IMG/VR virus record: IMGVR_UViG_3300037551_000050
Location: 1 to 36,431 of that record
DNA from: a virus
Length of the DNA stretch: 36,431 nt
Strand: one strand, 5' to 3'
The notes below the pieces were generated by a model. That model did no database searches. It was not told the origin of the DNA and saw only the letters and a program-made list of their open reading frames with translations. Numbering within the stretch: the stretch's first letter is position 1; each line of letters begins with the position of its first letter. Of this stretch, positions 1 to 36,431 are shown one piece after another. A program made the translations under genes and the position numbers.

Positions 1-8
1 GGTTGTTG

Positions 9-878
9 TTATTCGTTCCAAGTCACTGGGTAGCCGTTAGCTTCCAGCATCTCGAGAGCTCTACGCTCTACAGCCAGGTCCAGGGGGGACGCTGTCTTGG
101 TCTCTTCTTTGGCGGGAGGAGCAACAAGGTTACCCTCTGGGTCCACCCAGCCGGCTTCCTTGGCCATAGCTAGTGCACGCTGTTCAGCAAGGGCATTAAG
201 AGCAGTCTGATCTGCCTCGCCCTTCTTCTCGTGAAGTGCCTTATCTGTGGCCTTTCCTTCGCGCCAACCCTTACGAGCACCATGAATTTGGCCTGCAATT
301 GATCCAAGACCAGCACCAACCAATGCACCAGCACCAGCACCTTTGCCCGCGCCATGCTTGAGTGCTTTACCTAGAGCCGCACCTACTCCAGCGCCTACTC
401 CAGCTCCAGCAGCTTGCCCAGCAATACCATGGGTTGTTGCCCTACCGATAGCTCGTGACCACTTGCCACCCGATGGCTTCTCTTCGCTAGCTTCCTTTTC
501 GATCTCCTTGCACTCTTGTGCAAACGAGTGAGCCATTACACGGCCCAGGAAATCTGCCTCTGCCACCTTCTCCGCAGCTTCTGCCTTCTTGGCTTCTGGA
601 GACTCTGAAGAGGACTCACCAGACTCTTTCGATTCCGGGGTCTCCTTCTTCTCTTCTCCCTCTTCCTTCTTTTGGAACTGTGGAGGAAGTTCTGCTTGCT
701 TTTGCAATTCCACGACCATATCAGCTACTTCAGCATCGCTGAACTGGCTAAGGTCCACGTTGTTGTCCCCTGCCAGCTTAACTAGAAGCTCAGCAGCAGC
801 CAACTTCACCTGATCATCTTCAGCATTAGCCTCTTGGCCAGTGCCATAGATCTCTGCTAGTTGTGCGTCCATGCTCAT
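9..878 (-). CDS. Glycine-zipper virion protein, unknown function
   Basis: I do not recognise a family for this 289-residue protein. The first 70 residues are acidic and helical, followed by a charged Glu/Lys/Ser-rich linker (about 70-105). About residues 150-205 form a long Gly/Ala-rich segment with repeated small-xxx-small spacing, typical of glycine-zipper membrane hairpins. The C-terminal part is charged and contains a KTAS motif near residue 263 that recurs in neighbouring proteins. The ATG is preceded by GGAG at a good distance. It is the last gene seen of a minus-strand cluster holding a probable prohead protease, so a virion or DNA-ejection role is likely by inference. It could equally be a scaffold or internal head protein. 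Confidence 0.75.
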   Translation of the reverse strand: MSMDAQLAEIYGTGQEANAEDDQVKLAAAELLVKLAGDNNVDLSQFSDAEVADMVVELQKQAELPPQFQKKEEGEEKKETPESKESGESSSESPEAKKAEAAEKVAEADFLGRVMAHSFAQECKEIEKEASEEKPSGGKWSRAIGRATTHGIAGQAAGAGVGAGVGAALGKALKHGAGKGAGAGALVGAGLGSIAGQIHGARKGWREGKATDKALHEKKGEADQTALNALAEQRALAMAKEAGWVDPEGNLVAPPAKEETKTASPLDLAVERRALEMLEANGYPVTWNE

Positions 879-959
879 TTGGTAACTCCTGTGTGTCTCG
901 GTTGATCGTTAGGTTCCATTGATCGGTTTCTGTGTCTTCGAGGTACGAAGCCTCTAACA

Positions 960-2807
960 TCACCGAGGTGTCACTACTTTCTTGCCCATACTGGTCAGTT
1001 TAGCAATCAAATCGGCCGGAAGGGAAGATCCTTCTGCATGAAGCGTACCCAATCCGGCCAAAGCTGCCAGTATATGAGGATGCTCTGCAATCAAGTCAGT
1101 CAAAAAGCCCACAGAATCTCCCTTTCGATCTGACTCTTTCCTGCTGTGCTCTGCAAGAGCGGATAGTATCTCAGCAGCCCCCATTGCTCCCAATACTGGA
1201 GCAACCTCAGCAGACGTCTTATAGAATCCATCCCCCAGCCCTTGGCCGTGGACTTTGTTCCATAGTTCTGTGTCGGAATTGATGACATCGGGAATGTCGT
1301 GTAGGCAGTGTGCTAGCTGTTGTAAGTACCCATTATAAGCCGCACTTATCTTTAGTAGGAAGCGGTCTGATGAAGCTATTTTTTCACCCTCTTCCGGCCC
1401 CCTCGAACCACCCATTATGATGATTTTGACCATCCGCCTCTTAGCTACTGGCTCAAGGAAACTCTTGTCCTCCATGAAGGGTAACAGTATCTTCTTGAGT
1501 ACCTCGCTCATTCGATCTGAACCCATCTCCCCCGGGCTCTCTACATCATCCGTAGGCCCAAATACCATATTGTGCCTGTCTAGCTCATCAGCTAACGGCT
1601 TGTTGCCCATGTGTATTATGGTGATTCTTTGAAACTCCCGTGGCTTGAGTAACATACCCATCATCGCGGGAGTAGAAAGAGCTTCACTCATATCAGAAGA
1701 ACCAAGTCTATCCAGAACATCATTAGGTAGGTCTGGTCTAGCTGGTATAGCTTTGCCACCGAACTGAGAAGGAGTGATGTCCTTTTCTATCTCGCCGGCT
1801 TTGATTTGAGCAACCTTAGCCCTAGGCTTCAAATGACCAACAGGCTTTTTGGTGGCTACTGTACCCGTGAAGAAGCCACTCCCATCAGGCAACACAGCCG
1901 CTTGAGCTGCCTTCTCCATCTGCTCCTCCACATCTGGAAGATACCCCTCATCCTCTGCCACCCTCCATGACGGTACTGTCTCCCCCGTCCCTACTGATGC
2001 TAACTTAGCCATCACCTTCGCCGTCTTATCCGCACCTATGAAAACCCCCGAAAGGTCAAAAAACCTGGGGTAGTCATTTATAGCAACGAACTTGACTCCA
2101 TTCGGAAGTATCTTGTTGAGGTATTTACGTAAATGCTCGCAGTAGTCGTTACGAGTAATAGACACCCCTCGAATAGGCTCCTTCTTGTGAGCCTCCAACA
2201 CAGCATCCCCAGGACTCTTATGCCTGGAGGGATCGAAGCTAGCAACAGCCTGTTGGAATCTTTCTAGATCTGTACAATAGGAACATCGATCAAATGGAAC
2301 TTTTGTTCCCATCGATACATCGAAGTAGATTCCTTGATCAAGTTTGTCGCAAATATCTGTAGCACCCACTCTAGCAGCTACTTCCCTATCTATCTCGATA
2401 ACCAACTCCACACGCTTCATTAGATCATGCCATGCTGATAGCATGATTGTTCCGAAGCTTTTTGATGGGTCCTTGTTTTGGTGGTGCTTGAAAACGCCAG
2501 CAGTATTAAACGTTTCATAACCATAGACTGGGCCACGATGGATCAAAGCTGCTTCTGGAAATGCGTCGCCGTTGATGTTCCCGCCCCAGTACTCACTAGC
2601 TCCAAGAGCATTCACCAGTATGTAAATTTTTCTAGGGCTGGGCTTGATTCTTTTAAGTAAATCACTGACGGAAGGAAGAAGAGGGGCTGCAGTTTTACCC
2701 ATACCAAAGAAAGCCGCAGCCTTCTCCATATCTCCCGGCTGGAAGACTTGTATGAGTCGCTCACCACTAGGTTGGTGAGCTTGAAACTGGCAGATCTTTA
2801 TGATCAC
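960..2807 (-). CDS. Probable prohead (capsid maturation) protease fusion
   Basis: This 615-residue protein has the signature of phage head-maturation proteases: an N-x-NGDAFPE block (about residue 78), TFNTAGVFKHH with NKDP (about 98-113), a VELVIEID segment (about 132), then VSMGTKV with a following CSYC pair, and a later DYCEH. In serine prohead proteases the His of the HH-x-NKDP block and the Ser of the SMG block are the expected catalytic pair; that assignment is from family memory, not tested. About 350 further residues follow, including two KTA motifs overall, and may be a scaffold-like or separate structural region. The start is GTG with AGGG upstream, 8 nt after the preceding stop; an ATG at codon 27 is an alternative. 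The neighbours are virion-like genes. Confidence 0.6.
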   Translation of the reverse strand: MIIKICQFQAHQPSGERLIQVFQPGDMEKAAAFFGMGKTAAPLLPSVSDLLKRIKPSPRKIYILVNALGASEYWGGNINGDAFPEAALIHRGPVYGYETFNTAGVFKHHQNKDPSKSFGTIMLSAWHDLMKRVELVIEIDREVAARVGATDICDKLDQGIYFDVSMGTKVPFDRCSYCTDLERFQQAVASFDPSRHKSPGDAVLEAHKKEPIRGVSITRNDYCEHLRKYLNKILPNGVKFVAINDYPRFFDLSGVFIGADKTAKVMAKLASVGTGETVPSWRVAEDEGYLPDVEEQMEKAAQAAVLPDGSGFFTGTVATKKPVGHLKPRAKVAQIKAGEIEKDITPSQFGGKAIPARPDLPNDVLDRLGSSDMSEALSTPAMMGMLLKPREFQRITIIHMGNKPLADELDRHNMVFGPTDDVESPGEMGSDRMSEVLKKILLPFMEDKSFLEPVAKRRMVKIIIMGGSRGPEEGEKIASSDRFLLKISAAYNGYLQQLAHCLHDIPDVINSDTELWNKVHGQGLGDGFYKTSAEVAPVLGAMGAAEILSALAEHSRKESDRKGDSVGFLTDLIAEHPHILAALAGLGTLHAEGSSLPADLIAKLTSMGKKVVTPR

Positions 2808-2815
2808 GAACTACC

Positions 2816-3448
2816 CTATTTTCCGTACATTCTGTCTCCAGCTCTGCGCCCAGGCCCTGTACGAGCAAGCTCATCGCCGGGGTTTATCTGGGGAAGTGGA
2901 TTCGAGAGCATACCCATCACAGGTGACTGAGAAGGCATAAGACCGCTATCCTTCCGCACAGTCATCACGTTCTTCTGAATTCCAGACAACATGTTGGCTG
3001 TTTCCATAGGTACTGCTGGACTACCTTCTGGGCCTCTATCCAACAAGTTGCGTACGAAAGAGCCGGCAATCACAGGGTCAGCAGCCATGTGGGGAGACAT
3101 ATGCCGGAGGGAGTTGTACAAAGCCTGAACCTTGCCAGCATCTTCCTTTCGAAGTTCTGGATGTGCTTCGATCATAGCCTGGTACTCTATAGGCTTTTTG
3201 ATCTTATCCACCCCGAAATTTACCATCTGCCTAGCACCGCGAATACCTGCATCCAGTGCTAGACCTGCTGACCCTACGACAGCTGCAGTCTGTAGATTGC
3301 CACCAAGATTGTACCCAAATCGCTGAGGCGCAGTATCTAAAACTGGTTTACCAGAACGAAATCCCTCTAGTAGCGACTTCAGAAAACCGGGCGCTTTACT
3401 TGCAGGACTTGCTGTTTTCTCTTGAAGAAATGCTTCTACTGGATTCAT
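2816..3448 (-). CDS. Virion-associated protein of unknown function
   Basis: Unrecognised 210-residue protein. I place the start at the ATG that overlaps the stop of the upstream gene as ATGA, preceded by AGGGG; a longer frame begins 14 codons earlier but has less support. The N-terminus holds a LQEKTAS motif (residues 8-14) shared in form with other proteins of this cluster. Residues around 50-75 are an Ala/Gly/Val-rich hydrophobic stretch. The C-terminal half has NPLPQINPGDELARTGPGRR-like polar sequence. Translational coupling on both sides places it in the same operon as the probable prohead protease. A structural or ejection role is inferred from context only. Confidence 0.7.
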   Translation of the reverse strand: MNPVEAFLQEKTASPASKAPGFLKSLLEGFRSGKPVLDTAPQRFGYNLGGNLQTAAVVGSAGLALDAGIRGARQMVNFGVDKIKKPIEYQAMIEAHPELRKEDAGKVQALYNSLRHMSPHMAADPVIAGSFVRNLLDRGPEGSPAVPMETANMLSGIQKNVMTVRKDSGLMPSQSPVMGMLSNPLPQINPGDELARTGPGRRAGDRMYGK

Positions 3449-3753
3449 TGATCGTACCCCTGTGCTTTTAGCTGTCTTTGGTATTTCCACTCATCTAACT
3501 TGTTCTTTACACCTTTCCCGCCCTTATACACACCGTATGTTGCCCCCAATACCGGGGCTGCTGTAATCAGGCCAGTAAGAGCTTTGGGTGCTCCGACACT
3601 ACCAAGATGCCCTGCTGTGGCCTGGGCACCTGCATTTGCAGCATTCCACAAGTGCCCAGTGGTTCTTCCTATCTTGCCGGCAGCATCTCCTACAATCCCT
3701 GCCGTCTTTGTTCGCAGAATACTTAGGGCCTTAGCATATTGAGCTGGTGACAT
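3445..3753 (-). CDS. Small glycine-rich virion-associated protein
   Basis: Unrecognised 102-residue protein. A helical N-terminus with a RTKTAG motif (near residue 16) is followed by an Ala/Gly-rich region and one hydrophobic segment (about residues 60-78, ITAAPVLGATYGVY). A lysine-rich tail follows. The start ATG overlaps the preceding stop as TAATG and its own stop overlaps the next start as ATGA, so it is tightly coupled in the minus-strand operon starting at 4697. Hydrophobic segment plus basic tail suggests a membrane-contacting minor virion protein, as inference. Confidence 0.7.
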   Translation of the reverse strand: MSPAQYAKALSILRTKTAGIVGDAAGKIGRTTGHLWNAANAGAQATAGHLGSVGAPKALTGLITAAPVLGATYGVYKGGKGVKNKLDEWKYQRQLKAQGYDQ

Positions 3754-4697
3754 TAGATCATCCCGTGTAGTTTAGATCGAACTTCCGTAAGCTGCTCATC
3801 AAGTACTTCAACGCTCTTTTGCAGGATATGATGCCCATGAGCAACCTTGGTGAAGGCTACAAACTGCGCCACCAAGGGGTGAGACGGATTGGGCAATGTA
3901 CCAGCACTGGCAGTCTTGTTTAGAGACTTCCCCAGCTCTTCTTCGGAATGACCACGAGTCTGGAGATGCTTTACTACCAGGGCCATGGCCTCCTTGAACA
4001 TAGGGGCATTAGGGGAGTAACTGGCCCAAACTCTGGCTATATCTCCCATAGGAGTACCGGTCTCTAGTTCTTGTGCCGCCGTTTTGCACAAGTCTGAAGA
4101 GACGTCATCATAGACCACACCGGAAGTAGAAAGCTTACTGATCATAGTCTCTCTAGTTCCCTCCAGGCACAGTCTCAAATCATTGAGCTCATCTACTGGA
4201 TTGTAATGGCTCATATGATCTCTGTCCGACCCTGAATGTGCTGAAGCAGTCTTTTCTTTGCCCCCTAGCTTAATGCCAAATGCCTCGGCAAATGCATCTT
4301 CGGAAACACTGGCCGTCTTGTACTGCCCAACAGGTTCAGCATAGTCATTAGACCCCAGCTTGCTGAGCATAGGATTACCTCCGTCATTCAGGTCCTTGAG
4401 TACTGCACCAGGGTTAGCGGGCCCACCTTCAAAGGTGACATTCCGCATCTCCCCAGCCTTCTCAAACTCCGTCAGGTAGGCATTGGTATTGGCAAACTCA
4501 CATACCCGCTTCACCTGCTCCGGCGACAGCTTGGCCTCCTTCACCACCTCCACTACCGCATCAGAAAGCCTGGTGCCATGCTCGCTGTAGGCTGCAGCAG
4601 CACGTTTACCCATCAATTCCAGCTGTTCTGGGTCTATAGGCTTTGCTGCCTGTTGTAAAGCTAAACCAAGTGGCAGAGAATCAACAGAATCACTCAT
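3753..4697 (-). CDS. Virion-associated protein with four KTA motifs
   Basis: Unrecognised 314-residue protein and the first gene after a clear promoter. It is mostly hydrophilic and predicted helical, with no membrane segment. It carries four copies of the KTA tripeptide (YKTAS, EKTAS, CKTAA, NKTAS), the highest count in the window. The start ATG has AAGGAG a few bases upstream, and a TTGACA/TATCAT promoter ends about 20 nt before it. The following genes are coupled by overlapping stops and starts. Context with a prohead protease suggests a head protein or scaffold processed during assembly; nothing in the sequence proves that. Confidence 0.75.
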   Translation of the reverse strand: MSDSVDSLPLGLALQQAAKPIDPEQLELMGKRAAAAYSEHGTRLSDAVVEVVKEAKLSPEQVKRVCEFANTNAYLTEFEKAGEMRNVTFEGGPANPGAVLKDLNDGGNPMLSKLGSNDYAEPVGQYKTASVSEDAFAEAFGIKLGGKEKTASAHSGSDRDHMSHYNPVDELNDLRLCLEGTRETMISKLSTSGVVYDDVSSDLCKTAAQELETGTPMGDIARVWASYSPNAPMFKEAMALVVKHLQTRGHSEEELGKSLNKTASAGTLPNPSHPLVAQFVAFTKVAHGHHILQKSVEVLDEQLTEVRSKLHGMI

Positions 4698-4717
4698 CAG
4701 GCTCTCCTTACAGAGGT

Positions 4718-4747
4718 ATGATACAAAGTGCTCTCGTTATGTGTCAA
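4718..4747 (-). promoter_or_regulatory. Sigma70-like promoter for the 4697 operon
   Basis: Read on the minus strand, TTGACA (4747-4742) and TATCAT (4723-4718) are separated by 18 nt. The -35 is consensus and the -10 matches five of six. Transcription would start a few bases before the ribosome binding site of the gene at 4697. Both hexamers and the spacing are identical to the promoter at 33197-33226, which supports it as real. Confidence 0.75.
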
Positions 4748-4794
4748 CGCACAAAGAAACCCACAACTATATTGATAGCATGGAGCGAAAGAAC

Positions 4795-5313
4795 ATGGGA
4801 AGCAAAGTGGATGAGGCTGAGCATACCGCAAGACTCCTTGATGCCAGGATGGATGGTCTAGAAAAGCAGGTAGACTTTCTGCTCCGAGTGAATGGGTTGG
4901 ACCTATCCCATTTTCGCACCGTCAAGGACGATGAGCTCCTAGGGCTCTATCAAGATGCTGTTCAACTAGTGGCGGTAGTGCAAAGAGGAATGGCACTTGA
5001 GGTAATAGAGCGCTGGGCAGAGTTTTTCATACAGCTTTCCGAGTATGAGTTTACCAGGCTCCAACCGATAGTATCTTTCGATCATACGTGGGAGCCCTTC
5101 TTCTTACTCTGCACCAAGATGATGACCCAAGTACGCCATGACCCCAAACTACCAGACAGCTTACGTATTCAGCAACTCTATGCCTTACTAAACAAGGGCC
5201 GGAAGAATCTAAGGGATGCTGCTGTAATAATGTGCAGGAAGTACCCAGGCACACTTACCAAGAGGGGCATGGTTATGATCAAGGATGGGGACCTCTTAGC
5301 CAGCATTTCCTGA
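4795..5313 (+). CDS. Hypothetical protein, helical N-terminus
   Basis: Unrecognised 172-residue protein. The frame is open from a GTG at 4741, but that codon lies in the -35 box of the divergent promoter and lacks a ribosome site. I choose the ATG at 4795 because GGAG sits 9 nt upstream. The N-terminal 30 residues look like a short coiled coil (heptad-like LLDARMDGLEKQVDFLL); the rest is helical with a Lys/Arg-rich C-terminus. There are no cysteine clusters or membrane segments. It is the first plus-strand gene of this island and is followed by a hairpin and by promoter P1, so it is probably its own transcription unit. No TATAAG-type promoter is seen before it. Confidence 0.65.
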   Translation: MGSKVDEAEHTARLLDARMDGLEKQVDFLLRVNGLDLSHFRTVKDDELLGLYQDAVQLVAVVQRGMALEVIERWAEFFIQLSEYEFTRLQPIVSFDHTWEPFFLLCTKMMTQVRHDPKLPDSLRIQQLYALLNKGRKNLRDAAVIMCRKYPGTLTKRGMVMIKDGDLLASIS

Positions 5314-5324
5314 AGATCAAAAAT

Positions 5325-5376
5325 TGACCCCCTAATATGGTCAAAAGCTGCGTTTTAGGCGCAAAACAAGGGGTCA
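5325..5376 (+). terminator. Hairpin after the 4795 gene, overlapping P1
   Basis: TGACCCC (5325-5331) pairs perfectly with GGGGTCA (5370-5376). Inside are two mutually exclusive small stems (TGCG/CGCA and GTTTT/AAAAC). It lies 12 nt after the stop at 5313 and contains the GCAAAA box of promoter P1 in its 3' half. No U-tract follows, so it may be a factor-dependent terminator or a regulatory structure rather than an intrinsic terminator. Confidence 0.4.
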
Positions 5377-5397
5377 GTGTGTTATAAGGATATTGAT
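5361..5397 (+). promoter_or_regulatory. Plus-strand phage promoter P1 (TATAAG class)
   Basis: GCAAAA begins at 5361 and TATAAG at 5383, 22 nt start to start, followed by GATATTGATCAGG. The same arrangement recurs at five other places, always ahead of plus-strand units. The leader to the ATG at 5475 is about 80 nt. From TATAAG through GATCAGG it is identical to P2, suggesting duplication of this cassette. Confidence 0.7.
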
Positions 5398-5419
5398 CAG
5401 GAAAGACCTAGCTCAGTTG

Positions 5420-5441
5420 GGTCAGCTTTCAATAGCTGACC
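5420..5441 (+). other. Leader hairpin of the 5475 gene
   Basis: GGTCAGCT (5420-5427) and AGCTGACC (5434-5441) form a perfect 8-bp stem with a 6-nt loop in the untranslated leader between P1 and the ribosome site. It may stabilise the mRNA 5' end or bind a regulator. The 5' flank resembles a tRNA D-arm but no tRNA can be folded. Confidence 0.55.
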
Positions 5442-5474
5442 TAGAAACCGGGCGACCCCAACAAGGAGAGAGTT

Positions 5475-5963
5475 ATGGAAAAGATCGAAACTCAGAGCCA
5501 GAATTCAGCACCATCAGCAGAGGAGCATGACGTGACCAAGATGACCCCGACGCAGTTGAAGGCAAAGGTGGAAGACCTTCAAGAGCAGCTCACGGCTGCC
5601 AAGATCAACATGGGAGCGCTGGGAGCAGAAGTCACCATGCTGCTCAACAAGATCAACGAAGGCATGACGGACGAAGCGCTGGCCAAGAAGGGCGTGTTCC
5701 CGCGTGGTTCGTTGCTCACGTTGGGCCTGGGTCAGGACACGGTGAACATGTTCAATGACCCGACAGTGGCCGGCAAGGTCTACCATGGTGTGTCTGGCAT
5801 CACCAAGGTGGTGGGCGTGGCAACCGTGGCATCGGCAACGTACGGCCTGATTGCGGGCTGGTTGGCCAAGCGGGCTGCCCTCAAGGCAGCCAGCCACATG
5901 GCTGGCATCGAAGCTGGGAACAGCCTTGAAACTGCCGCGATGGCCACTGCGGCGGTGTTCTAG
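5475..5963 (+). CDS. Coiled-coil protein with hydrophobic hairpin
   Basis: Unrecognised 162-residue protein. Residues 20-65 are a probable coiled coil (KAKVEDLQEQLTAAKINMG and onward). Residues 100-150 are a Gly/Ala/Val-rich hydrophobic region that could form one or two membrane helices (GVSGITKVVGVATVASATYG, then an Ala-rich helix), ending in Phe. AAGGAGAG precedes the ATG. Codons are visibly richer in G and C than neighbouring genes, hinting at a different origin. It has its own promoter (P1), leader hairpin and structured 3' end, so it may be strongly expressed as a single gene. A membrane-targeting early protein or host-takeover factor is possible, but that is speculation. Confidence 0.75.
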   Translation: MEKIETQSQNSAPSAEEHDVTKMTPTQLKAKVEDLQEQLTAAKINMGALGAEVTMLLNKINEGMTDEALAKKGVFPRGSLLTLGLGQDTVNMFNDPTVAGKVYHGVSGITKVVGVATVASATYGLIAGWLAKRAALKAASHMAGIEAGNSLETAAMATAAVF

Positions 5964-5975
5964 AAAAAGTCCCTT

Positions 5976-6064
5976 GTGCGGCCCGTCCACAGTCATACTG
6001 GTAATTCCTGCCGGATGCACCAGGTGGAGATTGTGGGCGGGTCGCGCTTGGGGTTCAAAGCCCC
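5976..6064 (+). ncRNA. Structured 3' RNA element with 19-bp helix
   Basis: After the stop at 5963, bases 5976-5994 pair with 6029-6047 as 19 uninterrupted base pairs (four or five are G-U). An inner stem CTGGT/ACCAG (5998-6002 with 6019-6023) lies inside the loop. A second small hairpin follows, GGGG/CCCC with a 7-nt loop (6050-6064). Together with the adjoining terminator this gives a compact three-hairpin RNA. It may protect the mRNA end or be a processed small RNA. I tested a tRNA fold and rejected it. Confidence 0.5.
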
Positions 6065-6065
6065 G

Positions 6066-6092
6066 GAGAAGACACCCTAACGGGTTCTTCTT
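6066..6092 (+). terminator. Terminator hairpin of the P1 unit
   Basis: AGAAGA (6067-6072) pairs with TCTTCT (6086-6091) and ACCC with GGGT around a TAAC loop, with one bulged C. The 3' arm continues as TT then AGCC. Similar 3' arms occur in the terminators at 6442 and 7674. Confidence 0.6.
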
Positions 6093-6106
6093 TAGCCACG
6101 ACCTAA

Positions 6107-6147
6107 GCAAATAAACCCTTAGATCTGGTATAAGGATATTGATCAGG
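6107..6147 (+). promoter_or_regulatory. Plus-strand phage promoter P2 (TATAAG class)
   Basis: GCAAAT begins at 6107 and TATAAG at 6129, again exactly 22 nt apart, followed by GATATTGATCAGGG. The leader includes a possible CAGGGA/TCCCTG hairpin and ends with AAGGAG before the ATG at 6191. Confidence 0.7.
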
Positions 6148-6190
6148 GAAGTGTTAATCCCTGGTTGAACCCCATACAAGGAGATACTCA

Positions 6191-6373
6191 ATGTTTTATA
6201 TGCAACTGAACCAAGGAAAAGGCTGGGATAGCTGGCCCTTTTCCTTCCGCAGCTTTGACGATGCCATTCGAGACAGCAGAACCATACTGCTGAACTACAT
6301 GGCAGGGCCGATCCAAATGCGCATCAAGCACAGTTTCGATGGTGCAGTTGTTTGGGCAGCTGCACGAGCCTGA
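6191..6373 (+). CDS. Small hypothetical protein (60 aa)
   Basis: Unrecognised 60-residue protein rich in aromatic residues at the N-terminus (MFYMQLNQ, then WDSWPFSF) and ending in Ala-Arg-Ala. No cysteine pairs or clear membrane helix. Evidence that it is real: an AAGGAG site 7-8 nt ahead of the ATG, its own TATAAG-class promoter 62 nt upstream, and two tandem hairpins directly after the stop. A single-gene unit with strong flanking signals suggests high early expression of a small regulator, by inference only. Confidence 0.65.
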   Translation: MFYMQLNQGKGWDSWPFSFRSFDDAIRDSRTILLNYMAGPIQMRIKHSFDGAVVWAAARA

Positions 6374-6379
6374 CCGACC

Positions 6380-6405
6380 ACAGGCGCTAGAGATAGCGGA
6401 CCTGT
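6380..6405 (+). other. Hairpin with GAGA tetraloop after the 60-aa gene
   Basis: ACAGG-CGCTA (6380-6389) pairs with TAGCG-GA-CCTGT (6394-6405), giving a 10-bp stem with a GA bulge and a GNRA-type GAGA loop. It starts 7 nt after the stop codon and abuts the next hairpin with no gap. A very stable tetraloop stem next to a terminator suggests an RNA-stability element or a released small RNA. Confidence 0.5.
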
Positions 6406-6453
6406 AGAGAAGCCTACCTGCTACCTCCGATCTCAGGTTTTGGCTTCTCTTTA
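6406..6453 (+). terminator. Terminator hairpin of the P2 unit
   Basis: AGAGAAGCC (6406-6414) pairs perfectly with GGCTTCTCT (6442-6450), with an inner ACCTG/CAGGT stem (6416-6420 with 6434-6438). TT follows, then AACCC. The 3' arm is pyrimidine-rich like the other plus-strand terminators. Confidence 0.6.
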
Positions 6454-6479
6454 ACCCGCGATTCTATTTAGCACGCGGA

Positions 6480-6516
6480 AGAAAAAGCCAGCGTATGTGG
6501 GTATAAGAATACTGGT
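6480..6516 (+). promoter_or_regulatory. Plus-strand phage promoter P3 (TATAAG class)
   Basis: TATAAG at 6502 is followed by AATACTGG. The A-rich box is GAAAAA at 6481, one base closer than in the other copies (or AGAAAA at the usual 22-nt spacing). The leader to the ATG at 6547 is short and contains CGGAGATC as the ribosome site. Confidence 0.65.
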
Positions 6517-6546
6517 TCCCAAACATTCACCATTTACGGAGATCAA

Positions 6547-7122
6547 ATGAACGACAAGAAGAACCATGCTCTTTGCTACTTCCACGCCTACGGTAAAGTG
6601 TGCCTCACAATCTCAGCCCAAAGAATTTGGCGTGCTCCCGGTCTATCTGCACACGAAGCTACACCTAAAGCTGTAGATGCCTATGCTACTCATATGTGGG
6701 CAGTAGGTATGGCCTTGTGCTTGCCAGCCAACAGAGATTCAGGAACCAGGAGAAGAGGAAGGGTTGTAGCGGAAGGTAGATCTAACTCCTACCTGAAGGT
6801 AATAAGCAATCATGTGGATACACTTCCAGCAGAAAAACTTCTGTGGGAATTCCCGGTAGAGGGTATAGCAGGGCAGTATATTATGAATGAGGATGCCCTA
6901 GATCAGCTCCTTATCAAACTTCGGCTCATGGAGCATAAAAGTAAAGCCGGTGTGGTTGCAGTTAACGCTATGATCGAAACTTGCAACAATGGCCTACTAG
7001 AAGGTAGAGATACTGAATTGATCAAATCTCTGAAGAGACTACGAAAGCTAGCCGCAGCTCATGATGGTAGTGCCGGACTGTACAAAGCCTACAAGGAAGT
7101 ATTCAATACGGGGAGTTTGTAA
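6547..7122 (+). CDS. Hypothetical protein, first gene of P3 operon
   Basis: Unrecognised 191-residue protein. The start ATG follows CGGAG at 6-7 nt. The protein is basic and mixed in character: a His/Cys/aromatic N-terminus, a basic stretch around residues 65-80 (SGTRRRGRVVAEGRS), and a helical C-terminal half with a Lys/Arg-rich segment (LIKSLKRLRKLAAAHDG). No known catalytic motif is visible. Its stop directly abuts the next ATG, so the two genes are coupled. Basic helical character would fit nucleic-acid binding, but nothing specific supports that. Confidence 0.7.
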   Translation: MNDKKNHALCYFHAYGKVCLTISAQRIWRAPGLSAHEATPKAVDAYATHMWAVGMALCLPANRDSGTRRRGRVVAEGRSNSYLKVISNHVDTLPAEKLLWEFPVEGIAGQYIMNEDALDQLLIKLRLMEHKSKAGVVAVNAMIETCNNGLLEGRDTELIKSLKRLRKLAAAHDGSAGLYKAYKEVFNTGSL

Positions 7123-7335
7123 ATGATGTTCAGTAACGTAGCCCAAGAAGAACGATTCTTGTCTGCCTTCGAAAAGGCTGCCTCGGCACACAAACAGATG
7201 GCCAACTGTTTTGATAACCGTTTCGGTCAGCTAGCTGACTGGTTGGGAATACACAGTGGACAATCTCTTGAACAACACATCAGGTTTGCACTCAACACTA
7301 TCAGGGACTGCGCGGGTAGGCTAATCCCACGCTAG
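7123..7335 (+). CDS. Small hypothetical protein (70 aa)
   Basis: Unrecognised 70-residue protein, predicted helical and soluble. The ATG follows the previous stop immediately and is doubled (ATGATG); the second ATG could also serve. GGGAG lies upstream inside the end of the preceding gene. It forms a three-gene operon with its neighbours, driven by P3. Confidence 0.6.
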   Translation: MMFSNVAQEERFLSAFEKAASAHKQMANCFDNRFGQLADWLGIHSGQSLEQHIRFALNTIRDCAGRLIPR

Positions 7336-7347
7336 GAAAAACACCAA

Positions 7348-7644
7348 ATGATCAAGTTTGACCTCAACACATCCAATAGATTCAAACGAATGGTAGGAAA
7401 AGCGCGATGGGCTGCCATACGTTCTGCTATTGCCACAATGCCAATGACAGAACTCCCAGCAGAACTAGTCAAGATACTTGGCAAACGCTTTGATATCCAA
7501 ATCAGTAATCTAAGAAAGGGCCTGGCTATACCTCTAAAACGCATATGGATCACAAGAGGTGATACCCGAGAAGATCCTTGGGAATGCGTTATGAGCTTTG
7601 AACAGCCTCCTGAAAGTAAAGCCAAGAAAAAGGAAGCAAAGTAG
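7348..7644 (+). CDS. Small basic hypothetical protein
   Basis: Unrecognised 98-residue basic protein, with Arg/Lys through residues 10-50 and a terminal KAKKKEAK tail. The ribosome site is weak (AGGAAAA about 8 nt upstream), consistent with coupling to the gene ending at 7335. It is the last gene of the P3 operon; a bidirectional hairpin separates it from the terminase gene running the other way. The basic composition suggests nucleic-acid contact, as inference. Confidence 0.6.
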   Translation: MIKFDLNTSNRFKRMVGKARWAAIRSAIATMPMTELPAELVKILGKRFDIQISNLRKGLAIPLKRIWITRGDTREDPWECVMSFEQPPESKAKKKEAK

Positions 7645-7648
7645 CGGA

Positions 7649-7682
7649 TAAAGAGAAAGCCAAAGGTGGCCTCTTCTCTTTA
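7649..7682. terminator. Bidirectional terminator between converging genes
   Basis: TAAAGAGAA (7649-7657) pairs perfectly with TTCTCTTTA (7674-7682), with an inner GCC/GGC pair and AAAGGT loop. It starts 5 nt after the plus-strand stop at 7644 and includes the terminase stop codon on the minus strand. T-runs occur on both strands at the base of the stem, fitting a two-way terminator. Confidence 0.65.
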
Positions 7683-9512
7683 GCCATTTGATCCATAGTT
7701 CTCCATGAGTCCACTGTCCTGCATAGGTGCGAAGATATCTGGACGTGGGCGCTCTATACAAGAAGCTAGCAAACACAGCAGCAAAGAATGAAATGCATCA
7801 TCTGCTTTTCCCGGCGGCTTCTTGTACTCGTTCATCCTGAGTCGCACGTTATACTCGGTAAAGATGCTAAGGATATCTGCACCATGTGGGTCCTGAAAAT
7901 CTTCCCACCTGGGCAAGTCAATCTTCTTTGCCTTCAAGGCATTGAAGATATCACTCATGACTTCGGAACGGTGGCACATCCATCGACGCAGGTTTGGCTC
8001 CCAATAGATCTTCTTTTTCTGCCGCGGGTTGTATTGGAACTTCATCACCTTGTTGGCACCAAATCGCTTGATGAGTTTGTCGTTCGGGTAGAAACCACCA
8101 CCATAGTCTACGCCTATGATCTTTACGTGTACCTGAGCCAGCATCTGTGTGATTATATCAAGTTGCTTCTCGGGGTCTAAGTCTTGCCCTGTAAAACGAT
8201 GACACCAGAAAATAGAGAAGTTACCTGTACCAAAATATCCGCCAAATGAGATATGGGTGAAGCTAGATTCGGTGCCCCCTCCCCAATCTATTCCGGCGTA
8301 GATAGACATACCTTGTGCCAATCTTCGGAAAGACTCTATGTCGCCCAATAGAATCTCAGGCTTGCACACAGCTTGTAGTTGTGCCCTGGTGATAGGTCGT
8401 ACGCCGGAATCATAAGACCTTCCCAGCTTCTCATTCATAAATTGGGAGCGAGAGTACTGCTCTTGCGCTATCAGTATCTCTCCCCAGTCTACCCAGGGGA
8501 CCATGATTTGGGGGACACGGTACCCCTCAAAAGTAACCTTGTCCCTGTTGTCTTCCCGCATTGGGTTCATGGCAGCCCATTGCGCCCTGGGGTGCTGCGC
8601 AGAAATAGTCTCGCCGCACTTGTCACAGATTAAACCGGTAGACCCTATGTTTTTCTCCGTCAGAACATTCCAATGCCAAGTGCTCGAGTCCCCAGGTAAG
8701 CCATGCCTCTCACACGGTACTACCCATTCGTTCTGTGTGGAGAATTCTGACCAATAGAATTCAATAGTGTTATCTACGGACTTAGGCGTACCCGAATACA
8801 AGAACATCTTGTACTTAGAGTGAAATGCGCATTGCTCAATGACAGGAATGTTATCGATCAAGATATCTTGAATCTCATCGATCAAAATCTGGTCAGAAGC
8901 AATACCGCGCACTCGATCTGCAGTTAGATATGCATATCGAAGTCTGATTTGAGAATAGTTGATGAACTTTTTGAAGAAGACAGCTTGATTGATGGACGAC
9001 GAGGTATATGCGCGGAGCAAAGGAGATGCATCTATCGCGTCTTTAATACGATCGTTAGAGAATACTTTTGCCTGCTCGGCAGATGGAGCTACGTACAAAG
9101 ATCTAAAGTTGCTGACTAGAGCAGAGTAACAGAGCATTCTGTTACCGAGCGTAGTGGTTTTTTCCGTCTGACGGCCGAAAACTAAGAGTACTTTGTTAGC
9201 AGGAGTATCGTAAACCTTCCGGAGATATTCGCGACCCTTGAATGAGAAGTCTGCTATACGGCCAGCTTCAGGTATACGAATAGCTGTTTCTGCAAACTCG
9301 GATGGAGAGACACCAAGCAGTTCTGTTGATGACGAAGCTCCAGGCAGTATAACTTCTGCAGGTTCTGCATCTATACCGAAGTCGACAGCTTCACCATCTT
9401 CATTATAGTCAAAGACTGGCTCTGCTATTCCATGATCGTCGAAGCAGTAGGATAAAGGAATAGTGTGTGCTGCTTTGAGCAGTTCAGCTTCAGCTAAAGT
9501 AATGGTTGCCAT
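7680..9512 (-). CDS. terL: Terminase large subunit (ATPase-nuclease)
   Basis: The DNA-packaging motor subunit, 610 residues, a usual length for the family. ATPase part: Walker A GRQTEKTT at 113-120 and Walker B ILIDE at 209-213. Nuclease part (RNase H-like): Asp409 in AGIDWGGG, Asp469 in GVDYGGG and Asp571/572 in KADDAFH, the expected acidic cluster. A zinc-knuckle-like CxxH (267-270) and CxxC (296-299) sit between the domains, as in several large phage terminases. Walker A has Glu117 where most terminases have Gly, which is odd although Lys and Thr are kept. The ATG is preceded by a GGA at short distance. It is separated from the small-subunit candidates upstream by a promoter-terminator pair on the other strand, so it may need its own promoter, which I did not find. 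Confidence 0.93.
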   Translation of the reverse strand: MATITLAEAELLKAAHTIPLSYCFDDHGIAEPVFDYNEDGEAVDFGIDAEPAEVILPGASSSTELLGVSPSEFAETAIRIPEAGRIADFSFKGREYLRKVYDTPANKVLLVFGRQTEKTTTLGNRMLCYSALVSNFRSLYVAPSAEQAKVFSNDRIKDAIDASPLLRAYTSSSINQAVFFKKFINYSQIRLRYAYLTADRVRGIASDQILIDEIQDILIDNIPVIEQCAFHSKYKMFLYSGTPKSVDNTIEFYWSEFSTQNEWVVPCERHGLPGDSSTWHWNVLTEKNIGSTGLICDKCGETISAQHPRAQWAAMNPMREDNRDKVTFEGYRVPQIMVPWVDWGEILIAQEQYSRSQFMNEKLGRSYDSGVRPITRAQLQAVCKPEILLGDIESFRRLAQGMSIYAGIDWGGGTESSFTHISFGGYFGTGNFSIFWCHRFTGQDLDPEKQLDIITQMLAQVHVKIIGVDYGGGFYPNDKLIKRFGANKVMKFQYNPRQKKKIYWEPNLRRWMCHRSEVMSDIFNALKAKKIDLPRWEDFQDPHGADILSIFTEYNVRLRMNEYKKPPGKADDAFHSLLLCLLASCIERPRPDIFAPMQDSGLMENYGSNG

Positions 9513-9523
9513 TGATCATCCGT

Positions 9524-9558
9524 GAAAAGAAATCTCGCAATCGGGTATAAGAATAGTG
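9524..9558 (+). promoter_or_regulatory. Plus-strand phage promoter P4 (TATAAG class)
   Basis: GAAAAG begins at 9524 and TATAAG at 9546, exactly 22 nt apart, followed by AATAGTGTCAGG. It diverges from the terminase start at 9512. Unlike the other five copies, no good gene follows it before a terminator and the end of an opposing gene. Confidence 0.65.
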
Positions 9559-9767
9559 TCAGGAATGGAAGATAGCCATCACATCATTCCTGCAATTCCC
9601 GCTCGCCTTAAACAAGTCACAAAAACATGACGAGTACCAGGGTTCTTGACTCCAGCACGAACGTGTGTGATTGAAGAGGGTGGTCAAGTGAAGTGCAAAA
9701 GTTTGTGGTGGCCCTACTCGTCATACTACGGCCGGCAGGAGCCGGCCAACCTTTACCCTTCTTCTTT
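9558..9767 (+). ncRNA. Candidate small RNA between P4 and a terminator
   Basis: The stretch from P4 to the hairpin at 9730-9747 has no ORF with a ribosome site; the best frames are about 21 and 15 codons, and a 94-codon TTG frame at 9646 runs antisense into the next gene. The predicted RNA begins with a hairpin, AGGAATG (9561-9567) with CATTCCT (9585-9591), and ends with a GC-rich hairpin and pyrimidine tail. About 200 nt. The function is unknown. An unseen very short peptide gene cannot be excluded. Confidence 0.45.
9730..9767 (+). terminator. GC-rich terminator hairpin of the P4 unit
   Basis: GGCCGGC (9730-9736) and GCCGGCC (9741-9747) form a perfect 7-bp stem with an AGGA loop, followed by AACCTTT and then TTCTTCTTT. 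The T-rich tail on the plus strand fits termination of a plus-strand RNA. On the minus strand it lies just after the gene ending at 9774 and may serve it too. Confidence 0.55.
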
Positions 9768-9773
9768 AGCTAC

Positions 9774-10280
9774 CTATACCTGTCCTAACCTATGTGCCAC
9801 GTTGAGTACAAAGCTAGCCACATGCTCTGGACTTTGTATACCCAAAGACATGGCCTCCATAGTCAGCACCACTGACCAGCTATCTACCTCACGTGAATAC
9901 TTCACAGTGGCTGGAGTATCTTTGAAATGAGCTCTTATCGCAGACGCAATACATGAATGCATACTGGGCAACCAAGGTGTCAACTCCAGAGCTTTGTTTG
10001 CTTCCTCAGCAATGGATTGCCTATCTTCAGCATAGCGGCTCTCGTCCAGCTGCTTGGTAGCAGTGTCGAAAATGGCCTTTCTGTCTGTGTGGTAAAAATG
10101 ATAGATCAACTTTCCATCTTTAACCCCAAACTCTGCAAACAGTTTACCTATAGTCCATTCCTTGAACTTAGGTACTGCCTTAGCTAGAGCCTCCGTCGTT
10201 ACGGTATTGGTGGGTAGGGTATCTACTGCAGCATGTTCATCTTCATTTGCTTCGAACGGTACAATGTTCAACTCAGCCAT
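9774..10280 (-). CDS. Hypothetical protein upstream of terminase
   Basis: Unrecognised 168-residue protein. The frame extends to 10331, but GGAGG sits just ahead of the ATG at 10280, which overlaps the upstream stop by 8 nt, so I use that start. It is acidic at the N-terminus and then mostly helical, with no cysteine clusters or membrane segments. It is coupled to the 302-residue gene before it. Position two genes before the large terminase makes a packaging or head-completion role possible, but the sequence gives no direct support. Confidence 0.7.
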   Translation of the reverse strand: MAELNIVPFEANEDEHAAVDTLPTNTVTTEALAKAVPKFKEWTIGKLFAEFGVKDGKLIYHFYHTDRKAIFDTATKQLDESRYAEDRQSIAEEANKALELTPWLPSMHSCIASAIRAHFKDTPATVKYSREVDSWSVVLTMEAMSLGIQSPEHVASFVLNVAHRLGQV

Positions 10281-11181
10281 CAGCGTCCTCCAATAATCGA
10301 TCGGCCTCAGACATCGCATCAGTCCCACCACCTGACTGGCTGTAGTTTACACCAGCTATATCTTCGATAGCGAGAACCTTGCGATCATCCTTCTTCATTC
10401 GGAACTTCTCAAAGGCATTCAGAACCTCGCGCAGAGCCACGTCACTCTGGCGCATCTCATCCTCAGCTGCCTTGATGACAGACATATACTTGCTCATCAT
10501 GTTAGCATGATCTAAGGAGGCTGGTTCTCTTTCAATCTCCAGTACCTTCAGGAATGCTACATCACGCATACGGCGTGCTACAGCACCAGTATTGATGCTG
10601 GAAGGAGGGCCCGACATCCCCGCCAACCAAGGCACAACCATATCTGCTATGTCTGGTGATGCTTTCAGAGTGGTGATGCGAGTATAGGCGGCAGGCTTAT
10701 CATCCATGTACGCAACCCACTCCCCCATGGAGAGTAGCTTGCGATTCCAAAAGTAGTGCCCAAATGCCTCTACCCCTTCCGCCGTCAGCTTGACTTTATG
10801 ATAATCATTCAATCGCCTTACTGTCTCCTCCACTCGGAGAGGAGATAGCAGGAGTTGCTCTGTATGTTCTCTTAGCCCCGGATTCCCAAGAATCTGGAAG
10901 GCTTCTTGAGCAGCAGCACTGGGGTACCACAAGTCGTGGATACCATGTGTACGTAGATACTCTTTGGTAATCAGATGCTCATCTTCTGTCCCCAGATTGA
11001 GCGTCGGTGCCCAAGGCTCTGGGAAAGGAAGCATCTTCTCTTGTAGACGCTCTATGTACCTGTGATTGACTGCGTAGAGATTATGGTCTTCCAGAATATG
11101 GATAATGGTGTCCACTGAGTGTTTCTGCTGGCTAAGCAGAAACATGCAAAAGAATTCTGCGGGACTACGCTTAACGTCCAC
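10273..11181 (-). CDS. Helical hypothetical protein, possible packaging factor
   Basis: Unrecognised 302-residue protein, largely helical. The start is GTG, with AGGA 6 nt upstream overlapping the end of the previous gene. The N-terminal 60 residues (SPAEFFCMFLLSQQKHSVD and onward) look like a small helical, possibly helix-turn-helix, domain. The C-terminal third is charged and coiled-coil-like (EDEMRQSDVALREVLNAFEK). That layout resembles small terminase subunits (DNA-binding N-terminus, oligomerising helices), and terL is nearby, but I see no family-specific motif, so this is a weak inference. Confidence 0.7.
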   Translation of the reverse strand: MDVKRSPAEFFCMFLLSQQKHSVDTIIHILEDHNLYAVNHRYIERLQEKMLPFPEPWAPTLNLGTEDEHLITKEYLRTHGIHDLWYPSAAAQEAFQILGNPGLREHTEQLLLSPLRVEETVRRLNDYHKVKLTAEGVEAFGHYFWNRKLLSMGEWVAYMDDKPAAYTRITTLKASPDIADMVVPWLAGMSGPPSSINTGAVARRMRDVAFLKVLEIEREPASLDHANMMSKYMSVIKAAEDEMRQSDVALREVLNAFEKFRMKKDDRKVLAIEDIAGVNYSQSGGGTDAMSEADRLLEDADG

Positions 11182-11194
11182 GGCAAGTCCTAAA

Positions 11195-13210
11195 CTACAC
11201 TCGTGGCAAATTGCTAAGTGTCTTTAGACCAGCAACAACCTTATCCAAATGGATCATAGAACGTTGAAGTGCCCCCTCATCTACCGAGTTGAGCCCCATA
11301 CGAGTAGCTACTAGTAACTCCGCTAACTTCCGTATAACTGCCTCGAACTCTGGTACGTAGCTGGCAAAGATAGTGACGTTTTCGGAATTGATGAACCCCA
11401 CTGACAGTATCTTGTCTACCGACGTCGGGTCCTCTAGCTGAGCCGCCTCCTTGAGCAGGTAGGCCCTTAGGTTAGGCAGGCTCTTCAAGTACTCGGCAGC
11501 AGCAGTCTTGGCCTTCTGGAAGCTATCCTTGAATGTGGTTACCTTCCCAGCTTCAAACCAAATCTCCTGGCTGCCCTGCTTGCGCATGCCCACTAGGTCC
11601 TTCTCAAACTGTACTGGGTCCTGCCCCAGCACGGCTCCCAAGAAGACTGCATCATCCTTACCTAGGCACACAGACTCCATTACACCCGCCAGTTTGTCTA
11701 TGGCCTCTCCCTGGAAGGTAAAGTTCTTTCCGCTGTCCGTGATGACCCGCACAGCGGTTGGCAGAGCCTTAGCTTCAGCAACCTTAGTGTACTCATCTGG
11801 GGATGAAGCCAGATCAACTACCTCATTGAAGGACAAGAAGCCGCAATCCTCAGGAATTCCGTAGTGTCCTTCCTCAATCAAGGACACTTCTTTGAGGTCT
11901 GGTAGCTTGGTTATGATCAGTTGCTCACCAGTAACAGTGTCACACTTGAACCCACTACCTTCCGGCGTTTCAATGGTTGCATGAATGTTGACGGGCACAA
12001 ATGCAATAGCGCCTTCGGGAGTGGCGTAGTAGAAGGAACCAAAACCTTCTGGGTCTGTATCCAAGAGGTCTGTGTGCCTACCAATAGGTACACCAGCAAT
12101 GTTCTCTTGCATCGCTGACTCACTACCGTTTGTGAACAAGGCCATAGGTAGCAGCGTACCGCTAAAGTCCATGACCTTCGGGAAGACCCAACCTACTAGC
12201 TCTCGGTTCTCGTCTTGGGTCTTGACCTTATAGATACCAAACGAATTGACCACTTCGATCTGAAGGTCAAGCAGCGTATCCTTTACCACCGGTTGCGTGG
12301 TGATGGTCGTAGTGCCATCAGCTTCTACCCGAGATACCATGTCCCCACCTAGTGCACCTACGGCTGCCGGGCGAGGCATGTCCTGAGAATCTGGAATCAG
12401 GGCTTCGGTATTTGCTGTCTTGATCCGAAAACCACCTTCAATCTTCTGAATCTGAATGACATTGGGTGTGATGGTACTAGCTACTTTCTTCAAGTAGTCA
12501 GGTCCAGTTTCTTCTGACAAGTCTGCCTTGCCTAGCTTGTCCAGGAACTCATGGACGTATTCATTCTTCGTGACCTGGGCATATGTCACTGGGTCATTAG
12601 CCCCCAGCTTCTCTATTGTATCCCCTGCCTGTTCCTCTGTGATGGTCGGAAGAATGGCATCGAACAAACACTGTGGCTGAGCACTACTCTCCTTACCCAT
12701 TCCCGCAGCTCCGATGTCTGCCATGATGGGCCCACGAGCGCCACCATATTGCCTGTGTGGTGGATACAGCTGTTCGATCAGAGAGATATCTCCAGGACGT
12801 TCGCGAATAGCCTCGAATAGGTTGGGCCTGAATAGAGCCTTCTTCAGTCTCTCATCTGTCAGAGGCTCTACCTTCCCGTCGTACATCAGAACATCCAACG
12901 GCTTGAGCTTACCGTCCTGGATGATGACTGGGATCAAAGCCTTCTGCCTGCCCTTCAATACTTCAGGAGTGTCATCATCTCTAGGATTGATCGCCATCTT
13001 GTTGAGGAGTTCAATCTGACCTAGACCATATCTCCGGTCTGCATCGATAACTCGAAGCACTACCTTCGGGGAGTAGTCACTGGAGTAGGGTACTTGCCTA
13101 TACAGCTCGTCTAGGATTTGCTGAGGCCAGTCATTGGCATCTTCGCTTAGACCTGCCTCCATGCCCATCTTTTCGATCTGAATTAATTCGTTGTCTAGAA
13201 ACAAGTCCAT
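11195..13210 (-). CDS. Large virion-like protein, unknown function
   Basis: Unrecognised 671-residue protein with a good GAGGAG site. It appears to hold several domains: an acidic N-terminus (1-160), a Gly-rich linker (about 155-175, QYGGARGPIMADIGAAGMG), a beta-rich middle (about 280-440) and a helical C-terminus. KTA motifs occur twice (RIKTAN, KAKTAAA), as in the other proteins I judge to be virion components. No catalytic signature was seen. It begins a three-gene coupled run leading to 9774. A structural role in head or tail is inferred from motif sharing and location. Confidence 0.75.
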   Translation of the reverse strand: MDLFLDNELIQIEKMGMEAGLSEDANDWPQQILDELYRQVPYSSDYSPKVVLRVIDADRRYGLGQIELLNKMAINPRDDDTPEVLKGRQKALIPVIIQDGKLKPLDVLMYDGKVEPLTDERLKKALFRPNLFEAIRERPGDISLIEQLYPPHRQYGGARGPIMADIGAAGMGKESSAQPQCLFDAILPTITEEQAGDTIEKLGANDPVTYAQVTKNEYVHEFLDKLGKADLSEETGPDYLKKVASTITPNVIQIQKIEGGFRIKTANTEALIPDSQDMPRPAAVGALGGDMVSRVEADGTTTITTQPVVKDTLLDLQIEVVNSFGIYKVKTQDENRELVGWVFPKVMDFSGTLLPMALFTNGSESAMQENIAGVPIGRHTDLLDTDPEGFGSFYYATPEGAIAFVPVNIHATIETPEGSGFKCDTVTGEQLIITKLPDLKEVSLIEEGHYGIPEDCGFLSFNEVVDLASSPDEYTKVAEAKALPTAVRVITDSGKNFTFQGEAIDKLAGVMESVCLGKDDAVFLGAVLGQDPVQFEKDLVGMRKQGSQEIWFEAGKVTTFKDSFQKAKTAAAEYLKSLPNLRAYLLKEAAQLEDPTSVDKILSVGFINSENVTIFASYVPEFEAVIRKLAELLVATRMGLNSVDEGALQRSMIHLDKVVAGLKTLSNLPRV

Positions 13211-13322
13211 AATGAACTCCTCACTTAGAAGATTGCTTTAATACTACATGAAAGCCGTTGGCATGCCTATTCATAAACTCTGGAGAAGTATGTGCGTGGA
13301 AGCCCAAATAAGAAGATTTTCA

Positions 13323-16300
13323 TCACTGCATGTTGATTGTCACGCCGATCAAAGGTGCCACAATGCCAAGACTGGCAGCAGCAGCTCCGGCCAGGACACC
13401 GCCTGCAGGGAAGATGGTAGGCAAAGCGCCCGCCGCGACCCCCGTTACCTTGTATGCAATCGGCTGCAGGATGTTAGTAGCTGTTCCGAGATGCGCTCCA
13501 TTCCACCCGGGAATTGCCATACTGCCAGCGCCGTACATAGTGTAAAAAGTGGATGGAGTCGTCCCGTTAGATTGCACTACCATTACCAGCCAGGTGAGAC
13601 CGGGATAGACAGGTCTGTTGAAAGTTGCAACCGTTTGGGCAGCCGCTACGCCGTTCATTGTGTAGTTGCTCCCCACATCCCGCTTGAGGGTCTGCGGGTA
13701 TCCGAGTACTCCACAAATTCCTGCCGTGTCGGTATAGAATCCCAAACGTATGACGGACACGCCAGCGTTGGATTGATCCATTATGATAGCGCCCCACTGC
13801 AGCGCGGCTTCCGTCGAATAAAAGGGGAACGCAAAGGCATCGCCCGCAGCGGCAGTGTAGACGACGGCGGCAGTAGGGCAGACGACACCTCCGTCCGGCA
13901 AATAAATAGAACCGGTCTTGACAATTCGCCGATATGGGGATCCCCAGTATGACGGTGCCGACTGTGTTTGCAGAAGCGACAGATTCAGCGGGTCGGTCAC
14001 GGGAGCTTGTAGCTGCGCAGCGGCCTGCCAACATGCCTGAGCGGCTCTCTGGTGTCCCAAAGCGTTTAAGTGAAGCCCCTCGGTGTCAAACCAAGTGTAG
14101 ACGTTGGCCGGCACAGTGTCGTCTCCGCCGATGTCAGCGTCAAGTCCCACTTTCTGAACCATGGTATCGAACAGCGCAATTACGCCATCGACTACCTGCG
14201 AATTCCAATTTGCCACATCCGTGTCGGCCGCCGTGTGATTTGCAATGGTTGCATTAGTGAAGTTTGTGTTACTGAATCCGTAAGCGCCGCCAGAGTAGCC
14301 CAGGAATTGCCGGTTGAAAGAATACTGTATCGCCGAATGGGCTCCCGCCGCTGAGTTCGTGCCCAGAACGATCGTGGTAGCGTTCGTGACCGAGGAGATG
14401 GTGTTGGTATTCCCAGTGAGCGCCCCCTGCGCGTCCAGTTCTGTTATGGTAGCGCCCGCATCGCGTAAGCATCCGGTATTCGAGAACGCAACGCTCGCGT
14501 CCGTGAAACTAGTATTCCCTCCTGTGGTGACGCCAGCGCCGGACTTGATCGTGATGTAGTGCTCGGGTAGGCGCGGCTGATCACATATTAGGATAGGGAC
14601 AGCTTTGAATGCTTCAATCCACACGCCATCAAAGTAAAACGTACTTCCCGAGACGGTGGTGATCCGCACTGTGATGGTTTGTCCGGCATTGGCCGCGGTG
14701 AGATTCGTGATCCTTTTCGGGACGATGCTGTTTGTGTCATAAGACCTACTGCTGAGTGTCGTCGTGCCGGTGACGCCCGCCGTCCCGCCCCAGGTGACGA
14801 TCAGGCTCCCCCCCTGGAGCCCGCCGAGAGCAAAGCAGATGGGCTCGCCCTGGTAGCCTACGGGAATAGTGAACGTCACCGTGGAACTACCGGCGCTGTC
14901 AACTACCGTGGCTTTCTTGGCGAGGCCAGATGTCCAATCAATCGCGGCAGCTTCGGCGTTGCTGAAGTTGGCCCCAAATGCCAGATTGCTCCCACCCTGG
15001 GCGTTGAAGATGACGGACGCCCGCATCTTGGAAATGATGGTCGTGAGAACGTCGACGCCTGTGGAGCGAATGAGGGCCTGATTGGCCGCTGTGGTGTTGA
15101 CAATATCGTTGGCCCCCCAACAGATAATGTAAGCGTTACCAGAGCGAGCGAATGGATAGCTGGTGCGGTTGCGGTAGATTTCCGTCAAGGCACGTGCGAA
15201 ATTGCCATTGGCATTCCCCACGCGCGTGAGATACGAGCCACTGACAGCGTGTAGGATGTAGCGGTCGCCGGTGACACCACATGCATTCGCGAAGATGCGG
15301 GAAAAAAAGTCGTTGGAATTAATCTCGTTCCCCGATGTTCCGCCACCACCCGTGACTTCGTTTTCCATCCACGAATGGCCAAAGGCATCGAGCCCAGTCA
15401 GGGGATTGGGCAACGGAGGAAGTGAAGCGGCTAACTGTATACTGGTTATGTACTGCCACACACCCGCAGCGGTTGAGATGTCGAGGCAGTTGATCGTCCT
15501 AGATCCGCTGGCCTCTATGACGTCGAGTACGGCACCGCCGCTCTTTTGCAACTGGATCGTGACGGAGGACTGGTTTATGATCTCATAAGTCCAGTCAGTG
15601 AACGGCAACGTATTAGCAGGAGGCAAAATGCAAATTTGTGTGTTGGTGCCCGTAAATATGATCTGCCGCGGAAAGCCCGCGGTCATGGTAGTGGTGCCGC
15701 CAGTGGTAGCGATCGAAACAGTTCCTCGTGACTGAACGTTCCCGAGAAAGTCAGCCTCCCACGTACCAGGCGCCGTTGCAATGCTGGTACAGTTGAGCAG
15801 AAGACATGCGCCAGGTGCGACGGTTACAAGGAAGGTCGCATCGTTAGTCTGTACCGTAATTGCACCCGTGCCGGTACTGGCGTTATCAATCTCGTAGGAC
15901 CAATCGGTGAATGCCAGTGTGTTAGCTGCAGGGAGCACAACCGTGTGGGCAGTGGTTCCGCTACCGGTCAGTATCTGCTGTCGCGTGCTTGCGTTTGTAA
16001 GTGTGAGAGTTCCTCCTGACATTGCCGTAGTAGTAGTACCACGAGGTTGAGTATTCGCTGCTGCCGGTCCTGAAGGACCAGACACACCGGATGCTCCTGA
16101 TGGTCCTGACACTCCCGAAGGTCCTGAAACACCTGATGGTCCTGACACTCCCGAAGGTCCTGAAACACCTGATGGTCCTGACACTCCCGAAGGTCCTGAC
16201 ACTCCCGAAGGTCCCGATGGACCAGAAGGTCCAGAAGGTCCAGATAGACCCGTTTTGAGACTACCACTAGAGCTTGTCACTACAAAACCCATATTCTTGG

Positions 16301-16619
16301 TGTATTGAAGAACATCTCCAACAGCCAATGAGTATGGAACCGTGTCGATGCCATTCATCATCACATGAACATTGATTGATGCAGTATCAGTATTTGGCAG
16401 ACACAAGTCAGTAAGATGCCTAGATGTGCCTGCTGCCGGGCTACCCAATACTGTTACAGGAGTTGCTCCATTCAAAGCCGTGGGCGGAATAGATGAATCG
16501 ACAGTTATACCGCTAGCTATAGTGGAGTCATAATAGGACCCACTGAAGTTTGGATTACTAGTAGCGGGAGAACCACCAAGTTTTATGGTGAGTGTATCTG
16601 TAGAATTAAGTACTTTCAT
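13323..16619 (-). CDS. Tail fibre with collagen-like stalk and SGNH hydrolase
   Basis: A 1098-residue probable receptor-binding fibre. Residues 1-120 are an attachment domain; 126-185 are a Gly-Pro-Ser/Gly-Val-Ser collagen-like stalk; 190-400 are beta-rich repeats of similar sequence (two TTT-rich copies). An SGNH/GDSL-type hydrolase follows: Ser416 in DAFGHSW, Asn504 in WGANDI and His850 in EGLHLNALGH. The usual Asp before that His is Glu847. A beta-sandwich-like insertion lies between the Asn and His blocks. Such domains deacetylate or cleave surface polysaccharide, so a role in host capsule or LPS recognition is likely. DNA for the part after the stalk is more GC-rich than the N-terminal part, pointing to exchange at the repeat. 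AGGAG precedes the ATG. Confidence 0.85.
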   Translation of the reverse strand: MKVLNSTDTLTIKLGGSPATSNPNFSGSYYDSTIASGITVDSSIPPTALNGATPVTVLGSPAAGTSRHLTDLCLPNTDTASINVHVMMNGIDTVPYSLAVGDVLQYTKNMGFVVTSSSGSLKTGLSGPSGPSGPSGPSGVSGPSGVSGPSGVSGPSGVSGPSGVSGPSGVSGPSGASGVSGPSGPAAANTQPRGTTTTAMSGGTLTLTNASTRQQILTGSGTTAHTVVLPAANTLAFTDWSYEIDNASTGTGAITVQTNDATFLVTVAPGACLLLNCTSIATAPGTWEADFLGNVQSRGTVSIATTGGTTTMTAGFPRQIIFTGTNTQICILPPANTLPFTDWTYEIINQSSVTIQLQKSGGAVLDVIEASGSRTINCLDISTAAGVWQYITSIQLAASLPPLPNPLTGLDAFGHSWMENEVTGGGGTSGNEINSNDFFSRIFANACGVTGDRYILHAVSGSYLTRVGNANGNFARALTEIYRNRTSYPFARSGNAYIICWGANDIVNTTAANQALIRSTGVDVLTTIISKMRASVIFNAQGGSNLAFGANFSNAEAAAIDWTSGLAKKATVVDSAGSSTVTFTIPVGYQGEPICFALGGLQGGSLIVTWGGTAGVTGTTTLSSRSYDTNSIVPKRITNLTAANAGQTITVRITTVSGSTFYFDGVWIEAFKAVPILICDQPRLPEHYITIKSGAGVTTGGNTSFTDASVAFSNTGCLRDAGATITELDAQGALTGNTNTISSVTNATTIVLGTNSAAGAHSAIQYSFNRQFLGYSGGAYGFSNTNFTNATIANHTAADTDVANWNSQVVDGVIALFDTMVQKVGLDADIGGDDTVPANVYTWFDTEGLHLNALGHQRAAQACWQAAAQLQAPVTDPLNLSLLQTQSAPSYWGSPYRRIVKTGSIYLPDGGVVCPTAAVVYTAAAGDAFAFPFYSTEAALQWGAIIMDQSNAGVSVIRLGFYTDTAGICGVLGYPQTLKRDVGSNYTMNGVAAAQTVATFNRPVYPGLTWLVMVVQSNGTTPSTFYTMYGAGSMAIPGWNGAHLGTATNILQPIAYKVTGVAAGALPTIFPAGGVLAGAAAASLGIVAPLIGVTINMQ
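16072..16252 (-). repeat. Collagen-like repeat DNA in the tail fibre gene
   Basis: Tandem 9-nt units encode Gly-Pro-Ser and Gly-Val-Ser triplets, with a longer period of about 36 nt (GGTCCTGACACTCCCGAAGG and relatives). Similar DNA is present in the genes at 16640 and 30358. Such arrays are prone to slippage and recombination. Confidence 0.85.
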
Positions 16620-16639
16620 TCACCGCTCCTGCATGCAAA

Positions 16640-17278
16640 TCAATTCCATCCCACAAGCATAACCGTATACATACTTTGCGCTACTGTTCCAGATCCTGCG
16701 GGACCAGAAGGTCCTGATGGTCCTGTAACAGAAGCACCTGAAGGTCCAGAAGGTCCTGAGGGTCCTGATGGGCCTGAGACTCCCGATGGTCCTAGATCTC
16801 CTGATGGTCCAGAAGGTCCTGATGGTCCTGAAACTCCTGATGGGCCTGAGACTCCCGATGGTCCTGTAACAGAAGCACCTGAAGGTCCAGAAGGTCCTGA
16901 GGGTCCTGAGGGTCCTGATGGGCCTGAGACTCCTGATGGTCCTGAAACTCCTGATGGGCCTGAAACTCCCGATGGTCCTGTAACAGAAGCACCTGAAGGT
17001 CCAGAAGGTCCTGAGGGTCCAGACGGGCCAGGAGATCCTGGAGAAGATGAGGCCGATGTAGATTGTATACAAACAGCCGCAGCTACAGCATCTGCAATAA
17101 CCCTTGCCATAGTCTGATCGAGCATTACTGGAGTCTGCCCAGTAACAATTGTCTCTACCTTTACCGTCCCGTCTGCATTGGGTGTTTGTACCTGTGTCAT
17201 CACAGGGCAGACACCAACAGGTTTTGATGTCAGCAAACCATAAACAAGATCAGATATGGCGACAGGCGCAAAAGACAT
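16640..17278 (-). CDS. Collagen-like virion protein
   Basis: A 212-residue protein. Residues 1-75 are a globular head with no recognised family; about 77-195 are Gly-Pro-Ser/Gly-Val-Ser/Gly-Ala-Ser triplets forming a predicted collagen-like triple helix; the last 15-20 residues (TVAQSMYTVMLVGWN) are a short hydrophobic cap. No strong ribosome site is seen; it starts 5 nt after the spike gene stop and is likely coupled. It lies between the baseplate spike and the tail fibre, so it may be a trimeric connector, a short fibre or a virion surface adhesin. The collagen call is firm; the role is inferred. Confidence 0.8.
   Translation of the reverse strand: MSFAPVAISDLVYGLLTSKPVGVCPVMTQVQTPNADGTVKVETIVTGQTPVMLDQTMARVIADAVAAAVCIQSTSASSSPGSPGPSGPSGPSGPSGASVTGPSGVSGPSGVSGPSGVSGPSGPSGPSGPSGPSGASVTGPSGVSGPSGVSGPSGPSGPSGDLGPSGVSGPSGPSGPSGPSGASVTGPSGPSGPAGSGTVAQSMYTVMLVGWN
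16690..17035 (-). repeat. Higher-order collagen-like repeat array
   Basis: Besides the 9-nt triplet units, a longer block starting with CCTGTAACAGAAGCACCTGA (encoding GASVTG) occurs three times, near 16722, 16863 and 16977, spaced about 141 and 114 nt. This indicates duplication of whole segments as well as single triplets. Confidence 0.8.
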
Positions 17279-17283
17279 TTGAT

Positions 17284-18522
17284 CTATTTAACCATAACCT
17301 GCTTAGCTAGTATAGCCTGCAACATACCTGCCTGTGTGGGTATGCCATTTGACGGGTGGGTATGTGTAGCAAGCCACTGCAATAACTGTAGCCCAAGAGT
17401 AGCCGGCTCGGAAGCGTCAGGACCACCTATTTTTGTAAGGGGGGCGTCGATTGTCTTGATCTTAGCCCAAGTCTCGGTGCTTGAGTCTGCACCAGTGATG
17501 CTATGTTTACCTGTGATGGTCTCAGTAACCTTACCTCCCACAGTTAGCGAACGGTCTTTAGTTACCTGAATGGTTTGGTTACGCCCGACCGTCAAGGAAT
17601 CATCCTGCTTCACCTCCACCGTACGAGAGCCAGCCTGCATGGAGTAAGAGTAGCCATCCTTAGATATCCTCAGTACATAGGCCGGGTCTCCTGAAACCTT
17701 ACCACTAGCAGGGTCTATGTTATTGGGTGCAACCACAACCTCTATATATGTCTTTGCTTTAGCATCAGGAGGTTGAGGTTCTGAATCTAGAGAACCGACG
17801 CTCACTTTGATAGAAGCACTCTTATCCTGCGCGAACTCTCTAGTCAAAAGGGTGAACTCAGTAGGTGCATTGCCCCCAGGGTCTTTCTCAACCGGGTGTA
17901 CTAACCAGGACAAGGAACCAGCAGCTGTGTTGAGTTCATAGTTCTCACAGAAGTCACGGATATAATTGTTGATGGGGACATAGGCACGTTGGCAAATATT
18001 CGTAGACCCTATTTGCAGGACCCCACCCCTCTTTAAGATCAAAAAGTTCTCATCTCTGCCCTGTATCCATATGTCTCCTGGGTTCATTACAGGACGACCA
18101 GCACGATAGCTAGCATCCGTAGTCTTAGGTGTGGTCGTGCCACCTGAATTGGTAGTCTGAGCTGGAGGCATATCATCAGGACTCTCTACGTCTGGGTCTT
18201 GCGCTTCTTGTTTCACGTCCCCAGAGACAGCCCCTGTCACCTCTGGGGCTGTGATGAAACCCATAACGAACGGAGATTCCTCATCTGAAGGCCAGCATAG
18301 AACACAGATTGCCCCTACCTCCGGGCAACAGTTGAACCCCTCTCCGTTGTTGTAGTGCAAGTATGGAGACATCACCTGCACTCCAGCCATCTGCTTACCG
18401 CTATGTTGGGCCGTCCAGTCTACGGTCATGTTCTGGGTATTCGCACCTGCGATCACACCTGTCTCGAATCTAGCTGTCCGATTGCCGGTTCTAGCAGCAG
18501 AGTTTCTGAAGGAGGCACCCAT
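17284..18522 (-). CDS. Baseplate spike, gpV/gp5/VgrG-like
   Basis: A 412-residue probable central spike or baseplate assembly protein. The N-terminal part (about 30-110) resembles the gpV OB-fold domain (QMAGVQVMSPYLHYN, VGAICVLCWPSDEESPFVMG). The C-terminal half has repeated short beta units (SLTVGRNQTIQVTKDRSLTV) as in VgrG/gp5 beta-helix needles, followed by a HTHP motif near the end (about residue 390), common in these spikes. The start at 18522 is chosen because GGAG precedes it and its ATG overlaps the polymerase stop as TAATG; a GTG three codons earlier is less likely. Its presence implies a contractile (myovirus-type) tail. It is translationally coupled to the RNA polymerase gene. Confidence 0.8.
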   Translation of the reverse strand: MGASFRNSAARTGNRTARFETGVIAGANTQNMTVDWTAQHSGKQMAGVQVMSPYLHYNNGEGFNCCPEVGAICVLCWPSDEESPFVMGFITAPEVTGAVSGDVKQEAQDPDVESPDDMPPAQTTNSGGTTTPKTTDASYRAGRPVMNPGDIWIQGRDENFLILKRGGVLQIGSTNICQRAYVPINNYIRDFCENYELNTAAGSLSWLVHPVEKDPGGNAPTEFTLLTREFAQDKSASIKVSVGSLDSEPQPPDAKAKTYIEVVVAPNNIDPASGKVSGDPAYVLRISKDGYSYSMQAGSRTVEVKQDDSLTVGRNQTIQVTKDRSLTVGGKVTETITGKHSITGADSSTETWAKIKTIDAPLTKIGGPDASEPATLGLQLLQWLATHTHPSNGIPTQAGMLQAILAKQVMVK

Positions 18523-21500
18523 TAGTACCACTCCGGATGTTCTTTAGGAGGTTTACCCAGCTCGGCGGCAAAAACGATCGCCGGGATAGGATGTAAGCTG
18601 TGTATGTGACTCTGCCATCCTTGTTGAGCTGCCTGGATAACAGTCTTTGCCAAATCCTCGTGGTTGAGCTTCGCCATCCAGTCCTCTTGCATATCCATGG
18701 GTAGTACGTTTACACCCTTCAGTATAGGCTCGTGAACTATTGGCCGCTCTCCCTTAGCCATATGCCTATTCAGAGATGATACATATGTAGTAGGAGCAAA
18801 GTCGCCACGGATAAAGTGTGTAGAAGACCCTGGGTCTTTGATCTTAGTGAGATTAGTAAGAGCCTTGATTACAATCTCATGATTGCGTCTACGAATCCCT
18901 TCTTTTTCGTACATGTCATTTAGATTGCTAGCTAGCAAAGCTTGTACTGGTTCGAGGCCGGTTAGGGGAAGCATCTCATGTGGATTCACACGGCCTTCCG
19001 ATATAGGCAGCCCCTTTTTGACTTCCGTGCCTACTGCCAGTGGTTTCTTATCATAGACAGGCAGTCCTCTAGACTGCGGGATGTAGTGTCGTTCACCCTC
19101 TATGATTACATTGTGACCACCGGCTGTATCCTTCTCAATCTTAGTCACCTTCCCATTCACAGTACTCAAAGTAGCAGAACCAGGAAGGTTCTTAGGGAAC
19201 ATGAGTAAGTCTTGCACCTGCCCAAACTGATCAACAAGGGATGATTTAGATGCTGCAGTGCCTCCGCCATGAAAAGCCTTCATCGCAAGCTGTGTTGCAC
19301 GTTCTCCCAAAGCCTGGCCAGCAAGCACACCCACATTCAAGCCTATCTCTGGAAGGGTGCCATTCTCGGTTAGCCCTATGCATTTTTGACAGAATCCTGG
19401 TCCATGCAGACAACGCAACGGAGACCTAACTACCACCTTACCTACATTGTTGTTCCGGAAAGCACTCCTGAGTTCCGGCGTAATAAGTGTTCCTGTCTTT
19501 ACAACCTTGTTACCTAGCTTAACATCTGCGGCCGTATATCGATCTAAGATGTCCTTCTCATCTATGGATAAGGCAATACCTTTGTCTGTGCCACAGTCAT
19601 GATCTAAGATGAGATTGTTCATCGTAGAGTTTATGACCTGCTTAGTGATGTGCCCAGGCTCTTGAACTGCTTGTACCTTCTGTATAACACCCTTACGCCC
19701 ACCACTAGCAGCTGTCCAATAGCCGGCAATATCAAGACCCTCAGCATAGGACTTTCGCACTGGGATAGGTAGGATTTCCCCTTTGTGGTTGGACATAAGC
19801 ATGGGAGCGGTACGTATTTGCCTGATGGTATCTATACCTCCCTTCATACCCATATTGTGCAGCAACATGAGATTGTTGCCCTCTTCAGGTATGGCTTTTA
19901 GATGGGCATTCAATTCCTCTGTCGCCTTTGTATAGGCTTCAATAGCTTTAGCATCTCTAGTTGGGCCCGACATTTTAGAAACCAGAGCATCGGCTTTGGC
20001 CAAAATTCTATCTCTGGCTTCCCGTTCGGGAGCCAAATCCTTTAGGCCGACAGAGAAGGCAGTCTGGGTAGCCCACATGTTTCCCAAGTCTTTAAGCTTG
20101 TTGATGGACTGCCCATACTCGTTCTTATGCTCCTTCGCAATGCGAGTCATCAGCTCTTCTTGGGCTGATGAGTTTAGCGGGTCCTTCTTCTCTAGATACT
20201 CCCGTCGCATAGCTTCAGGTAAGGCGCCGGCCACCATGAACCTACCTACTGTAGAGTGAATGCCACCAACCTTTACTTGATCTGTGAGCTTGACTTCCCC
20301 CTTTCTTACCGCAGATTCTACATCCTGAATTGTAGAAAACTCGTGGTTGGTGACAGCTCCTACACGTGTAAGACCATACAGACCCAATTTACTTTCGCCA
20401 GAAGGGCTATACATAATCCGACCACTGGCAGGGCTGAATAGGTTGTTAGATGGAAACATCTTGTAGGCTTCAGCAACAGCATCTGAGCCTATCGGTACAA
20501 AGGCTCCCATCGCGTCTCCATCAAAGTCAGCATTGTATGAACTTGTAATCAGCGGTTGTACTTGTATTGCCTTACCACTCACAATTCTAGGTTGTAAGCC
20601 TTGAATACCGTACTTGTGTAGTACGGGGTCTCTCTTCAATAGAATAGGCCGGTGAAGGATAACTCTATCCAACGCTCGATTTACTATTTCCCCACCCTCC
20701 GACAACTTCTTCTGTGCCGCCAAAGGTGAAACCCCTAATAAGTTTCTCAACTCGCGGATTATGAAAGGCTTGTACAGCTCTAACGCCGCAGCTTTTGGTA
20801 TACCTACCTCATCCAAACTAAGGGATGGTTCCGGGATGATGGTTCCACGCATAGTCATGTCTTGCTTACGTGTAACCAGTTGCTCCTGGAAGAAGCCTTC
20901 CTTAGGTTGCCCTACCTTAGAGTCGGTACTTGGATCTATGTGCTTGCCCGAGATATAATCCAATATACCTCTACGAATTCCGTGAGGATATCCGCCAAGA
21001 CCAGACAGAGCACGAAGGCCGTCATACACCTCTTGTCTCAGTTCTACTTTTGATTGATCGTCTTCCGGTATTAGAGGAGACATCTTTGCATAACGTGAAG
21101 CGGTTAGGTGCAGACCCTTGTACAATCCGTTCAAATCTTCTTCGCTAATAGTGCCATCAGGCAAAACAGACAGTGGGCGCATGGACGGTGGCAACACAGG
21201 CACATTCTTCATCATGTATGCATCACGAGCACTCAATCCTGCCCTATCCAAGGCGCTGAGAAACTTGACCTTCTTGTTGGCCGCATCCAGATAGCTGTCT
21301 TTGAGCTTTGGTTTTTGGAGAGCTACAAGAGCTGCAGCCAAGTCTTTCTTCACATCTATCTTACCGAGCATGGCATCAAACGCTTTGCCACCCAACAGAC
21401 AGCCCTTCATTTTCTGTGGGTTTCCGATATGACCCGTGACGGGGTCATACCCCACAGTTCCAGCAACTAGTCCATCGAACTGATTAGATTTGAGCCCAGT

Positions 21501-24500
21501 TAGTTTGGTTATCGCCCCTTCGAACACCGGGTTAGGGAATGCTTCAGGTAGAACAAAATGCGCCCACTGATTTCCTTCCATTCCACCTGTGATCTTAGGA
21601 TCAAATAGACCACCAACTTCCGGCCGCATGGTCTTGGCAACAGTTAGCTTGGCCGGGTCCTTGAGTTCACCATTGCTCATCTCTTTGACTTGCTTGTCTG
21701 TCATGGGTACGAGAGTTAGACTGTTACCAACCTTCTCTACGTTTACATTCAGACCCTTAATCAAACTAATGAACTTGTTGTATGCGAACGTAGGCTTTGG
21801 GGTAGGTAGCATCTCGCCAGCTTGAAGGGCGGCCCAGAACTGATCTCCTTGGCCTGAATCGCTTTTGATCGTGTTCATCTCTCGTAAATTAGAGAGAGCT
21901 CCGTGCCCTAGCATGGCATAAAGACCCAATACACCTAGCGATTGGGCCCCATGGGGCCCGCCTCCTTTAGGTATCTTGTTTTTATCGTAGGCATACCCAT
22001 ACCCCAAAGCTCGAGCACTAAGCTTCTTCTCCACTTGGTGGTGAAGCTTGAGGATATGCATGGGGCCCACTAAGACATCACCCATGGGCCTCCCATTTGC
22101 GGGGTCATAGACTGTTTCTTTATCAGTCAGGCCATGCTTCTCAAGGTCTTGTGTTACTTGCGCATGTAAATCTGCCCCCGGCTTGAAGTTCTTAATGAAG
22201 TAGGTCTTGCCTGTTTTCTCCGCGACCTTAGCTGCAGCTACTTCCAGTACTTGCCCCAGATTGGTTCTGCCAGTTACACCTAGTGGATTTAGTATCACAT
22301 CTAGTGGTCTACCATCCTTGGTGTGCGGAGATTCATGATCAGGTATGATCGCTACGCAAATACCCTTGTTACCATGACGAGCAGTGATCTTATCTCCGAT
22401 CTCTAAGGGCTCCTCAGTCTTTACGTGAACAGCAACATTGGTCCCAGTCTTCACTACCTCTTTCACTACTCCTGGATAGTCTTTGTCCCACGTGATACTC
22501 GCATCTTTGAATGGGCGCACGATTGACTTGTGTAACTTGGATAGCTGCACATCCTCCCGCTTCTCCGATTCATTTGAAGCACGAAGAGCAGCTATGAGAG
22601 TATCACCAGGCATAACCACTGTACCAGGCTTGATCACACCCTCATCATCCAGCTTCTCAGCCTGGGCTCTGTTCATTCCTGTAGGTATGTATGCTTGAAA
22701 CTTACGCTTGTCCAAAACATGAGCTACATCACGTTCTATAGAATGTCTGTGTAGATGCTCACTTGTGAGTCGTTTAGCTGCACTCTCTGTTACTACAATC
22801 CCATCCTCATAATTCAAACCTTTGTAGGGCATAAATCCTACACGTAAATTGGTACCCATAGCCAAAACTCCCCCCTTGGTGAAGTTACTGTCGGCTATTG
22901 TCTGCCCTGCTGATACCTTATCTCCCACCTTAACTATAGGCGTGGAATGCAGGAATGCTTTATCCTCATTCAACGGGAAGTGGTCGTAAATCTGAACCTC
23001 GTGTTTCTTTCCATCTGTGTCTTTGATTACTACTGCATCCGGTTTGATCTGAGTAACAGTACCATCAACACGGCTATGGTGACTGGCAAAGCCACCAATC
23101 ATATGATCAAAGCTATGTGCACCAGCTAAACTTTGTACTAGGGGTACTTCTCTATGCAACAGAGAGACAGCTTGCTCCATTTGTCTTCCGGCCATAGTAC
23201 TTCTATTCGGGTGGTCAGCCGGCATGAAGGGAATCATGTTGGATGCAAACGAGAACATCTGCATCGGGTCTCTCATTACATAATCAGCGCCTTTCATGGA
23301 GCCGTCGTAGATTTCATTCTCCAAGCCACTGATTTTGATTGAGGGCCCTATTGGTACGGGTTTACCATCCACCCACTTCACCTGATCTGGAAGAACAACA
23401 TGAGACTTGTAAGCGACGGTAGGGTTTACATCCTCGTTCTTGCCAGTGTGAAGGTTGTACATCTTTATGGAGACGTCATGACCTTTCTTTTGTACACCCA
23501 CCGGCAAACGTAACACTATACCTGTGGAACTACCTTCGGGAGTTTCTATTGGGTCTAGGAATCCCAGATGCGAAGGATCTATCAGCTTCGCCTCATCCGA
23601 CACAATATGTTCATCTCTAATACCGCCCTTACCCATGATCGTAGTCTTGAACTGGGCTGAGATCATTTCTAGGGGGTTAATCTGACTAGGTACCGAAGCC
23701 AATGAGTTCTTGGAGAACATCTGGCGTATATGTCGATTGAATGTATCGGGGGCTATGATATCTCTAACTTTGTCTCTCTTATCTACCGTGTTTCCAATCT
23801 TGCGTAGGATATCTCGAGAACCCTGGGTGATACGTTCTGCTGCAAAATCCTCCATTGAGTGGAGGTCCTTGAACATGAGTGCGTCCCTAGGATCTGACTT
23901 GGCCTCCCCGCGAGATATCTTGAGTAGCTTGTCCGAAGCATCCAATAGCGTGGCACCAGTTACATTGGGGTGCGCCTTGCCTAACGTAAGCATGTTGACA
24001 TCAGGACTCAGCTTGGTGTCGTCCATGACTTGCCAGAAATGCGCACGCATATCTTCTGGGGTTATGGTAGCTGCAGGCTTGAGACCTGTATCAGCCTTGT
24101 AGAACTTGGACAATGCCTTCGGCATGTCTGAATGATTGGCTACTGCTATGTCCTTACCCCACCGCTTCTCTACCTCTTCTTCCGGCACTCCCATAGCATG
24201 CAGTAAGGGTTTCAAAGGTATGTTGGAGTTGCCATACCCCATAGAGAACTCACGAGTGGCCGGATCAAAGTGAATCTTGAATCCACCACCAAGAGCATTG
24301 AAGTGAGATTCCAATGCACCATCAGCCTTAACCATATTGTATACGCCAGGCTTCAACCGCCACTGGTTATCTACTTGGTACTCCTGGCCATCCACAATGT
24401 GGCTATAGCGATTAGTAAGTTTGGGCAGGTTCATCAACCTGATCTTTTGTCTATCGAGCACTTTACCAGTAGCATTGTCCTTCAAGGAAACCGTAGCCTC

Positions 24501-24701
24501 TACTGGTACTGTCCATGACTTACCCTCAAGTTTGGCCTCTTTCTGAGACCGGGTATCATAACTACTTAGAGTATCTCGGACAGTCACATCATGAAGTTCT
24601 AGCGTGTTCTTCTTCCCTGCTATCGGGAAGAGACCACTGACTGCCTTTTGTACTCGGTCTTTGAGGAGATCAAACCCCTCTTCCGGGTCAAGACGTGCCA
24701 A
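18522..24701 (-). CDS. Single-chain beta/beta-prime RNA polymerase
   Basis: A 2059-residue fusion of both catalytic subunits of multisubunit RNA polymerase. Beta part (1 to about 985): FLDPIETPEG (P384), NYEDGIVV, GDKITARHGNKG (from G769) and DVILNPLGVTGR. Beta-prime part from about 1005 (MSNGELKDP at M1008): LPPSMRPL, then the active-site NADFDGDAM with Mg-binding Asp1392/1394/1396, the complete second zinc site (Cys1703, 1764, 1771, 1774) and the trigger-loop region GERATQLAMKAFHGGG (H1811). The beta-prime N-terminal zinc ribbon is missing. It is shorter than E. coli beta plus beta-prime because lineage insertions are absent. The start is TTG with AGGAG upstream. No alpha, omega or sigma gene is seen here. 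It lies at the head of a virion operon and is coupled to the spike gene, which suggests late expression and possibly packaging. Confidence 0.96.
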   Translation of the reverse strand: MARLDPEEGFDLLKDRVQKAVSGLFPIAGKKNTLELHDVTVRDTLSSYDTRSQKEAKLEGKSWTVPVEATVSLKDNATGKVLDRQKIRLMNLPKLTNRYSHIVDGQEYQVDNQWRLKPGVYNMVKADGALESHFNALGGGFKIHFDPATREFSMGYGNSNIPLKPLLHAMGVPEEEVEKRWGKDIAVANHSDMPKALSKFYKADTGLKPAATITPEDMRAHFWQVMDDTKLSPDVNMLTLGKAHPNVTGATLLDASDKLLKISRGEAKSDPRDALMFKDLHSMEDFAAERITQGSRDILRKIGNTVDKRDKVRDIIAPDTFNRHIRQMFSKNSLASVPSQINPLEMISAQFKTTIMGKGGIRDEHIVSDEAKLIDPSHLGFLDPIETPEGSSTGIVLRLPVGVQKKGHDVSIKMYNLHTGKNEDVNPTVAYKSHVVLPDQVKWVDGKPVPIGPSIKISGLENEIYDGSMKGADYVMRDPMQMFSFASNMIPFMPADHPNRSTMAGRQMEQAVSLLHREVPLVQSLAGAHSFDHMIGGFASHHSRVDGTVTQIKPDAVVIKDTDGKKHEVQIYDHFPLNEDKAFLHSTPIVKVGDKVSAGQTIADSNFTKGGVLAMGTNLRVGFMPYKGLNYEDGIVVTESAAKRLTSEHLHRHSIERDVAHVLDKRKFQAYIPTGMNRAQAEKLDDEGVIKPGTVVMPGDTLIAALRASNESEKREDVQLSKLHKSIVRPFKDASITWDKDYPGVVKEVVKTGTNVAVHVKTEEPLEIGDKITARHGNKGICVAIIPDHESPHTKDGRPLDVILNPLGVTGRTNLGQVLEVAAAKVAEKTGKTYFIKNFKPGADLHAQVTQDLEKHGLTDKETVYDPANGRPMGDVLVGPMHILKLHHQVEKKLSARALGYGYAYDKNKIPKGGGPHGAQSLGVLGLYAMLGHGALSNLREMNTIKSDSGQGDQFWAALQAGEMLPTPKPTFAYNKFISLIKGLNVNVEKVGNSLTLVPMTDKQVKEMSNGELKDPAKLTVAKTMRPEVGGLFDPKITGGMEGNQWAHFVLPEAFPNPVFEGAITKLTGLKSNQFDGLVAGTVGYDPVTGHIGNPQKMKGCLLGGKAFDAMLGKIDVKKDLAAALVALQKPKLKDSYLDAANKKVKFLSALDRAGLSARDAYMMKNVPVLPPSMRPLSVLPDGTISEEDLNGLYKGLHLTASRYAKMSPLIPEDDQSKVELRQEVYDGLRALSGLGGYPHGIRRGILDYISGKHIDPSTDSKVGQPKEGFFQEQLVTRKQDMTMRGTIIPEPSLSLDEVGIPKAAALELYKPFIIRELRNLLGVSPLAAQKKLSEGGEIVNRALDRVILHRPILLKRDPVLHKYGIQGLQPRIVSGKAIQVQPLITSSYNADFDGDAMGAFVPIGSDAVAEAYKMFPSNNLFSPASGRIMYSPSGESKLGLYGLTRVGAVTNHEFSTIQDVESAVRKGEVKLTDQVKVGGIHSTVGRFMVAGALPEAMRREYLEKKDPLNSSAQEELMTRIAKEHKNEYGQSINKLKDLGNMWATQTAFSVGLKDLAPEREARDRILAKADALVSKMSGPTRDAKAIEAYTKATEELNAHLKAIPEEGNNLMLLHNMGMKGGIDTIRQIRTAPMLMSNHKGEILPIPVRKSYAEGLDIAGYWTAASGGRKGVIQKVQAVQEPGHITKQVINSTMNNLILDHDCGTDKGIALSIDEKDILDRYTAADVKLGNKVVKTGTLITPELRSAFRNNNVGKVVVRSPLRCLHGPGFCQKCIGLTENGTLPEIGLNVGVLAGQALGERATQLAMKAFHGGGTAASKSSLVDQFGQVQDLLMFPKNLPGSATLSTVNGKVTKIEKDTAGGHNVIIEGERHYIPQSRGLPVYDKKPLAVGTEVKKGLPISEGRVNPHEMLPLTGLEPVQALLASNLNDMYEKEGIRRRNHEIVIKALTNLTKIKDPGSSTHFIRGDFAPTTYVSSLNRHMAKGERPIVHEPILKGVNVLPMDMQEDWMAKLNHEDLAKTVIQAAQQGWQSHIHSLHPIPAIVFAAELGKPPKEHPEWY

Positions 24702-24763
24702 GAGTATCTCCTATGCGTGTGTTGCTGCTTACCAGACTACCAGAACATGTGCTTACTGAGCAT

Positions 24764-24800
24764 GAAATTGTAAGTCAAGAAGCGTTATAAGGACAGTGCA
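24764..24800 (+). promoter_or_regulatory. Plus-strand phage promoter P5 (TATAAG class)
   Basis: GAAATT begins at 24764 and TATAAG at 24786, 22 nt apart, followed by GACAGTGCAGAGG. It diverges from the RNA polymerase gene and drives the plus-strand island 24807-26593. Confidence 0.65.
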
Positions 24801-24806
24801 GAGGGA

Positions 24807-25013
24807 ATGAACTTCGCCTCTGTCCTGTGTCATAGCTTGGCACAGTTTGCAACCTCCAAGTACAGGCGGTTTGAAATGCCCGAGGCCGACACCCACCAAG
24901 ACGAAGAAGAAAAGACCGGCGGAGCTCTGACAGATTTAGAGAGCGATTTAATGTCAGAGATTGAAGGTAGTGAAGAGAAAGAAGGTGAACCCTCAAATCA
25001 GGATGAGGGCTGA
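24807..25013 (+). CDS. Small acidic hypothetical protein
   Basis: Unrecognised protein of 68 residues from this ATG. The C-terminal 45 residues are very acidic (DTHQDEEEKTGG, SEIEGSEEKEGEP). GAGGGA touches this ATG, too close for a normal ribosome site, and the promoter lies only 15 nt upstream. The ATG at 24876, giving a 45-residue acidic protein, may be the true start and would give a leader like those of the other units. Its stop overlaps the next start as TGATG. Small acidic phage proteins often inhibit DNA-binding host proteins; here that is only a possibility. Confidence 0.5.
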   Translation: MNFASVLCHSLAQFATSKYRRFEMPEADTHQDEEEKTGGALTDLESDLMSEIEGSEEKEGEPSNQDEG

Positions 25014-25129
25014 TGCTGTGGCACTTCTTACTCTCGTTTGCCATGGCTTTCCTGGCAGTACTGCTGATTCCCATAAATCCGAGGGAGTATGCGAGAACCC
25101 ATAATCATCAGACCGAATTCGCCTTGTGA
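25013..25129 (+). CDS. 38-aa single-pass membrane peptide
   Basis: A short ORF whose ATG overlaps the previous stop (TGATG), with GAGGG just upstream. Residues 2-20 (MLWHFLLSFAMAFLAVLLIP) form one clear hydrophobic helix, followed by a polar tail with several His. It overlaps the next gene by 41 nt in another frame. The TM helix and the stop-start coupling argue for a real gene; the small size and the overlap argue caution. It could be a holin-like or host-membrane-targeting peptide. Confidence 0.45.
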   Translation: MLWHFLLSFAMAFLAVLLIPINPREYARTHNHQTEFAL

Positions 25130-25523
25130 ATTCCCTTGTGCCGCCGTTCTAGATAGCGCAGAAATAGTAGTGATCGAAAACGGAAAAGTACTACCCATGC
25201 AGAAAGACCCAAGCTTTTTCGTATTCCATGCATGGGCAGACGTACCTCCAGAAGAATTACCTGAAGGAATTGAAGTAGAGATCAGAACCTGCCACGCCGA
25301 CTGCTACCTCCAAAGTTATGGAGCAGTCGATAAGGAAGAGCACACTTACAGCACCAGGTACTGTACCATTTGTGGCCAAGACTTTGATCTGAACCCGTAC
25401 GGAAATCAAGTAACACTAGGCCACATAGACCTAGAAGAAGAAGTGTTCATAGAAGACGGCTCTGCTACACCCATGATTCTATGTAGAGGCTGCCTTCTAG
25501 ATGTCTTAGCAAACAGAGACTAA
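25089..25523 (+). CDS. Hypothetical protein with CxxC zinc-ribbon pair
   Basis: Unrecognised 144-residue acidic protein. Cysteine pairs CTIC (about residue 93) and CRGC (about 134) are spaced as in a zinc ribbon, and further Cys/His (CHADC, about 69) occur earlier. GAGGGAG lies directly before the ATG, closer than ideal. It belongs to the P5 operon, 15 nt before the next gene. A small zinc-binding adaptor or regulator is plausible; no enzyme motif is visible. Confidence 0.7.
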   Translation: MREPIIIRPNSPCEFPCAAVLDSAEIVVIENGKVLPMQKDPSFFVFHAWADVPPEELPEGIEVEIRTCHADCYLQSYGAVDKEEHTYSTRYCTICGQDFDLNPYGNQVTLGHIDLEEEVFIEDGSATPMILCRGCLLDVLANRD

Positions 25524-25538
25524 AGAAAGGAGTGAACC

Positions 25539-25949
25539 ATGAGACCCATGGGACCGACAATCATAGATCTAGAAGTCCCAGAAGTAACATGGGACAACCT
25601 CAAAACAACATGTCTCAGAGTCTCTAAAGAGACTCTGAACTTCTACTTGGAATTGCATAAGGGTGAGTTTGGCCTGCAGCCTATCTACGAACCCTTTGGA
25701 CATAGAGACGGAATGCCAATAGAGGTATGGTGGTACCCAGCATTCATAGCACTGGGCTTCAAAGAGAAGTTTGAAGCAAATAAACTCTGTGTTGATCCAA
25801 ATTGGCCAGATGAACTGGCCACCGAAGTGTTCAGGATATGTAAACTTTTCCTAGACCATAAGGAAAGGCTCAACAAGGCTGCGTATGATCAACGTACTGC
25901 AAGACACGAGTACGTTGTGAAGAGGGAACTAGAGGAGAAACAAAAATGA
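25539..25949 (+). CDS. Hypothetical protein
   Basis: Unrecognised 136-residue protein with a strong AAAGGAG site. The N-terminal half is mixed alpha/beta with aromatic residues (GMPIEVWWYPAFIALGFK, about 65-82); the C-terminal 50 residues are a charged helix (KLFLDHKERLNKAAYDQRT). Its stop overlaps the next start as ATGA, linking it to the hexapeptide-repeat protein. No known family is recognised. Confidence 0.7.
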   Translation: MRPMGPTIIDLEVPEVTWDNLKTTCLRVSKETLNFYLELHKGEFGLQPIYEPFGHRDGMPIEVWWYPAFIALGFKEKFEANKLCVDPNWPDELATEVFRICKLFLDHKERLNKAAYDQRTARHEYVVKRELEEKQK

Positions 25950-26593
25950 GAATCACAAAAGATCATACTGGGCTAAAGAAAAAGAAAGATTGTTATCGGT
26001 TCAAAGGCTCTATCGAGTCGGAAGACTCGATAGAGATCGAATTGGACATGCTGTTGGTAGTCACAGAATCTCTAGTCGCAAAGACACACATCAAAGCTGG
26101 TGGGAGCATCGAAGCTGGTGGGAGCATCGAAGCTGGTGGGAGCATCGAAGCTGGTGCGAGCATCAAAGCTGGTGGGAGCATCAAAGCTGGTGGGAGCATC
26201 GAAGCTGGTGGGAGCATCGAAGCTGGTGGGAGCATCGAAGCTGGTGGGAGCATCGAAGCTGGTTGGAGCATCGAAGCTGGTTGGAGCATCGAAGCTGGTT
26301 GGAGCATCGAAGCTGGTTGGAGCATCGAAGCTGGTTGGAGCATCGAAGCTGGTTGGAGCATCGAAGCTGGTGAGGGCATCGAAGCTGGTGGGAGCATCGA
26401 AGTTGGTGAGGGCATCGAAGCTGGCTTACAGATAACCTGCAAGGGCATTCTACGTACCAGCTATCGAGTTTTCGCCGGGACTGCTGCTTGGAAAGCAACT
26501 GTCACTGATACAGAACAAACCATCACATGCAAACACTTCGAAGGTGGCTGCGTTGCGTATGGGAAACTTGTAGAGGTCAACACAGACAGTTAG
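25946..26593 (+). CDS. Hexapeptide tandem-repeat (GSIEAG) beta-helix-like protein
   Basis: A 215-residue protein whose centre (residues 53-160) is 18 perfect-length copies of a six-residue unit, mainly G-S-I-E-A-G, with W-S-I-E-A-G and E-G-I-E-A-G variants. A regular Ile every six residues with small residues and Gly between is what is expected of a stacked beta-helix or beta-solenoid, similar in spirit to bactofilin and hexapeptide-repeat folds. Caps are the N-terminal KGSIESEDSIEIELDMLLVV region and a C-terminal beta-rich part with three Cys. Proteins with GIEAGW-type repeats occur in other phages and bacteria, as I recall, without clear function. The start overlaps the previous stop (ATGA). 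The stop overlaps the portal gene stop on the other strand. Confidence 0.75.
   Translation: MRITKDHTGLKKKKDCYRFKGSIESEDSIEIELDMLLVVTESLVAKTHIKAGGSIEAGGSIEAGGSIEAGASIKAGGSIKAGGSIEAGGSIEAGGSIEAGGSIEAGWSIEAGWSIEAGWSIEAGWSIEAGWSIEAGWSIEAGEGIEAGGSIEVGEGIEAGLQITCKGILRTSYRVFAGTAAWKATVTDTEQTITCKHFEGGCVAYGKLVEVNTDS
26102..26425 (+). repeat. 18 tandem copies of an 18-bp unit
   Basis: The unit gggagcatcgaagctggt is repeated without spacers. Variants cluster: four plain copies, then six consecutive copies starting tgg (Gly to Trp, one base), then gag-type copies at the end. Clustering of identical variants shows recent local duplication. Because 18 is a multiple of three, all frames stay open and create false ORFs. 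Confidence 0.95.
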
Positions 26594-28632
26594 AGTAGTG
26601 CTGCTTCAGGTCCGCGCTGCGGGGGTTTCTGCCCTGGCAGAGCTCTCGCAGACGCGGCTGAAGCAGCAGTGGGGCCATTCGCCCCACTCATCATTAGCCC
26701 AACAACTGTATCGTGAAGCTCTGGGCTACGCTCTTGGAGACGTCTGAGCGTTATCGGTTTCTCCGCTGGAGTAAGCCTTGAAATCCTGTCCGCCAGTTGC
26801 CTTGCTACATATAACAAGTCTACATTCATTCCGCCCGCGATGTCTGAATTGGTAGCCGAAGCCGGATGCTGCTGAATACTGCCTAGGGTAAGCGGAGATG
26901 TAATTTCCTTTGGTGGTGAGATCAAAGACGGGTTTCGCGGAGAAGGAGTCAAGTCTGGAGACTGTTGCGGCGGTGGCTGCCCTGTCTGTGCAGCCATCTG
27001 ATTCTGCATCATTCCGTTTTGCATCTGTGACTGGAATGCCATCTGCTCTTTGGCTGCTTCCGTCTGTATGGCTGCTTGCTCCACCATAGCTTTGGCTTGA
27101 GCCTTGTTCTGCCACTTGGCTGTGACAAGCATAGCCTCTCCCTCCATCTCCGCCTGCAGTAGTCTCTGCTTCTTCATAGCAGCCACACGACGAGAAGCCT
27201 CTAGCTCCATGATCTTATCTTCTTTAGCCGAGTCGTAATCAGCGTCAGCAAGTAGCGACTCATCAGACATCTTGCCAGCTTGATTAAGCTGGAATAGATA
27301 CGCCTTCCTCTGTAAATCATCCGCCATCTTGAATGGCTTGAACCTGGCCCCTACCTTGGCCCAGTTCAAATACGAGGCTGTCCTATCAATCACCCACCGG
27401 AGAAGAGACAACTGATCAGAGAGATAACCAAGGAACATGTTCTCGACCATACGCAAAGAAACATTTGATCCGGAGTATGATAGGCCACCAAATATGATCT
27501 CATTTGGAAAACCCATACCAGCAACAATATGTTCAGACCACACCCTAATTTCTTGAGTCAGTAGCAGGGCCCGGCCGTCACCACCTATTGTCTCCTGTCC
27601 GATCGGTAGGGGGAGAATAGGAATATACGCATTGTCCGATCTCCAGCGTCTGATCTCTCCTGCGATCTGATCATGCCAGTCCTGGAGATTGATTGTTGTA
27701 AACGGATCGGATGTGGCTGATCCGGCTTGTGGGAACAGCACTCTCAGAGGTACAATATGCTCAAGACATATAGCCTCTTGAGCTTTTCGAAGGATCTGCA
27801 AATAATAACAATCCTTCAACACAGGCAAGATTAAAGGAGTACCCCAACCTCTGTCTTTGCCTGCAAGTGTAGGCCGTTTGAAGTGATAGATGTTATCCCT
27901 ACTGAACACGACTGCTTTCCGCAATCGGAGAGCATCAATGAACAGTTGGGGTACACTCTCTACCGATGATTTTTTGCCTATGATGATATCATTCTTCAGC
28001 TGCACTGGAATCGAATAGTAGTATTCATACTCCCCGCTGATGTCGTTGAAACGTATGTCAACGTCTTCTGGGTTCCACCGCAATAGCCTGATACCTTTAG
28101 GTGCCTTGATGTAGTGGTCCCTGACCTTAGCTATACCCGAATGATCGCACTGCTCACACTGCCAGTGAAACTCGAAATTCATGAATCGGTATATGGCATC
28201 CGATGCCTGCTTCTCAAACCCACAACGTGTACAACGAAGCATCTTCACAAACGGATAGAAGATACTCACAAGGCTATTACCATAAGCGAAATAGTCCAGA
28301 CCTACTTCGATCTGAAAAGGACGGTACCTGAGCTGCTCGTTGAGGAACTCATTCCAACTATCCTTCAAGTCTTGCTTCTCAGTATCCAAAATGATGTCTG
28401 TGATTGGATAGTCCGCCATCTTGGAAACTACTGCATTGATCAGCGGATTCACGAAAAAGTAGTAGCGGCACCATCGGAACATCTGCTTAACCGTTGCCGG
28501 CAAGTAAGTCTGCCCGATATCAAAGAAGGGGCTAGGGTACTGCAGGCCAAAGTCTGAGGAGTTACCAGTACGTCCTCTAGTACTCGAGAAGCGGAGAGCA
28601 GAGGAATCCCCATCACCACCTAAGCCACTCAT
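26590..28632 (-). CDS. Portal protein
   Basis: A 680-residue probable portal, the dodecameric ring through which DNA is packaged and ejected. Support: the N-terminal layout of a portal (FRWCRYYFFVNPLINAVVSK, about 50-69), a central domain with KAPKGIRLLRWNPEDVDIRF, a hydrophobic/helical clip-stem region and a Gln-rich C-terminal extension (about 530-640, QMQNGMMQNQMAAQTGQPPP). A zinc-ribbon insertion (CTRC about residue 133, CEQC about 157) resembles those seen in some large phage portals. It starts with an ATGA overlap on the preceding gene and a GGGGAG site. Family assignment rests on pattern memory and context, not on a search. Confidence 0.8.
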   Translation of the reverse strand: MSGLGGDGDSSALRFSSTRGRTGNSSDFGLQYPSPFFDIGQTYLPATVKQMFRWCRYYFFVNPLINAVVSKMADYPITDIILDTEKQDLKDSWNEFLNEQLRYRPFQIEVGLDYFAYGNSLVSIFYPFVKMLRCTRCGFEKQASDAIYRFMNFEFHWQCEQCDHSGIAKVRDHYIKAPKGIRLLRWNPEDVDIRFNDISGEYEYYYSIPVQLKNDIIIGKKSSVESVPQLFIDALRLRKAVVFSRDNIYHFKRPTLAGKDRGWGTPLILPVLKDCYYLQILRKAQEAICLEHIVPLRVLFPQAGSATSDPFTTINLQDWHDQIAGEIRRWRSDNAYIPILPLPIGQETIGGDGRALLLTQEIRVWSEHIVAGMGFPNEIIFGGLSYSGSNVSLRMVENMFLGYLSDQLSLLRWVIDRTASYLNWAKVGARFKPFKMADDLQRKAYLFQLNQAGKMSDESLLADADYDSAKEDKIMELEASRRVAAMKKQRLLQAEMEGEAMLVTAKWQNKAQAKAMVEQAAIQTEAAKEQMAFQSQMQNGMMQNQMAAQTGQPPPQQSPDLTPSPRNPSLISPPKEITSPLTLGSIQQHPASATNSDIAGGMNVDLLYVARQLADRISRLTPAEKPITLRRLQERSPELHDTVVGLMMSGANGPTAASAASARALPGQKPPQRGPEAALL
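26599..26668. terminator. Long hairpin at converging gene ends
   Basis: TGCTGCTTCAG (26599-26609) pairs with CTGAAGCAGCA (26658-26668); then CCGCG (26612-26616) with CGCGG (26653-26657) and CTGCG (26617-26621) with CGCAG (26647-26651). About 21 bp with two small bulges. It lies 6 nt after the plus-strand stop, inside the 3' coding end of the portal gene. It may stop plus-strand transcription; there is no U-tract. Confidence 0.45.
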
Positions 28633-29471
28633 TGCATACTCCCCGGCATCAGAGTTTCTGGCATAGCTTGAGCACTTGAGTTGGGCATCAAATTACCTAG
28701 AGTTCTTCCTACTCCGGCCCCTGCTTTGCCGGCCCAATGCCCAAGCAAAGCGCTAGGCAGGAGACCAGCTGGGCCCACTGTATAGCCGACTGTTCCTGCG
28801 GCATCACCCAAGGTACGTTCCAGTCTACCAGGACCACCTGGTTCACTTGGTCTAGCAGCATCCAATCCTATACCGACACCAGCAGCACCGGTTAGACCTT
28901 TCGTGAGTGTGTCCATTCTATTCCAGGAGTTGTGCAGCATTTTTCCTGGGTGTGTAACCATTCCGTGGACAGCACCTGGGACGGTTAGCCAGCCCTGTTG
29001 AAACGCATGCTGACTAGCCGCATCTCTAGCTAGGTCTGAAGCACTTGGTTTTGCCGCTTTTTCCGGCAGCACTCCCAATTCTCTAGCTTTGGTAAGCTGC
29101 TCTTCTGCAGTACCTTCTATTCCATGACCCGTGAACTGGTACTTAGACCTATCCCAAAACTTCTTGCTTGCCTTTCCGGCCGCCTCTCTACCACCCCTGG
29201 TGGCTAACAAACCAGCACCAGTCAGACCTCCACCAACTAACGCACCTTTGGAAGCACCCCTAAGTCTCTCTCCAGGTTCAGCTGTACCAGCCCCTACCAA
29301 GGCCCCTGCGCCAGCTCCTACTGCGAGTTTCCCGCCATAAGTGCCCATTCTGCTGCTAAGACCCTCTCGCACAGCTGGGATAAGCCTACGAATGCCTGCT
29401 AGTGGGAAAGCAGCCTCCTTCTGAAGCTGGTCAACTAAAGCCCGCATGTGGGTCTGGGTGATGTATCTCAT
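28629..29471 (-). CDS. Glycine-zipper virion protein next to portal
   Basis: Unrecognised 280-residue protein. The frame runs to 29528, but the ATG at 29471 overlaps the upstream stop as ATGA and is the likely start. Residues 10-30 hold ALVDQLQKEAAFPLAG, resembling other KTA-type N-termini here. Two long Gly/Ala zipper stretches (about 45-90, and 185-280 in part) suggest membrane insertion. It is coupled to the portal gene after it. Possible roles are an ejection-channel or internal head protein; neither is shown directly. Confidence 0.7.
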   Translation of the reverse strand: MRYITQTHMRALVDQLQKEAAFPLAGIRRLIPAVREGLSSRMGTYGGKLAVGAGAGALVGAGTAEPGERLRGASKGALVGGGLTGAGLLATRGGREAAGKASKKFWDRSKYQFTGHGIEGTAEEQLTKARELGVLPEKAAKPSASDLARDAASQHAFQQGWLTVPGAVHGMVTHPGKMLHNSWNRMDTLTKGLTGAAGVGIGLDAARPSEPGGPGRLERTLGDAAGTVGYTVGPAGLLPSALLGHWAGKAGAGVGRTLGNLMPNSSAQAMPETLMPGSMQ

Positions 29472-30334
29472 GAGAGTAAAAGCAACTGTTCTTTGAGTTG
29501 CTTGTTCCTTAGAGCTTGATAATCCCACGCAACCTTCAATTTAGCTACTTGTATGTCGACAGGGTTCTCCTCCAAGGTCAAGCCCTCTGGAGTACGTATG
29601 ATTTCCCTATACTTTTGTTGCACTGCCGTGATCAAATCTGCTGACTCTATTCCCCTGTCTTTCAAGTATCGTTCTATCTCACTTTGGCAGAACGCTATGG
29701 GGTGTGGTGCATACAAAACATTCTCGTCCAGCACACAGGCAGCCACGAAGCTTTGAATTTCAAGAGTAAATATTTCATCCGACCTAACCATCTCCGCTGC
29801 ATCTATGCTATTGAAGAGCTGTGCGATAGACGGCTTCTGAAGTACTTGCCAGTCAGGAATATTGTTGTTCAGTGCCTGTGTAATCCAACAAAACACCTCC
29901 CAGCTTGCCCAGTACTTTTGCCCAATGTGTAACGTCTTGACTGCTTGAATTTTAGCCTTCGCATGATCTGAAATAGATGGTACGTGAAAGTCTTCTTTGA
30001 TCTCTTGCCATAGTGTTTCTGCTTCCCACTCGAACCAGTCTGTCCCGTACTTCCGCAGAAGAGCCACATCAAACACCACGGGGTGGGAGTCGTGGTGCAC
30101 GAACAAGTTTTTAGTTGTAACCGGAGTAGATTTCTTGTTCTGAATATCTCCCACCATCACAGGTGGGAGACCAGTCATATCATTAAGAGTCAGGTCAAGT
30201 TTAGTTTTGTCAGTAGTAACAAATGCCAAATCTTCGTCGAGTACAGCCGGTTCACTAGCATCAACGGAAAGAGATGGCATCTGCTGGCCGACCTTTTCAA
30301 GTACGGCCAGCAGATCTGATTCGTGATCAGCCAT
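29468..30334 (-). CDS. Hypothetical protein, portal operon
   Basis: Unrecognised 288-residue soluble acidic protein. Residues 100-200 are aromatic-rich ([39 protein letters not shown]); the C-terminal 60 residues are a charged helix ending in a leucine run. No zinc or nucleotide-binding motif is seen. The ribosome site is weak. It lies between the collagen-tailed protein and the portal-adjacent gene. Its lack of KTA and Gly-zipper features sets it apart from neighbours, so an assembly chaperone or head-tail adaptor is as likely as a structural part. Confidence 0.7.
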
Positions 30335-30357
30335 CTTTACTTACTTGTTCTAAGCTA

Positions 30358-31647
30358 CTATGCCGATGGTCCAGATGGCCCAGACGGTCCAGAAGGTCCT
30401 GTTGTACCAGAAGGACCAGATGGCCCAGAAGGTCCTGTTGATCCAGAAGGCCCAGAAGGTCCTGTTGATCCAGAAGGCCCAGAAGGTCCTGTTGGACCGG
30501 ACGGACCTGTGCCACCGCCCAACTCTGCACTCAGAGACCCTGTCCTCACCCCATTAGACATGACACTAATGGCAATAACATCCCCAGTGCTACGTCCCAC
30601 CGAACCCATGGCCGGTATGATCACAGATAAAACAGTATCAGTCCATGCTGCCGCACCTGCTGTACCGGTTGTATTGGCTGGTACACATGCAGCGCCACCC
30701 ACGGTCACTCGGTTCTTTTGATAAGCACCTACACCGCCAGTAAATGGGGTGGCTGCTACTGCAGCTTCAAGTGCTCCAGTTCCTGGGCTAGAAGCTGCGG
30801 CTCTAATGATACCCCGGCAAGGAGATGCATCAGCATTGATAAGAGTAGCTACTTCATTAGCAGTGCTACCTCCCGTGACAGGCTCATCACCTGTACCGCC
30901 CAACTGGATAGTCAGAAGCTTTGCTTCCACAAAAGATGTTGGTTCTATAGCCTTCCACACTACGTCATTCCCAGTACCAATAACAGCAGCGGTAATGATT
31001 CCCGCACATGCAGGAGCAGAACCAATTGCAGCAGCAAGATCTGTAATCGTACTTCCACCGTCAGCATAACGAATACCAAGACGATTAGAAGCAGTATCAA
31101 ATGTGATCTTGATGGGCCCACCCGATACTGAAGCTTTGATCTGCGCTTCAAGACCTACGTTAGCCGGATTTACAGCTGTCAGCACAAGACTAGAGGCACC
31201 CACTGTGAAAATGAGTGTTCTTGCATCTGTATACGTAGCTGATAGAGCGCCAGTTGTAGGTAGGGGTGGTGTGCCCGACACTGGAGGTGGCAATACACGC
31301 ACCTGTAGATTACTAACTCCAGGTGTCATGGCAGTCAGTCTTACCGTATCAGCAGACACACCGGAAGGCCCAGAAGGTCCAGGTACTACAGGAAAGTGCA
31401 AGACACAGCTATCAAACGTCTGCCCTTGCAGCAAGTTTCTACCTACCAGAACCAGCAAACCACCACCGGGGAGAGGGTCGTTACCCACCATGGCATCCAA
31501 TTCCGGGAAGCCAATTCGTCCTTCCGAAGTTTGAAAAGCTAGTTCTACGTCTTGGCGCAGGTCTGCTATTTCCCCAGGCAGACCTGTCTTACCCTTTGAT
31601 ACCAGATGTGGAATTTTTGCACTAGCGAGACCGAATGATTGCGACAT
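30358..31647 (-). CDS. Beta-rich virion protein with collagen-like tail
   Basis: A 429-residue protein. After an N-terminal domain (1-90) comes a single GPSGPSG stop-over (about 89-95), then a Thr/Gly/Val-rich beta domain built of similar units (about 100-370), and a C-terminal collagen-like tail of Gly-Pro-Ser, Gly-Ser-Thr and Gly-Thr-Thr triplets (about 380-429). GGAG precedes the ATG. Collagen-like C-terminal tails occur on phage head fibres and decoration proteins, so a surface-exposed head or tail decoration role is plausible; a tail-sheath-like role cannot be excluded from sequence alone. It shares the triplet repeat with the genes at 13323 and 16640. Confidence 0.75.
30363..30512 (-). 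repeat. Collagen-like triplet repeat, C-terminal tail
   Basis: Tandem 9-nt units encode Gly-Pro-Ser with Gly-Ser-Thr/Gly-Thr-Thr interruptions. A longer unit containing GGTCCTGTTGATCCAGAAGG occurs about every 36 nt. The DNA is similar to the arrays at 16072 and 16690. Confidence 0.85.
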
Positions 31648-31660
31648 GTGTTGTTCTCCT

Positions 31661-33178
31661 CTATGGCTGCGTATCGTTAAGAATCCTGGCGATAATTCGT
31701 TTCGAATCCAGTGGCAGAGAATCGAACACTTCGCTCGGTTTCTCTACTATCTCACCCGCCAGATCGGGACCGAACTTTGCCTTGAGTGCGTTAATCTTCT
31801 GACTGTCGTGCACCCCTATGTGTAACTGGTCTTCCGTCAGTCTATCAGCTCCCTGTTCCCATAGCCACTCTGCCGTTTTCTCCAGCCCAAACACACAAGC
31901 CACAGGATCTACTATGAAGTCATCCCAGTACTGATCTAAGCCAGTCTTGACATCAAATGCTGTGAGTTCCTGACAGAACTGATCTGGAGAAGCGCTGGCG
32001 TACTTATCCAACATACCACTCAATGTATCTCTCTCCGGCGCATCATCTGCCCAGAATTGCATGCGGGTACAGACAGAAGCTCGTACATCATCATCTGGGG
32101 CAAAGTTCTTGCCAGCATACTTCCTGATGTTGTCGGTCACGGAGATATGAAGTTCTCCAGCTCTGGCTGCTAGCTTGGTGCAGTACTCTCTCCGGTCCTG
32201 TGGATGTAGGCTCTTCCCATTCTCTTCAAACCACTTGTTCGCATCCAGTACTTCTCCGTAGCTGTCGATGGGGAAGCGCCCCTGGCCTAGCTTCTCCAAA
32301 CAGTATCGGGAATGGGCCCTCTTTTCAAACTGTGGGGGTGGTGACTTGCCAGTAATATCTACATAGAGGGCAGCTGCTCTCTTCTCATCTGTAGCCTTGA
32401 GCTGGCTATCTTCATCCGCCTCTTTGTTGGGGTTGGACTGAAGAGGCATGATAGCTGATCCAGTTAGATCTGCTGACTTCTTTTTGCCGGCTCCGAGATT
32501 GGCTTTTGCCTTACCCTTTATATCAGACAGCTCTTTCCAACTAAGATTGTTCATGTCTTTGCCGGCAGCTTCCATCCTCTCTAGCTCTTTAGCAAAGGCA
32601 TCACCCTTACTAAGGGTGTCTTTTGGACTGTTCCAAAATGCTGTCTTTTGAGTCTGATCTAACTCACCCTCTTTTGTTTTCCCGGCCTCTCTACCTTTCT
32701 GAAGCCCTCTGGTTAGACCAGCAGCTGTACCAAGTGCACCAGATGCTACAGCCAATCCATACGGGTTCTTATGGGCATGGGCATTTAGACTTTTACCCAT
32801 ACGTCTCAATAGACCCGGCTTGTCAACAGCCTCTTTCTGAAGCTGCCAAGGTGGTTCGATCTGAAAAGCTTGGCAGTACTCCACCAGATTGGCAGCAGCT
32901 ACCTTCTGTGCCTCTTCCGGCAGCTTATCTTTGTTCTCCAGAAAATAGATGGCGGAGAGAGCAGTGTTGCCCTTGTCCACACAGGCAAACTTTCTGATCT
33001 TAGTGCCTTGGTCAACCATGACCAGAGCAAAGGCATCATCAGGAAGGGCAGCTAGCTTCTCCTCTGACTGGTAGTCAGCTTGCCGGATGTAGGCCGGAAG
33101 CTGGGCAAAGGCAAGTTTGGTTTTCAGGACTGTGCCTGAGGGGTCATCGTAGAAGTCAACGATTGAGCCTGTTTGCAT
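31661..33178 (-). CDS. Virion-associated protein, head of portal operon
   Basis: Unrecognised 505-residue protein. The open frame reaches 33226, but the -10 box of a promoter lies inside that extension; the ATG at 33178, with GGAG 7 nt upstream, is downstream of it and is my choice. Features: a LQKEAVDKPG stretch (about 140), a Gly-zipper segment (about 160-178, GLAVASGALGTAAGLTRG) and KTA motifs (QKTAF, EKTAE). The C-terminal 250 residues are helical with repeats of EKRA/KTA-type sequence. It is the first gene of the block that ends with the portal. A minor head or ejection protein is likely by context. Confidence 0.75.
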   Translation of the reverse strand: MQTGSIVDFYDDPSGTVLKTKLAFAQLPAYIRQADYQSEEKLAALPDDAFALVMVDQGTKIRKFACVDKGNTALSAIYFLENKDKLPEEAQKVAAANLVEYCQAFQIEPPWQLQKEAVDKPGLLRRMGKSLNAHAHKNPYGLAVASGALGTAAGLTRGLQKGREAGKTKEGELDQTQKTAFWNSPKDTLSKGDAFAKELERMEAAGKDMNNLSWKELSDIKGKAKANLGAGKKKSADLTGSAIMPLQSNPNKEADEDSQLKATDEKRAAALYVDITGKSPPPQFEKRAHSRYCLEKLGQGRFPIDSYGEVLDANKWFEENGKSLHPQDRREYCTKLAARAGELHISVTDNIRKYAGKNFAPDDDVRASVCTRMQFWADDAPERDTLSGMLDKYASASPDQFCQELTAFDVKTGLDQYWDDFIVDPVACVFGLEKTAEWLWEQGADRLTEDQLHIGVHDSQKINALKAKFGPDLAGEIVEKPSEVFDSLPLDSKRIIARILNDTQP

Positions 33179-33196
33179 GGGTATCTCCAGCCTTAG

Positions 33197-33226
33197 ATGA
33201 TACGAGGCATGTAGAGGGTATGTCAA
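33197..33226 (-). promoter_or_regulatory. Sigma70-like promoter for the portal operon
   Basis: On the minus strand TTGACA (33226-33221) and TATCAT (33202-33197) are 18 nt apart. Both hexamers and the spacing equal those of the promoter at 4718-4747. It lies 18 nt before the ATG at 33178 and decides that start. Confidence 0.75.
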
Positions 33227-33241
33227 CTCTAAGCTACCGCA

Positions 33242-33278
33242 GCAAAAAGGCCAAAATCAGAGGTATAAGCAAATCAGT
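33242..33278 (+). promoter_or_regulatory. Plus-strand phage promoter P6 (TATAAG class)
   Basis: GCAAAA begins at 33242 and TATAAG at 33264, 22 nt apart, followed by CAAATCAG. The downstream tail is the least conserved of the six. The leader to the ATG at 33319 is about 45 nt. Confidence 0.6.
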
Positions 33279-33318
33279 CTAGCTCCCTGATGATGCCCAC
33301 AGACAATGGAGAATACAC

Positions 33319-34014
33319 ATGGATGAAAAGTTTACACGAGAACGTATGTTAAACCTCGTCAAAGATCAACAGAAGCAGCACGGAAGTGCAGAAGTCTACG
33401 CTATGTGCCTGTCACCACAAGCAGAGAAAGACATAGAGGGATGGGGTATGTCAGATTTGGAAAAGATTTTCTTCACGAAATGGAGAGCATTGATCAAACA
33501 TCCATCATCGACCAAATTTGAGCTTAGATTACGTGAATGTATTACCCTATTTCTGGGAACAACCCCAATATACGATTGCCCTGAAACAAAAGTTATGCCT
33601 TTCAGGGATCTGAGCACAGAAGAAAAAAGCAAGTATCTCGAACAACGTAGGAAATATGTGCATGCACTTGATCCCAGCACAACAAAAGGAAAGGGTCAAA
33701 GGAACGAGACTTTTACAAAAGAACGGCTTCTAAAACTAAAACAAGATCAACAGAAGCAGCACGGGAACGATGCGGATTTTGTGACGTGCCTAACACTGCA
33801 ATCAGAAAAGGACATAGAGGGCTGGGATGAGGAGAGTCTGGGGAAAATTATATACACAAGAATTCAGCAAGGGGCTAGTGCACGGGAATGCTTTGGAATG
33901 CTTATGGGAACAGCCCCTATGTACGACTGCTGTGAAACAAAGATGGTTCTTTTAAGCGAGCTGACACCAGCAGAAAGAGAACAGTTGTTTGAACAGCGGA
34001 AAATGTGGGGCTAG
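33319..34014 (+). CDS. Hypothetical protein made of two tandem repeats
   Basis: Unrecognised 231-residue protein composed of two related units (about 5-113 and 132-230). Shared landmarks are FT-R/K-ER-hL, DQQKQHG, EKDIEGW, a P-x-YDC-ETK block, and L-hE-QR near the end. Part of the repeat is still identical at DNA level (21 nt near 33363 and 33747), while much has diverged. Each unit has two to four Cys but no clear zinc-finger spacing. GGAG lies 8 nt before the ATG and promoter P6 is just upstream. Internal duplication usually gives a pseudo-dimer; the partner is unknown. Confidence 0.75.
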   Translation: MDEKFTRERMLNLVKDQQKQHGSAEVYAMCLSPQAEKDIEGWGMSDLEKIFFTKWRALIKHPSSTKFELRLRECITLFLGTTPIYDCPETKVMPFRDLSTEEKSKYLEQRRKYVHALDPSTTKGKGQRNETFTKERLLKLKQDQQKQHGNDADFVTCLTLQSEKDIEGWDEESLGKIIYTRIQQGASARECFGMLMGTAPMYDCCETKMVLLSELTPAEREQLFEQRKMWG

Positions 34015-34080
34015 TACAAGTACCGCCAAACAAGTGGTATTGGGTACGTTTGATCACAAATCAGCAAAGGAGAGATCGAA

Positions 34081-34485
34081 TTGGGATACGCAGAACGATT
34101 CAACCTGAACGAAACCCCAAGATGTTTTGGGCATAGCGAATGCTATGACGATGACGACACCGATTGCAAAGCCTGCAAGCATATGCATACCTGCCGGCAA
34201 GAAGTGACAAGACAATCAGCGGCAGCTATGCCAAGAGTAGCAACTTCCTATACCCCTTTCCGGCCTTCTGTCTCTACTCCTACCCGGCTCACCTATACAC
34301 CAAGCTACGCATCAAACTACAGGCACAGTAGTTACCCATCTGCCGATGTATCCACATGGGAGCCAGGTCCTATCAGTGAAAAGGATAAACCAGCCCCTCG
34401 GTTCTTCAAAGATGGTGCTGCTGGTGCAGCTAGAGGTATGTTCTATGAGTTCTGGAGATTCTGGACCGTGTTCCGGCTCAAGTAA
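34081..34485 (+). CDS. Small Cys-cluster protein
   Basis: A 134-residue protein starting with TTG; GGAG lies 8 nt upstream and no better start exists. The N-terminus has Cys15, 21, 29, 32 and 38 in a PRCFG-x4-CYDDDD-x2-C-x2-C pattern, a form I have seen in many small phage proteins and likely a zinc or metal site. The middle (45-95) is Ser/Thr/Pro/Tyr-rich and probably disordered; the C-terminus has an aromatic helix (GMFYEFWRFWTVFRLK). Function is unknown. It sits between the duplicated-repeat gene and the helicase. Confidence 0.65.
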   Translation: MGYAERFNLNETPRCFGHSECYDDDDTDCKACKHMHTCRQEVTRQSAAAMPRVATSYTPFRPSVSTPTRLTYTPSYASNYRHSSYPSADVSTWEPGPISEKDKPAPRFFKDGAAGAARGMFYEFWRFWTVFRLK

Positions 34486-34503
34486 CAAAGATCTAATGAC
34501 ACA

Positions 34504-34530
34504 GCTGTACTAGACTGAGTCTAGTACAGC
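34504..34530 (+). other. Perfect 12-bp inverted repeat before the helicase
   Basis: GCTGTACTAGAC (34504-34515) and GTCTAGTACAGC (34519-34530) pair perfectly around a TGA loop, between the gene ending at 34485 and the helicase ribosome site (AGGAGAG). No T-run follows. It could be a dyad operator for a dimeric regulator, an attenuator or an RNA-processing site. Confidence 0.6.
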
Positions 34531-34553
34531 CGCGTTACAACATAGGAGAGAAA

Positions 34554-36431
34554 ATGGCCGACCTGCATTTGATCAAGAGAGATCCTGACAAGGGTTACTT
34601 CGGTAGGCAGCTGTGGATACCAAAGAAACATGTGAACGTACGATCGATCAAGGCAGGGTTAGAATTTCCTGTGGTGGGAGAAGAGGGTATTGATTACAAA
34701 CAGCTGTGGGAAGAAAACGAGACACACATCATAGTACCTAGAGAATTCATTCCCAGAGATCAGTACCCCCTTCTCTCATTTCCCATTATCCAAACTGGCC
34801 CTACTACCTTTCCCGCTATCAAATTCAAGAGTCGAATAGAGCTAGATAAGAAGAAGCCACACCTAACGCTTCAGAGAGACGCATTCAAAGCAATGTGCGC
34901 CGCTCGAAGTGGAATCTTGAACCTAGCTTGTGGCAAGGGAAAATCAGTAATATCGTTACATCATATAGCTAGTCGGGGTGTGCCAGCATTGGTAGTCGTG
35001 AATAACACCACACTCATAAATCAATGGAGTGGCTTCATTAACAAGTTCTTGGAGGTAGAAGGTGGTATTGGATTAGTGCAAGGGCCACCAGATACTTGGG
35101 ATTGGGAAAGAAGAGGCATAGTAATTGTTATGATCAATTCTCTATCCTTGCGATATGAAGAGCTGCCGGATGGTTTTGATCGATACTTCGGAGGGGTATA
35201 CTATGATGAGTGTTTTGTAGCCGGCACCCCTGTAGATGGGGTACCTATAGAATCCAGGCATGTGGGGGATATAATCAGATCGTATGATGAGGCAACAGAT
35301 ACCATTACTATTGGTCGCGTGACCAAGACAAGCAAGACACGTCCAACATCACTGGTATGTCTGTGTGTAGAAGGTACGACATACTATTGCACGCCATCCC
35401 ACCCATTCAGAACCGCAGGTGGGTGGGTACATGCTGGTGAGCTGGTAACAGGAGACTACATAAAGGGAGCAGATAATGCCAAACATAGAAACCGTATGCA
35501 CAGTTTGCCAGCAACCAGTAGTGCTGAGCAGCAGACACAAGAAGTACTCATTCAGAAAAACGGGGAGAGCCTACTGCTCCAAGAAATGTTTCATAGACCG
35601 ATGCAGGAATATCTGGTCGGAGACCATGAGAAAGACCAACATATCCAGATCGGACATTCTGTCCGAACGTATGAAGAAGCACAACCCCATGGACAACCCA
35701 GACACCAAGAAACGTGCGTGGGCAAAACTAAGCAAAATGCATTTGAAGCCAACGGTACAAGGAGGGAACGGGAAGCCAGCACCTGTACCTCAGATGAGTC
35801 TATATACTGCCCTAAGGGAGAAAGAGCGGGGATGGTTCTTAGAGCATATAGTTCAGACGAACAAGCCAAGATACAAGGGCAGCTACCCAACACACTACAA
35901 ACTAGATATAGCGAACCCAGCCAAACTGATATGTGTGGAAGTAGACGGGAGATCCCATCACGGAGTGAGAAAAGTACAAGACAAGAAGAAGGACAAGCTC
36001 TTACGTGGTTTAGGGTGGACAGTGTTGAGATTCTCGAACCGGGAAGTGATCAGACATTTGGCGGAGTGTGTCCAGACGGTTTTGTCTACAATCTAGAAGT
36101 GGCTGATACCCACACATATCTTGCGGGTAACCTGGTTGTTCATAATTGTCATCATCTTAGTGCTCCTCTATTTGTAAACTGTGCGCCTCTGTTTTACGGA
36201 GCACGGTACGGACTGACAGCAACAGTCAACAGAGAGGATGGTCTCGAGTCCATCTATCAGTACCACATCGGTCCTGTCTTCTTCCGTGACCTGATGCAAG
36301 ATCTAAAGCCTCGTATCTACATCCAAGAGATGCCAACTCACATCAACTTCCAGGACCCTGAGGTCAAGAAGGAGATATCAGACTGCAGGGGTATGCCAAG
36401 CATACCCAAGCTTCGTGGGTATCTGTGTACC
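34554..36431 (+). CDS. SF2 DNA helicase interrupted by an intein (partial)
   Basis: The frame is open to the right edge (626 codons seen). The N-extein (219 residues) has Walker A LACGKGKS (124-131). Motif II, DECHH, is split: DE at 218-219 and CHH from residue 532, with an intein of 312 residues between them. After it comes GLTATVNREDG (motif III type). The set fits UvsW/XPB/ResIII-type SF2 helicases, which phages use for recombination, repair and fork restart. AGGAGAG lies 4-5 nt before the ATG. Without splicing the ATPase motif is destroyed, so function depends on the intein. The C-terminal helicase domain continues outside the window. Confidence 0.9.
   Translation, partial: MADLHLIKRDPDKGYFGRQLWIPKKHVNVRSIKAGLEFPVVGEEGIDYKQLWEENETHIIVPREFIPRDQYPLLSFPIIQTGPTTFPAIKFKSRIELDKKKPHLTLQRDAFKAMCAARSGILNLACGKGKSVISLHHIASRGVPALVVVNNTTLINQWSGFINKFLEVEGGIGLVQGPPDTWDWERRGIVIVMINSLSLRYEELPDGFDRYFGGVYYDECFVAGTPVDGVPIESRHVGDIIRSYDEATDTITIGRVTKTSKTRPTSLVCLCVEGTTYYCTPSHPFRTAGGWVHAGELVTGDYIKGADNAKHRNRMHSLPATSSAEQQTQEVLIQKNGESLLLQEMFHRPMQEYLVGDHEKDQHIQIGHSVRTYEEAQPHGQPRHQETCVGKTKQNAFEANGTRREREASTCTSDESIYCPKGERAGMVLRAYSSDEQAKIQGQLPNTLQTRYSEPSQTDMCGSRREIPSRSEKSTRQEEGQALTWFRVDSVEILEPGSDQTFGGVCPDGFVYNLEVADTHTYLAGNLVVHNCHHLSAPLFVNCAPLFYGARYGLTATVNREDGLESIYQYHIGPVFFRDLMQDLKPRIYIQEMPTHINFQDPEVKKEISDCRGMPSIPKLRGYLCT
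35211..36146 (+). mobile_element. Intein with intact splicing blocks, 312 aa
   Basis: In the helicase frame, block A starts CFVAGTPVDG (Cys1). Block B is YYCTPSHPF with the Thr and His expected for the N-to-S shift. Block F/G is YNLEVADTHTYLAGN then VVHN, followed by Cys+1. All key residues (Cys1, TxxH, penultimate His, terminal Asn, +1 Cys) are present, so splicing is expected. The roughly 200 residues between the B and F blocks contain no LAGLIDADG or HNH motif in this frame and look low in information; a separate endonuclease ORF occupies the same DNA in the +1 frame. Insertion is between E and C of the DECH motif, a conserved site typical of inteins. Confidence 0.93.
35476..36096 (+). CDS. 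Out-of-frame homing endonuclease (DUF559/Vsr-like)
   Basis: A 206-residue protein encoded entirely within the intein but one base out of frame with it. N-terminus: CTVC (residues 8-11) and CSKKC (about 34-38), a zinc-finger-like pair of pairs. A NUMOD3-like NPMDNPDTKKRAWAKL segment (about 70-85) follows, typical of homing endonucleases. C-terminus: a DUF559/Vsr-type nuclease, KLDIA, then CVEVDGRSHH, then KDKLLRGLGWTVLRFSNREV, giving the D/E-x-D-H and Lys set of the PD-(D/E)xK/EDxHD class. AGGGAG lies 6 nt before the ATG, so it can be translated on its own. It presumably cuts an intein-less helicase allele to spread the element. Whether it is also made by frameshifting cannot be seen. Confidence 0.88.
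   Translation: MPNIETVCTVCQQPVVLSSRHKKYSFRKTGRAYCSKKCFIDRCRNIWSETMRKTNISRSDILSERMKKHNPMDNPDTKKRAWAKLSKMHLKPTVQGGNGKPAPVPQMSLYTALREKERGWFLEHIVQTNKPRYKGSYPTHYKLDIANPAKLICVEVDGRSHHGVRKVQDKKKDKLLRGLGWTVLRFSNREVIRHLAECVQTVLSTI

What the first reader, a model, noticed from the sequence alone, without database searches (positions are those of the whole stretch)
35211..36146. Intein whose homing endonuclease is a separate overlapping gene in the +1 frame
Known inteins normally carry the endonuclease in the same reading frame, between splicing blocks. Here the splicing blocks of frame 0 are all intact, and frame 0 is open for about 200 codons across the middle, yet the recognisable endonuclease (zinc finger, NUMOD3-like segment, DUF559/Vsr nuclease) is encoded one base out of frame with its own AGGGAG ribosome site. 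Two proteins are overprinted on the same DNA. By inference the intein linker lost, or never had, its own nuclease, and an endonuclease gene invaded the intein in a frame that kept the host frame open, or stops were purged later. The product can act without splicing, unlike normal intein endonucleases.
Basis: partly seen in the sequence, partly recalled or inferred. Interest (0 to 1): 0.92.

Follow-up and report, generated by a model that had tools for sequence, protein, structure and literature searches.

The report
Intein with overprinted +1-frame homing endonuclease
A phage helicase gene is interrupted by a self-splicing protein segment (intein) whose DNA also encodes, one base out of frame, the DNA-cutting enzyme expected to spread it; the same two-proteins-in-one-DNA design recurs in dozens of divergent phage and bacterial genes, so it is a real, old and widespread kind of mobile element and not a sequencing error.

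Summary
An XPB/SF2-type phage helicase (34554-36431, open at the window end) carries an intein (35211-36146) inside its Walker B motif (DE|CHH). A 206-aa endonuclease ORF (35476-36096) lies in the +1 frame. Homologue searches gave 93 loci with this +1 register (73 below 90% endonuclease identity), none at +2, in phage isolates, environmental viruses and bacterial MAGs, within SF2/SNF2 helicases and AAA+ clamp loaders. In 69 of 73 the intein frame has no stop across the endonuclease, where synonymous-codon shuffling expects about nine each. The exceptions are three true split inteins, with stops at the neutral level, and one with a single stop. Endonuclease dN/dS is 0.04-0.2 in close pairs. The intein linker evolves as if only stop-free and is predicted disordered between two well-modelled Hint halves. 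The endonuclease matches the EDxHD/Vsr fold (I-Bth0305I). Empty alleles 83.8-98.7% identical indicate mobility. The NUMOD3 label was not supported. Closest precedents: the ShiLan out-of-frame HNH (no intein) and Dassa's split inteins with this nuclease class. A 2025 preprint on 'non-canonical' phage inteins could not be read and may overlap.

The parts
34554..36431 (+). XPB/SF2-type helicase ORF carrying the intein (continues beyond the window end)
   Evidence: PHROG 16 DNA helicase 1.8e-16, Pfam ResIII 9.9e-6, NCBIfam XPB partial 4.3e-12
34554..35210 (+). N-extein, ending in Walker B residues DE
   Evidence: empty alleles L124 and L125 read ...YYDE|THHLSAP
35211..36146 (+). intein, 312 codons, contiguous in frame 0
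   Evidence: blocks A, B, F, G; Pfam Intein_splicing 5.6e-7 for the window, matched in 54 of 56 homologues; AF2 and Foldseek hits to inteins
35211..35480 (+). N-terminal half of the Hint splicing domain (intein residues 1-90)
   Evidence: AF2 pLDDT above 90
35493..35990 (+). frame-0 linker (about residues 95-260), stop-free but unconstrained and predicted disordered; doubles as the endonuclease gene
   Evidence: pLDDT about 45-58; frame-0 dN/dS at least 1 and equal to simulation
35991..36146 (+). C-terminal half of the Hint domain (residues 261-312)
   Evidence: pLDDT 89-97
35462..35469 (+). Shine-Dalgarno-like AAAGGGAG for the internal ORF
   Evidence: anti-SD duplex -7.6 kcal/mol, 6-nt spacing
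35476..36096 (+). +1-frame homing endonuclease, 206 aa
   Evidence: DUF559 6.8e-11; AF2 pLDDT 92.5; closest folds NGO0050, I-Bth0305I and Vsr
35497..35589 (+). Zn-ribbon-like CxxC...CxxxC (C8, C11, C34, C38) of the endonuclease
   Evidence: alignment A1, invariant in the 8 aligned
35938..35982 (+). catalytic E155-D157-H161-D169 (EDxHD pattern)
   Evidence: D157, H161 and D169 invariant, E155 at least 90%, in 66 homologues
36024..36096 (+). doubly constrained tail: endonuclease C-terminus overprinted on intein strands and block F; endonuclease stop TAG lies across codons for intein L-E
   Evidence: four-fold synonymous divergence 0.117 here against 0.371 in the linker, Fisher p = 2e-12, family-wide
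36147..36431 (+). C-extein, starting CHH (+1 Cys)

Best explanation
This is a mobile intein in an SF2 helicase. Its homing endonuclease is a separate gene overprinted in the +1 frame across the intein linker and the start of the C-terminal splicing domain. Ribosomes reading frame 0 make a helicase precursor from which the Hint domain excises itself, restoring DECHH (anatomy shown; splicing inferred). Ribosomes starting at the internal SD and ATG make a free EDxHD/Vsr-type endonuclease (initiation inferred from SD and start evidence). The enzyme is expected to cut intein-free alleles at the Walker B codons, and repair copies the whole element in (inferred from empty alleles). Selection keeps the endonuclease protein and keeps frame 0 free of stops, but leaves the linker residues free (shown). 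The +1 register looks like one old event inherited by the family (inferred from the tree). Because nuclease output does not depend on frame 0, nonsense mutations there can turn the intein into a split intein with the nuclease between the halves, which fits the three split loci and one single-stop locus (inferred).
For: +1 register in 93 loci, none at +2. Intein-frame stops 56 seen against 680 expected, with all 56 in four loci; third frame 1244 against 1160. Endonuclease dN/dS 0.04-0.2 in close pairs; linker frame at least 1, matching a simulation of endonuclease-only selection plus no stops, z -1.1 to 1.9. Tail doubly constrained. AF2: Hint halves above 90, linker about 47, endonuclease 92.5; folds match inteins and I-Bth0305I/Vsr. 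SD at or below -7 kcal/mol at 63% of endonuclease starts against 17% in matched controls. Empty alleles at 83.8-98.7% spliced-protein identity. Split loci L036, L042, L045 and single-stop L076.
Against: No expression, splicing or cleavage data. Some loci have weak or no SD (L011, L035, L061). The endonuclease Foldseek E-value is modest (0.007) although Z is 10-13. The direction contiguous to split is not proven: the split clade is single and its place in the tree is unresolved, and the tree root is a midpoint. L076 rests on one contig. Controls for the SD test come from extein out-of-frame starts, so intein-specific composition is not fully controlled.
Confidence: 0.9

Rival explanations
1. 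Ordinary in-frame intein endonuclease displaced by a sequencing or assembly frameshift.
For: Seven distant relatives (L081-L085, L087, L088) do carry this nuclease type in frame.
Against: Same +1 register in 93 loci from many assemblies and isolates; a frameshift at both ends would be needed each time; frame-0 stop avoidance is strong.
Confidence: 0.01
2. The endonuclease is made by programmed ribosomal frameshifting from the helicase reading frame, giving an N-extein/intein-N/nuclease fusion.
For: The uniform +1 register would suit a +1 shift.
Against: In 26 of 60 contiguous loci the nuclease frame is open for at most 5 codons before the first ATG and in 5 it is closed immediately upstream, leaving little or no room for a shift; SD enrichment at the starts favours internal initiation.
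Confidence: 0.05
3. The +1 ORF is a decaying relic and frame 0 is the functional protein.
For: None found for the window; a truncated nuclease exists in L100.
Against: Nuclease dN/dS 0.04-0.2 in close pairs with conserved catalytic residues, while the linker in frame 0 is unconstrained.
Confidence: 0.02
4. The element is a domesticated regulator: the intein delays helicase activation and the nuclease serves the phage (for example exclusion of competitors), with little homing today.
For: Insertion in Walker B would silence the helicase until splicing; phage homing nucleases can mediate exclusion (general knowledge).
Against: Presence/absence between near-identical helicases (98.7%) points to current mobility.
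Confidence: 0.1

Closest known systems
[quoted passage not shown]
   Same: Insertion open in the host frame that hides an endonuclease in another frame; disjunct distribution in phages
   Different: No splicing domain, HNH class, GTG start without detectable SD, third frame; here a complete Hint intein, EDxHD/Vsr class, +1 frame and SD
Fractured genes / split inteins with an intervening endonuclease of a new (EDxHD/Vsr) family (Dassa et al. 2009, cited in PMC12350094; paper itself not held)
   Same: Same nuclease class placed between intein halves
   Different: There the intein and host are split into separate genes; here the intein is contiguous and the nuclease is overprinted. Split relatives of the present family exist (L036, L042, L045)
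Canonical full-length intein with in-frame homing endonuclease (LAGLIDADG or HNH)
   Same: Hint domain plus nuclease at the same position between the halves
   Different: Nuclease in a different frame, not part of the spliced-out protein
I-Bth0305I and Vsr endonucleases
   Same: Catalytic fold and E-D-x-H-D pattern
   Different: I-Bth0305I is a mobile-intron enzyme and Vsr is a repair enzyme; neither overprints a splicing protein
Gosselin et al. [quoted passage not shown]
   Same: Title, and its citation in PMC11855218 for overlapping frames, suggest it may report related arrangements
   Different: Could not be read here; overlap unknown

Membership tests
Intein (Hint protein-splicing element) | N-terminal Cys/Ser, blocks A, B, F, G with terminal His-Asn and +1 Cys/Ser/Thr | tested here: met
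   C1, block B H64, H311-N312 and +1 C present; C1 and N312 invariant in 56
Intein (Hint protein-splicing element) | Hint fold | tested here: met
   AF2 above 90 for both halves; 4o1r TMt 0.79, 3ifj TMt 0.75
Intein (Hint protein-splicing element) | Precise insertion in a conserved site with intein-free homologues | tested here: met
   Empty alleles L124, L125, L127-L130
Intein (Hint protein-splicing element) | Protein splicing activity | not testable with these tools
   needs expression
EDxHD/Vsr-type homing endonuclease | Catalytic E-D-x-H-D residues | tested here: met
   E155, D157, H161, D169 conserved in 66
EDxHD/Vsr-type homing endonuclease | Vsr/I-Bth0305I fold | tested here: met
   3hrl Z 13.1, 3r3p Z 11.6, 1cw0 Z 10.0
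EDxHD/Vsr-type homing endonuclease | Site-specific cleavage of the empty allele | not testable with these tools
   needs enzyme assay
Canonical full-length intein with in-frame endonuclease | Endonuclease in the splicing reading frame | tested here: not met
   +1 frame
Split intein with free-standing endonuclease | Splicing halves on separate ORFs | tested here: not met
   One stop-free ORF in the window; met in L036, L042, L045
ShiLan-type out-of-frame endonuclease insertion | Host frame open through an insertion that hides an endonuclease in another frame | tested here: met
ShiLan-type out-of-frame endonuclease insertion | No recognisable splicing domain; HNH class | tested here: not met
   Complete Hint domain and EDxHD class

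The most novel reading that the evidence does not exclude
An undescribed, old and widespread class of inteins whose mobility enzyme is independently initiated and overprinted in +1, which gained this register once, spread among Walker B sites of many NTPase families in phages and bacteria, and serves as a stepping stone from which split inteins with an intervening nuclease arise by nonsense mutation.
Probability: 0.45. Interest if true: 0.85.

Novelty: new variant of a known kind. Interest (0 to 1): 0.75.

Why it matters
It shows two proteins with opposite needs coded on one DNA stretch as a stable strategy: the parasite's cutter is uncoupled from splicing, and the host gene still reads through. 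It adds a large set to known prokaryotic overprinted genes, explains 'helicases with long insertions' in public phage annotation, offers a testable route to split inteins, and supplies many new Hint domains whose linker tolerates almost any sequence.

Tried and rejected
Sequencing error, relic ORF and frameshift routes: rejected or disfavoured. Intron reading: Rfam gave no match at gathering threshold in the window and the frame is open, so not pursued. NUMOD3: no Pfam match in 66 homologues. Plasmid search: no match. tblastn of the N-extein in the phage collection: no match at 1e-8, so window empty alleles came from IMG/VR. Flanking identity around L004/L127 as a co-conversion test: 0.95-0.98 in the 60 nt upstream, not clearly raised downstream; inconclusive. 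Paper searches found no report of an out-of-frame endonuclease inside an intein; Dassa 2009, the I-Bth0305I paper and the Gosselin preprint are not held.

Full report
Observation. The helicase ORF 34554-36431 contains, between DE and CHH of its Walker B motif, a 312-codon intein (35211-36146) with all splicing blocks. A 206-aa ORF (35476-36096) sits one base out of frame with AAAGGGAG six bases upstream of its ATG. Pfam names the second product DUF559 (6.8e-11) and the first a helicase with an intein-type splicing domain.

It is a family. tblastn of the endonuclease in annotated phages hit 40 records, nearly all within genes annotated as helicase, NTPase or hypothetical protein, in Vibrio, Pseudomonas and Corynebacterium phages; all seven representatives read have the nuclease +1 to an intact intein frame. 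Scans of IMG/VR and GTDB genomes added L009-L123. With profiles of the two Hint halves and the nuclease, 93 loci show the +1 register, none +2, and seven distant ones (27-28% identity, in a phage head-protein-like ORF ending HN|CRC) have the nuclease in the intein frame, as in textbook inteins. L037 has the nuclease with no intein profile match nearby. Host ORFs are mostly SF2/SNF2 helicases, with AAA+ clamp-loader-like ATPases; nearly all insertions lie in or next to Walker B.

Is frame 0 kept open? Shuffling synonymous codons of each nuclease (protein and codon usage kept) expects 680 intein-frame stops in 73 loci; 56 occur, all in four loci. The third frame shows no depletion (1244 against 1160). 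In the window, 0 against 6.6. The exceptions inform: L036, L042 and L045 have neutral numbers of stops, and their N-half ends near the nuclease start while the C-half has its own start inside the nuclease 3' end, so they are split inteins. L076 has one stop against 14.7 expected and may be a fresh split.

Which frame is selected? In close pairs (above 75% identity) nuclease dN/dS is 0.04-0.2, rising to 0.39 in more distant, less reliable ones, and substitutions pile up at nuclease third positions, which are intein-frame first positions. The linker's apparent dN/dS is 1-4.6, and its nonsynonymous share matches a simulation with selection on the nuclease plus no stops in frame 0. In the tail, where the nuclease C-terminus is overprinted on intein strands and block F, four-fold synonymous divergence falls from 0.371 to 0.117 (p = 2e-12), so there both proteins are constrained. 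The pairs are not all independent.

Structure. AlphaFold2 gives both Hint halves above 90 with a disordered linker (about 47), and Foldseek finds inteins. The nuclease is modelled at 92.5; its catalytic half matches NGO0050 (Z 13.1), I-Bth0305I (11.6) and Vsr (10.0), and D157, H161 and D169 are invariant with E155 nearly so. Profile search agrees (3hrl 1.2e-12, 3r3p 0.0024).

Expression. Starts with anti-SD energy at or below -7 kcal/mol occur at 63% of loci against 17% for matched out-of-frame starts in the exteins (highest of 200 control sets 31%). In several phages the SD GAGGT is made of the intein's own D-E-V codons. In 26 of 60 loci the nuclease frame is open for at most five codons before its first ATG, which argues against frameshifting. 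Translation itself was not measured.

Mobility. Near relatives of the window helicase have the empty site DE|THH at 85.4% and 83.8% identity of the spliced protein (L124, L125). K391 (filled) and PS17B.1 (empty) are 98.7% identical, and 104E43.1 and 142E35-1 are 92.2%. L126 has a different intein at Walker A of the same gene, with an HNH-like motif read in frame (by eye). The element therefore comes and goes by precise steps; homing is the natural inference and was not shown.

Evolution. In the nuclease tree the in-frame group is far off (branch 3.06), the split loci form one clade, and L076 sits inside the contiguous clade; the backbone is poorly resolved and midpoint-rooted. A single origin of the +1 register fits best.

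Novelty. The ShiLan paper describes an out-of-frame HNH in a methylase without any intein (PMC11855218). Split inteins with EDxHD nucleases are known (Dassa 2009, cited in PMC12350094; details from general knowledge). No held paper reports an out-of-frame nuclease inside a working intein, but the Gosselin 2025 preprint on non-canonical phage inteins was not readable. Hence 'new variant of a known kind'.

Noticed in passing
window 18522-24701 (-): A 2059-aa single chain holding beta-type (Rpb2_3, Rpb2_6) and beta'-type (Rpb1_1/2/3/5) RNA polymerase domains with one NADFDGD motif: a phage beta-beta' fusion polymerase, distantly like Vibrio phages D69/D181/D148 (about 31%) and Salmonella phage Arash.
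   Followed up: partly
window 33319-34014 (+): 231-aa protein apparently made of two tandem copies of one unit; 53-nt direct repeat at 33331 and 33712, 77% identical. No Pfam match.
   Followed up: no
L126:3501-5700: Relative (60%) of the window helicase with a different intein at Walker A (C|GKGKT) that carries an HNH-like motif in frame and is empty at DE|VHH.
   Followed up: no
L036, L042, L045: Split inteins in a helicase-like gene (C|GAFPKP) with the same nuclease overlapping both halves.
   Followed up: partly
L076:2962-5106: Clamp-loader-like gene whose intein frame has one stop in the linker, possibly a newly split intein or a sequence error.
   Followed up: no
L100:1-6453: Planctomycetota MAG with a 2151-codon host frame holding an intein and a truncated +1 nuclease.
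   Followed up: no
window 7680-9512 (-): Terminase large subunit (PHROG 675, 4.6e-56); confirms a tailed-phage genome fragment.
   Followed up: no
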